A stretch of DNA of 64,000 bases from Bacteroidota bacterium (GTDB taxonomy: Bacteria > Bacteroidota > Bacteroidia > Cytophagales > Cyclobacteriaceae): positions 1 to 64,000 of the forward strand of contig JACOSO010000067.1 of assembly GCA_016178785.1 (NCBI GenBank), in the 5' to 3' direction. The notes below the pieces were generated by a model. The model was given only the letters and a program-made list of their open reading frames with translations. It was not told the origin of the DNA and ran no database searches. Numbering within the stretch: the stretch's first letter is position 1; the number at the start of each line of letters is the position of its first letter. This document shows positions 1 to 64,000 of this stretch, piece after piece. The position numbers were made by a program, and so were the translations under genes.

Positions 1-156
1 CTTTAACGATATCTCTCTGACAATTCGAAGAGCACTAGAAAAAACACGAAAAAACAATCCCACCAAAACTAAAATTGCTCAAACTTCTTTTGAAATAGCC
101 CTGCAACAACTCGTTCAAAAAATTTAACCAGGTAACTTTTGTTTCAGGCTTTCTGT

Positions 157-164
157 TAACTTTG
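157..164 (+). promoter_or_regulatory. candidate -7 box for the T9SS surface protein
   Basis: TAACTTTG matches the Bacteroidota sigma-A -7 consensus TAnnTTTG and lies 57 bases before the ATG at 222. A TTTG at 138-141 could be the -33 element, but the spacing is shorter than usual. Nothing else recognisable was seen in bases 1-156. Confidence 0.4.
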
Positions 165-221
165 GTTTGTCTGTAGTTGCCGCGATTATTCGCGTTTAAC
201 ATTTCACTTTGCTTTTGATTT

Positions 222-1412
222 ATGAAATTGAAGACTTGCGTCTGCATAGCAGCATTCATTTTAATTTTTTCTAAAAGCTGGGGGCAAACTTTTCAAACAA
301 ATGGAGATTGGAACACTGCCTCTAATTGGAATCCCGCCAGCGTACCGAGTGGCACTGGAACAGATGTAACTGTAAATGCTAATCCAACCATTAGCCAAAG
401 TAATACCATTGGAAATATTACCGATGGTAATTCAGTAACTTATACTATTACTGGGAGTGGTAACCTTCAAGTTGGTGCATCGGGTACTCCCAAGAATATG
501 ACGTTTAACAACAACGGAACTGTCAATGTGAATAGCGGAGGCGTCTTAGAAATATGGGGGGACTTAATTGTAAATAATAACCTGACGTTAAATGTGGTTG
601 GTACTTTGATCGTCCATGGCAATGTGACCATGAACAACAATGCCGCTATCTCTGTGAGTGGAGGCGGTGGTATGACTGTGGACGGAAATCTTACCGGCCA
701 ACAGAATACGCACATCACTATTGACGGAAGCGGTAGCAGTCTGAATGTAACAGGTTCCTTGTCATTAGGTAGCGGAACGTCTAGCATTGACACCAGTAAC
801 GGAGGGGCTATAAATGCGGGAAGCTGTAGTTGTTCAAGCTGCGGGGGAGGACATGACTGTGGGAATGTTTTACCTGTGACTTTACTTTTTTTTAAAGGAA
901 TTGTAGCTCCCGAAAAGGTGAATCTGACTTGGTCCACTGCCTCCGAAATCAACTTTGATCATTTCGTTTTGGAGAAATCAAGCAATGGCTCACAATTTTC
1001 TGAAATCGCTCAAGTAAGGGGCTCGGGAACTAGCAACACGCGCAAAGATTATTCATACACTGACTACAATCCATATATCGGTCGTTCATACTATCGTCTT
1101 ACTTCTGTTGATTTTGATGGGTACACCGAAGTGTTCAACAACAATGTGGTGCGTGTATCTGTCAAGGAAGAGAAAAATTTCTACATCGCCCCTAACCCTA
1201 TCCGAGGACTTAGTCTAAAAGCAGGAATAAATTTTGATGCTTCAGAAACTCATCTGCTGATCTATGATAGAATGGGAGCTCTGGTTGGCAGATATAATGT
1301 TTCAGCCTCAGTGTTCGAATTGCAACTACCCATTTTACCAAATGGAGTTTATTTCGCTCAACTTCGTTCGGGTGAATTTACCAAGACGGTGAGGTTTGCC
1401 GTCAATCAATAA
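222..1412 (+). CDS. secreted T9SS surface protein with C-terminal sorting domain
   Basis: A 396-residue exported protein, probably cell-surface. Residues 1-21 form a signal peptide ending before QTFQ. Residues 30-205 are rich in Asn, Gly, Thr and Ser with regularly spaced Val/Ile, the pattern of a parallel beta-helix (seen as VNSGG, VHGNV, VDGNL). A Cys-rich patch (SCSCSSCGG, near residues 203-212) follows. Residues 320-396 read as a type A T9SS sorting domain: an APNP motif, a central LLIYDRMG strand, then LPNGVYFAQL and a basic TKTVRF end. This domain normally directs passage through the type IX pore and attachment to the surface. No enzyme domain is visible, so an adhesin or matrix role is inference. 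Its stop is 5 bases from the end of the convergent toxin remnant. Confidence 0.8.
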   Translation: MKLKTCVCIAAFILIFSKSWGQTFQTNGDWNTASNWNPASVPSGTGTDVTVNANPTISQSNTIGNITDGNSVTYTITGSGNLQVGASGTPKNMTFNNNGTVNVNSGGVLEIWGDLIVNNNLTLNVVGTLIVHGNVTMNNNAAISVSGGGGMTVDGNLTGQQNTHITIDGSGSSLNVTGSLSLGSGTSSIDTSNGGAINAGSCSCSSCGGGHDCGNVLPVTLLFFKGIVAPEKVNLTWSTASEINFDHFVLEKSSNGSQFSEIAQVRGSGTSNTRKDYSYTDYNPYIGRSYYRLTSVDFDGYTEVFNNNVVRVSVKEEKNFYIAPNPIRGLSLKAGINFDASETHLLIYDRMGALVGRYNVSASVFELQLPILPNGVYFAQLRSGEFTKTVRFAVNQ

Positions 1413-1417
1413 GATAA

Positions 1418-1714
1418 TTATTTAATCAACTTCTGAAGCGCAAAATCTCAGATGATGACTTCATCTTCATTGTCCACATTGGCCACCACGTATTTCTTTC
1501 TGAAATTTGCACAGCGGTATTCTTGCATAACCCAAACTAAATTCTTACAAGGTTTGTGTTTGATTTTCGGATACCAAGTGTCCCGAAGAAAAGAAAACAT
1601 TCATTGACAAAGTTCTTTGCCGTAACAGTCATTCCCTGCGATTCTATGAAAATAAGCGATGTGGGCTACTTCTTCTGAGGCTTTACTCAGAATGCTTACT
1701 TTGCGTTGTGCCAT
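1418..1714 (-). pseudogene. broken RelE/ParE-family toxin
   Basis: Reading the minus strand from the ATG at 1714 gives MAQRKVSILSKASEEVAHIAYF, the usual start of a ParE/RelE-like plasmid-stabilisation toxin. The frame then shifts near 1650 (continuing as IESQGMTVTAKNFVNECF) and again near 1573 (continuing as YPKIKHKPCKNLVWVMQEY and CANFRKKYVVANVDNEDEV). It ends across an in-frame TGA at 1448-1450 before DFALQKLIK and a TAA at 1418-1420. At least three independent lesions remove the single frame, so this is a decayed toxin rather than a sequencing slip. It overlaps the 3' end of the antitoxin gene by 19 bases, the normal layout of a toxin-antitoxin operon. Family assignment rests on pattern and neighbour only. 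Confidence 0.72.
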
Positions 1715-1875
1715 TTGTCAATAAGCGAGTAAGCCAGTTTTTTGCCTTCAGTAAGACTTAGTTTTCTGGCTGATGGAGTTTTGGCCGCAGCTTTTTCAAT
1801 TAATCGGTTATATTCTTTTTGCTCAACAACAACATATTTCTTTTTGTTGAGAACCAGCATCATGATTTCATTCAT
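1696..1875 (-). CDS. small antitoxin-like protein, partner of a dead toxin
   Basis: A 59-residue protein from the ATG at 1875 (an upstream TTG at 1890 is possible). It starts MNEIMMLVLNKKKYVVVEQ and has a charged, helical C-terminal half (TEGKKLAYSLIDKW). Size, composition and position directly upstream of a ParE-like remnant fit a short antitoxin: an N-terminal DNA-binding or dimer strand and a C-terminal toxin-wrapping helix. The frame is intact while the toxin is broken, so it is either on its way to decay or kept as an anti-addiction or regulatory remnant. Exact family not established. Confidence 0.55.
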   Translation of the reverse strand: MNEIMMLVLNKKKYVVVEQKEYNRLIEKAAAKTPSARKLSLTEGKKLAYSLIDKWHNAK

Positions 1876-1917
1876 TTTGATACTAAGCAAATATGCAAAT
1901 TGGTTTCAGTATTTATT

Positions 1918-2841
1918 TTAGGCTGCTCCAGCCAAAAGGTACAACACAGCCATTCGAACCGCTACTCCGTTCTCTACTTGATCTAAGATGATTGAGTGAT
2001 GAGAGTCGGCAGCATCGCTGGTGAGTTCCACTCCACGATTGATTGGCCCCGGGTGCATGAGCACAATTTCTTTGTCGAGATCATCAAGCATTTTTTTGTT
2101 GATGCCATAGTAAAGTGTGTATTCTCTAAGGGAAGGGAAATATTTCAGTTGCTGTCGCTCCAATTGAATTCGCAATACGTTTGCTACATCGCACCAATCG
2201 AGCGCTTTTTGAACTTCAAGCTCAACTTCTACTCCAAGTGAAGAAATGAATTTCGGAATCAGGGTAGGCGGGCCGCACACCATCACTTCGGCACCTAATT
2301 TTTTTAAAGCGAAAATATTGGAAAGTGCAACGCGCGAATGAAGAATATCGCCAATAATTGCGATCTTCTTTCCCTCCACACTTCCGAGCTTTTCGCGAAT
2401 AGAAAATGTATCGAGCAAGGCTTGCGTTGGATGCTCATGTGTGCCATCTCCTGCATTGACAATGTTTGCCTTGATGTGTTTCGATAAAAAGTGCGGAGCC
2501 CCGGCACTTGCATGGCGCATCACCACCATATCCACTTTCATGGCAAGAATATTATTTACCGTATCTAGAAGGGTCTCTCCTTTTTTTACACTGCTACCGG
2601 ATGCAGAGAAATTTACAACGTCAGCAGAAAGTCTTTTCTCAGCCAATTCAAAGGAAAGCCTTGTACGTGTTGAATTTTCAAAAAAGACATTAGCAATCGT
2701 TACATCCCGAAGTGAAGGCACTTTTTTGATCGGGCGGTTAATAACGTCTTTAAAATTGTCTGCAGTTTCAAAAATAAGTTCGATGTCCTGACGGGTGATG
2801 TCTTTGATTCCGAGTAAGTGCCGTTGGCTTAGTTTCGACAT
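1918..2841 (-). CDS. pyrB: aspartate carbamoyltransferase catalytic chain
   Basis: 307 residues, the usual length for the catalytic chain. It condenses carbamoyl phosphate with L-aspartate to N-carbamoyl-aspartate, the committed step of pyrimidine synthesis, in the cytoplasm. The carbamoyl-phosphate loop STRTR is at residues 57-61 inside FFENSTRTRLSFE, and the aspartate-side HPGPINRG motif is at 263-270. A middle VVMRHAS segment and HPTQALLD are also present. The gene follows pyrR with a single base between stop and start, so the two are co-transcribed and probably translationally coupled. No pyrI regulatory chain is adjacent. Confidence 0.97.
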   Translation of the reverse strand: MSKLSQRHLLGIKDITRQDIELIFETADNFKDVINRPIKKVPSLRDVTIANVFFENSTRTRLSFELAEKRLSADVVNFSASGSSVKKGETLLDTVNNILAMKVDMVVMRHASAGAPHFLSKHIKANIVNAGDGTHEHPTQALLDTFSIREKLGSVEGKKIAIIGDILHSRVALSNIFALKKLGAEVMVCGPPTLIPKFISSLGVEVELEVQKALDWCDVANVLRIQLERQQLKYFPSLREYTLYYGINKKMLDDLDKEIVLMHPGPINRGVELTSDAADSHHSIILDQVENGVAVRMAVLYLLAGAA

Positions 2842-2842
2842 G

Positions 2843-3382
2843 CTATTCCTTATTGATTAACCAGATTTTATTTTGTTTGTGACCTTGAGCCTGTAATTCT
2901 ACCAGCACTTTTTGATTGTCGTGTGTGTCTACATATTTTCCAACATAATCTGCTGCAATCGGCAAATCTCTTGTAGACTTACGATCGACCAGCACAAGTA
3001 ATTCTACTTTTGCAGGTCTTCCAAAAGAAATCATGGCATCGAGCGCTGCACGCACCGTGCGACCAGTGAAAAGCACATCATCGATGAGCACTACATCCTT
3101 GCCTTCAATAGCGAAATCAACGCGGGTCTCGTAAGCTTTCGCTGGTGTATCACGCCTCCGAAAGTCATCACGATGAAAAGTGGCATCGAGGTAGCCAAGC
3201 GGGACGGAGACTTTTAGAGACTTGAGTTTTTGATGAATCAGTTCAGCGAGGAAAATACCGCGGGGCTGCAGGCCGAGGATTACACAATTACTAAAATCAG
3301 TGTGGTTTTCAATGAGTTGCTGGCAAAGGCGGCTAAGAGTGATGTCGAGTTGCTTGGAATCGAGGATCAGTTTTTTCTGCAT
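2843..3382 (-). CDS. pyrR: PyrR-type bifunctional pyrimidine regulator / uracil phosphoribosyltransferase
   Basis: 179 residues from the ATG at 3382; an upstream TTG at 3412 is less likely because the family begins here and is about 180 residues long. The type I phosphoribosyltransferase PRPP loop VVLIDDVLFTGRT lies at residues 97-109, and the flanking GLQPRG and TFHRDDFRRR segments are typical of PyrR. In Firmicutes PyrR binds pyr mRNA to promote attenuation and also makes UMP from uracil. Whether it regulates RNA in this lineage is not shown; no attenuator is obvious upstream. It forms a two-gene operon with pyrB. Confidence 0.9.
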   Translation of the reverse strand: MQKKLILDSKQLDITLSRLCQQLIENHTDFSNCVILGLQPRGIFLAELIHQKLKSLKVSVPLGYLDATFHRDDFRRRDTPAKAYETRVDFAIEGKDVVLIDDVLFTGRTVRAALDAMISFGRPAKVELLVLVDRKSTRDLPIAADYVGKYVDTHDNQKVLVELQAQGHKQNKIWLINKE

Positions 3383-3675
3383 GCCAGCGCGAAAATACAG
3401 GAAATTAGTCAATAGTCCATAGCTGATGATTGATGGATTTAGTCCATAAGTTGTTAGTCCATTGTCTTAGTTAGGCTTGAATTGCAAACGTTGCCGAGAA
3501 ACTTTCTAATCGCGATCGGATGATATGTCAGTTTTAACGCGCAAAAATTTCAATCTCAATCGAATCAATTTATGCAAACGATTTTTTGTTTTAAAAAACA
3601 AGTTTACTTACAACTTCAAGACTTGCGGCACCCGTTGCCCGTATCTTTGCATCAGAAAATAAAAGAAAGAAAATC
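3383..3675. other. intergenic region with low-complexity 'tagtccat' repeat
   Basis: The divergent spacer between pyrR and the small secreted protein gene. Bases 3411-3470 hold degenerate repeats of the word tagtccat/gattgatgg, a low-complexity family also seen at 35897-35970 and 58879-58970. A TATTTTCG box on the minus strand near 3393-3400 could be the pyrR -7 element. No further gene is visible. Confidence 0.5.
3623..3649 (+). promoter_or_regulatory. Bacteroidota-type promoter for the small secreted protein
   Basis: A perfect -7 box TATCTTTG at 3642-3649 has a TTG at 3623-3625 as a candidate -33 element, with a 16-base spacer (slightly short). The ATG follows 26 bases later. Confidence 0.6.
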
Positions 3676-4095
3676 ATGAAAACGAAAAACACAGTATTGA
3701 CTTTAGTGGCGATTGTTATAAGTGCGTTTGCATTTGCAGCGAATCCTTCAAAGATGGCGGTAATCAGCCAACAAAAATCAGGAACATTCAGACTTATTTA
3801 TGAAGGTGCAACGGCAGGAAAAGTGACCCTGAAAATTTATGACAGCTCAGGAACAACATCCTTCAAAGCTTTGCACGTTTGCAAATTGACGGAAGGAAAA
3901 TACCTCGTATCGATTTCCAGTGACGGAGCAGAAGAGATCAACATCCGCATTTTTGACAACGATAACAATCTAGTTCACAATGAAAACCGCACTGTTAATG
4001 GTGATCTTGGGGTGGTTTATAATTTGAAAGAAATTGGAGGAAAACCCGTGTTTATGATTAGCAATGGCACTGGTAAAAATCAGACGATTAAATAA
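3676..4095 (+). CDS. small secreted beta-rich protein of unknown function
   Basis: 139 residues with a clear signal peptide (residues 1-21, ending FAFAA). The mature part alternates short beta strands (FRLIYEG, KVTLKIYDS, YLVSISS) and ends with VVYNLKEIGG. A 193-residue relative lies at 30010-30591 and shares the order SGxxxLxIxD, EGxYxVxxxS, FDxxxxLVYNE and YNLKEI, so the two are paralogues. Such proteins are common in Cytophagales periplasm as fibronectin-like or C2-like folds; function unknown. It is a single-gene unit with its own promoter (3623-3649) and terminator (4118-4146). Confidence 0.7.
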   Translation: MKTKNTVLTLVAIVISAFAFAANPSKMAVISQQKSGTFRLIYEGATAGKVTLKIYDSSGTTSFKALHVCKLTEGKYLVSISSDGAEEINIRIFDNDNNLVHNENRTVNGDLGVVYNLKEIGGKPVFMISNGTGKNQTIK

Positions 4096-4117
4096 TCGTT
4101 GAAGTATTTTTCAAAGG

Positions 4118-4146
4118 AGACTGTCTCAAAAGGACAGTCTTTTTTG
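4118..4146 (+). terminator. intrinsic terminator of small secreted protein gene
   Basis: A perfect 8-bp stem AGACTGTC/GACAGTCT with a 7-base loop is followed by five further T residues. Confidence 0.85.
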
Positions 4147-4251
4147 TTGCTCAACACAATTCATTTGGGCCACGAACCTTGGCCTTAAAGGGCGAAGAAG
4201 AAATGATAGAACTTTTTAGACCTGTTAAGCATCTTGACCAAAACCAGATCA

Positions 4252-5100
4252 ATGAGCGCACTAACCAGAATTGCATTTTTGTTAATTATTTTTTTGTGCG
4301 GCTGTTCGCCAAAAAACAAGAAAGAGGATAATCATGAAGCCCATATAAAATTCATTCAGTATTCGGAATCGGTGAAAGACACATTTTACATCGACATCCA
4401 ACTCCCGGCAGCGTATTTTAAAAACCCTGACAAGAAATATCCAACCGCATATTTGGTAGATGGGAATTTTTATTTCCCAATGATGTCGGCAATTAAGGAG
4501 CAATATGAATTTACCGGCCTAATGAAATCAGTAATTTTAGTCGGCATTGGATACAAGTCTTTCCAAATGATGGATTCACTGAGAGTAAGAGATTATTTGT
4601 ACCCTAGGGCACTTCCTTCTGATGAAGTTATTACCGATGGCGGAGCACAAAAATTTTTAGATTTCATCACCCAAGAACTAATACCAAAAGTTGATGCGGA
4701 ATATAGAACTGAAAAAGATAACAAGGCCTTACTCGGTCATTCGTTTGGAGGTTATTTTGTGCTGTACAGCTTACTTCATCAGTTGCAGAACAAAAGAAAT
4801 GACTTCAGAACTTTCATTTCCGCGAGTCCGTCATTGTGGTACAACAATTTTTATTTAAACCAATTGCCGGATTTGTTGGGCAAGAACCAACAGGACCTGA
4901 ATGTCTTTGTAAGTGTTGGTGGCAAAGAAGACCCGGTTTGGTCAGTCAAACCAGTAACCGATTTATCAGACAAGGTTCAAGAGAAAAGAATTAAAGGGTT
5001 ACAATTTCAAAGCAGGGTCTACAATCATTTGAACCATATGGATGTGGCAGTACTAGCGTTTACAATGGGCCTTCAGGGGTTTATGGGGGAAGGAAAATGA
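4252..5100 (+). CDS. lipoprotein alpha/beta-hydrolase (putative esterase family)
   Basis: 282 residues from the ATG at 4252; the TTG at 4234 would add residues before an otherwise well-placed signal. The signal ends in a lipobox LCGC with Cys18, so the protein is probably lipid-anchored in the envelope. The fold is the esterase-D/enterochelin-esterase type: YLVDGNFYF near residue 70 (oxyanion strand), nucleophile elbow GHSFGG with Ser164, and a late NHLNHMD segment with the likely catalytic His. An acidic residue near the GGKEDP segment could complete the triad. Substrate unknown; relatives cleave siderophores or acyl esters. It stands alone, and no siderophore genes are nearby. Confidence 0.8.
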   Translation: MSALTRIAFLLIIFLCGCSPKNKKEDNHEAHIKFIQYSESVKDTFYIDIQLPAAYFKNPDKKYPTAYLVDGNFYFPMMSAIKEQYEFTGLMKSVILVGIGYKSFQMMDSLRVRDYLYPRALPSDEVITDGGAQKFLDFITQELIPKVDAEYRTEKDNKALLGHSFGGYFVLYSLLHQLQNKRNDFRTFISASPSLWYNNFYLNQLPDLLGKNQQDLNVFVSVGGKEDPVWSVKPVTDLSDKVQEKRIKGLQFQSRVYNHLNHMDVAVLAFTMGLQGFMGEGK

Positions 5101-5129
5101 GCACAGCTTTTGGGCAGGGATGAGCCCTA

Positions 5130-5144
5130 TGGCCGCCTCGGCCA
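5130..5144. repeat. short GC-rich palindrome downstream of esterase gene
   Basis: TGGCCG-cct-CGGCCA forms a perfect 6-bp hairpin in an A+T-rich spacer. There is no T-run, so it is not a classical intrinsic terminator. Confidence 0.4.
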
Positions 5145-5294
5145 GCCCCCATAATTTGCTAAAGCTTCTTATGGAACGCCTAAATCGAGCAGATTCGTAA
5201 CTTTAGAAAAGATGGGCAGGCAGTTTGTATAATTCTTTGTTTTCCCGATATTTGCACTCCCTTTTTAAGGAAAGGCTCATTTAAAACGATTTTT

Positions 5295-5540
5295 ATGGCA
5301 ATGGTTTGTGAAATTTCGGGCAAAAGACCACGCGTAGGCAATAACGTGTCGCACGCCAATAACAAGACCAAACGCAGGTTTTACCCCAATCTTCAGACAA
5401 AGAAGTTCTTTGTACCTGAGGAAAATAATTGGATCACGTTGAAGGTGTCTACTAAAGTGATCAAAACGATCAATTCAAAAGGCATCAGTGCCGTGATCAA
5501 AGAAGCACGCGAAAAAGGAACGCTGACCGCCAACATTTAA
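5295..5540 (+). CDS. rpmB: 50S ribosomal protein L28
   Basis: 81 residues beginning MAMVCEISGKRPRVGNNVSH, the standard L28 start, with the NKTKRRFYPNLQ core that contacts 23S rRNA. It heads the rpmB-rpmG-DUF4295-ftsY block typical of Bacteroidota; 12 bases separate it from rpmG, so they share a transcript. An A+T-rich stretch at 5228-5260 probably carries the promoter, but no perfect TAnnTTTG box was found. Confidence 0.97.
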   Translation: MAMVCEISGKRPRVGNNVSHANNKTKRRFYPNLQTKKFFVPEENNWITLKVSTKVIKTINSKGISAVIKEAREKGTLTANI

Positions 5541-5552
5541 AAAATTTAGACC

Positions 5553-5735
5553 ATGGCAAAGAAAGGAAACCGCATTCAGGTGATTTTGGAATGCACTGAG
5601 CATAAAAACAGTGGCATGCCCGGCATGAGCCGTTACATCACCACCAAAAACCGCAAAAACACTACGGAGCGTATTGAACTTAAGAAATACAACTCGGTGT
5701 TGAAAAAAATGACTCTTCACAAAGAAATTAAGTAA
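5553..5735 (+). CDS. rpmG: 50S ribosomal protein L33
   Basis: 60 residues, [18 protein letters not shown] onward, ending in the [18 protein letters not shown] tail of L33. The cysteine pairs of the zinc-binding L33 form are absent: only one Cys (ECTEH) remains, so this is the zinc-independent type. It follows rpmB by 12 bases. Confidence 0.96.
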
Positions 5736-5826
5736 CGTTATCCGTTATTGGTTATTCGTTAATTGAGAAGAAATAACCATAGCCGTAACGAATAACTAAG
5801 ATCGATTAACTAATAACGAAAAGACA

Positions 5827-5985
5827 ATGGCAAAGAAAGTAGTTGCATCGCTTAAGAAAACAGACGGCAAGAACTATGCAAAAGTGATTCGTGCTGTGAA
5901 GTCGGAGAAAACTGGCGCGTACATCTTCAAAGAAGAGATCGTAGCTGCCGACTTAGTGAAAGAAACGTTGGCTAAAAAGGGCTAA
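5827..5985 (+). CDS. DUF4295 small basic protein
   Basis: 52 residues (MAKKVVASLKKTDGKNYAKV... ending ETLAKKG). This is the small Lys-rich DUF4295 protein that sits directly after rpmG in Bacteroidota genomes; its size, charge and position suggest a ribosome-associated role, but the function is unproven. The 91-base gap from rpmG holds low-complexity words (taacgaataac and its reverse). An intrinsic terminator follows at 6008. Confidence 0.9.
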   Translation: MAKKVVASLKKTDGKNYAKVIRAVKSEKTGAYIFKEEIVAADLVKETLAKKG

Positions 5986-6007
5986 GCCTTTTGCAGCTTT
6001 GAAATTG

Positions 6008-6033
6008 AAGAGTCCCCGTGCGGGACTTTTTTA
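6008..6033 (+). terminator. intrinsic terminator of the rpmB-rpmG-DUF4295 operon
   Basis: Stem AGTCCC/GGGACT, extended by A/T and G/T pairs, has a 5-base loop and is followed by a run of six T. It separates the ribosomal protein genes from ftsY. Confidence 0.8.
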
Positions 6034-6075
6034 TTTAGGATATTACTGATTAACCTTACGGGTTTAGTCAAAAAT

Positions 6076-6105
6076 AACCGCGAAGGCGCGGAGACGCAAA
6101 GAGAA
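6076..6105. repeat. 'cgcgaaggcgcggagacgcaaag' type interspersed repeat
   Basis: A purine-rich word of the form CGC(G/A)AAGGCGCGGAGACGCAAAG sits 16 bases before ftsY. I recognise similar words from intergenic regions of several bacterial groups, from memory only. It is more GC-rich than its surroundings. Confidence 0.35.
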
Positions 6106-6120
6106 AAATAGTTTTAAACT

Positions 6121-7080
6121 ATGGCCTTTCTAAGTAACATATTCTCAAAAGAAAAAAAAGAATCGCTCGATCACGGCTTGCAGAAGTCGAAGGAGAGTTT
6201 CTTTGGAAAATTGGGAAAGGCATTGGTAGGTAAGTCTACCGTTGATGATGAAGTGCTCGACCATTTAGAAGAGATTCTGATTTCATCGGATGTGGGCGTT
6301 GACACTACACTGAAGATCATCAAGCGAATTCAGGACCGGGTGGCAAAAGATAAATACTTAGGCGCCAGTGAACTCGATCGGATTTTGAAAGAAGAAATCG
6401 CCTCTCTCCTCTCTGAAAGCAACAGCGCTTCTATTGAAGGCGATTTTGAAACACCTTCAAATACTAAGCCTTACGTGCTAATGGTAGTTGGTGTGAACGG
6501 GGTGGGAAAGACCACAACGATCGGGAAACTTTCAGCCCAGTTCAAAAAGAACGGTAAAAACGTGGTGCTTGGCGCGGCCGATACTTTTCGCGCAGCCGCT
6601 GTAGACCAACTAAAACTTTGGGGTGAACGGAACGGTGTTCCGGTTATTTCGAAAGGCATGAATACTGATCCGTCAGCCGTTGCTTTTGAGACCGTACAAA
6701 GGGGAGTGGAACTTGGCTCAGATGTGATCATCATCGACACGGCTGGCCGTTTGCATACTAAAACCAACCTGATGAATGAGCTCTCGAAAATTAAACGTTC
6801 GATTGAGAAGGTTTTGCCGGGCGCACCTCACGATGTGCTTCTAGTGCTTGATGGAAGCACCGGGCAAAATGCAGTGATTCAAGCGCGCGAATTCACAAAG
6901 GCAACCGAAGTTACTTGTATGGCCATAACCAAACTGGATGGCACTGCCAAGGGCGGGGTTGTGATTGGCATTTCTGATGAATTCAAAATTCCAGTAAAAT
7001 ACATTGGCGTTGGCGAGAAGGTAGATGACCTGCAACTGTTCAATAAGACCGAGTTTGTCGATTCGCTATTTAAAAAGTGA
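6121..7080 (+). CDS. ftsY: signal recognition particle receptor FtsY
   Basis: 319 residues. This SRP-type GTPase docks the SRP-ribosome complex at the inner membrane so that membrane proteins are inserted co-translationally. Domains: a short acidic/basic N-region (1-40), a four-helix N domain (to about 110), then the NG GTPase with P-loop GVNGVGKT (124-131), DTFRAAA (154-160), DTAGR (206-210) and TKLDGTAKGG (270-279). The long acidic A domain of enterobacterial FtsY is absent, as is usual in Bacteroidota. It follows the ribosomal cluster but is separated by a terminator, so it probably has its own promoter. Confidence 0.97.
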   Translation: MAFLSNIFSKEKKESLDHGLQKSKESFFGKLGKALVGKSTVDDEVLDHLEEILISSDVGVDTTLKIIKRIQDRVAKDKYLGASELDRILKEEIASLLSESNSASIEGDFETPSNTKPYVLMVVGVNGVGKTTTIGKLSAQFKKNGKNVVLGAADTFRAAAVDQLKLWGERNGVPVISKGMNTDPSAVAFETVQRGVELGSDVIIIDTAGRLHTKTNLMNELSKIKRSIEKVLPGAPHDVLLVLDGSTGQNAVIQAREFTKATEVTCMAITKLDGTAKGGVVIGISDEFKIPVKYIGVGEKVDDLQLFNKTEFVDSLFKK

Positions 7081-7129
7081 TAATTTCTGATTGCCGAATT
7101 TTCTGACTGCAGAGGTCTGTAGAGAAGAA

Positions 7130-7840
7130 TTATTTCACTACGGGTTTATTCTTCTTCCAGGCAAATCGCCAGAACACTTGATAATTGAATCCCCACCAGG
7201 GTTTGTTCGAAATTATTCCGTAACCTGGCATGTCGTAGGTTGCTAAAGACGGATCGTTGCCCTTTGTGCCGGGTGCAAACTTTATGCGTGCTGTGTAACC
7301 CATCCATAATCCTTTCCAAATTTTTACTCGCAAGCCGGAGGTCAGTTCGGCCCAACCTCCGCTTACGTTTGCATTCTTTACCTGATAAGGAGCCGCTACA
7401 TATATTTTATTAGATGTGGTATCTAGATAGTTCAATGATTCATGAAATAGTGACCGCCCATACCTAAAGCCAAAGAAAAACATATTTTTATCCGGGTCTT
7501 TGCCGAGTAAGTTTATGTCGGCTCCTATCCGGAAATAATTTCCGCCATTGGAATATTCGCCATTACTGAGAACAATTTTTTTTGACCATGAGCCGATGTC
7601 AGCAGCGAGGTAATAGTTTGCAAAATCAACGTCCCCGTTTACTTCCCAACCCTTAAAAGTTTTTCCCGCAAAAGTTTTCCCGAGGTCAATCAAATCTGTG
7701 CCTACTCGAATGCCTGTTGGAGCAAAATCTTTTTTTGGTTTCGCGACTTTCTTTGGCGTTTCCTTGGCTTGAGAAAAACTGAAGCTACAGATCAGCAGCA
7801 GAAAAATTATACTAATAAAATATCTGAAAGTTGAGTGCAT
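7130..7840 (-). CDS. DUF6048 outer-membrane beta-barrel protein
   Basis: 236 residues with a signal peptide (1-23, ending FSFSQ). The Lys/Pro-rich segment after it (KETPKKVAKPKK) precedes a series of amphipathic strands with aromatic girdle residues (GIRVGTDLIDLG, FANYYLAADIG, MFFFGFRYGRS, GLWMGYTARIKF) and a last strand ending in WRFAWKK. The pattern fits an outer-membrane barrel; I recognise it as the DUF6048 family. It overlaps the upstream DUF6452 gene by 29 bases, so the two are translationally coupled. Function unknown. Confidence 0.75.
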   Translation of the reverse strand: MHSTFRYFISIIFLLLICSFSFSQAKETPKKVAKPKKDFAPTGIRVGTDLIDLGKTFAGKTFKGWEVNGDVDFANYYLAADIGSWSKKIVLSNGEYSNGGNYFRIGADINLLGKDPDKNMFFFGFRYGRSLFHESLNYLDTTSNKIYVAAPYQVKNANVSGGWAELTSGLRVKIWKGLWMGYTARIKFAPGTKGNDPSLATYDMPGYGIISNKPWWGFNYQVFWRFAWKKNKPVVK

Positions 7841-8300
7841 AAGCTGTTATCGCTGAACTGTTGGGATCCTTGAGCAGATTTGTATTGAAAATCTTGATTT
7901 GAGTACTGTCCAAGCTGGTCTTCTTTAAGATTTTTAAATTTCGATAATACGTGTATGCTCCACAATCTTTCGTAATCACCTTGCCTTGTCTGTCATAGCC
8001 AAGTTGAAGAGTATCGGTAGCGATTGAATTGTCAGGCTTGACTCTTTTAAAAATGAACTGTGTAGAATCCGAGTTGGTGTCTAATGGCAACAAAAAGTTG
8101 GCTGTAGAAGATTTGAGTGTAAAAATAACATCAGTTCCTGACACCACAATCGAATTGAACGTAATAAGTGTATCCAGCTTGCTATTCGATCGTTTTTTAA
8201 ACTGAATGTGAAGCTGATTTGTGGCACTGATCAGGCAATCACCCTCGCTGAAGCAACCGGCAAAGAGCGTGCAGAGAAAAAAAGGAAAAATGTATTTCAT
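7812..8300 (-). CDS. DUF6452 lipoprotein
   Basis: 162 residues from the ATG at 8300. The signal ends in a lipobox FAGC (Cys near residue 15) followed by FSEGDC, so it is probably lipidated. The mature part is a beta sandwich (LHIQFKKRS, DVIFTLKSS, TQFIFKRV) and contains the DCGAYTYYRNLKI segment typical of DUF6452. This gene and DUF6048 usually sit together, suggesting a shared envelope role; the function is not known. It diverges from rimO across a 70-base spacer. Confidence 0.75.
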   Translation of the reverse strand: MKYIFPFFLCTLFAGCFSEGDCLISATNQLHIQFKKRSNSKLDTLITFNSIVVSGTDVIFTLKSSTANFLLPLDTNSDSTQFIFKRVKPDNSIATDTLQLGYDRQGKVITKDCGAYTYYRNLKILKKTSLDSTQIKIFNTNLLKDPNSSAITAYALNFQIFY

Positions 8301-8347
8301 CAATCCTGCAAAGATAATCGTTAACCAATCCCTGCCTCAATTTTTAG

Positions 8348-8355
8348 TAACTTTG
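8348..8355 (+). promoter_or_regulatory. -7 box of rimO promoter
   Basis: TAACTTTG matches TAnnTTTG exactly and lies 18 bases before the TTG start at 8374. Transcription would then begin about 10 bases before that codon, which supports the TTG as the real start. Confidence 0.65.
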
Positions 8356-8373
8356 CCTCCTTAATTTTTTAAC

Positions 8374-9681
8374 TTGAAAACCAAAGGCTCTCGCAAGAAT
8401 AAAGTCAATATTGTAACGCTCGGTTGCTCTAAAAATTTAGTAGACAGCGAAGTGCTCCTTACCCAGCTTCGCGGCAACCAGATCGATGCCACGCATGAAT
8501 CCAAAAACGATGACGCCAATATTGTGGTTATCAACACATGCGGATTCATTGACAACGCCAAGCAGGAATCGATCGACACTATTTTAAGGTATGTTGATGC
8601 CAAAGAAGAAGGTATTGTTGAAAAAGTGTACGTTACAGGTTGCCTTTCGCAGCGTTACAAAGACGATCTCGAAAAAGAAATCCCTAAAGTTGATGCGTGG
8701 TTTGGTACGCGCGATCTTTCACGCTTGCTCAAACAACTTAACGCCAACTATAAGCATGAATTGGTTGGCGAACGGATTCTTACCAACCCCAGCCATTTTG
8801 CTTATTTAAAAATTTCAGAAGGCTGCGATCGCCCATGCTCGTTTTGCGCCATTCCATTGATGCGCGGAAAACATATTTCCAGGCCGATGGAAGAACTAGT
8901 ACTTGAAGCAAAAAATCTGGCAAAGAACGGAACGAAAGAATTACTGCTCATCGCCCAAGATTCTACTTACTACGGTCTTGATCTTTACAAAAAGAGAAAT
9001 CTTGCTGAATTACTAAAAAGACTTTCGGATGTCGAGGGAATCGAGTGGATTCGTCTTCATTATGCTTTCCCCACCGGCTTCCCGATGGATGCGCTCGATG
9101 CGATGGCCGAACGAAAAAACATTTGCAAATACCTCGATATTCCATTGCAGCATGGCTCTACTGAAATATTGCAGTTGATGAGAAGGGGAACTACGCGCGA
9201 AAAGACCGAAGCGTTACTTGAATCCATTCGTGAAAGAATTCCTGAGATTGCAATTCGCACCACATTGATTGCAGGTCATCCGGGGGAAACTCAAAAGCAT
9301 TTCGAAGAGATGATGTCGTTTGTTGAGCGTTCGCGTTTCGACAGGCTTGGCGTGTTTACCTATTCGCATGAAGAGAATACACATTCGTATTCAATGAAAG
9401 ACGATGTGCCTGATAAAGTAAAGCAGGAACGTGTTGATCGACTCATGGAATTGCAAGAAGGAATTTCTCTTGAACTTAATCGGGCTAAAATCGGGAAGAC
9501 GTATAAAGTTTTGGTTGACCGGAAGGAAGAAGGAGTTTTTATCGGTCGCACTGAATATGACTCTCCTGAAGTCGATAATGAGGTGATTTTGAATTCTAAA
9601 GACTACCTCCGATTGGGCGATTTTGTGGAAGCTAAAGTTACTTCTGCCACCGAGTTTGATTTGAATGCAGAAGTCACCTGA
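8374..9681 (+). CDS. rimO: ribosomal protein S12 methylthiotransferase RimO
   Basis: 435 residues. RimO is a radical-SAM enzyme with two 4Fe-4S clusters that adds a methylthio group to Asp of ribosomal protein S12. The N-terminal UPF0004 domain carries Cys18 (TLGCSKN), Cys56 (NTCGF) and Cys90 (VTGCLSQR). The radical-SAM motif CDRPCSFC has Cys151, Cys155 and Cys158, and the C-terminal TRAM domain includes VLVDRKEEGVFIGRTE. The start is TTG: no ATG lies near, the protein begins KTKGSRKNKVNIVTLG as expected for the family, and the -7 box lies just upstream. Confidence 0.95.
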   Translation: MKTKGSRKNKVNIVTLGCSKNLVDSEVLLTQLRGNQIDATHESKNDDANIVVINTCGFIDNAKQESIDTILRYVDAKEEGIVEKVYVTGCLSQRYKDDLEKEIPKVDAWFGTRDLSRLLKQLNANYKHELVGERILTNPSHFAYLKISEGCDRPCSFCAIPLMRGKHISRPMEELVLEAKNLAKNGTKELLLIAQDSTYYGLDLYKKRNLAELLKRLSDVEGIEWIRLHYAFPTGFPMDALDAMAERKNICKYLDIPLQHGSTEILQLMRRGTTREKTEALLESIRERIPEIAIRTTLIAGHPGETQKHFEEMMSFVERSRFDRLGVFTYSHEENTHSYSMKDDVPDKVKQERVDRLMELQEGISLELNRAKIGKTYKVLVDRKEEGVFIGRTEYDSPEVDNEVILNSKDYLRLGDFVEAKVTSATEFDLNAEVT

Positions 9682-9815
9682 TTGTTGTTAAAAAATGCTT
9701 AAAACGATCTTCGACCTGAAAGAAAATATACCGATCTTACTTTTCTTAAGAACAAAGTAGACTTCATTGCCGTTATTCGCCACATGATTTACCACAAACT
9801 TTCCTGTTGTTGATT

Positions 9816-11375
9816 ATGCAGCTTCACAAAATCGCGTTGGCCGATACCCATTCCTTTTCTTCATTCTTCCTCGATTACATTTCTCAAAAAGATTCTCTTA
9901 AAAAATTCTATCATCGATTCCCGCTCATCGAAAATTTTAAAGGTCAGATTCAAGAGAAAATATCGTTCCCACAATCAAATCGCGATGTTCTTTTTAAATC
10001 ATTGACCCAACAATATGAAGGAATTAAGATTACTGAAGCTGTTGCTTCCAATTTGAATTCGTTAAAAGATTCCAAAACATTTACAGTAACAACCGGCCAT
10101 CAACTGAATATTTTTACAGGCCCCCTATATTTCATTTACAAAATCGTGACGGTGATTAATGCGTGTAAAAAATTAAAAGCGCACAATCCAGAATACAGCT
10201 TTGTTCCTGTTTACTGGATGGCCAGCGAAGATCACGATTACGAGGAGATCAAATGGTTTCGGCTGTATGGAAAAAAATATGGTTGGGAAACTGATCAAAC
10301 CGGAGCTGTGGGAAGATTCAATCCGAAAGGTCTATCAAAATTGATCGATGAGCTGCCTGGCGAAGTTTCCGTTTTTAAAAATGCATATTCAAAAAGCAAA
10401 ACACTTGCGCAAGCAACAAGACAATACGTCAATGATCTTTTTGGAAGTGAAGGATTGATCGTTGTAGACGGTGATGATCGTGATCTCAAATCGCTATTCA
10501 AAAATGTGATTCACGATGATCTTTTCAACCATACGCCAAAAAAATTAGTCGAAGAAAAAAATAAGCAGCTTGAAGAACTGCATTACCATCCGCAAGTTTT
10601 TGCACGTGACATCAATTTCTTCTATCTCGATAAAAATATCAGACAGCGAGTTGAAAAGAATGGAGATAGTTACACCGTTGTCGATACGGATATAAAATTC
10701 TCATCAGGGGAAATCAAAAATCTGGTTGATACATTTCCGGAAAAATTCAGCCCGAATGTAGTTTTAAGACCACTTTATCAAGAAACAATTCTCCCTAACC
10801 TTGCCTATGTTGGCGGACCGGCAGAGGTGGTTTATTGGCTCCAGCTCAAAAGTGTGTTTGATCATTTCAAAACACCGTTTCCCATTTTGATGCCGCGCAA
10901 TTTTGCTGCAGTGATGGATGAGCCTATCAAGAAAAAATTTGAGAAGACGGGCCTGGAGTTGAGAGATTTTTTTAAAGAAAAGAATTCTTTATTCAATCAT
11001 TGGATCACAAGAAATTCGCGCAACAACCTTTCTTTGGAAAAAGAGATCAAAGAGGCAAGAAACATTTTTACGAATGTAAGAGAGCATGCAGCTCAAATAG
11101 ATTCTACGCTTCTCAAGCATGCCGATGCGCAAACATTGAGGTTGACTAAATCATTGGAAGTGATTGAGCAAAAAATGCTTCGCGCTGAAAAACGCAAGCA
11201 GGATGATAAGCTCCGTCAGATAGAAGTTGTGAAAGATTTTCTTTTCCCCAATGGAAGCCCCCAGGAACGCACGGACAATTTTCTGAATTTTTATCAACAA
11301 GATCAGCAGTTTATCCAAAAATTGATTCAAAATATCGATCCTTTCGATTTTCAGTTTAATGTGATTGATTTGTGA
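9816..11375 (+). CDS. bshC: BshC, putative cysteine-adding enzyme of bacillithiol synthesis
   Basis: 519 residues from the ATG at 9816 (TTG at 9807 is an alternative). BshC completes bacillithiol by joining cysteine to glucosaminyl-malate. Recognised by TTGHQLNIFTGPLYFIYK near residue 95 and YWMASEDHDYEEIKWF near residue 135, the two signature blocks of the Rossmann core, and by a long charged coiled coil (about residues 390-470). The family length is about 520-540. It overlaps the downstream cyclo-ligase by 4 bases (GTGA), implying translational coupling; bshA and bshB are not in this window. Confidence 0.92.
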   Translation: MQLHKIALADTHSFSSFFLDYISQKDSLKKFYHRFPLIENFKGQIQEKISFPQSNRDVLFKSLTQQYEGIKITEAVASNLNSLKDSKTFTVTTGHQLNIFTGPLYFIYKIVTVINACKKLKAHNPEYSFVPVYWMASEDHDYEEIKWFRLYGKKYGWETDQTGAVGRFNPKGLSKLIDELPGEVSVFKNAYSKSKTLAQATRQYVNDLFGSEGLIVVDGDDRDLKSLFKNVIHDDLFNHTPKKLVEEKNKQLEELHYHPQVFARDINFFYLDKNIRQRVEKNGDSYTVVDTDIKFSSGEIKNLVDTFPEKFSPNVVLRPLYQETILPNLAYVGGPAEVVYWLQLKSVFDHFKTPFPILMPRNFAAVMDEPIKKKFEKTGLELRDFFKEKNSLFNHWITRNSRNNLSLEKEIKEARNIFTNVREHAAQIDSTLLKHADAQTLRLTKSLEVIEQKMLRAEKRKQDDKLRQIEVVKDFLFPNGSPQERTDNFLNFYQQDQQFIQKLIQNIDPFDFQFNVIDL

Positions 11376-11935
11376 CTAAAAAAAAAATTCGATCAGAGTA
11401 CTTAAAACTTCGGCTTAAGCTTTCAGAAGAAAAATATTCAAACCTGAATCAAAAACTCTGCGCTAACTTTTTCTCAGAAGTAGATTTATCGACAGTTCAT
11501 ACACTCCACACCTTTCTTCCTATTCATTCTAAAAAAGAGCCTAACACTTGGCTGATCATTGAGAAACTAAAGAAAGATTTTCCTGTGGTCAGAATCTCCA
11601 TTCCAAAAGTTGAGAATAACCGACTAGTCAATTTTTATTTTGAAGGAGAAAGCCAGCTTGGAAAAAATCAGTGGGGAATTCTTGAACCAATCTCTGGCGA
11701 GAAAACACCAACTGACAAAATAGATCTGGTCATCGTTCCATTGCTTGCTTTTGATAAAAACAGTAACCGGGTAGGCTACGGCAAAGGCTTTTATGATCGG
11801 TTTTTAAAAGAATGCCGCATGGACTGCAAAAAAATTGGCCTCTCCTTTTTTGAACCAATTGATGAATTAATTCAAGTTGATCAGTACGACATACCACTTG
11901 ATGTAATAATTACACCTTCTCAAGGATCGCACTGA
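11372..11935 (+). CDS. 5-formyltetrahydrofolate cyclo-ligase
   Basis: 187 residues starting at GTG 11372 inside the bshC stop. The enzyme converts 5-formyl-THF to 5,10-methenyl-THF with ATP, returning stored folate to one-carbon metabolism. The N-terminal basic KKKIRSEYLKLR and the C-terminal NRVGYGKGFYDRFL signature (phosphate/folate loop, near residue 130) are clear. The family is also called FAU1/YgfA; no symbol is assigned. The partnership with bshC is positional only. Confidence 0.92.
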   Translation: MTKKKIRSEYLKLRLKLSEEKYSNLNQKLCANFFSEVDLSTVHTLHTFLPIHSKKEPNTWLIIEKLKKDFPVVRISIPKVENNRLVNFYFEGESQLGKNQWGILEPISGEKTPTDKIDLVIVPLLAFDKNSNRVGYGKGFYDRFLKECRMDCKKIGLSFFEPIDELIQVDQYDIPLDVIITPSQGSH

Positions 11936-11939
11936 AAAT

Positions 11940-14270
11940 TTAATTGCCTGAATACTTCACTTCGAAAGGCTGCTCAAAATAAAACGGAATCCCGTTTTCT
12001 GCTAGGCCATAAATCTGTACTTTGAAATTTCCAATATCATCGGAAGAGGTGAATTGAATTTCGGTTGGCCCAACGGAACTCGAATGAATGAGGGGTGACC
12101 AAAACAAGCAAGACCGAAAATCAGGTAGGCTACTGTTTAAAATGCCTCGAGAAAAAATGGGTGCCACAGGCAAAAATCCTGAGAACTCAATTCTATTTCT
12201 TTCGTTTACGGTCACATGATTTTTTGTTTTCAGCAAGATCACTCCGTTAGCGCCAAGTTTTCCCAAAGCCATCAGCTTTTGACTATCTTTCACCACTTTG
12301 ATGTAAATAACATCAGCAGGTTTCAAGTTCATAAAATAAGACGGGTCCTTTGTGATTTGACCATCAATCACATATAGTGGTCCTGCATAGTTGTTGGGCG
12401 CTTTTCCGGTAGTATTTACGCGCACCACATGCCGTCCATTTATTTTTCGGTACTCCACGCCTCGTAACAATTCCTTCGATACATCTTCCATAGTAGGCAT
12501 CAAAAGATAGTTTTTCATTTGGAGATTGATGTCCGCACCGTTCAGCTCCTCTTCCATTGCTTGGTTAGGGTCGAAGGTAGAGTCTCCCATCACCTTTGGA
12601 TTCACAAAGAATGAATAAGAGTTGTCGATCGCTTTTCTTCTAGAGCTATACTCGAAATATGGGTCTGCATCTTCTCTTATGGTCCGTGCTTCAGCGCGAA
12701 ACGCAACCAGGGAATCAGGGTCATTGATTTTAATTTTGATTTCGTCAGCATCCTTTCCTTTAAAACTAGCTGTATAAAAAAAAAGATCTGGCGAATAAAC
12801 GTTTAGAACCAATGGAAAGGAAAAATGTCCTTTTGAATGAGTATAGGTTTCATATCCTCGCAAACTGTTTTCAAGAAAAAACATGATCATTGTTGAATCT
12901 TTTACAGGCTGACCATTTTTGGCATAAATAGCCCTCCCTGAAAAGGTTAAATACTGTTCTGCTTTGAAGTCAAGAGGAGGTTGATTTTTTTTAGTTATTT
13001 TTTCCCAGTCAAACCATGGGCAATTCTGGGTAATCAAATAGTTATTAATGATAACAGAGGTAGAGTACTCCTTCGGAAGTTCAAACGTATTTGATATATC
13101 ACTGGTGAAAGTCAGGTAATCCATATTTGAATCCGTTGAAGAGAACAAGGCGCTATTGATCACGTTGCAGGCAAAGATTCCATCCGTGCCATAGCCATCA
13201 TTATCAATTATTTGTGCGTTTATTTTGACTGGCTGTCGTGTTGTCCAATTGTTAGATAGGTGTTCTAATTTTAGTGTTCTTTTCTCCTTTCCTTCCAAAT
13301 AAATGACACGATTGGCCAATATTTTAAATTTGGAGTCGGATACTACAACTTGAGCAATACCGCTATTCAAATTTTGCGGTAGAAAAATTTGTTTCGTTCG
13401 CTCCAATGAGAAATCTAGTGGGGCGTGAAACGCTAGGCCTTTGTTGTTGAAAACAAGTAGATATAAATGACTATTGTCGAAATTATTTCGTTCCGCACAT
13501 TCCAAGCCCAACTTAACTTGTCGGTTGGATGCATCACACAAAATTGAAATACCAGACGAAGTTATACTCGGAAGCTCAAATTTTTTCACATGGTTGTCAA
13601 TCCAAAGCTCCACCGCGTACCCCTCGGCTGAAGTAGGTTTCAGGCGAAAAGTACTCACACTATCTCTAACCAAATTTAGAACCATGAGATCCTTCCCTGA
13701 TTCTTTCATGATGGCCTTGGCTTTGGCTCTGTTTCCGGTGTACCTCACTGCAACATTATTTTCAATACCCTCTATCAAAGATCCACCTTCAACAAAAAAA
13801 AGCAGTGAATCCTTTGCGGGCTTCCTTTCAAATAAATTTTGGCCTGATACTAAAAATTGTTTTCTGAAGAATAGTGACTTATCAAGATTCTTCATCCAAT
13901 TTGTGAAAGCAACCAGAACATAATTTCCCGGTACGAGGTCTTCCGGGATAACCATTTTGTTTGATGTCAGTCCATCGTTGACTGACACCCAGTGTGCCAT
14001 TTTCCTCTTCCCGTATTGATCAAACAAGTAAATGTGTACAATTTGATTTCCTTTCAAAGGCTTCAATTCAGCCGCATTCAAATACAATGTTCTGAAATAA
14101 GCGGTGTCGCCAGGCGCGTATTTGGGTTGGTTAAAAAGGAGATTAAGTTTTGCTCTTGCAGTATTTGCAAAGTAAGCATCGGACCTGTTTTTCAACTCAG
14201 AAATCAAATTCTCTTCTGTCAAAAAACTAGCGCTGAGGATTAGGAGAAAAAACAAAATTGATTTTTTCAT
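11940..14270 (-). CDS. MG2/macroglobulin-like protein with TonB-plug-like segment
   Basis: 776 residues from the ATG at 14270, which begins a signal peptide (MKKSILFFLLILSASFL); an upstream frame to 14336 lacks one. The N-terminal 50-130 region (YAPGDTAYFRTLYLNA, then VIPEDLVPGNYVLVAFT) resembles the MG2 beta-sandwich of bacterial alpha-2-macroglobulins. Residues 590-690 (GPLYVIDGQI, LKPADVIYIKVVKD, LGANGVILLKTK) match the plug-like tail of SusC-type receptors. No thioester motif is present. It is the last gene of a three-gene minus-strand operon behind DUF4249 and a TonB receptor, so it probably assists substrate handling at the outer membrane. Confidence 0.7.
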   Translation of the reverse strand: MKKSILFFLLILSASFLTEENLISELKNRSDAYFANTARAKLNLLFNQPKYAPGDTAYFRTLYLNAAELKPLKGNQIVHIYLFDQYGKRKMAHWVSVNDGLTSNKMVIPEDLVPGNYVLVAFTNWMKNLDKSLFFRKQFLVSGQNLFERKPAKDSLLFFVEGGSLIEGIENNVAVRYTGNRAKAKAIMKESGKDLMVLNLVRDSVSTFRLKPTSAEGYAVELWIDNHVKKFELPSITSSGISILCDASNRQVKLGLECAERNNFDNSHLYLLVFNNKGLAFHAPLDFSLERTKQIFLPQNLNSGIAQVVVSDSKFKILANRVIYLEGKEKRTLKLEHLSNNWTTRQPVKINAQIIDNDGYGTDGIFACNVINSALFSSTDSNMDYLTFTSDISNTFELPKEYSTSVIINNYLITQNCPWFDWEKITKKNQPPLDFKAEQYLTFSGRAIYAKNGQPVKDSTMIMFFLENSLRGYETYTHSKGHFSFPLVLNVYSPDLFFYTASFKGKDADEIKIKINDPDSLVAFRAEARTIREDADPYFEYSSRRKAIDNSYSFFVNPKVMGDSTFDPNQAMEEELNGADINLQMKNYLLMPTMEDVSKELLRGVEYRKINGRHVVRVNTTGKAPNNYAGPLYVIDGQITKDPSYFMNLKPADVIYIKVVKDSQKLMALGKLGANGVILLKTKNHVTVNERNRIEFSGFLPVAPIFSRGILNSSLPDFRSCLFWSPLIHSSSVGPTEIQFTSSDDIGNFKVQIYGLAENGIPFYFEQPFEVKYSGN

Positions 14271-14274
14271 CGGT

Positions 14275-15384
14275 TTACCAAAAAGTCGGTTTTGATGTTG
14301 AGCTGAATTTATATGCATCGGTGCAGCTAATTGCAAGTGTGTCGATTGGATTCAAATGATAGGGCACATCTTCACGTTTTAAAACGATCGAGTGCTTCAC
14401 TACTGACGAGGCCGAAAAGTACCCAATCACAGGAGTAGCATCAGCCGAAAGGGCTGTGATGTTACCGCTTGTTTTGGGAGGCGGAGTCTGAAACAAGTTG
14501 CTGCTATTCTCTTTTTGAATTTTAACTTTTTTCCAGAAGTCATAAACAGCCTGTGAAACACTAAGTTGCTCTACTTCCAAATAATATTTGTCATAAAACG
14601 TGCGAACATTAGTTTCAATAAACCCAATGTATTGATTGTCAATTCTGCCATTATTAATAAATCGGGGATCCGATATCTCAGGGATTTGATTATACTGAGT
14701 TACCCAGCAAATGCAGCAGGTACAAGGAGACGCCTGTACTAAAGCACCAGATCTATTTATAAAACCACTGCATGGAACAGGGTCGGGCACCAGGACGGTA
14801 AGTCCTGAGCGGTTGGGTACGGGTCGAGTGCGAAATTGGGGGTAGGTCAAGATCTCAAAAGTGCCAGTCCAGCGCCACCATACCCGACTCTCCTGTGAAG
14901 GTAATACTTCACTGTTGAGGAAAATTTTAAACCCATTGCGCGACTTCACCTGATCGAGATAGTTTGTTTCCTGGTTCATCTGAAACTCTGCTCGTAAATC
15001 TGTGAAATCGCCCACTGGCAAAAGTCTCTCTCTAGACGATTCGTATGATTCTCCGGATTTCGTACTAATTACTAAGGAATAGGATCTCCCGATCATTCCT
15101 TGGATGGTGCTTGCGTAATAGTTACCTGAACTTTTTTCGACTAGTGTCTCCGAATTTCCAATGTCGTCTTTAATAATGACGGTTGCCCCGGTAACCCATT
15201 CTGTTTTTAGTACCTGATCTCTGATCTGAACTGCCTTCGAAATTTTTACCACGTGCGGGCCCGGCTGATCTGTAATCATTCCTTCCACCACAATCGACTG
15301 GTGATACTGAGATGAATTGATATCATATGGGGATACACATGAATCCAGCAGTAAGAAAAAAATAATAAAGCGCGAGTACTTCAT
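14275..15384 (-). CDS. DUF4249 outer-membrane lipoprotein
   Basis: 369 residues. The signal ends in LLLDSC with the lipid-accepting Cys near residue 16. The DUF4249 hallmark follows: SIVVEGMITDQPGPHVVKIS, then VTGATVIIKDDIGN and a SYSLVISTKSGESYES strand. A Cys-rich CTCCIC near residue 222 is unusual and could bind metal or form disulfides. DUF4249 genes nearly always follow a TonB-dependent receptor, as here (2-base gap), and may act like SusD-type surface binding lipoproteins; this role is inferred, not shown. Confidence 0.85.
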   Translation of the reverse strand: MKYSRFIIFFLLLDSCVSPYDINSSQYHQSIVVEGMITDQPGPHVVKISKAVQIRDQVLKTEWVTGATVIIKDDIGNSETLVEKSSGNYYASTIQGMIGRSYSLVISTKSGESYESSRERLLPVGDFTDLRAEFQMNQETNYLDQVKSRNGFKIFLNSEVLPSQESRVWWRWTGTFEILTYPQFRTRPVPNRSGLTVLVPDPVPCSGFINRSGALVQASPCTCCICWVTQYNQIPEISDPRFINNGRIDNQYIGFIETNVRTFYDKYYLEVEQLSVSQAVYDFWKKVKIQKENSSNLFQTPPPKTSGNITALSADATPVIGYFSASSVVKHSIVLKREDVPYHLNPIDTLAISCTDAYKFSSTSKPTFW

Positions 15385-15386
15385 AA

Positions 15387-18077
15387 CTATATTTTAAATC
15401 GGTACGAGATTGATGGAAGAATGGTGCCAATGATAGAGAGTTTATATGGAGTCTGGATTCCATTGTCGTTCGTTTTATAAAAGACAGAATAAACGTTTTT
15501 CCTCGCATAAACATTGTAGAACGAAATGATCCATGAGCCATCAATCAATTTTTTTCTTCGATGATTTCCTTCAATAACCAAAGCAAAGTCTAAGCGATGA
15601 TAATCCGGGACACGATATTCATTACGATCGGAATAATTGACAATTGGAATGTTGTTGATATTTGCATAGGAATAAGGTAAAGTGATCGGCCTTCCGGTGC
15701 GATAGGTGAAATTTCCCGTAAATGAAAATCTCCTCGAAAGTGCATATCGCCAAGTGAAGTTGACTACGTTTGGTTGATCATAATTTGATGGGTACCAATT
15801 TCCGCTATTGATGCTCTCACCGTCAAATGGACTTTGGATCTTTCGCCATGATCTGGCATAGGTATAATTCAACGAACCTTGGAGGCGACCTGAATTTTTG
15901 TTAATCGAGAATTCAACCCCATAAGCTTTCCCGACACCTCTGAGAAGGGCATTCTCGAGCGTTGGATTTAAGACAATGCTTGATCCGTCTTTAAAATCAA
16001 GAATATTGTCAATGTATTTGTAAAAACCTTCTACCGAGAAATCATATTTACCACTCTTATTGCTTCGAAAATACCCTGCCGAATACTGATCACCGATCTG
16101 AGGCTTGAAATAATAATTACTCGACTGCCAAATATCGATGGGCGTTATGGATACGGAATTAGAAATCAGGTGGATGTATTGATAAATACGATTATACCCT
16201 ATTTTGAGAGATGAAAAAGGAGTGACTTTATAAATCAGCGAAAAGCGTGGTTCATACCCCATATAGTTTTTAATTGTTTTACCTCCCGCGTAAGAGACAG
16301 AATCAATTATCGTAGCATTGCTGATGGGCTGGTTCGGTTGATAAAAATAAACTTTGCCTGGTCCCATCGATGTGAATGAAGATATTCTCACTCCTCCATC
16401 AATGCGGAGATTTTCGGTTACCTCAAATTCATCGCTCAGAAAGACAGCACTTTCAAGCGAATGCTCTTTGTTTATGGTTTGGGATTTAACATTTGACTGA
16501 GATGACGTAGGAACAATGGCGCCCGGAGTGATTCCATACCAAATGCCATTGATACCTGTATTGATCCGATGTTTACCCATGTGATAATTAAAGTCTCCTT
16601 TCATTGTTGGATAAGAAAGCCCATATTTCAGATCATAGGCGGAGTTTTTGTTTTTATCTTTCACATCGTAGCTGTATTCACCAAAACCCATCGTAAAAGT
16701 TGAAAATGCCCGATCATTAAACCGATGGTCGTAGTGCAAAGAGGCAACCCGGTTTTGCCACCAAAAAGTGGTATCGGATGGCAGCCCAAATTTGTCTTGA
16801 CTTGCATACCCAGAAAATGTAAGCTTATCATTTTCGCTGAACCTATGAGACAATTTCAAAGACGCATCATAAAACCACACACTGCTTTTATTAATGTCTT
16901 TGTACTGGAGTGTTTTCACCAGCCAATCGGAGTAGGAAGAGCGAAATGATCCAAACACAGAGGTCTTCTCTTTATTAATGGGTCCGTTAAAAGAAATATT
17001 GCTTGATATGGGGCCAATGCCACCTGAAGCTGACCATTTTTTATAATCGCCTTCTTTAGACGAAATATTCAGAACGGAAGAAATTCGACCTCCAAACTCC
17101 GCGGGAATACCCCCCTTAAAGAAGGAGGCGTTTCGCACCGCTTCCGAGTTGAAAGCTGAGAAAAACCCAAATACATGTGAGTTATTAAAAATCTGAACGC
17201 CATCATAAAGAACAAGGTTCTGGTCAACACCACCTCCTCTTACATTAAAACCAGATGACATCTCTCCTACGGAAGTAACTCCTGGCAATACTTGAATTTG
17301 TTTGATGATATCAATCTCCCCCAGGAATACGGGAAGTTTTTTAAGCTGAGCCATTTTCAAGTCGATCTGCCCGACATTACTATTGACTACATTTGACTGA
17401 CGCCCAGTAACAACTACTTCCTCAAGGATTTTTGGAGTTTCCATCAGCTCGGCATTCGCTTCGCCCGATTCATAAATACTCAGGTTGACTATTTTCTCTT
17501 CATAATTGGAATAGCGAAAAACGACAAAATGCTCGCCCGCAGGAATCTCTAGCGAAAATGTTCCGGTACCGGAAGTCGTGGCCACACGATTAGTTCCTTC
17601 AATATAAACTGACGCACCCTGCAAAGGGTCAAGCGTTTTTCCATCTCTTACCGTGCCGGACAAATGCACCGGTGTTCCAGTTTTTACTTTATCTTTTGAA
17701 CCAAGTGACTTGCTTTCTACTTTTATCTTTTCAGATTTTACCGATTGTAAGAATTTAATTTTCTCTAATGTGCGATTGGGGTCTTTTGCAAAGACAACTG
17801 CATAGTTGTAGAAAGTGGTATATGAAATGTCTGTGCCTTGCAAAATTTTTTTCAAGGCTTCTTCAAGTGTCATACCTGCGTAGCCGTCTTCGAATTGAAG
17901 GGACTCGAACCATTGATCAAGAAAAAAGAATTTATTACCACTGTTTCTTTCTATTTCTCTCAAATAGATCGACAATATTTTTCCTTTTTCACTCCCATTC
18001 AACTTTTTGTTGAGTATTTGCTGAGAAAATGCGGCATAAGAAATAGTTAAGAATAGCCAGGTAACAAGTGTCTTCAA
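15387..18077 (-). CDS. TonB-dependent outer-membrane receptor with STN and CarboxypepD-like domains
   Basis: 896 residues with a signal peptide (1-18, ending AAFSQ). An STN domain (about 30-95: LREIERNSGNKFFF, GMTLEEALKKIL) is followed by a carboxypeptidase-regulatory-like beta sandwich (133-210, LSGTVRDGKTLDPLQGASV), the plug (222-330, EEVVVTGRQ, VLPGVTSVGEMSSGFNVRGGG) and a long barrel ending in the aromatic strand PSISYRFKI. An STN domain often signals through a FecR-type anti-sigma factor, but none is seen beside it. It leads a three-gene operon with DUF4249 and an MG2-like protein; the substrate is not inferable. Confidence 0.9.
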   Translation of the reverse strand: MKTLVTWLFLTISYAAFSQQILNKKLNGSEKGKILSIYLREIERNSGNKFFFLDQWFESLQFEDGYAGMTLEEALKKILQGTDISYTTFYNYAVVFAKDPNRTLEKIKFLQSVKSEKIKVESKSLGSKDKVKTGTPVHLSGTVRDGKTLDPLQGASVYIEGTNRVATTSGTGTFSLEIPAGEHFVVFRYSNYEEKIVNLSIYESGEANAELMETPKILEEVVVTGRQSNVVNSNVGQIDLKMAQLKKLPVFLGEIDIIKQIQVLPGVTSVGEMSSGFNVRGGGVDQNLVLYDGVQIFNNSHVFGFFSAFNSEAVRNASFFKGGIPAEFGGRISSVLNISSKEGDYKKWSASGGIGPISSNISFNGPINKEKTSVFGSFRSSYSDWLVKTLQYKDINKSSVWFYDASLKLSHRFSENDKLTFSGYASQDKFGLPSDTTFWWQNRVASLHYDHRFNDRAFSTFTMGFGEYSYDVKDKNKNSAYDLKYGLSYPTMKGDFNYHMGKHRINTGINGIWYGITPGAIVPTSSQSNVKSQTINKEHSLESAVFLSDEFEVTENLRIDGGVRISSFTSMGPGKVYFYQPNQPISNATIIDSVSYAGGKTIKNYMGYEPRFSLIYKVTPFSSLKIGYNRIYQYIHLISNSVSITPIDIWQSSNYYFKPQIGDQYSAGYFRSNKSGKYDFSVEGFYKYIDNILDFKDGSSIVLNPTLENALLRGVGKAYGVEFSINKNSGRLQGSLNYTYARSWRKIQSPFDGESINSGNWYPSNYDQPNVVNFTWRYALSRRFSFTGNFTYRTGRPITLPYSYANINNIPIVNYSDRNEYRVPDYHRLDFALVIEGNHRRKKLIDGSWIISFYNVYARKNVYSVFYKTNDNGIQTPYKLSIIGTILPSISYRFKI

Positions 18078-18099
18078 GGAGTTATGATTTAAGGGTTTG

Positions 18100-19152
18100 T
18101 CAGACTATTTCAGGTTCTTGCTGGCTCAGACAATGGAATGAACCAAGTCCCCAAATGATATCGGTGGAGTCGAGGCCTACCACTTTTCTATCGGTAAAAT
18201 GTTTTTGAAGAATCGATAATGCCCGATCGTCATTTTTATCCCTGAAAGTAGGTACTACCACGTATTTGTTAGCTATATAGAAATTAGCATATGAGGCAGG
18301 TAATCGTTGACCTTCATAAATAACAGCAGAAGGCATCGGGAGGATTTCAATACGCAATGGCTTCCCATTTTCCAATTTCATTTTCTCAAGAGCCTCAAGA
18401 TTCTCCCTTAGCGGATGGTAGTTCTCATCACTTTTATTTTCTTCGACTACCGTAACTACAGTTTCTTCATCAACGAAACGCGTGAGGTCGTCAATGTGGC
18501 CATCGGTATCGTCACCTACAATTCCATCACCAAGCCAAAGCACATTTTCTACTCCATAATAATTGATAAGCAGTTTTTCAATTTCACTTTGCTTGAGATG
18601 TGGATTTCGGTTGGGGTTTAGCAGACATGATGTTGTGGTCAGCACCGTGCCTTTTCCGTTGAAATCAACTGAACCTCCTTCCATGACAATGCCCGGTTTC
18701 GCCAACGGCAAATTGTATTGCTTTGCAATTGAAATCGGAACTTCGTTATCTAAATCGAAAGGAGGATATTTTCCGCCCCATGCATTGTAGTTCCACTTCA
18801 CCACCATTCTCTTTTTTTCTTTTGGATTAACGAGAAATGCAGGACCATGATCTCTACACCAGGCATCATTGGTGGGGTGAAAGAAAAACTGAATATTTTT
18901 AAAGTCAGCGTTTGCCTTTTGAAGATGGCCGATGGCTTTTTGCTTCATCTTTTCATCGGACACATTGATATTTACTTTTTCTCCTTCTGCTACTAGTTTC
19001 ACAAATTGCGCATACACTGGGTAGATGGTTTCTATCTTTCCGGGCCACGATTCTTCTTTGTGGGGCCAACTCAACCAAGTGGCTGAGTGCTGTGCAAACT
19101 CTGCAGGGAAGAAATATCCAAGTTCTTTTGGTGTTCTTTGTGAATTCAACAT
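18100..19152 (-). CDS. agmatine deiminase family protein (peptidyl-arginine deiminase fold)
   Basis: 350 residues from the ATG at 19152; a further upstream ATG at 19191 is disfavoured because a TACTTTG-type -7 box lies between them. Agmatine deiminase makes N-carbamoylputrescine plus ammonia for polyamine synthesis. Catalytic segments: NDAWCRDHGP, DGIVGDDTDGHIDDL and GLGSFHCLSQQEP, with the nucleophile Cys341. The substrate pocket resembles AguA, but related porphyromonas-type deiminases have similar motifs, so the substrate is probable rather than certain. No downstream carbamoylputrescine amidase is present here. Confidence 0.85.
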   Translation of the reverse strand: MLNSQRTPKELGYFFPAEFAQHSATWLSWPHKEESWPGKIETIYPVYAQFVKLVAEGEKVNINVSDEKMKQKAIGHLQKANADFKNIQFFFHPTNDAWCRDHGPAFLVNPKEKKRMVVKWNYNAWGGKYPPFDLDNEVPISIAKQYNLPLAKPGIVMEGGSVDFNGKGTVLTTTSCLLNPNRNPHLKQSEIEKLLINYYGVENVLWLGDGIVGDDTDGHIDDLTRFVDEETVVTVVEENKSDENYHPLRENLEALEKMKLENGKPLRIEILPMPSAVIYEGQRLPASYANFYIANKYVVVPTFRDKNDDRALSILQKHFTDRKVVGLDSTDIIWGLGSFHCLSQQEPEIV

Positions 19153-19200
19153 CTCTTTAAAAAAACGAATTCGCAAAGTACAAACTTTCATCGACCGAAT

Positions 19201-19235
19201 AAAAAGAAAAAGCCAGGCTCAAAGTCTGGCTTTTC
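19201..19235 (-). terminator. intrinsic terminator of DUF2911 gene
   Basis: Stem AAAAGCCAG/CTGGCTTTT with a 10-base loop and, on the minus strand, a T-rich tail. It lies 21 bases beyond the DUF2911 stop. Confidence 0.8.
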
Positions 19236-19255
19236 TATGGTAAATTATTAGTGGA

Positions 19256-19771
19256 TTATCCTTTCACTGCAACCGCGAACTGAGAGTTTTCCCATCTAAA
19301 CACTATCTTGTTTCCTTCGATAGCTATGTTGAATTGCTCAACGAGCTTGGCGGCTTTTTCTGTTTTTACTGTTACCCGAAGTGCGTCAGTTGATTCGCTG
19401 TACTCCGTGCCCCACTGTCCTGTTGTCTTGTTAAAAATAACAACCCACTCCTTTTCACCCGGGATTGAATACAGCGTATATTTTCCCTTCGGTAGCTCCT
19501 TGCCTTCTATTTTAATGTTCTTATCAACCTCAAATGAAGTTGCTTCGTTGGCACCTGTACGCCACACTTTTCCGTATGGCTCAAGGGCTCCGAAAATTTT
19601 TCTTCCCTTTACAAACGGAGTACTGTAGTCGATCACAATTTTTGCTCCGTCAATTGTGCCTTCTGCCTTGGCAGGCGGACTCGGACGCTTGCTCTTATCT
19701 TTTTGAGCATACGTTGTCATCGAAAAAAGCGCAACCAACGAAACAACGAGTAAAGAAATCGTATTTTTCAT
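19256..19771 (-). CDS. DUF2911 secreted protein
   Basis: 171 residues with a signal peptide (1-22, ending TTYAQ). The DUF2911 core is recognisable: SPPAKAEGTIDGAKIVIDYSTP, VKGRKIFGALEPYGKVWRTGANEAT, then KGKYTLYSIPGEKEWVVIFNK. It is a widespread Bacteroidota periplasmic or surface protein of unknown function, monomeric beta-rich by prediction. It is flanked by its own terminator at 19201 and by an upstream hairpin at 19795, so it is probably transcribed alone. Confidence 0.85.
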   Translation of the reverse strand: MKNTISLLVVSLVALFSMTTYAQKDKSKRPSPPAKAEGTIDGAKIVIDYSTPFVKGRKIFGALEPYGKVWRTGANEATSFEVDKNIKIEGKELPKGKYTLYSIPGEKEWVVIFNKTTGQWGTEYSESTDALRVTVKTEKAAKLVEQFNIAIEGNKIVFRWENSQFAVAVKG

Positions 19772-19794
19772 ATTTATAAATTGGTTAGTGTTTC

Positions 19795-19834
19795 AAATAA
19801 ACTGAAAGCGTCCCGTAAATTGGGGCGCTTTCAG
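19795..19834 (-). terminator. probable terminator downstream of hrpB
   Basis: On the minus strand CTGAAAGCGCCCC and GGGACGCTTTCAG form a 13-bp stem with one wobble pair and a 7-base loop, followed by a weak T-rich tail. It lies 113 bases past the hrpB stop and before the DUF2911 gene. Confidence 0.55.
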
Positions 19835-19946
19835 ACTAAATAATCAAGTCAAACCTGTAAACCAACCTCTGTAACGATAAATCGGATTTTGAGGTTGCTA
19901 ACAGTTTGTTAATTTTTCAAATGAAGCTTAATTCTAATCTTAAAAT

Positions 19947-22415
19947 TCACTTGCGTTTTACTCCTCTCACCGCCACGGCAGTCCAGGGGTCATCGGGCCA
20001 ATGATGTTTAGGGTAGCGCATTCGCAGTTCCTTCCTTACTTCGTAATAAGTAGTGTTCCAAAAACTTTTCAGATCTTGTGTCACCTGTACAGGTTTATAG
20101 CCTGGCGAAAGCAAATGCAAAATAATTTTTGTTCGGCCTTCATTTACAATCGGAGTTTCCAGCAAGCCAAAAACTTCCTGCAGTCGAACTCGCAAAATAG
20201 GTGGATCGCCTTCAGGCGAATATTCGATTCTAATCATCGACCCGCTTGGCACAAGTAATTTTTCGGGTGCAAGTTTTGGAAACTGTTGTTGCAATTCCCA
20301 CGGAAGCAAGCCCAAGAGAACAGTCTCTAAATTCAATCGTTGAAAATCCATTCTATTATTGACGTTGGTCAAATAAGGAGCAAGCCATTCCTCTGAAGTG
20401 CTCAACAAAGTTTCCTCACTTACATCAGGCCATAGCTGATCAGGTCTCCATTTCCTTAAACTTAAAACCCGGGCCTGCCATTGTTGATGAGGTTCATCCC
20501 AATTCAAAAGCTTTAATCCCTCATAGCGCAAAGCATTGCACAATGTTTTTACTCGCAGCGTTTCTTCAACTTTTGATAGCGGTTTTGATGACAGCGTTAA
20601 TGTTCCAATTTGTTTTTCAGTTTGTGCAACTATAATTCCACGATCGCTATCCCATTCTACCTTTTGATTCTCTTTTGCAAGCTTAGTCAAATCAGTCTCA
20701 TCCAAAGGTGCAGCAGAAAAGATTTTTCCTTCATTAGAACCAAAGTCAACAGAGGCAACCGATAACCAGTTTTTTTGAATAAGTGGATCGTGATCCTGCA
20801 GTTTTGCAATTCGTCCGTTGACCAATTTATAACGTGCGCTAAATTTTTCAGTTTGCTTCGCAATTCGCTCGGGATAAGCTTCGATCAATAATCTTCCAAC
20901 ATCGGTATCTGCAAATGCTGAATTATCGACTTCAAGATCAAAAACCTTTCGCCAGTTGGACGCCACTTTTTCAATTCGTTCAAGGATACTTTTCTCTGCA
21001 TTGACCCGCACACCACTCCGCCACTTTCGAAGTATTTCAATTCGGAGAGATATATCTGCCCCCGTTTCTTTGGGCAACGGATCACGTTCTTCGATCAATG
21101 AGGCGACATCAGTAGCAAGTGATTTTTCTTTTGCACTGCTCGAACTCAAAAGCAATTGCGCTATTCGCGGATGTGTGGGTAATCGTAGCATCTCCTTGCC
21201 TTTCGCTGTAATTTTATTTTCCGCTATGGCTCCTAACCGCATGAGCAAATCGATGGACTGGTTTACTGCACCCGTTGGTGGCGAAATGATCCATTTCAGT
21301 TCGTTCACCCTTGTTCCCCAATTAAAAAGTTCAAGCATTAATGGCGCCAGGTCAGCATCCAAAATTTCAGGCAGACGGGCAGGTGACAAAAATTGGTGCG
21401 CTGCTTTTGGCCACAACCGATAACAAACTCCGGGGCCGAGTCTTCCTGCACGTCCTGCACGTTGATCAGCAGCATCTTGGGTTACTTTTATCGTTTCCAA
21501 TTTTGTGAGACCAGAACGTGGATCAAATTTCGGAACACGCGAAAGGCCACAGTCAATTACGGTAGTAATTCCCTCGATCGTCAATGAAGTTTCGGCAATG
21601 GAAGTAGCAAGTACCACTTTTCTTATTCCGCTTGTGTTTGGCAAAATTGCTTCGCGCTGTTTTTGAAACGGAAGATCTCCATACAATGGAAAAATTTCGC
21701 TACCTATATTTTCCGATTCCAGAATTTCTTGCGTTCGTCTGATCTCGCCAGCACCGGGAAAAAAAACAAGAATGTCTCCCGATTGCTCCTTCAGCGCTCG
21801 CTTTACAAATCGTGCAGCGGAAATTGCGATCGGCTCATTCTTTTCAATAGGTTCATATTTTAATTCGACCGGAAATTGGCGACCGAGGCTCTGAACGACT
21901 GGAGCATTTAAAATAGATGAGATCTTTTCACTCTCCAGTGTTGCGGACATCAAAAGAATCCGCAAATCATTTCGAAGCAGCTGTTGAGACTGTAAACATA
22001 GCGCTAAGGCCAAATCTGCATGAAGGCTTCGCTCGTGAAATTCATCGAAGATCACAAGGCCTACTCCTTCCAGCGCATTATCCGTTTGAAGCATTCGTGT
22101 AAGAATGCCTTCAGTCACAACTTCAATTCGAGTTTCTCTGCCAACAACATTTTCAAACCGGATTCGGTAGCCGACAGTCTCGCCAGTTTTTTCATTCAAT
22201 AATTCTGCCATGCGGCTGGCAACAGATCGTGCGGCCAATCTTCTTGGCTGAAGCATGATTATCTTCTTATTCTGAAGCCACGGCTCGTTTACAATTTCCA
22301 AAGGAACGATCGTGGACTTTCCCGCCCCAGGAGGAGCTTGCAAGATCACTATTTTTTCTTCAGCAAGTTTTTGTTTGAGCTGGAGAAGAATTTCTGAGAC
22401 CGGATAGTCATTCAT
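19947..22415 (-). CDS. hrpB: ATP-dependent RNA helicase HrpB
   Basis: 822 residues from the ATG at 22415 (a TTG at 22430 is less likely). A DExH-box helicase: Walker A GAGKST at residues 30-35, motif II DEFH at 124-127, a SAT motif, and motif VI QRAGRAGR near 300-315. The helicase core is followed by the HrpB-specific C-terminal domain (about 490-820, ending PKHHWPDDPWTA). HrpB helicases are common in bacteria but their role (RNA unwinding, possibly rRNA-related) is only partly known. It is a single gene, convergent with none, upstream of a hairpin terminator. Confidence 0.93.
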   Translation of the reverse strand: MNDYPVSEILLQLKQKLAEEKIVILQAPPGAGKSTIVPLEIVNEPWLQNKKIIMLQPRRLAARSVASRMAELLNEKTGETVGYRIRFENVVGRETRIEVVTEGILTRMLQTDNALEGVGLVIFDEFHERSLHADLALALCLQSQQLLRNDLRILLMSATLESEKISSILNAPVVQSLGRQFPVELKYEPIEKNEPIAISAARFVKRALKEQSGDILVFFPGAGEIRRTQEILESENIGSEIFPLYGDLPFQKQREAILPNTSGIRKVVLATSIAETSLTIEGITTVIDCGLSRVPKFDPRSGLTKLETIKVTQDAADQRAGRAGRLGPGVCYRLWPKAAHQFLSPARLPEILDADLAPLMLELFNWGTRVNELKWIISPPTGAVNQSIDLLMRLGAIAENKITAKGKEMLRLPTHPRIAQLLLSSSSAKEKSLATDVASLIEERDPLPKETGADISLRIEILRKWRSGVRVNAEKSILERIEKVASNWRKVFDLEVDNSAFADTDVGRLLIEAYPERIAKQTEKFSARYKLVNGRIAKLQDHDPLIQKNWLSVASVDFGSNEGKIFSAAPLDETDLTKLAKENQKVEWDSDRGIIVAQTEKQIGTLTLSSKPLSKVEETLRVKTLCNALRYEGLKLLNWDEPHQQWQARVLSLRKWRPDQLWPDVSEETLLSTSEEWLAPYLTNVNNRMDFQRLNLETVLLGLLPWELQQQFPKLAPEKLLVPSGSMIRIEYSPEGDPPILRVRLQEVFGLLETPIVNEGRTKIILHLLSPGYKPVQVTQDLKSFWNTTYYEVRKELRMRYPKHHWPDDPWTAVAVRGVKRK

Positions 22416-22451
22416 GCTGCAAAAATCCAAAAATTATTTGCACCTGCTATT

Positions 22452-23732
22452 TCATCTGGTCCACTCTTTTACCAGCGAAATCGCCTTATCAATTTCTTCT
22501 TCCGAATTAAAAATGTGCGTACAATGCCTCACACCAAACGTATCACCTTGCGAGCGCGGTCGCATCTTGGCCTTTTCCCAGTAAGCATCTTGCAATTTTG
22601 TTCCAGTCCAGCCTTCAATATTATAGACTGTAATTCCAGCACTTATACTTTCATCGCTCGGAGAAAAGAATCTTACTTTTGGCAAGGCACTTAACCCCGT
22701 GCGCAGTCGCTTGCCTAAAAATTTAATTCGCTCATAAACACGGTCTGGGCCAAGCTCGAAATGAAAATCAAGTGCAGCATCCAATCCTTTCAACACCGGA
22801 AAATTGCCGGTGCCTCTTTGGGTGAAACGAAAGCCTTCGTCTTCATGATTGTCCCAACGGTAACTTGCCACAGTGGTCCAGAGACTTTTCATGTACTCAG
22901 TTCTTACAAACATAAAACCTGTTCCGGCAGGAGCTCCCATCCACTTATGAAAACAACCCACGTATGCATCACAACCAATATCTTTTACATCAACTTTAAT
23001 GTGACCGATCGTTTGTGCTCCATCCAGTATTGTAAAAATACCTCGCAACCTTGCTTCAGCACAAAGCTCTTTTACGGGCAGAATTGCGCCACTGCCCGAT
23101 ATCATGTGCGAAAGCATCAGCACTTTTGTTTTTGAGGTTATGGCTTTTACAATCTTATCATAGGCCTCGGTTGCATTAATAATAGGCTTGCCTACACTAA
23201 CCGTTTTGAACACTGCCCCAAATCGTTTTTCTTTTATCTTCCACGCTGACTGCCCACCACCATGTTCCTGATCAGTGGTAAGAATTTCATCGCCCGGTTG
23301 CAAGGTAATTCCATTGGCGATGTAGCTCATGCCATGCGTAACATTGTCTGTCATCGCAATTTCAAGGGCATCGGTATTGATCAACTGACCAATTTTTTTT
23401 CGGATACTCATTAAATTATTATAGCCGCTGATATATTCTTCCTTGTTGTCGTCTTTGTACGCCCAATCCGCGACACCTGAAGCAACATACTTTAAATGTT
23501 CGGTCATTTTATCAACTACCACTTTGGGCATTGCGCCAACCGTTCCGGGATTAAAAAAAACCGTATTGCGATCGAGCATGAATTGATCGCGTACTTTTTT
23601 CCAGAATTCCGGATCACCCGGATGCGGCATTTCATCGGCAGGGTTTTCTTTCAGCACATGTGCATAACTTAATGATGGGAGCGAAAATGCAGAAAGGCCA
23701 AGGGATTTGAGTAAATGTCTTCGGGAAAGCAT
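22452..23732 (-). CDS. Tat-exported aminotransferase class V (PLP enzyme)
   Basis: 426 residues. The N-terminus SRRHLLKSLGLSAFSL is a twin-arginine signal (RRHLLK), so a folded, cofactor-loaded enzyme is exported. The class V fold follows: FFNPGTVGAMP (residues 59-69), ILDGAQTIGH with Asp237 near the PLP ring, and GCFHKWMGAP with Lys263 as the Schiff-base lysine. Relatives include cysteine desulfurases and isopenicillin-N epimerases, but neither substrate can be assigned. It is transcribed divergently from the MaoC-like gene; a TATCTTTC -7 box lies at 23751-23758. Confidence 0.85.
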   Translation of the reverse strand: MLSRRHLLKSLGLSAFSLPSLSYAHVLKENPADEMPHPGDPEFWKKVRDQFMLDRNTVFFNPGTVGAMPKVVVDKMTEHLKYVASGVADWAYKDDNKEEYISGYNNLMSIRKKIGQLINTDALEIAMTDNVTHGMSYIANGITLQPGDEILTTDQEHGGGQSAWKIKEKRFGAVFKTVSVGKPIINATEAYDKIVKAITSKTKVLMLSHMISGSGAILPVKELCAEARLRGIFTILDGAQTIGHIKVDVKDIGCDAYVGCFHKWMGAPAGTGFMFVRTEYMKSLWTTVASYRWDNHEDEGFRFTQRGTGNFPVLKGLDAALDFHFELGPDRVYERIKFLGKRLRTGLSALPKVRFFSPSDESISAGITVYNIEGWTGTKLQDAYWEKAKMRPRSQGDTFGVRHCTHIFNSEEEIDKAISLVKEWTR

Positions 23733-23750
23733 AAAAGTTTTTCGTTTAAG

Positions 23751-23773
23751 GAAAGATAAATATTTTAACTTTA
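23751..23773. promoter_or_regulatory. divergent -7 boxes between aminotransferase and MaoC-like genes
   Basis: Minus strand TATCTTTC (23751-23758) and plus strand TAACTTTA (23766-23773), each one base away from TAnnTTTG, lie 7 bases apart, so the two genes probably share a compact divergent promoter region. Confidence 0.45.
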
Positions 23774-23804
23774 GCGATCCCTTTTCACCTCATAAACCTG
23801 ATTG

Positions 23805-24269
23805 ATGAAAAAACTTGTCATTAATGGATTCTCAGAATTTCAGACTTACATCGGCAAGGAACTCGGAGTTTCAGAATACTTGAAAGTAACCCAGCAACAG
23901 ATCAACAAATTTGCCGATGCCACGCTTGACCATCAGTGGATTCACACGGATCCGACACGCGCGGCTACCGGTCCGTTTAAAAATACCATTGCGCACGGTT
24001 ATCTCGTTCTTTCGTTAGTGCCTTATCTATGGGAGCAGATAGCGGAAATACAAAATGTAAAAATGCTGGTGAATTATGGCATTGAAAAAATGAAATTCAA
24101 CCAACCTCTGATTGTTGATCATGAAGTGCGTTTGCGCGTATTGTTGAAATCGTTAACTGACCTGCGCGGAATTTGCAAAGCTGAAATGGATATCACCATG
24201 GAGATTAAAGATAATTCTAAACCCGCATTTACTGCCACCATTATTTTCTTATACCACTTCAACAAATAA
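23805..24269 (+). CDS. MaoC-like hotdog-fold dehydratase/hydratase
   Basis: 154 residues from the ATG at 23805. MaoC-type (R)-enoyl-CoA hydratase signature: FADATLDHQWIHTDPTRA with the D-x-x-x-x-H active pair, then FKNTIAHGYLVLSLVP. Such single-domain proteins hydrate enoyl-CoA thioesters in fatty-acid or polyketide-like metabolism. It is followed 18 bases later by a stand-alone response regulator; whether this reflects function is unknown. Confidence 0.82.
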   Translation: MKKLVINGFSEFQTYIGKELGVSEYLKVTQQQINKFADATLDHQWIHTDPTRAATGPFKNTIAHGYLVLSLVPYLWEQIAEIQNVKMLVNYGIEKMKFNQPLIVDHEVRLRVLLKSLTDLRGICKAEMDITMEIKDNSKPAFTATIIFLYHFNK

Positions 24270-24287
24270 ACCTAGCTAGATTTTACC

Positions 24288-24689
24288 ATGAAACTCATTT
24301 GTATCATTGACGATGACTCAACCCATCGTAAAGTATTAGAGTATAACCTTACCAGTCAGAATTATGAAGTTCGCTCCTTTGCCAGCGGATCAGAATTCAT
24401 GAAACAAACTTTTACCGAGCCACCGTTCGCCATCATTCTCGATCACTATTTAAAAGAAGACAAAACGGGTCTCGATTATTTGAAGGACATAAAAAAGAAA
24501 ATACCCAAAGTACCAGTGATCTATATGACCAACGAAACAGATAGTGACTTAATCAGGCAAATCAAAGAATCCAAAGCGAGCGGCTACATTGCCAAAGACC
24601 CCGCTTCGCTGGTCCGGCTGAGAACCTTGCTCGATGAGATCACTCAAAAATCGGAAAGCAGTTGGTTATCCAAGATTTTTAAGAAATAG
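24288..24689 (+). CDS. stand-alone response regulator receiver domain
   Basis: 133 residues, CheY-like without an output domain. Acidic pocket IIDDD (residues 6-10), phospho-acceptor Asp52 in LDHYL, Thr81 (YMTNET) and Lys103 (IAKDP) complete the receiver site. The tail SSWLSKIFKK is amphipathic. Because it lacks DNA-binding, it would signal by protein contact. No kinase sits next to it; the nearest HisKA-like protein is at 28268. Confidence 0.88.
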   Translation: MKLICIIDDDSTHRKVLEYNLTSQNYEVRSFASGSEFMKQTFTEPPFAIILDHYLKEDKTGLDYLKDIKKKIPKVPVIYMTNETDSDLIRQIKESKASGYIAKDPASLVRLRTLLDEITQKSESSWLSKIFKK

Positions 24690-24732
24690 TTGCCCCTCCT
24701 AATAGCTGTTAGCTTAATCTTTTTTGAATGCC

Positions 24733-24740
24733 TAATTTTG
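24733..24740 (+). promoter_or_regulatory. -7 box of the fused mutase gene
   Basis: TAATTTTG fits TAnnTTTG and lies 20 bases before the ATG at 24761. No clear -33 TTG at the right distance. Confidence 0.5.
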
Positions 24741-24760
24741 GCGTTCAAAAGTAGATTTTC

Positions 24761-27700
24761 ATGAGCACAACAGTTGCCACTAAAGCCGAAAAGAAACCCA
24801 ACCTTGCGGGTCACGCAGCAGCAGAGCCTTACAAACCCAAAAACAAAGTCCGCATAGTTACTGCTGCAAGCTTGTTTGATGGGCATGACGCTGCCATCAA
24901 TATCATGCGGAGAATCATTCAGGCTACCGGGTGCGAAGTGATCCATTTGGGTCACGACCGCAGTGTGGAAGAAGTAGTAAATACCGCTATTCAAGAAGAT
25001 GCTCAGGCAATCGCCATGACGAGTTATCAGGGCGGCCATAATGAATATTTCAAATACATGCATGACCTTCTCAAAGAGAAAGGCGCAAGTCATATAAAGA
25101 TTTTCGGTGGTGGCGGAGGTGTGATTTTGCCGGAAGAAATAAAGGAGTTGATGGATTATGGGATAACACGAATCTATTCACCGGATGACGGCCGCTCGAT
25201 GGGCCTGCAAGGAATGATCAATGATCTGATTGAGCAAAGTGATTACCCTACAGGTGAAACGATAGGCAATGGACAATTAACAGTTGACAATCATGTGCAA
25301 ATAGCTCAATTGATTTCTGCTGCAGAAAATTATTTCGACAAACACGCTGCTATTTTTCAACAGATCAAAAAGAAAGCGGAGGTTTCAAAAACTCCGGTAC
25401 TCGGCATTACAGGAACAGGCGGAGCCGGCAAGTCATCGATGGTGGATGAAATCGTCAGAAGGTTTTTGATTGATTTCAAAGACCTGCCTACCGGACAGGC
25501 AGGCAAAAATATTGGGATTGTTTCGGTTGATCCGTCCAAACGCAAAACCGGTGGCGCATTGTTGGGTGATCGTATCCGCATGAATGCCATTAACAATTCA
25601 CGCGTATACATGCGCTCACTTGCAACTCGTCAAAGCAACCTGGCTTTATCTGCTTATGTGAAAGAAGCGGTTCAAATTTTAAAAGCAGCCGGTTTTGATT
25701 TAATCATTCTTGAAACTTCAGGTATTGGCCAAAGCGATACCGAAATTCTCGATCACAGCGATGTTGCCCTATATGTGATGACTCCCGAATACGGAGCTGC
25801 CACTCAATTGGAAAAAATCGATATGCTTGATTTTGCCGATGTGATTGCACTCAACAAATTCGACAAACGAGGCGCACTCGATGCCCTGCGAGATGTGAAA
25901 AAACAATACCAGCGCAACCATCAACTATGGAACAAGAAACCCGAGGATATGCCTGTCTTTGGCACCATCGCTTCGCAGTTTAATGATCCCGGCACGAATC
26001 AGCTTTATAAACATCTCGTTGATAAAATCGCTGAAAAGACTGGAGCTGATTTGAGATCGAATTTCCAAATCACACGCGAGATGAGCGAAAAGATTTTTGT
26101 AATTCCTCCGCATCGCACCCGCTACCTCAGCGAAATTTCCGAAAACAATCGCGGGTATGATCAGTGGGTTAAAGCACAGGCTGAACTCGCTCAGAAATTA
26201 TATGCTGTCAATTTGTTGTCAACCGATTCTTCCTCTCCGCTGAGTAAGGAGTTAGAGGGTGAAGCCAATAAAATCAAACTTAACCTTGATCCGAAAAATT
26301 TAAAACTGATCGAAGCTTGGCCTGCACAAGTAAAAAAATACAAAGAGCCCGTTTTCAAATTTAAAGTCCGCGACAAGGAGATAGGAATCCAAACGCATAC
26401 CGAGTCATTATCTCATCTGCAAATTCCTAAAGTTGCCTTGCCAACGTATGAAGCGTGGGGGGATTTGCTGAAATGGATGCTACAGGAAAACGTACCGGGA
26501 GAGTTTCCATACACCTCAGGAATCTATCCTTTCAAACGTGAAGGAGAAGATCCAACGCGAATGTTCGCAGGTGAGGGCGGCCCGGAGCGCACCAACCGAA
26601 GATTTCATTACGTAAGCTTAGCGATGCCAGCCAAAAGACTTTCCACTGCCTTTGATTCAGTGACTCTTTATGGAAATGATCCTGACTATCGTCCAGACAT
26701 TTATGGAAAAATTGGAAACTCAGGTGTAAGTGTTTGCTGTCTCGATGATGCCAAGAAACTATACAGCGGTTTCAATTTGGCCGATCCAAAAACTTCCGTA
26801 TCGATGACGATCAACGGCCCGGCTCCAATGCTGCTCGGATATTTTTTGAATGCAGCCATCGATCAGCAATGTGAAATCTACATTCGGAAAAATGGATTAG
26901 AGGAAGAGATAAAAAAGAAAATCGAATCAATTTACTCTCTCTCCGCTGGAGAGGGCCGGGGTGGGGCGAAAGAACGCCCATCTTATCAAGGGTCATTGCC
27001 CAAAGGGAACGATGGACTTGGGTTAATGCTGCTCGGTGTCACTGGCGATCAGGTTTTACCAGTAGAAATTTACGAGAAGATTAAAGCTGAAACCCTTTCA
27101 CAAGTGCGCGGTACGGTTCAAGCCGATATTCTCAAAGAAGATCAAGCGCAGAACACTTGCATTTTCTCTACTGAGTTCGCATTACGACTGATGGGCGATG
27201 TGCAGGAATATTTCATCAATAAAAATGTACGTAATTTTTATTCAGTCTCAATTTCGGGATATCATATTGCTGAAGCAGGCGCAAATCCGATTACACAACT
27301 TGCCTTCACGTTAAGCAACGGTTTCACTTACGTGGAATATTATTTGAGCCGTGGTATGAACATCAATGAGTTCGCACCAAATCTTTCATTCTTTTTCTCG
27401 AATGGGGTTGATCCTGAGTATTCCGTTATTGGAAGAGTTGCTCGAAGAATCTGGGCGAAGGCAATGAAAAATAAATATGGGGCGAATGCACGCTCTCAAA
27501 TGTTGAAGTACCATATCCAGACTTCAGGCCGTTCACTTCACGCGCAGGAAATTGACTTCAACGATATTCGCACAACTCTGCAAGCTTTGTATGCGATCTA
27601 TGACAACTGTAATTCGCTTCATACAAATGCTTATGATGAAGCCATCACTACACCAACTGAAGAATCCGTGCGCAGGGCAATGGCCATTCAATTGATCATC

Positions 27701-28207
27701 AACAAAGAACTTGGTCTTGCCAAAAATGAAAACTCGTTGCAGGGTTCGTTCATCATTGAAGAATTGACTGACCTTGTTGAGGAAGCGGTTCTCACCGAGT
27801 TTGACCGTATCACCGAACGTGGTGGCGTATTGGGCTCGATGGAAACGATGTATCAGCGTGGTAAAATTCAAGAGGAGAGTATGTATTACGAAACCTTAAA
27901 GCACACAGGCGAATATCCGATCATTGGTGTGAACACATTCTTAAGTTCTAAAGGTTCGCCAACCATTGTTCCTCAGGAAGTAATTCGCGCAACAACTGAA
28001 GAAAAAGAATATCAGATCACCATGTTGCGCAACCTTCACAAAACGCATAGTGACAAATCTCCCGCGATGCTTGAGCTTGTTCAGCAGGCTGCCGTTCAAA
28101 ACAAAAATATTTTTGAAGAATTGATAGAAGCGTGTAAAATTTGTTCCCTTGGTCAAATTACGAAGGCACTGTTTGAAGTGGGTGGACAATACAGAAGGAA
28201 TATGTAA
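24761..28207 (+). CDS. icmF: fused B12-dependent acyl-CoA mutase with G-protein chaperone (IcmF-like)
   Basis: 1148 residues in three parts: an adenosylcobalamin-binding domain (30-160, FDGHDAAI with Asp40 and His42 as the lower ligand), a MeaB-like GTPase chaperone (215-440; P-loop GTGGAGKS at 218-225, [15 protein letters not shown]), and a mutase substrate-binding barrel (540-1148). This order is that of isobutyryl-CoA mutase fused (IcmF), which interconverts isobutyryl- and n-butyryl-CoA and protects the radical cofactor; methylmalonyl-CoA-type activity cannot be excluded from sequence. Two short palindromic repeats are inserted in frame (25483-25503 and around 26939-26960). A terminator follows at 28221. 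Confidence 0.88.
25483..25503. repeat. palindromic repeat inserted in frame in the mutase G domain
   Basis: CCTGCCT-accggac-AGGCAGG, a perfect 7-bp inverted repeat. Within the gene it encodes residues 242-248 (LPTGQAG), placed between a helix (RRFLIDFK) and the strand [10 protein letters not shown]. It adds one surface turn without breaking the frame. Confidence 0.75.
26935..26968. repeat. 'ctctccgctggagagggccgggg' repeat inside the mutase domain
   Basis: CTCTCC-gct-GGAGAG followed by GGGCCGGGGTGGGG, the form of a common intergenic repeat, here read in frame as residues 726-737 ([12 protein letters not shown]) just before the RPSYQG segment of the substrate barrel. The neighbouring helix IKKKIESIY would normally lead straight into RPSYxG. 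Confidence 0.6.
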
Positions 28208-28220
28208 AATTTGGCTCTAT

Positions 28221-28266
28221 GTTGGTACTGTAAAAAAAGTTAAATTACATATACCAACTTTTTTCT
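28221..28266 (+). terminator. terminator of the mutase gene, abutting the next start codon
   Basis: GTTGGTA pairs with TACCAAC and, one bulge inward, TGTAA pairs with TTACA, leaving an 11-base loop, followed by six T (28259-28264). The TTG start of the TPR protein is only 4 bases on. Confidence 0.7.
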
Positions 28267-28267
28267 T

Positions 28268-29941
28268 TTGCGCTACCTGGTTTTGATAGGGCTATCAAGT
28301 GTTTTCATTGTCCTGGCGACTCATACCAGAGCAATTTCTCAAACTGCCCCTATCAGCTTTGCTGATTCATTATTCGTAATCGACTTGCTTACTCCCCGTC
28401 CAATAGAAGAGTTAATCAAATTGAATGAGAAAGCAAAAAACGAAACCGAAAAATTAAACTCACTTCTGAAAATATGCCTTTCAAGTTATGCTGATTTTTA
28501 TCAGATAAGAAAGTACGTGAAAGAAGCTCTGATCCTTGCCAGGAAAATGAATGCCAGGCGAGAGATCGGATTATGTTACGTGATCGGAATCTATATCGTT
28601 TCGACTAAAGAAGAAGTTGACAGCTGCGCTTCTCGTGCAGAAAAACTATTTGAAGAAACAGGAAGTGCGAGTTTATATTACTTAACAAAACTTTACTCCG
28701 CTACAACCTTGTATCGGTATAGTTCAGATTATGTGGAGTCATTTCGACAGTTGGAATTATTTATCAACAACTATAAGATCAAGGGTGATCGGTTTTCGAT
28801 GGCCAGAGCTTACAACATTAAGGGAGAGATTTACCGTACCCTGCAAAACTACCCGGAGGCATTAAAGAACTACAGAATTTCGTCTACTTATACTTATCTC
28901 AATGGCGTTCTCTTCTATCCTTCTCCGTTGATCAACATGGGGACCGTGTATAAGGAGATGGGAAATTACGATTCGGCACTTTATTACTACGATCTTGTCC
29001 TTAACAAGTATTACAAAGACCGCGTGAGCACTCATGCTTATCTGGTCAATCGAAAAGCACAAGTCTATTTATTCAAGAAAAATTATTCCGAGGCCATCCT
29101 TTTGGCAAATGGAAGTTTGAAATTATACAAAGGCATTGCTTATGGAGATGGAATTGTCTTGGCAAACAGCAATCTCACTACCATTTATTTCAACATGGGT
29201 GACATGGAGAACTGTATTCATTTTGGGGAGCAAACTTATCAGGCGGCATTAGAAGACAATTATTTTCCTTCAGAGACCCAAGAAGCTATCAGGCTTACGG
29301 CCTTGGCTTACAGTATCAAAAAAAATTATGCGAAGGCTTACCAGTTCCAACAAGTTTATATTGAAAAATATCAAAAGTTTTTCGGACAGCAGGTAAATGT
29401 CGATTTGTTTAACGAACAATTGAAGTTGGATCACGAAAACCAGTTACTTGAGCGGAAACTTCTCATTGAAAAACAAAGGCAAACCGAAGAGCAGGTAGTG
29501 AGTCAACGTAAATTCAATATTATTTTTATTGCCGCTCTACTCATTTCTGTTGTAGGATCGGCCATCCTCTTTAAAAAAAATAAAACGATAAGACTGCTGA
29601 ACCGAAATTTAATCGACAAACAAAACGAAATCCTGGCGCAATCCGAAGAATTGAAAGCCACAAATGATGAAATCGAAGCAATCAATTCCAACCTCGAGCG
29701 AATAGTTATAGAGCGAAACCAAAGGGTAATCGATCAAAATAAAGCGCTGACAGAGTACGCTTTTTTCAACGCACACAAAGTTCGTGGGCCACTGGCACGC
29801 ATACTCGGTTTAATTAACGTGTTTGAAAAAGAGTTGGCTAACCATTCGTTGCAAGATTATTCGAGCATGTTGAAACAAGCCGGGAAAGAGTTAGACGAAA
29901 GTATCAAAGAGATTAATAAGGTTCTTGAAAAAGATGTTTAG
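28268..29941 (+). CDS. TPR/membrane protein with HisKA-like tail but no ATPase domain
   Basis: 557 residues from TTG 28268, whose first 24 residues form a signal peptide (ending RAISQ). Tetratricopeptide helices fill about 40-360 (KGEIYRTLQNYPEALKNYR, MGTVYKEMGNYDSALYYY), then a membrane helix near 415-437 (FNIIFIAALLISVVGSAILF), a coiled coil (440-490) and a HisKA-like helix FFNAHKVRGPLARILGL with His503. The chain stops about 50 residues later, before any HATPase domain, and a terminator follows, so this is the true end. It may act as a sensor or phosphotransfer partner; the absence of a kinase domain is clear. Confidence 0.75.
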   Translation: MRYLVLIGLSSVFIVLATHTRAISQTAPISFADSLFVIDLLTPRPIEELIKLNEKAKNETEKLNSLLKICLSSYADFYQIRKYVKEALILARKMNARREIGLCYVIGIYIVSTKEEVDSCASRAEKLFEETGSASLYYLTKLYSATTLYRYSSDYVESFRQLELFINNYKIKGDRFSMARAYNIKGEIYRTLQNYPEALKNYRISSTYTYLNGVLFYPSPLINMGTVYKEMGNYDSALYYYDLVLNKYYKDRVSTHAYLVNRKAQVYLFKKNYSEAILLANGSLKLYKGIAYGDGIVLANSNLTTIYFNMGDMENCIHFGEQTYQAALEDNYFPSETQEAIRLTALAYSIKKNYAKAYQFQQVYIEKYQKFFGQQVNVDLFNEQLKLDHENQLLERKLLIEKQRQTEEQVVSQRKFNIIFIAALLISVVGSAILFKKNKTIRLLNRNLIDKQNEILAQSEELKATNDEIEAINSNLERIVIERNQRVIDQNKALTEYAFFNAHKVRGPLARILGLINVFEKELANHSLQDYSSMLKQAGKELDESIKEINKVLEKDV

Positions 29942-29963
29942 TCCATGACAAAATGGACTAGAA

Positions 29964-29993
29964 AAAAGTCCTTTCTCTCAAAAGGACTTTTCA
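29964..29993. terminator. bidirectional intrinsic terminator
   Basis: Perfect 11-bp stem AAAAGTCCTTT/AAAGGACTTTT with a 6-base loop. It lies between the convergent TPR gene and the secreted protein gene and has T-rich tails on both strands. Confidence 0.85.
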
Positions 29994-30009
29994 AAAGTCA
30001 AGAAGAAAA

Positions 30010-30591
30010 TCAAAAACTTACATATTTTCTCAGCACTCCGTCCTTATCCCAAACCTCAACGGAAAACGATTTTATTTCTTTCAGATTATAAATCTGCGCA
30101 AACTCCTTATGAATGGTTTGAATCTCATTGTACACCAAAACACCGCTGGCATCAAAGAAATAAATGTAAACATCCTCTTGCCTGGGCGAAGAAATGGTTA
30201 ACAAATACTTATCAGCTTCATTGCTGACTTTAGCTATATGTATCAGCTTCTCCACTTTGTAATTCTTGTAGTTGACCTTCTCAACTGTTTTGGAATCACT
30301 GTTTTCTACAGTGACTGTATACTGTCCTTCGGGGAGCCCCTCAAAATTATACGGTCGAATAAAGGCATCCGTTTTTCTTATCACTTCAGAGAAAATATTC
30401 TCTCCGGTTTCATTTCTAATGGTGATCGTTATGTTTCCTGATTTTGATGATTTATAATATACCTTAAACAAGGTCGAGCCAGTTGCGTTAGTAACTGCCA
30501 CCGAAGGTGTTGCTGCCGAACCCTCCGTACCACGAGCGGACACCAGTGTACAAAAAAGTACACATGACAAAATTGAGATAATCGTTTTCAT
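30010..30591 (-). CDS. secreted beta-rich protein, paralogue of the one at 3676
   Basis: 193 residues with a signal peptide (1-19, ending LVSAR). The mature part has two similar beta-rich halves: SGNITITIRNETGENIF / GLPEGQYTVTVENSDS and YLLTISSPRQEDVYIYFFDASGVLVYNE. The C-terminal half matches the protein at 3676-4095 in motif order (LVYNE, then YNLKEI), so they are paralogues, here with an extra half. Function unknown; the beta-sandwich and secretion suggest an envelope or adhesion role. It shares a bidirectional terminator with the preceding gene. Confidence 0.65.
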   Translation of the reverse strand: MKTIISILSCVLFCTLVSARGTEGSAATPSVAVTNATGSTLFKVYYKSSKSGNITITIRNETGENIFSEVIRKTDAFIRPYNFEGLPEGQYTVTVENSDSKTVEKVNYKNYKVEKLIHIAKVSNEADKYLLTISSPRQEDVYIYFFDASGVLVYNEIQTIHKEFAQIYNLKEIKSFSVEVWDKDGVLRKYVSF

Positions 30592-30735
30592 AAAATGCTT
30601 TTGCAGATAGGACGCTTGGTAAGCACACTTAGTTGCGAATGCACTGTTAATTATTCTTAATTAAATCACAAATAGTTTGTAACCTTTTGAATTACTCAGA
30701 ATATAGAACGCTAATGGGGTGATTAAAAAAGAAAA

Positions 30736-31323
30736 TCAATTCAGATGAAAGACATCTCTTGATTTCTCCGCTTGATGAAGAAGTTCGCTTTGATAGCGAA
30801 GGTGCGCCAATAGAAATTTTTGTTTCTGTTCATCCTCGTATTTTACGAAACGAAGCCGTTCTTCAAAATCCAAACCAAGTTCATTCGCTATCGCATAGGT
30901 TGACAAGATCATATCACTATTACTGATTTGAAAATAAAGGAGATACTCTTTGAAGGCTATTCGAAGTTTATCGTTGGCAGGCTCTGAAGCATCGACATTC
31001 CAATGGGTCACTTCCCCCCCGGGATAAGGTCTATCCCTAAACGTTCGATAAAGTGTATTCAAAGAAAATAAGTCTGTGCATTTTACAATGACATCTGATT
31101 CTCCATTTTCATAACGCTTAATCACACTTTCCAGCTTCACCAGCGAGCCGACTTTTTCTACATTGGACACGTGATTGAAGTAAATCCCAAAAGAAATATC
31201 TTTAATCTCGGCATCGTGCAGTAATTGTTTATAGCGCGGCTCAAAAATGTGAAGAGGCACCATTTCGCCCGGCAAGGGAAAAATGGAAAGTGGGAACATC
31301 GGTATCTTCACTAACTCTGTCAT
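30736..31323 (-). CDS. Lon substrate-binding domain protein (stand-alone)
   Basis: 195 residues. Matches the LON N-terminal PUA-like domain: KIPMFPLSIFPLPGEMVPLHIFEPRYKQLL at residues 6-35, then SFGIYFNHVSNVEKVGSLVKLES. The protein lacks the AAA and protease domains of Lon, so it may be a substrate-recognition or decoy module. It starts at 31323 and follows apt on the same strand (39 bases). Confidence 0.8.
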   Translation of the reverse strand: MTELVKIPMFPLSIFPLPGEMVPLHIFEPRYKQLLHDAEIKDISFGIYFNHVSNVEKVGSLVKLESVIKRYENGESDVIVKCTDLFSLNTLYRTFRDRPYPGGEVTHWNVDASEPANDKLRIAFKEYLLYFQISNSDMILSTYAIANELGLDFEERLRFVKYEDEQKQKFLLAHLRYQSELLHQAEKSRDVFHLN

Positions 31324-31362
31324 TCCATACTTAAACAGAAATTTATCTAATAATGTTGCGCC

Positions 31363-31896
31363 TCAAAACTTAGCTAAGTAATAAGGGGCTACATCAAAAT
31401 TCTCTTTCAATACCTTTTCACCATGCAAAAAAGATAAATTGATAATGAATGAATAGCCTGCGACTATTCCTCCCAATCGCTGCACCAGGTGACCCGCAGC
31501 GGTTGCCGTTCCACCAGTGGCAAGCAAGTCATCGTGCAGCAACACACGCGTGCCCTTGGCAAAGGCATCTTCGTGCATCTCGATTTTAGCTTCTCCATAT
31601 TCCAGCGAATACTCTTCAGTGATTTTTTTGTATGGAAGTTTCCCAGCTTTGCGAATCGGGACGAAAGGCACATTCAACTCTTGCGCGATCAATGAACCAA
31701 AAATAAATCCTCTTGCCTCGACTGCAGCCAATACCTGGATATTTTCTTTCGAGAAATGTTGAGCCACGGTTTCAACTACTTTTTTCCTTGCGGCAGGATT
31801 GTTGAGCAAAGGAGTAATGTCTTTAAAAAGCACGCCCGGTTTTGGAAAGTCGGGTACATCACGCAAGAGCGGTTTTAAGGTTTCTTCGAGAAGCAT
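31363..31896 (-). CDS. apt: adenine phosphoribosyltransferase
   Basis: 177 residues. It salvages adenine to AMP using PRPP. The type I PRTase loop VLLHDDLLATGGTA (about residues 117-130) and the N-terminal PDFPKPGVLFKDITPLL, ARGFIFG and FVPIRKAGKLPY segments are characteristic. Its start codon overlaps the hutI stop by one base (TGATG), so it is coupled to hutI despite unrelated pathways. Confidence 0.96.
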   Translation of the reverse strand: MLLEETLKPLLRDVPDFPKPGVLFKDITPLLNNPAARKKVVETVAQHFSKENIQVLAAVEARGFIFGSLIAQELNVPFVPIRKAGKLPYKKITEEYSLEYGEAKIEMHEDAFAKGTRVLLHDDLLATGGTATAAGHLVQRLGGIVAGYSFIINLSFLHGEKVLKENFDVAPYYLAKF

Positions 31897-33044
31897 CAGT
31901 TTATAAGTTGGCCATTCAAAATTACACGATCCACAAAATTATTTCCAAAGTGATAAGGAAAATAAGCAATTGAAGGAGCCTGCTTGGTAATAAAGACATT
32001 TGCTACTTTCCCCCGTGTTATCGTTCCATGAGTCAGCGAAAGTTCTAATGCAAATGCTGTGTTTATTGTTGCTGCATTGAAAACCTCCTCTGGGGTCATT
32101 TTCATTTTGATGCAGGCAAGCGAGAGCATAGTCTGCATATTGCCGGAGGGGGAACTGCCCGGATTGTAATCACTGGCAATAGCCAGCGGCAGTCCTTCAT
32201 CAATCATTTTTCTGGCTGGAGGCATTGGCAAGTTTAAAAAAAACGCGGCACATGGTAGCGCTGTGGGCATAGTTGGCGATTTTTTTAGTAATCGGATTTC
32301 TTCGTCACCAATATTTTCCAAATGGTCAACGCTTAGTGCGCCCGTCTTCACCCCCACTTGCACGCCACCTGAGTTGTGAAGTTGATTGGCGTGAATACGT
32401 GGCTTCATTCCAAATTTTTTACCAGCTTCAACAACCTGCTCCGTTTCAGAGATTGTAAAAAAACCTTCTTCGCAAAATACATCGATGTAGTCGGCTAATT
32501 TTTCTTCAGCCACAGCAGGAATCATTTCCTCGATCACCAATTTCACATAATCCTCTTTTTTCATTTCTGATGGAACAGCGTGGGCTCCAAGAAAAGTAGT
32601 TTTCACGGTGAGTGGAGTTTCTTTTCCAATTCGTTTCGCTACGCGAAGCATTTTCAATTCATCTTTCAACGTTAGTCCGTAACCGCTTTTAATTTCGACT
32701 GCGCCTGTGCCAAGATGAATAATCTCATTAGCTCGCTCTAAAGTCTTCTCAAGTAACTCATCCATCACAAATTCCTCTTCTCTGCTTGCCGCAAAAACCA
32801 AATGTGTGTGTGAGTCAACAAAGCTTGGAAAAACAAAACAGCCTGACGCATCAAGGGTTTGACCCTGAACCACGGGCAAGTCTTCCATTTTTCCGAAATC
32901 GGAAATTAGCCCTTTTGAAATATGTAAGTAAGAATTTGAAATGACCGGCAGTTCACCCATAGCTGCTCCCGCAAGAAACTCCACACCGACTGCTCTTACT
33001 TGCGCAAGGCCTTTGATATGAGTGATCAGAATATCATTGGCCAT
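31896..33044 (-). CDS. hutI: imidazolonepropionase
   Basis: 382 residues. Third step of histidine breakdown: hydrolyses imidazolone-5-propionate to N-formimino-glutamate. A metal-dependent amidohydrolase: HTHLVFAASREEEF (metal His-x-His), EIKSGYGL, HANQLHNSGG, DHLENIGDEE and ASDYNPGSSPSGNM near the end. hutU, hutH and the final step are not in this window. A four-gene minus-strand run (uncharacterised protein, hutI, apt, Lon-N protein) with tight junctions suggests co-transcription. Confidence 0.94.
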   Translation of the reverse strand: MANDILITHIKGLAQVRAVGVEFLAGAAMGELPVISNSYLHISKGLISDFGKMEDLPVVQGQTLDASGCFVFPSFVDSHTHLVFAASREEEFVMDELLEKTLERANEIIHLGTGAVEIKSGYGLTLKDELKMLRVAKRIGKETPLTVKTTFLGAHAVPSEMKKEDYVKLVIEEMIPAVAEEKLADYIDVFCEEGFFTISETEQVVEAGKKFGMKPRIHANQLHNSGGVQVGVKTGALSVDHLENIGDEEIRLLKKSPTMPTALPCAAFFLNLPMPPARKMIDEGLPLAIASDYNPGSSPSGNMQTMLSLACIKMKMTPEEVFNAATINTAFALELSLTHGTITRGKVANVFITKQAPSIAYFPYHFGNNFVDRVILNGQLIN

Positions 33045-33053
33045 CGAAGAAAT

Positions 33054-34145
33054 TTATTTGCCGAACGATTCTACTTTGTTGTCGAGATTGGTGCTGTAGA
33101 GCGGAAACGCAATTTTGAACATGGCAAAGAAACCCATGCCCACTAAACTAGGGCGATAGCCAAGCTCACCTCCATAAGACCAGCCCAGCGTGCGATTGAA
33201 TTTTCCATCGATGCCTGCACGAAAACCAACCGGATGAGTTTTTAAAGCTTTGGTCAAATATTGTTCTCCTTGATAGGTAACAGCATCGACAGAGTACGCA
33301 GGGGCAAACATAATGTCAAAGAAAACGGTCATGATTCCATCGTCCACCGAGTCATCGTATTTATCAAAGCTAACGGCCACATTTCTGATCCATGTCATTG
33401 AGCCGCCAACATAAATATTGGCAGAACGAACATTGCCAAATACATTCAGGGTTCTTGACTGACCATTTTGAGTATAAGTGTCTATCAATGGCTTACCCGC
33501 AGAAGTGGTAAGTGCAGCATTGGTCAGTTGCTGCTTACTCAATGCCCGACTTAAATCAGTAGTGCTGTTCCATATGATTGCTCCTAACCTGGCCCCGTAA
33601 ATTTTCCTGACTTTACAGGGAATATTATCGGCTTGAAATGGAACCATAGAAGACCATCGATCGCCTTTAAAGCTTTTTTTAAACAATGTCATTTTGGTCT
33701 TCGAGTCTTGGTCAAAATCCTTGACGTGGTAAGTTCCACCAAATTCATAGTAGTTGTAGGCTTGGGGTTTATCTGAGACTGAACCTACCGTTGAGTAAGA
33801 ATCTTGATTTTTTATTGAAGCGTTTCTGTTTTGATCAAAAAATTCGCTGCTATAGGTCTTTCTGAAGTGAGCTTTAAGGTCGAACTTGTCTTTGTAAAAG
33901 TAACTTCCTTCAACACCAAAGCCCGCATTCACATTCGTTGCAAAGACCTCACCATATAGCGGCTGAAAACCAATAAACAATTTGTTGATCGAGTAAGGCT
34001 CATCATACATTTGCTCAAATGTAACCGTAGGCTTTTCTTTCTGGGTTTGTGCTTTTAGCAACGAAGGTAAAGCAAGTGGCAAAAGGAAAATCAAGGCGAA
34101 TCTCGATTTGCACCTATTCTTGGAGCTCTCAAAAAGAAACTTCAT
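33054..34145 (-). CDS. uncharacterised envelope protein, probable beta-barrel
   Basis: 363 residues with a basic N-region and a signal peptide (to about residue 32, ending LLKAQ). The mature part is rich in aromatic residues and beta-strand pairs (FVGSYFYKDKFDLKAHF-like, YNYYEFGGTYHVKDFD, IYVGGSMTWIRNVAVSF, WSYGGELGYRPSLVGMGFF). This fits an outer-membrane barrel; no family is recognised. It is 10 bases upstream of hutI in transcription order, so it may be co-expressed with histidine catabolism, but no functional link is shown. Confidence 0.6.
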   Translation of the reverse strand: MKFLFESSKNRCKSRFALIFLLPLALPSLLKAQTQKEKPTVTFEQMYDEPYSINKLFIGFQPLYGEVFATNVNAGFGVEGSYFYKDKFDLKAHFRKTYSSEFFDQNRNASIKNQDSYSTVGSVSDKPQAYNYYEFGGTYHVKDFDQDSKTKMTLFKKSFKGDRWSSMVPFQADNIPCKVRKIYGARLGAIIWNSTTDLSRALSKQQLTNAALTTSAGKPLIDTYTQNGQSRTLNVFGNVRSANIYVGGSMTWIRNVAVSFDKYDDSVDDGIMTVFFDIMFAPAYSVDAVTYQGEQYLTKALKTHPVGFRAGIDGKFNRTLGWSYGGELGYRPSLVGMGFFAMFKIAFPLYSTNLDNKVESFGK

Positions 34146-34202
34146 TGTATAAAATCATCGGTTTCAATTTGCAAGTTAACTAAAACAATTCACATCAGGC
34201 TG

Positions 34203-35981
34203 TTATGGCCGATTAAGTGTCTCAAGTTTACCCTTTAAAAACGCAATAAAAGGTACACGAGCGTTGTCTCGTGTAAGCTGCATTTGGTATCCGGATGTCA
34301 AAACTCCGTTCACACCGTCTTGCGACAAGCCGCGTTGGAAATGTGCCCCATATTTTTTCAGCGCTCGACCCATCACCATCATAAACTCAAATCCTTTCTG
34401 TGCATAGGGTCCTGGTAAAACTCCATGATGCTGCAAATATTTTTTTCGAAACTCAAGGTACGGTTTTCCATTAACCGAGGAAAAATTCGGGGCGGCAAAA
34501 GTTATTTTGATTTTCTCGAATTTACTGAGTTCAACTGAATTGTCTTCAAGCCAGTTTTCCTGACCTACCACCAGCACCGAATCACCTCGAGTCTCCACGC
34601 TATTGATCACTTTCGTATAAATCAGCGGATCGTCTGAAGCAACAAAAACGCTCCCGATGCTGTCTAATTTCAGTTTGAATTGCGTTGGGTTTTTCCATTC
34701 ATCATATTCAGTGGCGGTAGCAAGTGTTTCGAGGATTTTGCCCGAGGTCTCTCCGCGAACTTCTTCTGCGTAAGGGATTTTTACTCCCAAACTCAAGGCC
34801 GCTTTAATGAAGCTAAAAGCCATAACCGAATCTTTGGGGCTTTCGCCATAAAAAACAAAACAGTTTTTATTGCTTGTTTTTGAGGCTAAAATCTCAGCCG
34901 ATTTTTCTCCGATTGTTTTATGGCAGGGTTGAAAAAGAAACGCGAACGGGTTTTGCCCCACCAAGTCAATATTGAATGAAAGGGGGTTGACCACCAAATT
35001 GATTTTATTGATCTCAGAAAATTCTTGAACAGATTTCGAATCTTCGGCAAACAATGGGCCTACAATCAAGTCTGCTGTTTTCAATTCCTCTTCTTTCAAT
35101 AAGCTCTTAATTGTTTCTGCATCATGATCCGTGTCATACGCCAACAGATCCAATCTCACCCCTTCTCCTACCAATGAGTCGGCCGCTTGTTTCATTCCTT
35201 CGTAAAGGTCTAGCACAAACTGGCTCCTTTTTTTTGTGGGGCTTGGATCAAGCGAATTTGCCCGGAAAGGTAAAAGAAGAGCAATCCGATAAACATCTTT
35301 GAAAAGAGGAGGGTCTTCCAGGGTGATAAAATCTTTTTTGTTCCAGTTTTTCTGATGCGCGATCGAATCAAGTAATGCAGTGTCGGCAGGGGCAGCACTT
35401 TTGCCAAGACCATAAGCCAGCGCACGGATTACTTCGTAGTCGTTCGGGTTTTCTTCCATCAGCATTTTCAGGATCTCCACATCTTCTACTTTTGAAAGAG
35501 CATCGCGTTTCATGGCATCGATCTCTTTCATCAGTGCATTGTTCCTAATTTCCGCTGATAGTTTCAACGCATGAAAATATTCGCGCTGACCAAGATATAT
35601 TTTATAAAGCCAATAATTCACTTCATCAAGCTGATCCCACTCGGGGTAAATACTTTTTGTTTGTGAAAACATTTCTTTCGCTACCGTATTGAAGCCTAAT
35701 TTTTGCGCAGACAACGCATAGTAAAAACTGGCGTATTCCGGATAGGGATTTGCCCTGTCATAAATAGTGAGCGGTCTGAACGCATCCATCGCTGCACTGT
35801 AATTCTCATTGGCAAAAAGTTCTTTTGCTTGCTTGAATTGTTTTTTGAAGTCTTGCGATAATCCAAGTGTGCAAATAAAAAAACAGACTAAGAAAAGTCC
35901 ATAGTCCTTAGTCCTTAGTCCATAGCAACCGGATCTAAGACTATCGACCATCGACCATCGACTATTGATCATTTTTTTCAT
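34203..35981 (-). CDS. TPR plus type 1 periplasmic-binding-protein-like lipoprotein-type receptor
   Basis: 592 residues from the ATG at 35981, which overlaps the guaA stop by 4 bases (ATGA). An odd 25-residue hydrophilic leader ([18 protein letters not shown] and [10 protein letters not shown]) precedes the signal core [15 protein letters not shown]; the leader is encoded by low-complexity repeats at 35897-35970. TPR-like repeats fill 45-190, then the ABC-transporter substrate-binding fold ([51 protein letters not shown]). This gene is a usual neighbour of guaA in Bacteroidota. Role unknown; a LpoA-like peptidoglycan or nutrient receptor is possible. Confidence 0.7.
35897..35971. repeat. low-complexity repeats at the start of the TPR/SBP gene
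   Basis: gtccatagtcctta words (35897-35925) and gactatcgaccatcg words (35939-35971) form two short degenerate repeat tracts lying inside the 5' end of the reading frame. Related words occur at 3411-3470 and 58879-58970. Confidence 0.6.
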
Positions 35982-37504
35982 TCCCATTCTATCGTAGCAG
36001 GTGGTTTAGAGCTAATGTCATACACAACACGATTAATGCCTTTCACCTTATTAATAATGTCTGACGAAACTTCACTAAGGAATTCGTGGGGCAAATGCGA
36101 CCAGTCGGCTGTCATACCATCTACACTGGCCACAGCACGAAGAGCGACTACCTGTTCATACGTGCGCTCATCGCCCATTACACCTACCGAATAAACGGGA
36201 AGCAAAATCGCACCCGCCTGCCACACTTTTTCGTATAGATTGTGTTTACGCAATGCCGAAATGTAAATGTGATCTGCTTCCTGAAGAATCTTCACTTTAC
36301 TCGAAGTGATGTCACCGAGTATTCGTATACCAAGGCCTGGTCCGGGGAAAGGATGCCTTCCCAAAATTGCCGGATCGATTTGCAATGTCTTTCCGACCAA
36401 ACGCACTTCATCTTTGAACAACGTGTTGAGGGGTTCAACGACTTTCAGTTTCATCTTTTCCGGAAGGCCGCCCACGTTGTGATGCGATTTAATTGTGGCT
36501 GAAGGGCCTTTGATCGAAACGGATTCGATCACATCAGGGTAAATGGTACCCTGACCAAGCCACTTCACGTCAGTAAGTTTATGCGACTCTTCATCAAAAA
36601 CATCGATGAAAGTTTTGCCTATAGCTTTGCGCTTGGCTTCAGGATCGGATAAATTCTTTAGCGCTGAATAAAATTTTTCCTTTGCATCAACACCTTTGAT
36701 GTTCAGGCCCATGCCTTCATACGATGTCAACACCTGATTGAATTCATCTTTGCGAAGCAAGCCGTTGTCAACAAAAATGCAGAAGAGATTTTTACCGATA
36801 GCCTTATGGATAAGGGTGGCCGCAACCGTTGAGTCAACTCCCCCTGATAGAGCCATGACCACTTTGTCGTTGCCGAGTTTTTTCTTTAAGTCAGCGATGG
36901 TGGTTTCTACAAACTGATCGGGAGTCCAATCTTGAGCACATCCGCAAATGTGAACCACAAAATTTCGCAACAAATTTTTGCCTTCGATTGTATGCGTTAC
37001 CTCAGGATGGAACTGAATGCCGTAAACTTTTTGATTCATCAATTTGAAGGCTGCGATTTTTACGGAGGCCGTACTTGCGGTAACATCAAAATTATCTGGT
37101 ACAGAAATGATCGTATCTGCGTGTGACATCCACACTTGGGAGTCAATTGAGATTTCTTTTAGTAGTTCGTTGTGATGGTCTACTGTTGAAAGCCTTGCCC
37201 TCCCATATTCGCGGTGCTGAGAAGCTTGCACGGTACCTCCGCTTTTGTGCGCAATAAGTTGAGCCCCATAACAAACCCCAAGCACAGGCAAGTGTGCCAA
37301 TTGTTTCAAGTCAATATCCGGATGATCGGCATCCCTCACCGAACATGGGCTACCCGAAAGGATCACACCTTTAATTCCTGAATGAAGCTGAGGGATATGG
37401 TTGAACGGATGGATTTCGCAATAAACATTCAGTTCGCGAACCCTGCGGGCGATCAATTGAGTGAATTGTGAACCGAAATCAAGGATGAGGATTTGCTCTG
37501 GCAT
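35978..37504 (-). CDS. guaA: GMP synthase (glutamine-hydrolysing)
   Basis: 508 residues from the ATG at 37504; an upstream frame to 37546 has no family support. GuaA turns XMP into GMP using glutamine and ATP. Domains: class I glutamine amidotransferase (Cys78 in GVCYGAQ, His166 and Glu168 in FHPEVTH), ATP pyrophosphatase (SGGVDST, residues 220-226), and the C-terminal dimerisation domain ([13 protein letters not shown], then [14 protein letters not shown] at the end). The two-domain form in one chain matches the bacterial type. The stop overlaps the start of the following TPR/SBP gene, indicating co-transcription. Confidence 0.97.
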
Positions 37505-37601
37505 TCGCAAAAATAAAAGGTTCACGCCAGAGAACAATAGCCTCACCTAAATCCTCTTCAGCGGGCTTCAACCCCTTCTTTCCATGGAAATGGGGATGAG
37601 G

Positions 37602-38279
37602 TTACCAAGCCATTTTCACAAGTCCGATTTGAAAGCCGATGTTTGTAAAATTCTTATAACCGAAATCAGAATTAGAATTACTTGAGTAATCGTAGTGAAA
37701 TGCAGCTTTGATTCGCCAGGAAGCGTTTTCCTTAATTCCAATCAAGACCCCAATTTCAGGTCTTATCAACACTCCCCATGACCCACTTGCCCCCCCATAA
37801 ACATTATAATACTGGGCAAACTTATCATAAGCTGCACCTATGTTTAATCCTCCGTATGGAGTAACGTGTTTTTCCATCGGAAAAATAAAATAATCTATTG
37901 AGGCACTGAGATTATAACTGTAGACATAGTCATACAGATCTGTGCTAAGCGAACGTGAGCCAAAAGTGTAAGTATTGAACGGAAAATATTCTTTGTAGAC
38001 CCCCCAACCAAAATCTGCCCCGGCCCACAGGCGATCAACATCATTTAGTCGTTTTCGAAAGCCAAGTTTGGTGCCAAGATAACTGGTACTACTAACGAAA
38101 TTTGTATTGGATAAAGGCGTATTGTTGTCCCACGAAAGAAAATAAAAGGTATCAAAATCTCTTCCTGTTTTTTCTATGATCTTTTTATCGGGGTTTTTAG
38201 AACGGTCATAATAATATTGAGCATCCGCTTGAGCAAAGAAAAGCGATACTGCTGCAAGAACAACAAAAGTCTTTTTCAT
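37602..38279 (-). CDS. outer-membrane beta-barrel protein
   Basis: 225 residues with a signal peptide (1-20, ending AQADAQ). The mature part has repeated aromatic/amphipathic strands (FYFLSWDNNTPLSN, LWAGADFGWGVYKEYF, ATPYGGLNIGAAY-like) ending in NIGFQIGLVKMAW, the pattern of an 8-stranded barrel of the OmpW/porin type. It is the third gene of the 38966-38282-37602 minus operon (2-base gap to DUF4136). No substrate is inferable. Confidence 0.65.
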   Translation of the reverse strand: MKKTFVVLAAVSLFFAQADAQYYYDRSKNPDKKIIEKTGRDFDTFYFLSWDNNTPLSNTNFVSSTSYLGTKLGFRKRLNDVDRLWAGADFGWGVYKEYFPFNTYTFGSRSLSTDLYDYVYSYNLSASIDYFIFPMEKHVTPYGGLNIGAAYDKFAQYYNVYGGASGSWGVLIRPEIGVLIGIKENASWRIKAAFHYDYSSNSNSDFGYKNFTNIGFQIGLVKMAW

Positions 38280-38281
38280 CG

Positions 38282-38929
38282 CTATTTTTTAATGTATTGA
38301 GATTGCTTGAATGCCTGGTCTATTGATTTTAAAGTAACCTCAGGGTAATTAGGTGATGACACTAAATCTCCAATATCACAATACCAAATCAGGTTTGGTT
38401 TACCTTTATACTTATTCTTCATGTCAAAAAATTCGATGTACAGGTTAGCCTGATCTGAAACACTTACTGTTGGATAATAGCCTCCATAGCCATAACCGTA
38501 GCCGTACCCATAGCCGTAGCCATACCCGTAAGGGTTATAGCTATACGATTGATACACATTATAATTTTCAACAACGAATACATAGACTTTGAAGTCAGGG
38601 TTTTGTTTCGCACTAACCTGAGTGTAACCGGCCGCATCAAGTTTTGATTTCAGTTCACCTGTTATCAAGTTGGCATAATCCCCTAGCGAACTATTGTATC
38701 CCTTGCACTTAAGACATTGTAGCGTATCCTTCGGATCATTGTCGGTGCTGTTGAAATAGCTCAACGTATCCAATGGCAAATAATAATATGACTTTTTTGA
38801 AAAGTTTACCGTATCGTTATAGTCGGTGATCACCACCATGTTTTTTACCAGGTCGCCCGAATTCGGCTTCGGCATGCAGGCTGTAAAAAAGATAGAGCCA
38901 AAAAATACTGCAATCAGAATTCTTTTCAT
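38282..38929 (-). CDS. DUF4136 lipoprotein with Gly-Tyr repeat
   Basis: 215 residues. Lipobox FTAC at residue 18. The DUF4136 fold follows: TVNFSKKSYYYLPLD, and the C-terminal segment NLYIEFFDMKNK and IWYCDIGD. A tract of eight Gly-Tyr pairs (PYGYGYGYGYG-type, about residues 136-150) comes from a hexanucleotide repeat near 38483-38530. DUF4136 proteins are common outer-membrane lipoproteins; the tyrosine-rich tract could mediate stacking or adhesion. The repeat could also vary in length between strains (inference). Confidence 0.8.
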   Translation of the reverse strand: MKRILIAVFFGSIFFTACMPKPNSGDLVKNMVVITDYNDTVNFSKKSYYYLPLDTLSYFNSTDNDPKDTLQCLKCKGYNSSLGDYANLITGELKSKLDAAGYTQVSAKQNPDFKVYVFVVENYNVYQSYSYNPYGYGYGYGYGYGYGYGGYYPTVSVSDQANLYIEFFDMKNKYKGKPNLIWYCDIGDLVSSPNYPEVTLKSIDQAFKQSQYIKK

Positions 38930-38965
38930 TCACTTTTAGCTTTTCGGTTAAAGTTAATTCTTTAA

Positions 38966-40393
38966 TCAACGTCTTCCATGGCCACCACTATGTCCGCCTC
39001 CGCCAAATCCACCGTTTCCAAAACCTCCACCCATTCGGTTTCCACCTCCAAAACTACCACCTCTTACGTTGCCCCAGTTTTGCTGATGAAATTGGTTCGC
39101 ATGATAATTGGAATAGAAATGATGATCGAAATTTCCTGAATGATTAATCGAATTTCTAAATTGATTTTGATTCAGGCCAGAATTATTCCTTGATTGTCGA
39201 TTAACGTTTCCGTAGTTCGTTCGATTGCTGTTGCTGCCTTGGCCATTCAGATTATTTGAGATTCTTGTGTTATTGATTCTTGAAAAATGATTGTTCACCG
39301 TAGTGCTGAATCCCCTGTAAACATTGATGTTGTTCACAAATCTGCGATGGGCAGTGTAATAATTATTGCAATAACTATAGTAGCGCGGATAGTGACGGTA
39401 GCCATAATTAAAAAACCAGCCCGAATATAAGTGTGATGGCAGACCAACCACCACCAGGCTTCCGCCAGAGCCTACATAAAATCCAGTATAATAATACAGT
39501 GGCATCGGGTACCACATCGGATTGGAGTACCAATAAGGATAACCAAACCAATAGGGATAAGGATATGGACTATAATTAGAGCTATAATAATTGTTCACCA
39601 CGGCAGGCTGATTTTGGTTTTGCTGCTCCTGATCATTCGTGTTTGCAAAATCCTGAGCAGATTTTTTCATTTCTTCCTGCATCTTTGGATCACTCTCCAC
39701 TCGATTTTTGTATTCTGCAAGATCTTTTTGATTTTGTTCATTGATCTGTGCGCTCAGCGCATCCAGTTTTTCTTTCGTTCCTTTCGGATCCTCCTTATAA
39801 GCCTCACCCAAGCTCACAACTAAGTCGATTCGTTCGGTGAGCAGATTCATCACTTCGGGTTTGCCAATAATTTTATTGAAATCAGCTTGCACATCGACCG
39901 GTAGATCTTCGGTGATCTTATGTAACGCTTTTTGTGAGGACTGGTATGTTTTGTCCATCGATTTTAATTCAGACAAATGCATAGGATACAAATCGCCCAC
40001 AGCAGCGACCACTTCTTTAGGGTAGTTGCTCAATGTAGGTTTGACTTGCTCCAATGTTTTTGGTGAATCTTCCACCAACTGATGAACCAAGTCCGGATAG
40101 CGGCTGAGTTCATAATACTTCATTTGCTCCTCACGAGGGTAGTTGGAAACCAAATCCTGAAAGGATTGGCTTGTTCTCGCTTGTATCCGTTCAAGCTTTA
40201 CAATTTTCTGGGAATACTGTGATACATTCAAGATGGCTTCGCGCACATCGGGCGGATAAGGCGCGATTGATGAAATGATATCTTCATCGTCTTTCTTGAG
40301 GCTGTCTTGATACGATTGAGAATACGTGAGAACTGATGTTACAAGAAATAAAACAAGGCAAAGACCTCTCGTCACATTCATTTTCGTTTTCAT
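38966..40393 (-). CDS. secreted protein with Tyr/Pro-rich middle and Gly-rich tail
   Basis: 475 residues with a signal peptide (1-26, ending TYSQ). The first half is helical and acidic (DDEDIISSIAPYPPDVREAIL; NYPREEQMKYYELSRYPD), the middle is Tyr/Pro/Trp-rich (YPYPYWFGYPYW, YYYTGFYVG), and the tail is Asn-rich then Gly-rich (GGGFGNGGFGGG, ending GHGRR). This composition resembles Bacteroidota surface or fibre-like proteins. It is the first gene of the operon with DUF4136 and a barrel protein, an envelope set of unknown function. Confidence 0.65.
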   Translation of the reverse strand: MKTKMNVTRGLCLVLFLVTSVLTYSQSYQDSLKKDDEDIISSIAPYPPDVREAILNVSQYSQKIVKLERIQARTSQSFQDLVSNYPREEQMKYYELSRYPDLVHQLVEDSPKTLEQVKPTLSNYPKEVVAAVGDLYPMHLSELKSMDKTYQSSQKALHKITEDLPVDVQADFNKIIGKPEVMNLLTERIDLVVSLGEAYKEDPKGTKEKLDALSAQINEQNQKDLAEYKNRVESDPKMQEEMKKSAQDFANTNDQEQQNQNQPAVVNNYYSSNYSPYPYPYWFGYPYWYSNPMWYPMPLYYYTGFYVGSGGSLVVVGLPSHLYSGWFFNYGYRHYPRYYSYCNNYYTAHRRFVNNINVYRGFSTTVNNHFSRINNTRISNNLNGQGSNSNRTNYGNVNRQSRNNSGLNQNQFRNSINHSGNFDHHFYSNYHANQFHQQNWGNVRGGSFGGGNRMGGGFGNGGFGGGGHSGGHGRR

Positions 40394-40551
40394 ATGTCAT
40401 TATGCAGTTATGCATTGCTTGTTAGACACTTAAACGAATGAGAAAGTTTAATTGTTGTTTTGAGAAACTTAATCTGTCGATTTATAGCGGGTATTTGACT
40501 CTGGACCGTGGCTTTGCTTGCTTTTTGCCTTCACTTCATTTTTTCTAACTA

Positions 40552-41442
40552 TTATTCCTCATCCTCCCAAACTACGGCATTTATCTTCCAACCTCTGACG
40601 GTCTTGATGAACTGAAAAAATTTATTACCTGATTGTTTAAAAAAGGCGCCATTCAAATAACCGCTCTTCTCGTACTTTGAAAATCGTTGAGCAATCCTTC
40701 CAATGATTTTTGTCTCTTCATTAATTTCTTTCTCTTCGAAGTCTTTCAGTGTTCCATCCGTTAGAATTTTTTTTCGAGGCTCAACGAACGCTCGAAGGTT
40801 ATAAACTTCCTCTTTCAGTCCTGATTTTTTAATAATTATTGTCTCAGGAAGGCAGAGATCATTTATAACTTCAAGGTTTACTTTCTGTTGATTGGCATTC
40901 GTAAAAACAGAAAAGAAAGACGTTGTTAGATAATCAATCGAATATTTATCTATTGAAATTGAATAGAGAAGAAGTTCTTCATTTTCAATCTCAACCCGCT
41001 TTTCAAATTGAAAACCCAATTTTTTTAGCAGCCCAATTGAATTTACATTCTCTTTAATTGTGGTAGCTAAAATTTTGGGAGAGTAATTCTCATTGACAAG
41101 ATATTGCAAGAAAGTGCTTGTTGCCTCATAAGCAAACCCCTGTTTTGTATGATTTGGAAGAAAAGCAAAGCCCAGGTCAAAAAAATCCAGGTAATCTCTT
41201 TTCACTAATGATACAATCCCAATCGGAATAAGTTGTTCGTGCAGTCGCACCACCCAATAATTGACGTTAGGATTATTCATTATTGTTTGAACAAGGTCAC
41301 GCGCGTCCTCTTTTGTTTTTACGTTTCGATCACCAATAAATCTGATCCACTCAGGAGTATTTACTAATTCATAAATAAAATCAATATCACCCAACGACAA
41401 CTTGGTAAGTGAGAGTCTTTTAGACGAGAGCGAGTTTTGCAT
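40552..41442 (-). CDS. GNAT acetyltransferase fused to NTF2-like domain
   Basis: 296 residues. The N-terminal 165 residues are a RimJ/RimL-type GNAT fold: RLSLTKLSLGDIDFIYELVN, the acetyl-CoA loop near FLPNHTKQGFAYEAT, and NVNSIGLLKKLGFQFEKRV. Residues 175-296 (SIDYLTTSFFSVFTN, VYNLRAFVEPR, YLNGAFFKQSGNKFFQFIKTVRGWKINAVVW) match the NTF2/SnoaL-like cone fold, which binds small molecules or forms dimers. The fusion implies that substrate sensing and N-acetylation act in one chain; substrate unknown. It stands alone, divergent from the TfoX-N gene. Confidence 0.7.
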   Translation of the reverse strand: MQNSLSSKRLSLTKLSLGDIDFIYELVNTPEWIRFIGDRNVKTKEDARDLVQTIMNNPNVNYWVVRLHEQLIPIGIVSLVKRDYLDFFDLGFAFLPNHTKQGFAYEATSTFLQYLVNENYSPKILATTIKENVNSIGLLKKLGFQFEKRVEIENEELLLYSISIDKYSIDYLTTSFFSVFTNANQQKVNLEVINDLCLPETIIIKKSGLKEEVYNLRAFVEPRKKILTDGTLKDFEEKEINEETKIIGRIAQRFSKYEKSGYLNGAFFKQSGNKFFQFIKTVRGWKINAVVWEDEE

Positions 41443-41524
41443 GGATTAAGACAGAACGTCAAATATAACCTCAGCGGTTTCAAAAACCGCGGAAGTTTTA
41501 GTGCCGGCATTGTATATTTAAATC

Positions 41525-41863
41525 ATGATCAACGAAAAACTAACCCAACGCGTACGCGAAGCCCTGACTGATGTACCGAAAGTAAAGGAGAAGAAAATGT
41601 TTCGTGGTATTACTTTCATGGTCAATGGCAAAATGTGCGTCAGTGTAGGCGATGAAGAACTGATGTGTCGAATAGATCCTGAAATATTTGATGAGGCCCT
41701 GGAGAAAAATGGCGCCCGACCGATGATTCATGGCGACCGCACCATGCAGGGTTTTGTATTTGTACATGAATCTTCCATAGCGCGCAAAAAAGATTTTGAC
41801 TACTGGATAAATCTATCCCTTTCCTTCAATAAGAAAGCTAAGGCATCGAAAAAGAAAAAATAG
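41525..41863 (+). CDS. TfoX N-terminal domain protein
   Basis: 112 residues matching the TfoX/Sxy N-terminal domain: KKMFRGITFMVNGKMCVSVGDEELMCRIDPE near residues 23-53, with a basic C-terminal tail (SKKKK). In gamma-proteobacteria TfoX/Sxy activates competence genes, but single-domain members in Bacteroidota have no known function. It is followed 21 bases later by an amidohydrolase. Confidence 0.85.
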   Translation: MINEKLTQRVREALTDVPKVKEKKMFRGITFMVNGKMCVSVGDEELMCRIDPEIFDEALEKNGARPMIHGDRTMQGFVFVHESSIARKKDFDYWINLSLSFNKKAKASKKKK

Positions 41864-41884
41864 AAAATATTAACCTGCTTAAAA

Positions 41885-43324
41885 ATGAAAAGCACAATTA
41901 ACTCAAAAAAAATTGTCATTAGTATTCTGATCACCACCTTAAGTTTAACAAGTAGCGCCCAGACGTTTTCAGATAACGTAAAAAGGTTTGTCGGCTTTCA
42001 GCAAGAGTCATTTGCCATTACTAACGCAACATTAATTGATGGTAAAGGCACCGCGCCTCAATCGAACATGACGCTGATTGTAAAAGGTGGGAGGATCACA
42101 GAGGTTGGTGCATCTGGTAAAATTTCTATTCCTGCGGGAATTCAAATCATTGACGCCAAAGGCAAAACATTAATTCCGGGATTTGTGATGCTTCATGAAC
42201 ATATCTTCTACACGAAGATTTTTGAAAATGAATTCAACGTAGTGAATATGACTAACACGTTCCCCCGAATGTATTTGGCAGGCGGAGTCACAACCATGAG
42301 AACAGCCGGAAGTGTTTCACCACACACCGACCTAAACATTAACCGATTGATTACAGAAGGAAAAATGACCGGGCCAAAGATGGATGTCACGGGTCCTTTC
42401 ATTGAACGAGCTTCTGATTTTAAAATTCCTCAACTACCTATCCTTCCAAATGACCAGTCGGCCGGAGTCACGGTAGATTATTGGGCAGACCATGGCAGTA
42501 CCTCATTCAAAGTGTACATGCACATTACTAAAAATGATTTGACGCAGGTAGTGCAACGCGCACATGCTCATGCTATGAAAGTGACCGGCCACTTGTGTTC
42601 TGTTACCTATTCTGAGGCGAGCGAAATCGGCATAGATAATCTGGAGCACGGATTTATGGCCAGCAGCGATTTTGTTGCTGACAAACAGAGCGATTTGTGC
42701 GATGCGTTTAAACAGCGTTCGAGCTTACTGAGTTTGAATAAAGACGATGAACGAATGACTAATCTGATGAAAATCTTAATTCAACGAGGCATTACGATTA
42801 CCTCCACTCCTGCCGTCTTCGCTCCATCAACTGATAACGAAATGGTTCTGGGTGGCGGTGAAGCTGCTCTTCATCCTGATATTTTAAAAGATTTAAAAAC
42901 ACGCTATGACCGGACTCTGGGGAAAGATTCGAATCAAAGAAAGCTCTTCGAAAAAGAATTGTACTGGATTAAAAAATTCTATGACATGGGTGGCAAACTA
43001 GTTATTGGCACCGACCCTACCGGATCAGGTCGTACCATAGCAGGGTATTCGAATCTGTGGTCACTTGAAATTTTAGTGAAAGCAGGATTCAGCTTGCCAC
43101 AAGCGGTTATGCTATGCACACTCAAAGGAGCAGAATATCTCAAACGCGATAAAGATGTGGGGAGCATCGAAAAAGGGAAAGCCGCTGATTTTATTTTAAT
43201 TGATGGTGACCTCACAACCAATGTGGGTAACATTCGAAAAATACAATGGGTATTTAAAGATGGCATTGGCTATGATTCCAAAACCATATTTGAATCCGTG
43301 AAAGGAAAGGTTGGGCTCTACTAG
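41885..43324 (+). CDS. exported amidohydrolase (imidazolonepropionase-like)
   Basis: 479 residues with a signal peptide (to about residue 25, ending SSAQ). The amidohydrolase core: PGFVMLHEHIF (metal His-x-His), the possible bridging Lys in SFKVYM, VTGHLCS, NLEHGF and GTDPTGSG. Substrate is not known; periplasmic members of this group cleave amides or cyclic peptides. Compared with hutI (31896), the metal loop and C-terminal region differ, so they are not recent duplicates. Confidence 0.8.
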   Translation: MKSTINSKKIVISILITTLSLTSSAQTFSDNVKRFVGFQQESFAITNATLIDGKGTAPQSNMTLIVKGGRITEVGASGKISIPAGIQIIDAKGKTLIPGFVMLHEHIFYTKIFENEFNVVNMTNTFPRMYLAGGVTTMRTAGSVSPHTDLNINRLITEGKMTGPKMDVTGPFIERASDFKIPQLPILPNDQSAGVTVDYWADHGSTSFKVYMHITKNDLTQVVQRAHAHAMKVTGHLCSVTYSEASEIGIDNLEHGFMASSDFVADKQSDLCDAFKQRSSLLSLNKDDERMTNLMKILIQRGITITSTPAVFAPSTDNEMVLGGGEAALHPDILKDLKTRYDRTLGKDSNQRKLFEKELYWIKKFYDMGGKLVIGTDPTGSGRTIAGYSNLWSLEILVKAGFSLPQAVMLCTLKGAEYLKRDKDVGSIEKGKAADFILIDGDLTTNVGNIRKIQWVFKDGIGYDSKTIFESVKGKVGLY

Positions 43325-43383
43325 CCTCGATTTGTTTATTTCAAGGATTGGGTTGTTTTTCCTCAACTCACTACCTTCGTAGT

Positions 43384-44349
43384 ATGAACCGCATCGACAG
43401 GCTCACTGCTATTCTCATTCATTTGCAAACAAAACGTGTAGTGAAGGCAGAAGAAATAGCTTCACGCTTTGGCATGAGTCTGCGCACAGTCTATCGTGAC
43501 GTGAAAGCGTTGATGGAAGCAGGTGTACCCATCGGCTCAGAAGCAGGCAAAGGCTACTTTATTGTAGATGGATTTCATCTGCCGCCCGTAATGTTTACTC
43601 AGGATGAGGCCAATTCCATGTTGCTTGCCGGCAAACTTGTTGATAAAATGGCCGATAAATCAGTTCGCCTTGCTTTTGATTCCGCTTTGTATAAAATCAA
43701 GGCAGTATTGAGCGATCCTGAAAAAGATCATCTTGAGAATTTAGATTCTAACATTGGGGTCTTCTTGCGCTCGCGTTATGAGCATCGCGAGCAAACGGAT
43801 TTTCCTGACGATTTTCTTACTGAGATACAGCGAGGAATTGCACAACGTAATGTGTTGAGCATCGAATATGTAAACATGGATGAGGCTTTGACGCAGCGAC
43901 ATATCGAGCCTATTGGCATTTTTTATTACAGCATGGCGTGGCATTTGATTGCGTGGTGCAGGCTGCGCGATAGTTACAGGAATTTCAGAGCTGACCGAAT
44001 CAAGTCACTAAAAACCACGGGGGAAAATTTTGAAAAACGAAGCGCAATTTCGCTGCAAGAATATTTCAGGACAATGTACCAGACAAATCAAAACCTGATT
44101 CGTGTGGTGGTAACATTTGAGAAATCTGCGTTGCGAGGTAGGCCATTGTACGGAAGTTTGTCACAAGAAGATTTGGGTACACGCATCCGTTCAGAATTTA
44201 TGATGGACAGTCTTGATTACATGGCACATTGGCTGCTCATGTTCGGACCCAATGTTGAAATTGAACAACCTGAAGAACTGAAAACTAAGGTGGCCGAAAT
44301 CACTGAAGCACTCTTCAAGCACCATTCACTAACTGGCCAACCCGCGTAA
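43384..44349 (+). CDS. HTH/WYL-domain transcriptional regulator (YafY/DeoR-like)
   Basis: 321 residues from the ATG at 43384 (an upstream frame to 43348 lacks homology). The helix-turn-helix MNRIDRLTAILIHLQTKRVVKAEEIASRFGMSLRTVYRDVKALME is of the DeoR type, and the middle holds a WYL ligand-sensing domain (IEPIGIFYYSMAWHLIAWCRLRDSYRNFRADRI). A C-terminal WCX-like dimerisation region follows. It precedes a run of small genes (44481-46592), and as the only regulator there it may control them (inference). A TACCTTCG box (43371) close to the ATG suggests a very short leader. Confidence 0.85.
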   Translation: MNRIDRLTAILIHLQTKRVVKAEEIASRFGMSLRTVYRDVKALMEAGVPIGSEAGKGYFIVDGFHLPPVMFTQDEANSMLLAGKLVDKMADKSVRLAFDSALYKIKAVLSDPEKDHLENLDSNIGVFLRSRYEHREQTDFPDDFLTEIQRGIAQRNVLSIEYVNMDEALTQRHIEPIGIFYYSMAWHLIAWCRLRDSYRNFRADRIKSLKTTGENFEKRSAISLQEYFRTMYQTNQNLIRVVVTFEKSALRGRPLYGSLSQEDLGTRIRSEFMMDSLDYMAHWLLMFGPNVEIEQPEELKTKVAEITEALFKHHSLTGQPA

Positions 44350-44480
44350 TCTCACACGTTTCGGGTTACTACTGACATACTGTTGTCAGTCCTTCCAAAA
44401 AATAATTAATAAAATCTTTTCACTGCTGTCATAGGGTTGACATGGCGCATGCGTTGTTTAGCATAAAAATTAAACAACCC

Positions 44481-44945
44481 ATGAGCACAACACCACAAGT
44501 AAAAGAGATAAAACCGGTTAGTTTTTTGTACTACAGAACCGAAACTTCTGTCAATGAATTAATTAATCTTCTACCCGTTAGTCAAGAGATCATTCAGGAA
44601 GCAGTTCAGTATAAGCTTCCGATTATGGGCGCGGTACACTGGCACTACTTTGGTTTTGACGGAGACCTGACTAAGGCATTCACACTTGAAGTCGCAGTAC
44701 CCGTTGGCAAAGTTATCAACGACTATGATGGAAAGTTTCATTTCAAGAGAACTCAACCTTTCAAATGTGTTTGCATGACGCATGAAGGGTCGTGGCAAGA
44801 GTTACCTAAAAGCTACGGTTCAATCATGAAATTTATTTCTGACAAGAAATTCATGCCTTCCTCCGCAATACGGGAGGTTTATGTAAATGCCGATTTTGAG
44901 AATCCGGAAGCAAACGTAACCGAAATACAATTTGGAATACAGTAA
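44481..44945 (+). CDS. GyrI-like small-molecule-binding protein
   Basis: 154 residues from the ATG at 44481 (44442 is an alternative). The bacterial transcription-activator effector-binding / GyrI-like fold is indicated by the paired strands VSFLYYRTETSVNEL, KLPIMGAVHWHYFGF, FTLEVAVPVG and VYVNADFENP. Family members bind drug-like ligands or inhibit gyrase; the specific role is unknown. It lies in a stress-type cluster behind the WYL regulator. Confidence 0.72.
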   Translation: MSTTPQVKEIKPVSFLYYRTETSVNELINLLPVSQEIIQEAVQYKLPIMGAVHWHYFGFDGDLTKAFTLEVAVPVGKVINDYDGKFHFKRTQPFKCVCMTHEGSWQELPKSYGSIMKFISDKKFMPSSAIREVYVNADFENPEANVTEIQFGIQ

Positions 44946-45029
44946 AAACCATAGGCTGGATTGGGTGTATTTATTCACCGGAATTTTGGTGGCTGGCATT
45001 GCCCTTTATTTAATGACAATTTAAAAAAT

Positions 45030-45245
45030 ATGGAGGTATTGGTTTTTAAAACGTCTGTAGTAGATCAACTTAGTGTAAGAACACTGAAACCTGAACTCGA
45101 CCGATTGGCAGGAAGAGGCAAATGGAATTTTGACCTTTCCGATTGCGATAACATTCTTCGAATCGCTTCGGAAAAAGTTCATCCGGAAAAAGCGATTCAG
45201 TTGCTTGATTATTTTGGATTTGCCTGCGCGGAATTAGAAGACTGA
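45030..45245 (+). CDS. small conserved protein, ferredoxin-like fold
   Basis: 71 residues from the ATG at 45030: MEVLVFKTSVVDQLSVRTL, then GRGKWNFDLSDCDNILRI and a tail ending FACAELED. The alternating beta-alpha-beta pattern with a single Cys resembles heavy-metal-associated-like domains, but the CxxC motif is missing, so metal binding is not implied. It is 4 bases upstream of the reductase-like gene. Confidence 0.6.
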   Translation: MEVLVFKTSVVDQLSVRTLKPELDRLAGRGKWNFDLSDCDNILRIASEKVHPEKAIQLLDYFGFACAELED

Positions 45246-45248
45246 ATT

Positions 45249-45764
45249 ATGCGAAAAATAATTCTCAGTGTGGCTGTAAGTTTAGATGGTTTCATCGAGG
45301 GGCCAAAAGGCGAATACGATTGGTGCCCTCCCCCATCAAAAACAGAGATGGCGGAATTTTTATCAGACATCGATACGATTTTTATGGGGAGGAAAAGTTA
45401 TGAGCTTGCCGGCAGCAATATGTTTCCCGGAAAAGAACATTATGTTTTTTCAGATACATTGAACGGAAAAGCAAAGGGAGTTTATATCATCCGTAGCAAC
45501 ATGTTCAAGAGTGTGCACCTGATGCTTCAGGAAAAGGGAAAAAATATCTGGTTATTCGGTGGCGCTAGTCTCATCACCACATTCATCAATGAAAACCTGG
45601 TAGATGAAATGTGGCTGGCCTTTGTGCCCATAATTCTGGGTGGAGGCAAGCCTTTGTTTCAAAACATTGCAGAGCGTAAAAAATATAAACTCACCGAATC
45701 AACCGTGACAGGTGAGTACCTTTCTGTAAAGCTTGTGAAAAATAATTCTAAACATAAAAAATGA
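45249..45764 (+). CDS. dihydrofolate reductase / RibD C-terminal-like protein
   Basis: 171 residues. The RibD C-terminal fold: KIILSVAVSLDGFIEGPKGEYDW, IDTIFMGRKSYEL, WLFGGASLITTFINENLVDEMWLAFVPIILGGGKPLF. In RibD this domain reduces a ribosyl-pyrimidine; stand-alone members are NADPH-dependent reductases with unknown substrates. The stop overlaps the next gene's start (ATGA), implying coupling with the SRPBCC protein. Confidence 0.8.
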   Translation: MRKIILSVAVSLDGFIEGPKGEYDWCPPPSKTEMAEFLSDIDTIFMGRKSYELAGSNMFPGKEHYVFSDTLNGKAKGVYIIRSNMFKSVHLMLQEKGKNIWLFGGASLITTFINENLVDEMWLAFVPIILGGGKPLFQNIAERKKYKLTESTVTGEYLSVKLVKNNSKHKK

Positions 45765-46192
45765 CTATGACCGACATTGTATGCACTACGTCTGTAGAAA
45801 TCAAGGCGCCAATTTCGAAAGTATGGAAAGCCCTTACTGAGCCCGAACAAATTAAAAAATATTTGTTTGGCACTGACACCATCTCCGATTGGAAAGTGGG
45901 AAGCCCAATCATTTTCTCAGGAGTTTGGGAAGGCAAACCTTATGAAGACAAAGGAACGATTCTTGCCATGGAGCCTGAAAAATTATTGAAGTACAATTAT
46001 TGGAGTAATTGGGCGGGCGAAGACATTCTTGAAAATAGACAGATCATCTCGTACCATTTGAAAAGTGAAAATGGAAAAACAGTTTTCACACTTACGCAAG
46101 AGAATTGCCCAACCAATGAAGCGCGCGATCACTCGGCAAGCAATTGGAATATGGTTTTGAGTTCAATGAAAGAAATGCTGGAAGAGAAATAA
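45761..46192 (+). CDS. SRPBCC/AHSA1 ligand-binding protein
   Basis: 143 residues with the AHSA1 helix-grip fold: SVEIKAPISKVWKALTEPEQIKKYLFG (residues 10-36), WKVGSPIIFSGVWEG, YKDKGTILAMEPEKLLKY-like, and the C-terminal helix NWNMVLSSMKEMLEEK. These domains bind hydrophobic ligands; many act with ArsR-type regulators. Co-translation with the reductase-like protein hints at a shared small-molecule response. Confidence 0.85.
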   Translation: MTMTDIVCTTSVEIKAPISKVWKALTEPEQIKKYLFGTDTISDWKVGSPIIFSGVWEGKPYEDKGTILAMEPEKLLKYNYWSNWAGEDILENRQIISYHLKSENGKTVFTLTQENCPTNEARDHSASNWNMVLSSMKEMLEEK

Positions 46193-46208
46193 GCATTACT
46201 TTTATTCC

Positions 46209-46592
46209 ATGCCCGAAGAAGCTGCCGATAAAACGCTAAATGATTTTCTAAAAGGAAAGTCAGATTTGACTCGTTCGTTATTCGATCATTTTATTGAAGA
46301 ATTTCAACGTATCGGAAAGGTTACTATCCATCCTGCCAAAACGATGATCGGCATTGCAACTCCGCGAAAGCGAATTGCCTACATTACTCAACTGGGGAAA
46401 AATTTCATTCACGTAGTCTTTCCATTTGAAAAGCCCTACGCTGACAATTTATGCTTCCAGAAAATTGCTCAAGTCCCTGGCGATGACAAGCAATACAACC
46501 ATCATTTTAGAATGTTGGCAAAAGAAGATGTGAACAAGGAAGTGATCTCGTTTATGAAGTTGGCATATAAGCTTGGGGGCCCTAAGGGGTAA
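46209..46592 (+). CDS. DUF5655 domain protein
   Basis: 127 residues: a helix at the N-terminus, then the DUF5655 core (FDHFIEEFQRIGKVTIHPAKTMIGI, TQLGKNFIHVVFPFEKPY, NHHFRMLAKEDVNKEVISFMKLAYK). DUF5655 proteins are small and often found in defence or stress settings; the biochemical role is unknown. It is the last gene before the repeat array. Confidence 0.8.
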   Translation: MPEEAADKTLNDFLKGKSDLTRSLFDHFIEEFQRIGKVTIHPAKTMIGIATPRKRIAYITQLGKNFIHVVFPFEKPYADNLCFQKIAQVPGDDKQYNHHFRMLAKEDVNKEVISFMKLAYKLGGPKG

Positions 46593-46613
46593 GCACTTGT
46601 TTCCAAAGGAGAA

Positions 46614-47160
46614 GACTCCGGTTCAGGAGATCCTTCGTTGCACTCAGGATTGGAGTCTAGGGAGGGGTATCATTCCTCTTAGATGCGGTAACAAAAAAAC
46701 TAAAACCAATTCTGAGCGACTGGCATAACGAGATTGTTTCAATGCTACAAGTTATGTTCTAGCGGAAAAGCGAGGCGGAGAAGACACGAGCGAAGAATCC
46801 CCTGTCCGGTGGACCGCTTTGTTGGATTCGAGCTCTGTTCAGGAGATCCTTCGTTGCACTCAGGATTGGAGTCGCGGTGGGTGGTTCGCTTCTCTTAGGA
46901 TGTGGTAACAAAAAAAACTAAAACCAATTCTGAGCGACTGGAGTAACGAGATAGCTTCAATGCTACAAGTTATGTTCTAGCACACAAGCGAGGCGGAGAA
47001 GACACGAGCGAAGAATCCCCTGTCCGGAGGACCGCTTTGTTGGATTCGAGCTCTGTTCAAGGGGATCCTTCGTTGCACTCAGGATTGGAGTCGCGTTGGG
47101 GGTTCGCTCCTCTTAGGCAGGGGGATCGCTGCGTTCAGGATTGGGACTTGCCTCAGGATT
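46614..47160. repeat. composite palindromic repeat block 1 (A1-B1-A2-B2-A3)
   Basis: Two 216-218-base units. Element A (GGAGATCCTTCGTTGCACTC followed by AGGATTGG) sits at 46625, 46841 and 47059, with a decayed copy at 47118. Element B (CCAATTCTGAGCG... GAAGAATCCCC, about 97 bases) sits at 46706-46802 and 46924-47020. The outer arms of A and B are inverted repeats of each other: CCAATTCTGA versus TCAGGATTGG, and GAAGAATCCCC versus GGGGATCCTTC. The GIY-YIG gene begins 15 bases on. The layout is built like a long REP/BIME, with B having an extra ~75-base insert in its loop. Confidence 0.75.
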
Positions 47161-47174
47161 AATAAATTTGTTTT

Positions 47175-47480
47175 ATGACTCCAATCGCTTACGTTTACAT
47201 CCTCACGAACAAGCACCACACTGTAGTATATGTGGGCATGACTACCGATCTGAGAACTCGACTCTGGGAGCATCAGGAAAAAGTAAATCCTAAAAGCTTT
47301 TCTGCTCGCTATAACGTTTTCCTACCTGTTTTTTATCAAGGTTTTACTACAGAAGAGGATGCAATCGAAAGAGAGCGATTCATAAAAGGTAAGAACCGAA
47401 AATGGAAAGAGGACTTAATACAAACTATGAATCCGCATTGGCACGATCTGACCGAGGAGATTATGAGTATGAAACCTTAA
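47175..47480 (+). CDS. small GIY-YIG family nuclease inside the repeat array
   Basis: 101 residues, the length of the UPF0213/YhbQ-like single-domain group. Motifs: YVYIL (residues 6-10), VVYVG (17-21, the YIG part), Arg27 in TTDLRTRL, His33 in WEHQ, and the second-half catalytic set EDAIERERFIKGKNRKW (Glu65/Glu67, Lys71). The Tyr, Arg and Glu residues used for single-strand nicking appear present. The gene lies exactly between repeat blocks 1 and 2 and its stop is followed at once by the block 2 leader. This resembles RAYT genes flanked by REP sequences; a role in making or spreading the repeats is a hypothesis. Confidence 0.8.
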   Translation: MTPIAYVYILTNKHHTVVYVGMTTDLRTRLWEHQEKVNPKSFSARYNVFLPVFYQGFTTEEDAIERERFIKGKNRKWKEDLIQTMNPHWHDLTEEIMSMKP

Positions 47481-48133
47481 GGACTCCGGTTCGGGAGATC
47501 CTTCGTTGCACTCAGGATTGGAGTCGCGGTGGGTGGTTCGCTCCTCTTAGGATGTGGTAACAAAAAAAAGTAAAACCAATTCTGAGCGGCTGGCGTAACG
47601 AGATTCTTCAATGCTACAAGTTATGTTCTCGCACTCAAGCGAGGCGGAGAAGATACTAGCGAAGAATCCCCTATGATTAGAGCTCTGTTCAGAGGATCCT
47701 TCGTTGCACTCAGGATTGGATTCGCAGTACGGGGCGACTCTTAGGACGCGCTAACAAAAAAAGTAAAACCAATTCTGAGCGACTGGAGTAACGAGATTGC
47801 TTCAATGTTACAAGTTATGTTTCTAGCACTCAAGCGAGTCGGAGAAGACACGAGCGAAGAATCCCCAAGGATTAGAGCTCTGTTCAGGGGATCCTTCGTT
47901 GCACTCAGGATTGGATTTGCGTTTTGGGGGTCGCTCCACTTAGGATGCCGGTAACAAAAAACGTAAAACCAATTCTGAGCGACTGGAGTAACGAGATTGC
48001 TTCAATGCTACAAGTTATGTTCTAGCACACAAGCGAGACAGAGAAGGCACGAGCGAAGAATCCCCTGTCCGGTGAACCCGCTTTGTTGGATTCGAGCTCT
48101 GTTCAGGGGATCGTTGCACTCAGGATTGGAGTC
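47481..48133. repeat. composite palindromic repeat block 2 (A4-B3-A5-B4-A6-B5-A7)
   Basis: Four A elements (47493, 47691, 47887, 48106; the last has lost ccttcg) and three B elements (47576-47671, 47769-47866, 47969-48065) at spacings of 195-220. Starts with GGACTCCGGTTCGGGAG, the same leader as block 1 (46614). Ends inside the 3' part of the 158-residue minus-strand gene, whose last codons and stop TGA (48120) are repeat-derived. Confidence 0.75.
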
Positions 48134-48596
48134 TAAAGAGGGGGCGTTCGTAATCGGCCTGAATATCTTCGGGTAATTTAGCTAAGGCACTTTCAATTTT
48201 CTTAAGCTGCTGCTGATAGAGATTGAAAAGCACTGTGCCAGCAGCAAGAGGGATTTTTGTTTCCTTCACTTTCATGCAAAAGAAAATACGCACTTCCAAT
48301 TCCGTTTGTTTGATGCCTGAATATTTGATTTGCTTGTTGACAAAGCGCAGAATCTTGCGAAGCGATTTTTTAATAAAGTAAACATTAGAAGCAGGAACGG
48401 TTTTAAAGAGCTCGCGAATTTCTTCTTTCACGTTCTCAACGTAGGCTTGTTCATTGTGCACTTCGAAAAGCAAATAGTTCAGCAGCTCCTTGTTTTCCTT
48501 TTTGTATTTCGCCAATAGCATGCACAACTCTTGCAACGAATCAGTATCATGCGAGCGCAGTTCTTTTTTAATTTCCTGGATGGAGGCGGTGGTCAT
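48120..48596 (-). CDS. conserved hypothetical helical protein with repeat-supplied stop
   Basis: 158 residues, strongly helical: IQEIKKELRSHDTDSLQELCMLLAKYKKENKELLNYLL, NVYFIKKSLRKILRFVNKQIKY, NLYQQQLKKIESALAKLPEDIQADYER. I recognise this as a Bacteroidota hypothetical family without a known function. Codons 155-158 and the stop (TGA 48120) lie in element A7 of block 2, so the 3' end was probably rewritten by repeat recombination. Its ATG at 48596 sits at the edge of a 140-base segment (48588-48735) duplicated at 49815-49963. Confidence 0.65.
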   Translation of the reverse strand: MTTASIQEIKKELRSHDTDSLQELCMLLAKYKKENKELLNYLLFEVHNEQAYVENVKEEIRELFKTVPASNVYFIKKSLRKILRFVNKQIKYSGIKQTELEVRIFFCMKVKETKIPLAAGTVLFNLYQQQLKKIESALAKLPEDIQADYERPLFRLQS

Positions 48597-48735
48597 TTAA
48601 CTCTTCGATATCAACTCCGGCTAATGTTGGTCGCTGATCAACAATGTAACTAAAAAATCTAAAGGCTTAACAAGTGTTGCTGGCCAGCGACACAGCAACA
48701 ACGAAAGAGACCAACTAGAACTTAGGTGACTCTAC
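48588..48735. repeat. duplicated spacer copy 1 (R2a), upstream of the hypothetical gene
   Basis: About 140 bases, roughly 85% identical by eye to 49815-49963. Contains inverted repeats GTCGCTG/CAGCGAC and GTTG-GTC-gct-GATCAAC. As it lies directly 5' of the 158-residue gene it may contain its promoter and operator. Confidence 0.6.
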
Positions 48736-48754
48736 TGAGAAAGATATGAGATAA

Positions 48755-49137
48755 CAAAAAAGTAAAACCAATTCTGAGCGGCTGGCGTAACGAGATTCTT
48801 CAATGCTACAAGTTATGTTCTCGCACTCAAGCGAGGCGGAGAAGATACTAGCGAAGAATCCCCTAGGATTAGAGCTCTGTTCAGGGGATCCTTCGTTGCG
48901 CTCAGGATTGGATTCGCGTTTGGGGGTCGCTCCACTTAGGATGTCGGTAACAAAAAACGTAAAACCAATTCTGAGCGACTGGAGTAACGAGATGCATCCA
49001 TACTGCAAGTTATATATTCTAGCATGCAATCGAGATGGAGAACACAAGAGCGAAGAATCCCCCCCGGTGGATCGTCTTGTTTAGGATTTCAGTTGAGGGG
49101 ATCCTTCGTTGCACTCAGGATTGGATTAGACCTTGTG
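48755..49137. repeat. composite palindromic repeat block 3 (B6-A8-B7-A9)
   Basis: B6 (48768-48863) is nearly identical to B3 (47576-47671), sharing the variants GCGGCTGGCG, TTCTTCAATG, TTCTCGCAC and GATACTAGCG; A8 (48885) and B7 (48965-49063) match A6 and B5. So block 3 is a mosaic of parts of block 2. A9 lies at 49097-49124 and touches the stop of the next minus-strand gene (49138). Unit spacing is 212. Confidence 0.7.
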
Positions 49138-49680
49138 TTACTTTATCCTTTTAAGAACCTGCAGCAAATAAGTGATATTGTTTATCTGACTTTCCGTCCA
49201 GAAATAGTATTTCGAACCGCCTTCCTTTCCATAATTATTTAACCAGATCGAAATCCTCCTTTGTCGTTCATGAACCATAAAAGAAAGCTTCATCTCCTTT
49301 GACTCAAAAATAAATTCCCTCGATTTTTTCCTTAGGTCGAGGTCGAGGTTGGGAATAACGTAGGACTCTACAAAGTCAATCAAACCGGCTACCTCATCCA
49401 GTGCTACCCACGCTTGTGCATCCACCCACTCCGCTCCCGACTTGGTATGCATATCCAGTTGAAGTGCGTCACGCGTTTCCTTCGACTTAAGATCCATCAC
49501 CTCGACTGGGTAAAACTTAACGTATTCACCAAGACCTGAATAGAATTCAGCAGTGATGGTCCAGTCCTTGTTGATTTGTAAAAAACTGGCCTTGTCGATG
49601 AAGTCCCTGGTTGAAGATTGATTTTGCGCAAACAGGGATACCGATAGGAAAAGGAAGGCAGCTGCGATTAACTGTTTCAT
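49138..49680 (-). CDS. small secreted protein of unknown function
   Basis: 180 residues with a signal peptide (1-18, ending LFAQ). The mature part is mixed alpha/beta (FLQINKDWTITAEFYSGLGEYVKF, TRDALQLDMHTKSGAEWVDAQAWVALDEVAGLIDFVESYVIP). A DUF-type domain is likely but not recognised. The stop abuts repeat element A9, showing the repeat arrived directly beside the gene. It is followed upstream by a strong hairpin at 49788. Confidence 0.6.
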   Translation of the reverse strand: MKQLIAAAFLFLSVSLFAQNQSSTRDFIDKASFLQINKDWTITAEFYSGLGEYVKFYPVEVMDLKSKETRDALQLDMHTKSGAEWVDAQAWVALDEVAGLIDFVESYVIPNLDLDLRKKSREFIFESKEMKLSFMVHERQRRISIWLNNYGKEGGSKYYFWTESQINNITYLLQVLKRIK

Positions 49681-49984
49681 AGGGTAGGTTTCAGATCGGA
49701 TAAGTTACCCCTAACGAACGGCAATAGCCAACACCTCACAGCTTATTTCTCACGCAATAAAAAACTCTTATCCTTCTTCCGTATGAGATTGTTGGTCACC
49801 GACCAACAATAACAAGGGGGTGGTCATTTAACGCATCGACATTAATCCGGTTAATGTTGGTTGCTGATCTACATTGTAACTAAAAAATCTAAAGCCTTAA
49901 CAAGTATTGCTGGTCAGCGACACAGCAACAATGAAAGAGACCACTACAACTTGAGGAACACAATTTCTCAAACTAGCGCAAGAG
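49681..49984. other. intergenic region with hairpin and duplicated spacer copy 2 (R2b)
   Basis: Holds a perfect 10-bp hairpin ATTGTTGGTC-acc-GACCAACAAT (49788-49810) and the second copy (R2b) of the R2 segment (49815-49963), which also begins GGTGGTCAT, the reverse of ATGACCACC. R2b therefore looks like the 5' flank and first codons of a lost copy of the 158-residue gene. No other gene is visible. Confidence 0.6.
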
Positions 49985-51043
49985 CTATGCTGCTAATTCC
50001 ATTTTATATAAATCAGACTTATAATTCATAAGATGACTAACAGCCAGTTGAATATGTTCTTTGGAGAAAAGATCTGCCTTTCGCTGAGACCATAATAGTT
50101 TTTGAATAACTTCTTCGTTTCTTGTCTTTTGTTCGACCATTAAAAAATCAACTGTTGCTAGTAATTCCAAACCATAGGCAGATTCGAATCCTTCAATTAA
50201 ACTAGTCACTTTTTTCAATCTCTCTTTTTCAGTTGAAGAAGTCTTTTCATTCAAAAATTCAGCTACATTTTTCTTCTTTGTTGATACAAGCTCAAGAGCT
50301 TCAAAAGGGCCAGCATCTTTCTGTTCGTATCCTTTTAGATAAAAGCCATTCATTGCATAAAGTACATGTCGAACTTTTCCCGAGTATGGACCATAAGTTC
50401 CTTTAACAAATTCTAACTTCATTTGCGTTTCTCCAAATCGTTGAAGAAAATAACTCAATTTCTCTGCCGCAAACTCACTCGCAAACTCCCCCAGAGACCT
50501 GTATTGATAAAGCAGCTGCAATAACATTGCTCGCACTGGAGTAAGGTGAGCAGCTTTGGGGCGATCCTCTTGTTTCAGTGCCTCGCGGATTGCTTCTGAT
50601 GGTTCGTATATCATAACATCGATAGACAAGTCTCTTAAAGAATTTTCAATAATTGGTCTAACCTCATTCCAATCTAGGCCTCCATTACCACAACCTAAAG
50701 GGGGAACTGCAATAGACTTAATATTAAAGCTGATTATCTGTTGACGCAAATCCTGTAAACCTGACTCTATCCAGTTAACACGTGAAGGGTACCTCCAGTG
50801 AGCCTTCGTAGGAAAGTTAATAACATAGTTTACTCCTTTTAAATCGTGAACCCTGACTACCTGGACCTTGCCTAATTGTATTTTCTTTTCCTTTACAGCA
50901 TCTAAATAGGCTTTATAATTTTCTGGAAAAGCATTTCTGAACTGAAGCGCGATACCTTTTCCCATTACTCCAACCGTATTTACCGTATTGACCAATGCCT
51001 CAGCAGGGGCATCTAGAATATTTCCTTGCTTATAAGAAATCAT
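49985..51043 (-). CDS. darG: DarG: macro-domain ADP-ribose hydrolase antitoxin
   Basis: 352 residues. Residues 1-155 form a macro domain (GNILDAPAEALVNTVNTVGVMGKGIALQF with the ADP-ribose loop GVMGKG at 25-30; VPPLGCGNGGLDW), which removes ADP-ribose from DNA. The rest (160-352, TPVRAMLLQLLYQYRSLGEF; VKGTYGPYSGKVRHVLYAM) is the DarG C-terminal domain that binds DarT. It overlaps darT by 14 bases and would be co-translated, giving antitoxin excess. The locus is a DarT-DarG pair: toxin ADP-ribosylates thymidine in single-stranded DNA and blocks replication, and it can act in phage defence. Confidence 0.9.
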   Translation of the reverse strand: MISYKQGNILDAPAEALVNTVNTVGVMGKGIALQFRNAFPENYKAYLDAVKEKKIQLGKVQVVRVHDLKGVNYVINFPTKAHWRYPSRVNWIESGLQDLRQQIISFNIKSIAVPPLGCGNGGLDWNEVRPIIENSLRDLSIDVMIYEPSEAIREALKQEDRPKAAHLTPVRAMLLQLLYQYRSLGEFASEFAAEKLSYFLQRFGETQMKLEFVKGTYGPYSGKVRHVLYAMNGFYLKGYEQKDAGPFEALELVSTKKKNVAEFLNEKTSSTEKERLKKVTSLIEGFESAYGLELLATVDFLMVEQKTRNEEVIQKLLWSQRKADLFSKEHIQLAVSHLMNYKSDLYKMELAA

Positions 51044-51674
51044 AGTATAGGGTTTTAGGGTCTATTCTTACTTCTAAAGTTAGCCCTACTGAATCGACCA
51101 AAGCTAATACTTTTTTATGAGCTGCTGCATCATATACTCCAAGGTATTCAAAGCAGGCAACAGGAACATGCTTCTTTACCAGAAACTCAGATTGCTTCTT
51201 CATCTGTCTTCTCAAATCTCGCGCATCACTCCTCCATTGAGTAGCATAAATAGCATCCCAGTCTAGTTTAGGAAAATGTTTCTTCTGATTGTACTTCGTA
51301 CTCGTGTCGCTCCGCGCGTGCCCATCAGAAAAAAAGAATTCCAATTCATGTTCCCTGATTTTATCAAAGGATGAGACGATATACACAATCTCTTCTTGGT
51401 TTATCTTCTCTATGTCTTCCCAGCCAGTTGCTATTTGGTATAGCATTGGTGAACGAGGACCCAAATAAAAAGGTACATATTCGGTAAACTTACCCCCCGG
51501 AGGTATGGGTGCATCCAAATCTTTTCGATAGTCTATTATAGATTTATCACCTATCTGACGGAAATGCTTGTTCTTATGTTTAGAATGCTCTGTGATTAAA
51601 CCATACTTGAGAATATGCGATAAGTTATCAACATGGGTAATTCTGAATAGCCATATTTTATCTGGTACTGTCAT
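51030..51674 (-). CDS. darT: DarT: single-stranded-DNA ADP-ribosyltransferase toxin
   Basis: 214 residues, DarT (DUF4433) family. Seen: the N-terminal WLFRITHVDNLSHILKYGLI, FYLGPRSPMLYQI (NAD-side region), FFFSDGHARSDTSTKY, and QSEFLV near residue 163 with the probable catalytic Glu163. DarT transfers ADP-ribose from NAD to thymidine bases in ssDNA. It is 46 bases downstream of the type ISP gene on the same strand, so the three genes may be one defence operon. Confidence 0.9.
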   Translation of the reverse strand: MTVPDKIWLFRITHVDNLSHILKYGLITEHSKHKNKHFRQIGDKSIIDYRKDLDAPIPPGGKFTEYVPFYLGPRSPMLYQIATGWEDIEKINQEEIVYIVSSFDKIREHELEFFFSDGHARSDTSTKYNQKKHFPKLDWDAIYATQWRSDARDLRRQMKKQSEFLVKKHVPVACFEYLGVYDAAAHKKVLALVDSVGLTLEVRIDPKTLYYDFL

Positions 51675-51720
51675 ATTCCTATGCCCTCGTCTTAGGGAAA
51701 AGTAAGGGTCAATCGTATTT

Positions 51721-54700
51721 TCATTTATCTAGGCTTTTCATTTCTGCGATAGTCTTCATTGTGTTCACACTAACTGTGCAAACTTTCTTAAGAAGTTCAA
51801 TCACATGTTCTTTATAGCCTGCAAATCGATAAGTGTCGAACTTCTCAGCAATAGTGGGATCACTTGGTTTCTTTTCTTTGTATTGGTCGAGTACCCATTC
51901 TAAGGCACTGCGGTTGCCGAGTTTGTATTCCCAAGCTTCTGACGGGACTCCTGTAAGCAGGGTCAATTCATCTATTTCGATGATACCTTTTTCTTTATCG
52001 GCTTTTAGTTTGACTTTGATCTTTTCTTTGCGTGCATACAAAGCTTCTGGTTCTTCGGATTTGCTAAAAAGTTCTTTAGCTTTTTTATGCTCTGCTTTAG
52101 TTGCGCTGGTGATTTCTTTTAAGGCATAAGGCTTAGCCTGCTCGTAGTTGATGTGCAAATCCATAAGCTCCTTTCCCCAATCTATCCACTGCTTAAAGTC
52201 TTCATAAAAAGGCAAGCGCGGAAACTCACGCTTCAAATTGAGCTCATACTTTTTGCGATAAGCTGGGTTGTGAAGAACAGCGTACGTGTAATAGAAAATA
52301 TCTTCTTTAGTGATTTTCTTGTTATCGTACTGCGTTTGAAATTGTTCCAATCCCCAATCAGTAATGTTATCTTGACGGTTGCCTTTGTCATCGTAGCGGT
52401 AGAGCGGAATGCATTGAGTGTCTCCATTAAAATGCAAATCAACTAAAAACTTAGAGGCAAGAGTATTGAAAGGCTTACTCCCCTGGTTTAATCCTATTAA
52501 AATATTCTCAGTGTTTGCTTTTGGAAAAATTAACGGTGTTTGATACCGCATCTCATTAAGCTCTGAAGCGTAGTAAATATTCAATTTCGTAAATGCTCTA
52601 TAATTACAAAGCCTGAATTCATCTTTATCAACTTCTAGCGATCTTCTTTTTATGATATCCTTTTTTAAATCTCTGGTGTATTTTATTTTCTTTGATAGGA
52701 ATTTTTCAATCTCATCATCCTTCAAAGTCTTTGGAAGGTTAGATAGGTCAGAATTGTACGCATCAATAAAGTACTTGATCTTAGATTTTAAGGTTTTTAT
52801 ATCAAAATCATAGACCCATTCGTCTCTATTTGAAACTGTTCCTAAAGTGAATAATTCAAAGACAGCTTCTTTGCTTCGTCCAAGTTTAACATCCTTCTCA
52901 AAAAGGCAAAGAAGATTTTCAAAATCATTATCAGCTAAATTCAACCAGTTATTACTTTTATCTGGTGTGATTTTTTCAAATTCAATGTCTTTAAGTTTGT
53001 GTTCTTTTAACCAAGCTAATTTCTCCTCTTTACGCCAAAAGTCATCAAGTGCAACATATTCAATCCGGCATTTACCTTCCGGCTTTTCCTTCTTCACCAA
53101 AAACATAATGGCTACACCGGTTTGTATGCCAAACACATTGTGGGTAGTGCCTGCAATTTTTTGGTTGGCGCGCACGTCACTTTTGGTATCAATGATAATC
53201 GCGTGACTAAAATCATCTTGCACGCATCTTCTAAATCCATCAAACGTGCGGCTGTCAATAAAACTACGGTTGGTGATCATGGCAATCACGCCATTCCTAT
53301 CAATGCGGTCCATTGCCCAGCGGTAAAAGCGGGCGTACATGTCATACACTTTTGTTTTCTGTGCGGTGCTGTATTTGATATAGGTTTCTTTTATTCGCTT
53401 ATCAACATCTTTATACTCACGGTTTTTATTGTTCTCGTTCTCATTTTGCTGGTTTGCATTGTAGGGAGGGTTGCCAATAATCACGCTGATCTTTTTTGTG
53501 TTTTGCCTTTTGATCCGTTCTGCATTCTCCGTGCTAAAAGCAAAAAGTCCATGTTGCTTGCCTGTGTGAGCTAATGCGTCAGTGTTATCGAGTGTATCTA
53601 CAAAGCAAATGTTTTTATACTCATCATAATAGCCCATTTTCTGCTTGTAGGTGTACTCAATGTTAAGGTTGGCGATGTAATAAGGCAGTATAGCTATTTC
53701 GTTGGCATGTATCTCCTCTTTGAACTTGTAAGGCAAGTGTTGTTTGGGAATGTATTCAATCAAATCACAAATAAATGTACCCGTGCCGGTGGCGGGGTCG
53801 AGTATCTCCACGTTTTTGTCCGCCAGTGTTTTTCCAAAATGTCTTTCGAGTAAATACTCCGTGCTTTCAATCATGAAGTGCACAATCTCATTTGGAGTAT
53901 AGACAACACCTAAACGATCAGCACCTTTCGGGTTATACGCTTTATAAAAATTTTCGTAAAGAACTTTTAGGAACTTTTGCTTTTCGTGGTGATCGGCTAT
54001 ACTCGCGCTGGCTTCCTTAATGGTACCATAGTAACTCTGCAAACTGTCGAGCATGTTTTTACGAATCGAACGTGTAAAAATGATTTCCACTAAATGTTCG
54101 ATCTGCTGTGCAATGTTATTTTGTCTGTGAAAATCAGGGTCGTTAAAAATATTTACAAAAATATCTGAAGTGGCAATGTGCTGAATGATCATCTCGCGGA
54201 TGTCTGCCAGTGTGATTTCAGGATTGATCTCGGCCTGGCAATGCTCCCAAAACTTTTGCCGTGCCTCCATGAATTTTTTATTCTTCTCGCCTTCTTCATC
54301 AATTTTCTTTCGAAGTGTTTCAATGATGGTTGGCAAGTCTTCTTTAAATTTTTCAATTGCCTCAACGAAATCGCGTATCTCCGGTTTTTCAAAATTCACA
54401 AAAGCATTCAAGATGCGGTCGAGTGCATCAGGGTCTTTCATGTCCACCTGCAACAACTTCTCACCATTTTGATATAAAACAGCTGTGGCACTGTCTTCAA
54501 ACAATGCGTTGGTGAGCGGATAACCTTTTTTGAGTTTCTTGTCAATCTCTTCTTCTATGCCATCACTTTCGTCTTTGCTCTCCCAATAACCAAAGTCGAG
54601 ACGCAAGGCATTCTTTAAAACTCCATCAGGTTGTACTTCATTTCCCTTGGTTCCCCTAATTCTTATCTCTGTAATGAGCTCTAGATTTTTCTTATTCGCG

Positions 54701-54816
54701 TAGTCATTTAACAATGGGTAAAAAGCCTGGCGAATAGCAGTTTCATTTCGCGAGCCACCGTATTGAATAATGCGATCAAGTTTGGAATAGTATTGATTGA
54801 TGAGTTGTCGAGACAT
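51721..54816 (-). CDS. type ISP-like restriction/methylation polypeptide (nuclease plus N6 methyltransferase)
   Basis: 1031 residues. N-terminal nuclease candidate: PD at 63-64, then Glu79-Ser-Lys81 (YWESKD), a PD-(D/E)xK pattern. Helical coupling region to about 290. Adenine-N6 methyltransferase: motif I DPATGTGTF (342-350) and NPPY (451-454). The C-terminal part (650-1000, SLEVDKDEFRLCNYRAF, YYTYAVLHNPAYRKKYE) is like the type ISP target-recognition domain. The RecA-type helicase module of classical LlaBIII/LlaGI enzymes is missing, and the length (1031 instead of about 1500) fits that. The protein may act as a type II-like enzyme. It sits with DarTG in one strand. Confidence 0.85.
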   Translation of the reverse strand: MSRQLINQYYSKLDRIIQYGGSRNETAIRQAFYPLLNDYANKKNLELITEIRIRGTKGNEVQPDGVLKNALRLDFGYWESKDESDGIEEEIDKKLKKGYPLTNALFEDSATAVLYQNGEKLLQVDMKDPDALDRILNAFVNFEKPEIRDFVEAIEKFKEDLPTIIETLRKKIDEEGEKNKKFMEARQKFWEHCQAEINPEITLADIREMIIQHIATSDIFVNIFNDPDFHRQNNIAQQIEHLVEIIFTRSIRKNMLDSLQSYYGTIKEASASIADHHEKQKFLKVLYENFYKAYNPKGADRLGVVYTPNEIVHFMIESTEYLLERHFGKTLADKNVEILDPATGTGTFICDLIEYIPKQHLPYKFKEEIHANEIAILPYYIANLNIEYTYKQKMGYYDEYKNICFVDTLDNTDALAHTGKQHGLFAFSTENAERIKRQNTKKISVIIGNPPYNANQQNENENNKNREYKDVDKRIKETYIKYSTAQKTKVYDMYARFYRWAMDRIDRNGVIAMITNRSFIDSRTFDGFRRCVQDDFSHAIIIDTKSDVRANQKIAGTTHNVFGIQTGVAIMFLVKKEKPEGKCRIEYVALDDFWRKEEKLAWLKEHKLKDIEFEKITPDKSNNWLNLADNDFENLLCLFEKDVKLGRSKEAVFELFTLGTVSNRDEWVYDFDIKTLKSKIKYFIDAYNSDLSNLPKTLKDDEIEKFLSKKIKYTRDLKKDIIKRRSLEVDKDEFRLCNYRAFTKLNIYYASELNEMRYQTPLIFPKANTENILIGLNQGSKPFNTLASKFLVDLHFNGDTQCIPLYRYDDKGNRQDNITDWGLEQFQTQYDNKKITKEDIFYYTYAVLHNPAYRKKYELNLKREFPRLPFYEDFKQWIDWGKELMDLHINYEQAKPYALKEITSATKAEHKKAKELFSKSEEPEALYARKEKIKVKLKADKEKGIIEIDELTLLTGVPSEAWEYKLGNRSALEWVLDQYKEKKPSDPTIAEKFDTYRFAGYKEHVIELLKKVCTVSVNTMKTIAEMKSLDK

Positions 54817-54891
54817 GAGGCTAAGATAAAACTATAATTCCAATCTGGGTATTGGGAAAGCAGACCTAGTTGAAGAGGTATTTTTCGAGTT

Positions 54892-54994
54892 GTCTGAACC
54901 ATGATTTTTGTGATGGCAGTGATGGGCATGATAAATCCATCGATACGTTAGCAAATCAGGAGATCACAAAATCATAAACCACCCTAGTTCAGAC
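54892..54994. repeat. long imperfect palindrome
   Basis: GTCTGAACCATGATTTTTGTGA (54892-54913) is mirrored by ATCACAAAATCAT (54963) and GTTCAGAC (54987-54994), separated by about 50 bases. It is an interspersed palindrome of the kind seen in Bacteroidota intergenic regions and lies in the spacer ahead of the type ISP gene. Confidence 0.6.
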
Positions 54995-55027
54995 ATTCTA
55001 AAAGCCAAGAACTAAAAGCTATTGCCT

Positions 55028-55339
55028 ATGAGCACAAAAAGTAAAAGGGTGAAAGAAATGGCAAACATCGTAGCCAACCGCCAACATTATAAGAAACAAT
55101 TATATTGAGTACAAAAAAAAACAACCTTGGAGGATCAAAACTTTGCAGCGTGCAAGATTGAGGCACTCGACATCGAAATCGAGCAAGCCAGGAAACTCAT
55201 GGCATCTATGGAGAAAGAAAATGCCGATGCCGTCAATGACAAAGTATACCGGGTTTTAAAATCTAAACTGGCAGACTGGATCAACAAGAGAAATCTGCTG
55301 CTGGAGCAAGTAGTATTGAAACCGTTACGAAAAAAGTAA
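55028..55339 (+). pseudogene. stop-interrupted small helical protein gene
   Basis: Reading in one frame from ATG 55028 gives MSTKSKRVKEMANIVANRQ..., then an in-frame TGA at 55106-55108, then VQKKTTLEDQNFAACKIEALD and a coiled-coil-like end ELLLEQVVLKPLRKK-type. Without the stop the protein would have about 103 residues. A TTG at 55127 could restart translation of the last 70. A single stop codon in a frame otherwise intact suggests a recent null mutation, or a programmed or suppressed stop. Function unknown. Confidence 0.55.
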
Positions 55340-55609
55340 GTGAGATTTATTCGTTTGATCCACGCTCGCGTGAGGGATGCATAAGGCGAACGCAGTGAGG
55401 TGCGCAACGCAGTGAAGCACGGAAGCGAAGCGGACCCTGACGCAGCCCGACCCGAGGAAGGAGGGACACGCCAATAGAAAAGTTATTAGTTGTTAGTTAT
55501 TAGTTGATAGCCGTGCATGCCTTTGCTCCTACTATCAACGGGATACCGGAACGCCCGCTTGCCATTACACATGCTGTCCGGTATGACAACTAAATTAGAA
55601 ATAAAACAA
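55340..55609. other. repeat-rich intergenic region downstream of the LLM gene
   Basis: Holds a GC-rich segment (55365-55470) made of gcgaacgcagtgag/gcgaagcgga words, low-complexity ttattagttgttag (55483-55515) and element C1 (55543-55584). No gene is visible. Confidence 0.5.
55543..55584. repeat. CCGG palindromic element C1
   Basis: ATACCGGA (55543-55550) and TCCGGTAT (55577-55584) form an 8-bp inverted repeat; the sequence between (ACGCCCGCTTGCCA, then CACATGCTG) is nearly identical to C2 at 57259-57300. Confidence 0.65.
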
Positions 55610-56644
55610 TCACGATTTTTTCAGCGCTGCTCTTACCTGGGGTGCAATCTTGGTCCCGAAAATTTCGATTGACTTCATCAGCATGGCGTGCGAGGGGCCG
55701 CCTACATCCATGTGCGCAGAGAACCGGGTGAGCCCGAAGAGCTCGTGCAGGTATAAAATTTTATCAACCGCCTCGGCCGCATCGCCAAACAAGTAAGCGC
55801 CATCTTTGCCGCGGCCTTGTTCATATTGAGGTCGTGTAAAAGGAGGCCATCCGCGGCTGGCACCCACGCGCGTCATCTGGGCAGAGTAAACCGGGTAATA
55901 GGCATCGGCCATTTGCTTACTGTTGTCGCCAAAGAAGCTGTGCATGTGCACGCCTACCTGAAACTTACTCTTGTCGTGACCGAAATGCTCATACAACTCT
56001 TTATAATATTGAAACAGGGGTTTGAATTGCGCAGGGTTGCCTCCAATAATGGCGAACACTACCGGCAGCCCGTGTGTGGCAGCACGTACCACCGATTCAG
56101 GCGTGCCACCAACGGCCACCCAAATATCGAGGTGATTGTTTACTGCGCGGGGTAACACGACCTGGTCTTCGAGGGGAGCACGGAATTTTCCTTTCCACGT
56201 AATGCGTTCTTGCTGGTTGATCTTCAGCAGGAGGTCAAGCTTCTCATCAAACAACTCATTATAATTATTGAGGTCATACCCATACAATGGAAATGACTCG
56301 ATAAAACTTCCGCGTCCGGCCATGAGTTCTGCGCGGCCGTTGCTCAGTTGATCGAGGGTTGCAAAACTTTGGTAAATACGCACGGGGTCAGACGAGCTAA
56401 GCACGGTGACTGCGCTGCCAAGCTTGATTTTTTTTGTTACGGAGGCGGCTGCCGCCAGCACGACCTCGGGTACAGAGACCGCATAATCGGGCCGGTGGTG
56501 TTCACCGATTCCGAAAAACTCGATGCCGACTTCATCCATGAGTTTAATCTCTTCGATCAGTTCGCGAAGGCGGTCGCCTGCCGATAGCGGTTTGCCGTGT
56601 TCATCGTAGTGGTTATCACCAAACATGCCAATACCAAATTCCAT
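55610..56644 (-). CDS. LLM-class flavin-dependent oxidoreductase
   Basis: 344 residues from the ATG at 56644. A luciferase-like (TIM-barrel) flavin enzyme: MEFGIGMFGDNHYDEHGK, EIKLMDEVGIEFFGIGEHHRPD, AAASVTKKIKLGSAVTVLSSSDPVRIYQSFATLDQLSNGRAELMAGRGSF. The F420- or FMN-dependent choice cannot be told; F420 genes are not evident. Substrate unknown. It diverges from the 42-bp repeat region. Confidence 0.9.
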   Translation of the reverse strand: MEFGIGMFGDNHYDEHGKPLSAGDRLRELIEEIKLMDEVGIEFFGIGEHHRPDYAVSVPEVVLAAAASVTKKIKLGSAVTVLSSSDPVRIYQSFATLDQLSNGRAELMAGRGSFIESFPLYGYDLNNYNELFDEKLDLLLKINQQERITWKGKFRAPLEDQVVLPRAVNNHLDIWVAVGGTPESVVRAATHGLPVVFAIIGGNPAQFKPLFQYYKELYEHFGHDKSKFQVGVHMHSFFGDNSKQMADAYYPVYSAQMTRVGASRGWPPFTRPQYEQGRGKDGAYLFGDAAEAVDKILYLHELFGLTRFSAHMDVGGPSHAMLMKSIEIFGTKIAPQVRAALKKS

Positions 56645-56665
56645 GTAGCGTTGATGGGTTAAATA

Positions 56666-57106
56666 ATGGGAAAGACAAAGGAAAGGGGGAAGAAGTTCCA
56701 GATTCAAAGTTCAAAGTTTCAAATTCCAAACATCAAACCTCAATCAGAAACTCGAACCATAAATCGAACGTCAAAGGATTCACTGAGGGAAACATCAATC
56801 ATGCTACGTGTTTTACATGATTCGCGTAGGGGAATATCAATCATGCAGTGTCAATCACCTATTTCACGAAGGAAAATATCAATTGTGCTACGTGATTTAT
56901 CTATTTCATGCAGGGAGATAACAATTGTGCTGAGTAAAATACATATTTCACAGAGGGGAATATCAATTGGACTACGTGATTTATCTATTTCATGTCGGGA
57001 AATATCAATGGCGCAGAGTAAAATATCTATTTCATGGGGGGAAATATCAAATGTGCTCTGTGAAATGTCTTACATAAAGGAGGGTTTGATCGCTTTATTA
57101 ATGTGA
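56666..57106 (+). CDS. uncertain ORF containing a 7 x 14-residue repeat
   Basis: 146 codons; the first 45 derive from low-complexity sequence (attcaaagttcaaag words) and the middle is seven 14-codon repeats (e.g. GISIVLRDLSISCR). Because 42 is a multiple of 3, the repeats stay in frame. No signal peptide. The alternating hydrophobic/polar pattern (ISIVLRDLSIS) could form a beta-helix. Either a true repeat protein or a chance open frame; weak evidence. Confidence 0.3.
   Translation: MGKTKERGKKFQIQSSKFQIPNIKPQSETRTINRTSKDSLRETSIMLRVLHDSRRGISIMQCQSPISRRKISIVLRDLSISCREITIVLSKIHISQRGISIGLRDLSISCREISMAQSKISISWGEISNVLCEMSYIKEGLIALLM
56789..57082. repeat. 42-bp tandem repeat, seven copies
   Basis: Units begin at 56789, 56831, 56873, 56915, 56957, 56999 and 57041. 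Consensus words: gaaatatcaat, gctacgtgattt, atttcatg. The units differ from each other by about 20-45%, so the array is old. Not a CRISPR: no constant repeat with unique spacers. Confidence 0.75.
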
Positions 57107-57775
57107 GTTCTCAGACGGCACAATTCCTCGAAGCACGACTCCCAACATTTACTGTCATGCCGGACGGGACGAGCAAGAGGAAGTGCGCGTTCCGGCACCC
57201 CCAAGGACGAGCACAGAAGTTACGGACTACACTATTCGTACAGTGCACTACCAAGGGGATACCGGAACCCCCGCTTGCCAGTTCACATGCTGTCCGGTAT
57301 GACAACTATATTTTAGATGAGTTTTCAGGATGGTTCAATTCTTCGATCATTCTGAAAAATTACACTGTGAAAAATATTTTCCGGAAAACGGCAACCAAAA
57401 AAAATGAACAAAGCGCTGTAACGAAAGAGCCTCCACAAGGTTGGTGCAAAAATGAGCTACAGAAAAAAATATATATTTTAAAAAAGTACATCCTGCAAAA
57501 AACAGCTGCGTACAAATACACAGAAGCAAAAAATTGTAAGTGGAAAGTTGGAAGTAAAAGTTAGAAGTGAAAAGTTGTAAGTCAGACGCTAAACCTAAAA
57601 AGTAAAAGCTAGAAACAAGAAACCGGAAACTGAAAAACACCACCCCCAGCCCCCTCCTATTGCAGCGTTCTGCTGTCAATTGACAAACTAAAAAAAATGT
57701 TTAACCCGCAGCGAAGCGCTCAAGTGCATGTCGCGAATGCATGGCCAGTGTGGAACTGCACAACCAAAAAAAGTT
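57107..57775. other. repeat-rich intergenic region
   Basis: Contains CCGG elements C3 (57156-57200) and C2 (57259-57300), and an A-rich zone (57370-57640) with gaaaagttgtaag/gtaaaagc low-complexity words. A 153-codon plus-strand frame (57103-57564) crosses C2 and C3 and is judged spurious. No gene supported. Confidence 0.55.
57156..57300. repeat. CCGG palindromic elements C3 and C2
   Basis: C3: TGTCATGCCGGAC (57155) and GTTCCGGCAC (57189-57198). C2: ATACCGGA (57259-57266) and TCCGGTAT (57293-57300), nearly identical to C1 in between. The two are in opposite orientation, as in a paired BIME-like element. Confidence 0.6.
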
Positions 57776-58387
57776 ATGAAAACAAATGTAAAAATGGGTT
57801 TATCACAAATGCCCATAGAAAAGAAAATTGTGAAAACAAGGTTCATCGTAGCATCGATGACAGGCAACGCCAACTTCGGCACACCGAGCCCAACTTTGGC
57901 AACCATTACTACTAATGTAAACGCGCTGGAAGCGGCCAGCATTGCAGCCAAAGGTGGCGGCAAAGACGACACCGCCAACATGCGCGCGAAAGAAGCAGTA
58001 CTTGACTTGTCGCTCAAGTTGCTTGGGTACTATGTGGAAGGCATCGCCAGTGCCAATCCTGCCAATGCTGAGGCAATCATACTCAGTGCCGGCATGGACG
58101 TGAGAGGCAAAGGCGGCAACTTCGCACGTGGATTCGAGGTATCAGCCACCGGCAACATTGGCGAAGTACGCTTACAACGTGAGGGCGTTAGTCGCGGTAG
58201 TTATGAATACCAGATGAGCATCGACATCAGCACTGATGCTAACTGGCAACGCATCTACAGCGGCACACGCGCCCGGATCGTGATGAGTGGACTCGTCAGC
58301 GGCACACGGTACTACTTCCGCGCAGCCGGCATCGACAAAAACGGGCTGAGCCCGTGGAGTTCGGTGAAGACGATGATCGCCTTGTAG
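57776..58387 (+). CDS. fibronectin-III-like domain protein
   Basis: 203 residues from the ATG at 57776. N-terminal helical half: MPIEKKIVKTRFIVASMTGN, TPSPTLATITTNVNALEAASIAAKGGGKD, KEAVLDLSLKLLGYYVEGIASANPANAEAIILSAGMDVRG. C-terminal FN3-like domain (VRLQREGVSRGSYEYQMSID... LVSGTRYYFRAAGIDKNGLSPWSS). I recognise similar proteins in Bacteroidota as FN3-containing hypothetical proteins, without signal peptide. It lies alone between repeats and ends in a hairpin (58397-58420) and a terminator (58496). Confidence 0.7.
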   Translation: MKTNVKMGLSQMPIEKKIVKTRFIVASMTGNANFGTPSPTLATITTNVNALEAASIAAKGGGKDDTANMRAKEAVLDLSLKLLGYYVEGIASANPANAEAIILSAGMDVRGKGGNFARGFEVSATGNIGEVRLQREGVSRGSYEYQMSIDISTDANWQRIYSGTRARIVMSGLVSGTRYYFRAAGIDKNGLSPWSSVKTMIAL

Positions 58388-58396
58388 TTCCGAATG

Positions 58397-58420
58397 CAGG
58401 TTCGTGAGGACACGAACCTG
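58397..58420. repeat. perfect 10-bp palindrome after the FN3 gene
   Basis: CAGGTTCGTG-agga-CACGAACCTG, 9 bases after the stop at 58387. No T-run, so it is not itself a terminator; the form is that of a dispersed repeat. Confidence 0.5.
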
Positions 58421-58495
58421 GAATTAAAACTAGTTCAACTTAACCAAGTAAGAGATGCAATCGCATCAGTTCCGAGAGAACAACACAAAAAGATA

Positions 58496-58527
58496 AAAGC
58501 GACTTCAGAAATGGAGTTGCTTTTTTT
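58496..58527 (+). terminator. intrinsic terminator downstream of the FN3 gene
   Basis: AAGCGACT pairs with AGTTGCTT with one G-T wobble and a loop of about 10 bases, followed by seven T. Confidence 0.7.
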
Positions 58528-58758
58528 GTTGCTGGCATGAAATACTAAATTTAACTGTCATGCCGGACCGCGCTGGAAAGTGTGATAGCGTTCCGGCATC
58601 TCGACCGAATCTCATCATTTACTCCGAACCATATGCGCAAGAGCAACCAATTGCAGCCATTAGGTTCCGACTAAACAAGTAGACTCGATGAGATTCCGGC
58701 ATTCGTTCCTCAGCCGGAATGACAAACAGTGAGTAGGCGTATATGATCCGTAAAAACA

Positions 58759-58791
58759 AAAAAAACCGTCCCAGTTAATGAGACGGTTTTT
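58759..58791 (-). terminator. intrinsic terminator of the tRNA-Cys gene
   Basis: Minus strand: AAAACCGTC/GACGGTTTT stem and T-run. It lies 9 bases downstream of the tRNA 3' end. Confidence 0.8.
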
Positions 58792-58799
58792 AGTTTCAG

Positions 58800-58870
58800 A
58801 GGTTCCGAGCGGATTCGAACCGCTGTAGGAGCTTTTGCAGAGCTCAGCCTAGCCACTCGGCCACGGAACC
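58800..58870 (-). tRNA. tRNA-Cys (anticodon GCA)
   Basis: Read on the minus strand: acceptor GGTTCCG pairs with CGGAACC; D-arm and T-arm (GGTTCGAATCC) are intact; anticodon stem GAGCT/AGCTC encloses the 7-base loop CTGCAAA with GCA. The discriminator (58800, T on the minus strand, that is U73) is the one used by Cys tRNA. CCA is not encoded. The gene lies downstream of its own promoter (58910) and has a terminator. Confidence 0.95.
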
Positions 58871-58878
58871 AAAAATCA

Positions 58879-58970
58879 GGTCTTAGGACTTAGGTCTTGG
58901 GACTTTTGTCAAAGATATTAACTCCTCAACACTACACAACTAAGTCCTAATACCTAATGCCTAAGACCTA
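58879..58970. repeat. low-complexity hairpin flanking the tRNA-Cys promoter
   Basis: Arm 1 (58879-58902, ggtcttaggacttaggtctt) and arm 2 (58940-58970, actaagtcctaatacctaat, ctaagacct) are complementary by degenerate octamers. The promoter (58910-58939) lies between them. Confidence 0.6.
58910..58939 (-). promoter_or_regulatory. promoter of tRNA-Cys
   Basis: Minus strand TATCTTTG (58910-58917) is an exact TAnnTTTG -7 box, and TTG at 58937-58939 lies 19 bases upstream, the expected -33 spacing. Transcript leader of about 30 bases. Confidence 0.75.
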
Positions 58971-58975
58971 AAGAA

Positions 58976-61012
58976 TTATTCAGCTTTTGGAGTTGACTTC
59001 GATGAAGCCATCTTCTCCTTCAGTGCACTTAGAGCTTCAAGATCGCCAAGCGTAGATTTCTCTGACTCCTGGTTGATCTTATCGATCGTCTTGCCTTTAG
59101 GCGCTGCTTTCTTCTTAGGAGCAACTGCCGCTTTCTCCTCTTCAGCAGACCAAGTAGCCTTTAAGCTTAACGTAATGCGTCTGTCTTCCTTAGAGAATTC
59201 AAGCACCTTGAAGTCGTAAGATTCACCCACTTCAGCTTTCGAATTATCTTCCTTCGCCAGGTTTTTCAACGAGCAGAATCCTTCAATTCCATATTGCAAT
59301 TCAATTACAACGCCTTTATCATTTTTGCTGATGATAGTGCCTTTGTGAGTTGAACCTGCAGTGAAGATCGTCTCGAATGTATCCCAAGGGTTTTCTTCGA
59401 GATGCTTGTGGCTCAATGCCAGTCTGCGGTTCACCGCATCCAGCTCAAGTACTTGCACTTCGATTGACTCTCCTACTTTAGTGAATTCAGAAGGATGTTT
59501 GATTTTCTTAGTCCAGCTCAAATCTGAAACGTGAACTAATCCGTCAATACCTTCTTCCAATTCGATGAACAAGCCGAAGTTAGTAAGGTTACGAACGATG
59601 CCTTTGTGACGTGTGCCCACTGCATATTTTGCAAGCACATCCTGACGGGTCCAAGGATCTTCAGTAAGTTGTTTAATGCCGAGGCTCATCTTGCGCTCGT
59701 TGCGATCGATAGTAAGAACAACTGCGTTAAGCTCGTCTCCTACTTTGATGAAATCCTGAGGATTGCGCAAATGCTGTGACCAGCTCATTTCTGAAACGTG
59801 GATCAAGCCTTCAACGCCAGGTTGCAATTCTAAGAACGCGCCATAGTCGGCCACATTTACAATCTTACCTTTCACTTTCGAACCAACTACTACTTCTGCG
59901 GCCAATGAATCCCAAGGGTGAGGCGTAAGTTGCTTCATGCCCAAAGAAATTCTCTTCTTGTCTTCATCGAAATCAAGCACAACTATTTTTACAACCTGAT
60001 CGAGTTTCAACAACTCTTCAGGGTGGTTGATGCGTCCCCATGAAATATCAGTGATATGCAACAATCCATCCACACCACCGAGGTCGATGAATACACCGAA
60101 GTTGGTCATGTTCTTGATGACACCTTCCAACACTTGTCCTTTTTCAAGGTTAGTGAGGATAGCTGCCTTCTGCTGCTCAAGGTCTTTCTCGATCAATACT
60201 TTATGAGATACAACTACGTTGTCGTTGGTGTAGTTGATCTTCACTACTTTCACTTCGATGTTTTTATTTACATAAATATCGAAGTCGCGGATTGGCTTAA
60301 CGTCAATTTGTGAACCTGGCAAGAAAGCTTCTATGCCAAACACATCTACGATCAAACCACCTTTAGTTCTGCGTTTCACAAAACCTTCAATCACCTGATC
60401 TTTATCCAATGCAGTTTGAACATATTCCCAGCCTTTTACCAGCTTGGCTTTTCTGCGAGAAAGGATCAATTGACCCATCGCATTTTCGCGCTCTTCAATG
60501 AAGAGATCAACTAAATCACCAATCTTCAGATTGGGCATATCCTTGAATTCAGCCAGCGGCACTAAGCCATCCGACTTAAATCCGATATTCAAAATCACAT
60601 CGCGGTCATTAATACCAACCACAGCGCCTTTCACTACTTCACTTTCGCTAACAGAAGTGATTGCGCCTCCGTAAAGTTGATCCATCTCTTTACGCTGTGC
60701 AGAAGAATAACCTTCGCCAAAACCTTTTTTGTCGAAAGCTTCCCAATCAAAACTTTCAAGGGACACATTTGTATTGGAAGTTTTACGGGCAGTTACATCG
60801 CGGATAACGCGACCAATGCCTTCTTCCTCTTCTCTTTTCTTTTGCGCTTTGAATGCAGCCAAATCATCTTCCTGGAGCTCTGCTTCAGCGGTTTTTACGT
60901 CTACATCTGCTTCTGCACCTTTAACGGCCAATGCCTTTTTTACCGGACCCTCTCCTTTTGGAGACTTCGGTGCTTTTGATTCTTTAGGTGAATCTTTCTG
61001 AACTTTTGCCAT
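58976..61012 (-). CDS. rpsA: 30S ribosomal protein S1
   Basis: 678 residues. Six S1 (OB-fold) repeats (from about 125 to 610) marked by KGAVVGINDRDVILNIGFKSDGLVP, GVFIDLGGVDGLLHITDISWGRI, GAFLELQPGVEGLIHVSEMSW and GLFIELEEGIDGLVHVSDLSW. A Lys/Glu-rich N-terminal 75 residues and a Lys-rich C-terminus flank them. S1 binds mRNA and is essential for initiation in many species; in Bacteroidota, which rarely use Shine-Dalgarno pairing, it is thought especially important. The 5' leader (61013-61278) has a 9-bp hairpin, a candidate autoregulation site. Confidence 0.96.
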   Translation of the reverse strand: MAKVQKDSPKESKAPKSPKGEGPVKKALAVKGAEADVDVKTAEAELQEDDLAAFKAQKKREEEEGIGRVIRDVTARKTSNTNVSLESFDWEAFDKKGFGEGYSSAQRKEMDQLYGGAITSVSESEVVKGAVVGINDRDVILNIGFKSDGLVPLAEFKDMPNLKIGDLVDLFIEERENAMGQLILSRRKAKLVKGWEYVQTALDKDQVIEGFVKRRTKGGLIVDVFGIEAFLPGSQIDVKPIRDFDIYVNKNIEVKVVKINYTNDNVVVSHKVLIEKDLEQQKAAILTNLEKGQVLEGVIKNMTNFGVFIDLGGVDGLLHITDISWGRINHPEELLKLDQVVKIVVLDFDEDKKRISLGMKQLTPHPWDSLAAEVVVGSKVKGKIVNVADYGAFLELQPGVEGLIHVSEMSWSQHLRNPQDFIKVGDELNAVVLTIDRNERKMSLGIKQLTEDPWTRQDVLAKYAVGTRHKGIVRNLTNFGLFIELEEGIDGLVHVSDLSWTKKIKHPSEFTKVGESIEVQVLELDAVNRRLALSHKHLEENPWDTFETIFTAGSTHKGTIISKNDKGVVIELQYGIEGFCSLKNLAKEDNSKAEVGESYDFKVLEFSKEDRRITLSLKATWSAEEEKAAVAPKKKAAPKGKTIDKINQESEKSTLGDLEALSALKEKMASSKSTPKAE

Positions 61013-61340
61013 AAATCTCTGCCCTGTTTACATGCTACGGACGGGCGTTTCCGCAACAAATTGGTTTTACATTGCTGTTTTGGACCAGGATAGCATTTCG
61101 AACGTTGTTTCGCCTAATAATGCTATCGTTCCTTCGAACTTCATTAATGATTAACATGATTTTCATGGTTATTGACAATAGTTGTCTCTCCTCATGGAAA
61201 TCCGGCCAATCATTTAACTTTTGGACGTCAGGGACAATTACTATCGGGTGACAAGTCCTCCAAATGAGCAATCCGGGTTAAAAAACAGCCCCGCTGGTTT
61301 CAGCAGGGCTGCAAATGTAGGGATTTTTCTGAAAATGAGC
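61013..61340. other. rpsA leader and TolC terminator region
   Basis: Contains GATAGCATT (61089-61097) and AATGCTATC (61119-61127), a perfect 9-bp stem enclosing a 21-base loop, within the rpsA leader. A minus-strand terminator for the TolC gene lies at 61279-61311. A TAnnTTTG promoter was searched for but not found. Confidence 0.5.
61279..61311 (-). terminator. intrinsic terminator of the ABC ATPase-TolC operon
   Basis: 11-bp stem CAGCCCTGCTG/CAGCGGGGCTG (minus strand, one G-T) with a 4-base loop followed by TTTTTT. It lies 30 bases after the TolC stop. Confidence 0.8.
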
Positions 61341-62693
61341 TTACTGGAAGTCCTCGGGTTTTAGTGTGCCCACCGCGTAATCAACCAGCACTTTTTGGAA
61401 GAGCAAACGATATTCAGCTTGGGCTTTGTCGGTTTGGGCCTGCACAAATACGCGATTGGCATTGGCATAGTCCACAAAATTAGTCACGCCTAAGTTGTAT
61501 CGCTCAGATTCTAACTGCAAGGCAACTTCAGCTGCCTTTAATTGGTCAATTGTGACTGTGTATGTTTTGGCATAAAGCTGCATATTCTGATGCGCTCGAA
61601 GCACGTCAGTTTTAACTTGAACCTCTACATTTTTCCGCGTTAATTGATTGTTTAGATAAGTCACGCGCTGTTGTACATAGTTAGTTCTGTTCTGAAGGTT
61701 TTGATTCCCTCCTAAAATTGGTATGTTGAGTTGAAGACCGTATATTTTTTTGAGGTTATCTGATTTAAACTGCACATCAAAGGGCCTGACATTGGGGTCG
61801 CCATGGGCATGATTGTAAGCAGAGTATAGGGTACCAAATGCACTAAGCGTTGGGAGCATTGTCGATCGGGCGGCATTCATTCCAAACCGTGCTGCGTCTT
61901 CATTTTTTACTGCTCGCAAATAGTCTCCCCTGCTTTTTAATGCAGTTTCGAATAGCTCTTTGAATTCAGTTTTACCTGCAAAAACTGAATTAATATCCCA
62001 ATCAGGTTTTACTATTTCCAAATCTTCTGTTGGGTCAAGCAACAATGTCTGAGTAAGAAGAGCTTTGTCATTAATTAAATTGATTTGAGCCTGCAGTGCT
62101 CTTATCTCAGCGGCTTTGGTTTGGGAGTCTTGATTATACTCATCAACAGGAGATCTTGCGCCAAGTTCAACTTGCTCCTTAACCTGCCTTAATTGATTTT
62201 TCAATGCCTCCCAATTCTCATTGGCAATCTTTAGTAATTCGGCATCTAGCAAAACTTGCAGGTATTGTCCTGTTATTGTATTAATAAGGTCTTGTGCTGT
62301 CCGATTAATATAAAACGCCTGTGCATCTAAAAGATTAGAATATTGCTTAGCGCGGTTCACTTGACTAAATCCGTTGAAAATATTCCAGTTGGCATTGATT
62401 TGTACATTCATCTGATCGAAAATCCCATTAACAACCTGACCTGTGTTGTTATTGAATGTATTACCATCAACTCTATAAGCACTTGTGGATGCCGCTAGTG
62501 TAGGGCCAAGCCCCAAAATATTAGAAAGCTTTTGTATCTGGTTTAATTCCAGATTGTTTTTCTGCTGATTGAATAGCACGCCATTCCGCAGAGCAATTTT
62601 TACAGCATCATTAAATGTGAGGGTTTTAGTTTGGGCCCTCACGCCTAGGATCAAACTCAAACCCAGTAAAATAGTTACAAGCAGTCTTTTCAT
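61341..62693 (-). CDS. TolC-family outer-membrane efflux protein
   Basis: 450 residues with a signal peptide (1-21, ending VRAQ). Two TolC repeats: helical coiled coils (LTFNDAVKIALRNGVLFNQQKNNLELNQIQ; ALLDAEL...LRQVKEQVELGARSPVDEYN) and barrel strands (TLAASTSAYRVDGN; LPTLSAFGTLYSAY). Typical of the outer-membrane channel of tripartite exporters. The upstream ABC ATPase is coupled (14-base gap), yet a membrane permease and periplasmic adaptor are not adjacent here. Confidence 0.88.
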   Translation of the reverse strand: MKRLLVTILLGLSLILGVRAQTKTLTFNDAVKIALRNGVLFNQQKNNLELNQIQKLSNILGLGPTLAASTSAYRVDGNTFNNNTGQVVNGIFDQMNVQINANWNIFNGFSQVNRAKQYSNLLDAQAFYINRTAQDLINTITGQYLQVLLDAELLKIANENWEALKNQLRQVKEQVELGARSPVDEYNQDSQTKAAEIRALQAQINLINDKALLTQTLLLDPTEDLEIVKPDWDINSVFAGKTEFKELFETALKSRGDYLRAVKNEDAARFGMNAARSTMLPTLSAFGTLYSAYNHAHGDPNVRPFDVQFKSDNLKKIYGLQLNIPILGGNQNLQNRTNYVQQRVTYLNNQLTRKNVEVQVKTDVLRAHQNMQLYAKTYTVTIDQLKAAEVALQLESERYNLGVTNFVDYANANRVFVQAQTDKAQAEYRLLFQKVLVDYAVGTLKPEDFQ

Positions 62694-62707
62694 ATCTCTT
62701 TCGTTCT

Positions 62708-63385
62708 TTATCTCACTATTTCATCTGAAGACACGGCACCATCGGCAATTCGTACTATGCGTTTGCCTCTCTTCGCATTTTCTTCAGAATGCGTTACCTG
62801 AATGATGGTAATACCTTCGTCATTCAGTTTTTGAAAAATATCCATTATCTGCTTGCCTTGGTCCGAATGCAAGTTTCCCGTAGGCTCATCAGCAAGTAGT
62901 AATTTTGGTTCACCTACGATCGCGCGAGCTATGCCGACAAGCTGTTGTTGTCCCCCGCTCAATTGCTCAGGGAACAGATCTTTCTTTGCTACCATGTTAA
63001 AACGGTCGAGCATCTCAGCTACCATGCTTTTACGCTGACTCCCGTTGACTCCTTTATATAATAGAGGTGTCTCGATGTTTTCATACACCGTCAATTCATC
63101 GATCAGGTGATAGGCCTGAAAAATGAAGCCGATGTAGTTTTTGTGCATTTCACTTTTTTGTTTCTCACGCATCTTGTGCACGGGCTCATCAAAAAAGAAA
63201 TATTCTCCGGCTGAGGGTTCATCGAGCATGCCGATGATATTCATCAATGAAGATTTACCGGCACCGCTCGGGCCCATCAGCGTGAGGAATTCACCTTGTT
63301 GAACTTCAAGGTCTATGCCTTTTAAAATGAATGTGCGCTGAAAGCGTGAGTCGATATACTTATCGATGTCTTTGAGTTTGATCAT
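62708..63385 (-). CDS. ABC transporter ATP-binding protein (LolD/MacB type)
   Basis: 225 residues. Walker A GPSGAGKSS (residues 38-46), Q-loop FIFQAYHL, LSGGQQQ signature near 138, Walker B LLLADEP near 162, and H-loop VTHSE. Size and the LolD/MacB-like signature (GMLDEPSAGEYFF) suggest a partner of an FtsX-type permease. With TolC it would form part of a MacAB-like exporter; the permease is outside the window or elsewhere. Confidence 0.9.
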   Translation of the reverse strand: MIKLKDIDKYIDSRFQRTFILKGIDLEVQQGEFLTLMGPSGAGKSSLMNIIGMLDEPSAGEYFFFDEPVHKMREKQKSEMHKNYIGFIFQAYHLIDELTVYENIETPLLYKGVNGSQRKSMVAEMLDRFNMVAKKDLFPEQLSGGQQQLVGIARAIVGEPKLLLADEPTGNLHSDQGKQIMDIFQKLNDEGITIIQVTHSEENAKRGKRIVRIADGAVSSDEIVR

Positions 63386-63592
63386 AAAGTTGTTTCGTTA
63401 TTGCCCAAAATAGTGCCAGCTGAAATTTATGGATTATGACGCAGAAATAAGGTTTTAGTTGCACAATGGTCGTCCGCAAATGCAAATAGGTGTCCGAATT
63501 CGAATAGCTGAAGCTTGAAAAGTAAGCAGTAGGCAGGGTGCAGTAGGCAGTCGGCTTTGTACTGCCAACTGGCAACTGCTATCTGCCGACTT
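63386..63592. other. intergenic region with low-complexity repeats
   Basis: 63500-63590 contains gcagtaggcag and ggcaactgctatc words that are partly inverted (gcagtaggcag ... ctgccaactggcaact). No gene is visible; two overlapping minus-strand frames here are composed of the repeat. Confidence 0.5.
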
Positions 63593-64000
63593 TTAGAATA
63601 CAACAGGATGAAGAACCACATCCACCCTACGGTTCATTCGCAGACCTTGGTAAGAGTCATTGGAATAAACAGGATTTTCGAGGCCCCAGTCTTTGATGTG
63701 AATGATCCTTTCGGGAATATCTTTTTGGATCAGAATGCCGTGCACCATCTGGCTTCGCATTTCAGAGAGCCATTGGTTATATCGCAGACCTCCAATGTTG
63801 TCGGTATGACTGATTATTTGAATCTGGTATTTTTCAAGCAAATTAGGAATGGAATCAAGCCATCGGCCAAGGTCCACCACCTGTTCGTCATCAATGTAAT
63901 AACTGCCCCCGCCAAAGAAAATACTTTTGGTAATCGAGTCGTCTTTGAATTGCGCATCGACCGCAATCGATGTCAAAAGCAACAATGAAAAAAAACTTAT
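63593..64000 (-). CDS. OmpA-family C-terminal domain protein (5' end outside window)
   Basis: At least 135 residues, open to the window edge; the last visible part of a signal peptide (FFSLLLLTSIAVDAQ) is in frame upstream. Peptidoglycan-binding OmpA domain: SIFFGGGSYYIDDEQ, IQIISHTDNIGG, LSEMRSQMVHGILI, NRRVDVVLHP. It would tether the outer membrane to peptidoglycan. Partial at the 5' end. Confidence 0.8.
   Translation of the reverse strand: MSFFSLLLLTSIAVDAQFKDDSITKSIFFGGGSYYIDDEQVVDLGRWLDSIPNLLEKYQIQIISHTDNIGGLRYNQWLSEMRSQMVHGILIQKDIPERIIHIKDWGLENPVYSNDSYQGLRMNRRVDVVLHPVVF

Follow-up and report, generated by a model that had tools for sequence, protein, structure and literature searches.

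Does the small GIY-YIG nuclease gene that sits within an array of palindromic repeats at this locus belong with those repeats, much as RAYT belongs with its REPs? The earlier note proposed such a pair for this locus, and here we compare the gene and its repeats with those of related genomes and plasmids; "the window" is the whole stretch of DNA analyzed, 64,000 nucleotides long. Our reading, to which we give a probability of roughly 0.6, is that array and gene make up a two-part mobile system consisting of a one-domain GIY-YIG nuclease and a REP that this nuclease is presumed to recognize.

The window array and its nuclease

The element positions confirm that nine A and seven B elements surround a 101-residue GIY-YIG gene in three blocks, as first described (Table 1). 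Seven copies of the A core, GATCCTTCGTTGCACTCAGGATTGG, are exact, and a one-mismatch copy and a truncated copy complete the nine, while the B segment is 50 nt long and ends in AGCGAAGAATCCCC. Blocks 1 and 2 open with like stretches of 20 nt, GACTCCGGTTC(A/G)GGAGATCC. The further claim that repeats flank the gene exactly is borne out on the 3' side alone, where block 2 starts two bases past the last base of the gene, because on the 5' side the recognizable repeat stops at 47117 and a degenerate A-like copy (47121-47144) ends the block, leaving 30 to 57 bp before the ATG. All listed A hairpins in the window are preceded by TCCA, whereas related REPs carry YGTC there, with TGTC or CGTC in relatives. 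A second ORF sets block 3 apart, and repeats bound this ORF too.

Table 1. Positions of the nuclease gene, repeat blocks and second ORF within the window
Feature	Position	Strand	Details
GIY-YIG nuclease gene	47175..47480	+	101 aa, R clade; intact ORF
Repeat block 1	46614..47144		A at 46629, 46845, 47064; B segments at 46753, 46971
Repeat block 2	47482..48133		A at 47497, 47695, 47890, truncated A at 48106; B segments at 47622, 47817, 48016
Repeat block 3	about 48746..49125		A at 48887 (one mismatch), 49100; B segments at 48814, 49013
Example A hairpin	46629..46653	-	ATCCT-GA-GTGCAAC-GA-AGGAT; tandem GA·GA mismatch
158-aa ORF	48120..48596	-	No Pfam family; between blocks 2 and 3, final codons overlap block 2

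The predicted protein matches Pfam GIY-YIG (PF01541) at E 3.8e-17, and GIY-YIG and T5orf172 are the only Pfam families found on it. Residues Y8, Y19, R29, H33 and E67 are invariant across 16 sequences and occupy catalytic-type positions, the conserved Tyr, Arg and Glu being presumably catalytic. Domain and conserved positions together indicate membership of the GIY-YIG nuclease superfamily. The predicted structure has a pLDDT of 95.6 and its best fold match is 1zg2 (E 1.4e-4); the nearest solved sequences are likewise UPF0213 proteins, 1zg2 (E 1.1e-9) and 1ywl (E 6.9e-6), whose entry names give neither a function nor a link to repeats.

Allowing up to three mismatches, a search of the 4.47-Mb genome finds 11 A cores, eight in the window and three on contig C56, and the same pattern read backwards occurs 0 times, so the core is more abundant than chance. 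Close REP copies are few in this genome. Contigs C56 and C7 carry diverged copies, and the stretches fetched from them (L036, L037) gave no GIY-YIG match to the nuclease model. The A/B unit of the window was found in none of 59 further genomes from the family, which rules it out as a family-wide repeat and makes any partner of the nuclease a class of repeat rather than the window sequence. Genomes G090 and G064 are collinear with the window up to about 46576 and 46567, respectively, and lack the block, but their downstream flank is not conserved, and this comparison yielded no clean empty site for the array. We propose that the window belongs to a derived lineage (with L114 and L091) that has its own repeat type, grown here into a local A/B array.

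Repeats at related nuclease genes

Small GIY-YIG proteins split into an R clade of about 99 aa, whose genes lie among palindromic repeats, and the remaining T proteins, which occupy tRNA genes by isotype in tandem gene-plus-tRNA-fragment units. Eighty regions were fetched for the family set, nine of them UvrC controls; two with frames above 900 aa (L077 and L107) were left out of the counts, and the remaining 69, together with five loci of the window's own genome and the window, give 75 loci, of which 40 have a tRNA no more than 250 bp away and 35 do not. REP counts omitted seven of these 35, five being tRNA-like (L039, L042, L080, L090, L130) and two outside the R clade (L093, L103), and five of 88 genes in the named set lay too close to a contig end for the both-side 300-bp count.

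REPs at R genes follow a common plan of a YGTC tag, a stem opening AT or AC that often holds a tandem GA·GA mismatch, a hairpin, and a CT or CC tail. They stand on both sides within 300 bp at 11/30 R genes and, in the named set, at 31/83, whereas the same test is positive for 0/138 and 2/335 neighboring genes and for 0/57 T genes; neither these counts nor those of GA·GA hairpins are blind, the GA·GA rule and the tag having first been noticed in the same loci. The window gene itself does not score positive here. Genes of the window's subgroup, which the earlier note had marked for this check, are thus repeat-flanked while their neighbors are not. A pairing of all small GIY-YIG genes with REPs is ruled out by the T proteins. 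Flanking pairs show mixed orientations (17 +/-, 11 -/+, 10 +/+ and 8 -/-).

Palindrome scans limited to perfect or near-perfect stems miss GA·GA stems, and a later scan admitted them, with other mismatched dinucleotides as controls. Within 700 bp of R genes it found 45 GA·GA hairpins over 40 kb and 146 over 112 kb; farther away the numbers were 12 over 244 kb and 40 over 586 kb, and the copies heap into arrays around the genes. The control dinucleotides gave 0-15 near R genes; at UvrC loci one GA hairpin fell in 11.6 kb of near sequence and three in 70 kb of distant sequence, and T loci had two near. The near-perfect scans themselves gave a strong signal near genes in the family set and only about a twofold one in the named set, where the CGTC tag did not exceed shuffled tags (10 vs 4-24); a CGTC-tagged palindrome appeared at one of nine UvrC loci. 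By a strict rule, 59/118 R genes lack any element out to 600 bp, and in the named set (79 loci) most loci outside Bacteroidota have none, with 0/6 positive in Bacillota.

Plasmid records, chosen by protein alone, come nearer to a hold-out than the family and named sets. From 32 we fetched 16, avoiding near-copies, although L268 and L282 represent one neighborhood in two Shinella strains. A REP lies within 300 bp at 16/16 of these loci and on both sides at 12/16, compared with 2/38 and 0/38 neighboring genes; the stem rule had been extended to GC-starting stems after L274 was seen, and before this widening 15/16 loci had a REP within 900 bp under a looser tag rule. At L270 the frame continues beyond the domain, and the gene end was set at 4350. 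The plasmid-set repeats match the published description of CGTC REPs (CGTC, TGTC or CCTC tag, AT-starting stem, mostly a CCA-like tail) and include those of Neisseria, which correspond to dRS3, and of rhizobia.

Nuclease and repeat also vary together. Related nucleases of different genera carry related repeats: seven of eight flank-sharing pairs fall inside one subclade, with subclades judged by eye from the tree and pairs that are not independent. Stem type is clustered on the nuclease tree, with 16 changes against 24.4 when shuffled (0/200 shuffles). The enrichment that the earlier note proposed to test is seen across genomes, since an R gene occurs in 20/22 REP-rich Bacteroidota genomes (at least five copies of one REP pattern) and in 60/126 others, a comparison that ignores kinship and that scores a gene as present whenever a match reaches E 1e-12, so that some weak matches may not be R. 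The two exceptions, G100 (217 copies) and G107 (22 copies), have no small GIY-YIG gene, so repeats can persist without the nuclease.

Possible mobility and competing explanations

If gene and repeat form a mobile pair, the R nuclease would recognize the REP hairpin through its tag and often mismatched stem, perhaps as an extruded cruciform or on single-stranded DNA, and would nick or cut it. Repair of the cut could then copy REP-gene-REP into a REP, as in homing, while slippage or template transfer during repair might leave extra REPs, both in local arrays and dispersed. On this view REP-gene-REP would be the autonomous form and bare REPs its non-autonomous copies. One Sphingobium site supports the reading, since a single position carries a lone REP in some plasmids and REP-gene-REP in others. 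Weighing against it are the missing YGTC tag of the window repeats and the negative score of the window gene, the R genes and non-Bacteroidota loci that lack an element, the CGTC tag that did not exceed shuffled tags in the named set, the nuclease-free genomes G100 and G107, the scarcity of close copies in the window's own genome, the mixed orientation of flanking pairs, and the second window ORF with repeats at its borders.

In an unlikely but serious alternative, the gene homes selfishly, cutting REPs for its own insertion and using them (or tRNA genes, for the T proteins) only as abundant, harmless landing sites, and the REPs spread by other means. The isotype-wise occupation of tRNA genes by T proteins resembles site-specific homing, REPs abound in G100 and G107 without the gene, and the Sphingobium plasmid site, at which three fetched records have REP-gene-REP, two a lone palindrome and one neither, is consistent with insertion into a pre-existing REP. 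Landing alone leaves the repeat arrays piled around R genes unexplained, and the correlation between REP number and R-gene number (Spearman 0.43) also speaks against it. A quite improbable explanation casts the small nuclease as a host enzyme of DNA repair or structure resolution that removes or trims REP hairpins; gene and repeat would then be linked through regulation or co-selection rather than mobility. One report (PMC1839093) discusses small Caulobacter genes of COG2827, among them one that has an SOS box, as possible repair nucleases, and the predicted fold is weakly similar to Slx1 and the UvrC N-domain. Presence or absence of the gene at the Sphingobium site, its insertion within the suf operon of Azospirillum, its copies at several sites per genome and the matching of clade to repeat all look mobile rather than housekeeping. 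Least probable of all is a chance meeting of small genes and repeats, which both favor intergenic space, or an artifact of assembly, several genomes being drafts. The controls already contradict coincidence: REPs flank both ends of neighboring ORFs 80-150 aa long in 0/32 and 1/73 cases, and no UvrC locus (0/9) has an embracing direct repeat; complete plasmid records give the same pattern.

Relation to known systems

The recurrence of the pairing in other bacteria suggests this GIY-YIG family as the partner so far missing for a known class of palindromic repeats. We put at about even chances the broader proposition that the one-domain clade is the missing enzyme of the CGTC REP superfamily (rhizobial REPs, Neisseria dRS3, Bacteroidota TGTC repeats and possibly Rickettsia RPEs), forming with these repeats a new class of mobile element that is unrelated to RAYT and recognizes tagged hairpins, many with tandem GA·GA, while the same fold serves the remaining small GIY-YIG proteins in colonizing tRNA genes by isotype. 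If so, where many intergenic hairpins of alpha-proteobacteria, Neisseria and Bacteroidota come from could be tested with a protein of about 100 aa and a substrate of about 26 nt, "REP plus dedicated nuclease" would have arisen twice from unrelated enzymes, and small proteins now annotated merely as "GIY-YIG nuclease family protein" would gain a role. We found no link between GIY-YIG proteins and REPs in the open-access literature, preprints excluded.

Free-standing GIY-YIG homing endonucleases of the I-TevI and SegB type share with the R nucleases a superfamily, a gene flanked by its presumed target, and presence or absence at one site in close relatives, as at the Sphingobium site. They differ in that the R nuclease has one domain only and its target is a multicopy palindrome rather than a single conserved gene, and the R loci read contain no intron or intein.

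The survey by Di Nocera et al. (2013; PMC3733652) divides bacterial REPs into GTAG and CGTC superfamilies, defines the latter by an unpaired CGTC, TGTC or CCTC tag, an AT-starting stem, a hairpin and a short tail, and states that these REPs "apparently lack a dedicated transposase"; the enzyme proposed here would fill that place. Repeats of the R-clade relatives have all four features, whereas the A repeat of the window departs in its TCCA tag and many Bacteroidota elements add a tandem GA·GA mismatch. In RAYT/TnpA-REP pairs, or REPtrons, as PMC8266576 and PMC3733652 describe them, a gene for a small nuclease likewise lies next to or between short palindromes that bear a conserved unpaired tetranucleotide, some of the stems are imperfect, and types of enzyme and repeat match. 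The analogy first drawn for this locus stands for flanking (11/30, 31/83 and, on plasmids, 12/16), genome enrichment and lineage-repeat matching, and falls for the A/B unit itself. RAYT is an HUH tyrosine transposase acting with GTAG REPs, whereas the R system would join a GIY-YIG (PF01541) enzyme to YGTC-tagged repeats, or TCCA-tagged ones in the window.

The window array and its gene

The array reported in the earlier note, a GIY-YIG gene set among two repeat units (A and B), was present in the window. Block 2 begins two bases past the gene, and its opening 20 nt equal the block 1 opening save for one base. Conserved GIY-YIG positions are intact in the protein, and its AlphaFold2 model (pLDDT 95.6) is a single domain whose best fold match is UPF0213 protein 1zg2 (E 1.4e-4), with weaker matches (E 0.016 and more) to Slx1 branched-DNA nucleases and the UvrC N-domain. 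PADLOC gave no defence-system match for it. Read along the minus strand, the A hairpin is ATCCT-GA-GTGCAAC-GA-AGGAT, in which two tandem G.A mismatches break the stem. The repeat is almost restricted to this locus: with up to 3 mismatches allowed, the genome has 11 matches to the A core, of which 3 lie on a different contig, and 0 to its reversed pattern. The check for A/B units in related genomes that the earlier note had proposed gave 0/59 other genomes of the family with the unit.

Features of the window and its array
Position	Feature	Remark
46614 to ~49125	Repeat array	9 A and 7 B repeats, three blocks
47175-47480	GIY-YIG gene	101 aa, intact, between blocks 1 and 2
48584-48723	Duplicated stretch	89% identity to 49815-49952
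49785-49819	Palindrome	ATTGTTGGTCACCGACCAACAAT
49815-49952	Duplicated stretch	
49985-54816	DarG (macro) and DarT toxin-antitoxin defence pair; type ISP/IIG restriction-modification protein	Just past array
58687-58723	REP of C16 type	Two mismatches; 76 bp from tRNA-Cys gene
58799-58870	tRNA-Cys gene	

The identity of the two duplicated stretches shows a further local duplication near block 3. The palindrome's stretch, matched in 8/39 other genomes of the genus sample and repeatedly in some, is a candidate dispersed repeat or binding site. Conservation of the DarG/DarT-side flank was not found across the genus sample, and thus the array adjoins a variable defence region.

Two groups of small GIY-YIG proteins

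PF01541 is matched 14 times in the window's genome, and the five other GIY-YIG genes read first each adjoin palindromes or tRNA fragments of differing kinds. Regions of up to 12 kb around single-domain GIY-YIG genes, among the matches listed from 60 genomes, were compared with 9 UvrC loci. Local direct repeats covered 41% of the sequence up to 250 bp from the gene, compared with ~2% at distances above 1 kb and 0% for UvrC. A direct-repeat pair embraced the gene at 35/40 tRNA-linked and 25/35 other loci, versus 0/375 and 4/350 pseudo-sites in the same regions and 0/9 UvrC loci. A direct repeat, a looser criterion than the tagged REP described below, embraced the gene at 45/79 named loci (those whose organism has a name, collected by protein pattern) versus 8/763 pseudo-sites.

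In a tree of 75 small GIY-YIG proteins, 28 rows form a clade (R; support 100/98) apart from the remainder (T). The window protein falls in R, closest to L114 (a locus of the same genus, 66% identity) and L091. No tRNA gene adjoins any of the 28 R rows, whereas most T proteins adjoin one. Each T clade mostly keeps to its own isotype: Leu (6/6) and Val (5/5) each form a single clade and other isotypes are split, with 16 changes for all labels versus 42.8 when shuffled (0/200 shuffles so low). On the side of the gene away from the tRNA, T loci have partial copies of it, into which a short palindrome (TCCCGATAGCTATCGGGA, for example) is often inserted, as seen at several loci; several others are tandem gene-plus-tRNA-fragment units. 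T genes appear to be a mobile gene family that targets tRNA genes (examples are loci L041, L087, L097, L101, L115, L127, L132, L144 and L148 and, in the window's own genome, contigs C4, C28, C63, C83, C95 and C80).

The repeat at R-clade genes

A recurrent plan was seen near R genes: YGTC, stem A[TC]NNN, GA, 3-14 nt, GA, complementary stem, and CT or CC. GA.GA hairpins within 700 bp of R genes numbered 45 (40 kb; 12 loci) versus 12 in the 244 kb beyond in 28 loci of the window's family, and 146 (112 kb; 33 loci) versus 40 in 586 kb in the 79 named loci, where 133/146 near-gene hairpins carried a TGTC tag. Counts for TC are identical to those for GA, since a GA element seen from the opposite strand shows TC; the remaining mismatched dinucleotides, our control, gave 0-15 near R genes, and GA.GA hairpins near the gene numbered 1 at UvrC and 2 at T loci. 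Requiring the tag and either GA.GA or paired bases in the stem within 300 bp on each side, REPs flanked 11/30 (family) and 31/83 (named) R genes, versus 0/138 and 2/335 neighbouring genes (Fisher 1e-9 and 3e-22) and 0/57 T genes. Since the window's repeats carry no such tag, the window gene scored negative here. REP-gene-inverted REP is the simplest arrangement, with varying orientations (17 +/-, 11 -/+, 10 +/+, 8 -/-). By the tagged-REP rule within 600 bp, the element was absent at 59/118 R genes. REPs occurred at named loci of Bacteroidota (34/60), Chlorobiota (1/1) and Calditrichota (1/2), at 0/6 of Bacillota and at none of five or more single loci from other phyla.

Repeat and nuclease also vary together, in counts that all ignore phylogeny. 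Flank sequence is common to 8/378 R-locus pairs, 7/8 of which fall inside one nuclease subclade, in different genera. One nuclease clade (98/94) unites the window with L114 and L091, and GATCCTTCG and CTCAGGA arms are seen in all three. Stem type clusters by nuclease phylogeny: with 38 rows labelled, the tree needs 16 changes versus 24.4 shuffled (0/200). An enrichment test of the kind that the earlier note had proposed also linked the two: among 148 Bacteroidota genomes, R matched in 20/22 that carry five or more copies of a single REP pattern versus 60/126 others (Fisher 1.2e-4, Spearman 0.43; kinship ignored). No R match was found in REP-rich genomes G100 (217 copies) and G107 (22), only GIY-YIG frames of 460-609 aa. 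In the window's genome, REPs of the contig C16 nuclease number six (four beside its gene, one in the window, one on C26), and both copies of the C24 type adjoin the C24 nuclease gene.

For CGTC REPs, the survey of Di Nocera and co-workers (2013; PMC3733652) reported that they apparently lack a dedicated transposase; the pairing was then looked for outside Bacteroidota. A tblastn search of plasmid records, some chromosome-sized, with one R protein matched 32, chiefly Rhizobiaceae and Sphingomonadaceae, Azospirillum and Neisseria included. In each of the 16 examined (11 alpha-, 1 beta- and 2 gamma-proteobacteria, 1 cyanobacterium, 1 Bacteroidota) a REP of CGTC type lay no more than 300 bp away, and 12/16 had them on both sides, under a stem rule widened after one locus; neighbouring genes gave 2/38 and 0/38. 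Shinella, for example, has cgtc-ATCCTCGGGCTTGACCCGAGGAT-cca, and a Neisseria record has cgtc-ATTCCCGCGCAGGCGGGAAT-cta and similar forms, 16 units inside 900 bp. The R gene lies between sufB and sufC in Azospirillum lipoferum and, by our own reading of an unannotated stretch, in Shinella PSBB067. A Planktothrix agardhii plasmid (L276) has an R-clade gene, accompanied by TGTC REPs, with a type IIL restriction-modification gene on one side and DISARM drmA on the other.

Between fnrL and a response-regulator gene in six records of related Sphingobium plasmids, three have REP-gene-REP, although in one of these the gene lacks a single base; two have no gene and one palindrome at the same position with CGTC at both ends (one perfect, one imperfect), and one has neither. 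A REP site can therefore harbour an R gene, whose two flanking REPs have the appearance of one REP duplicated.

Proposed mechanism and known systems

REP association of small GIY-YIG genes is confined to one clade, the repeat matches the nuclease clade, and the gene is present or absent at a REP site. We propose that the R nuclease would recognise the REP hairpin plus tag and nick or cut the hairpin, and that repair may then spread REP-gene-REP and bare REPs. The main rival, less probable but plausible, is a homing gene that uses REPs simply as landing sites; recognition is common to both views. Spreading by the nuclease is the best explanation and moderately probable, and the nuclease has about an even chance of being the missing enzyme of CGTC REPs; both ratings are slightly reduced because the evidence from the non-Bacteroidota named loci and from a strict-palindrome scan is less clear. 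No GIY-YIG/REP link was found in the open-access literature, judged by titles and abstract openings; Caulobacter small COG2827 genes were discussed as possible repair nucleases (PMC1839093). In its working the R nuclease with its REP would resemble RAYT-REP (HUH transposase with GTAG REPs), although both the defining enzyme and the defining tag of that system are absent from it.
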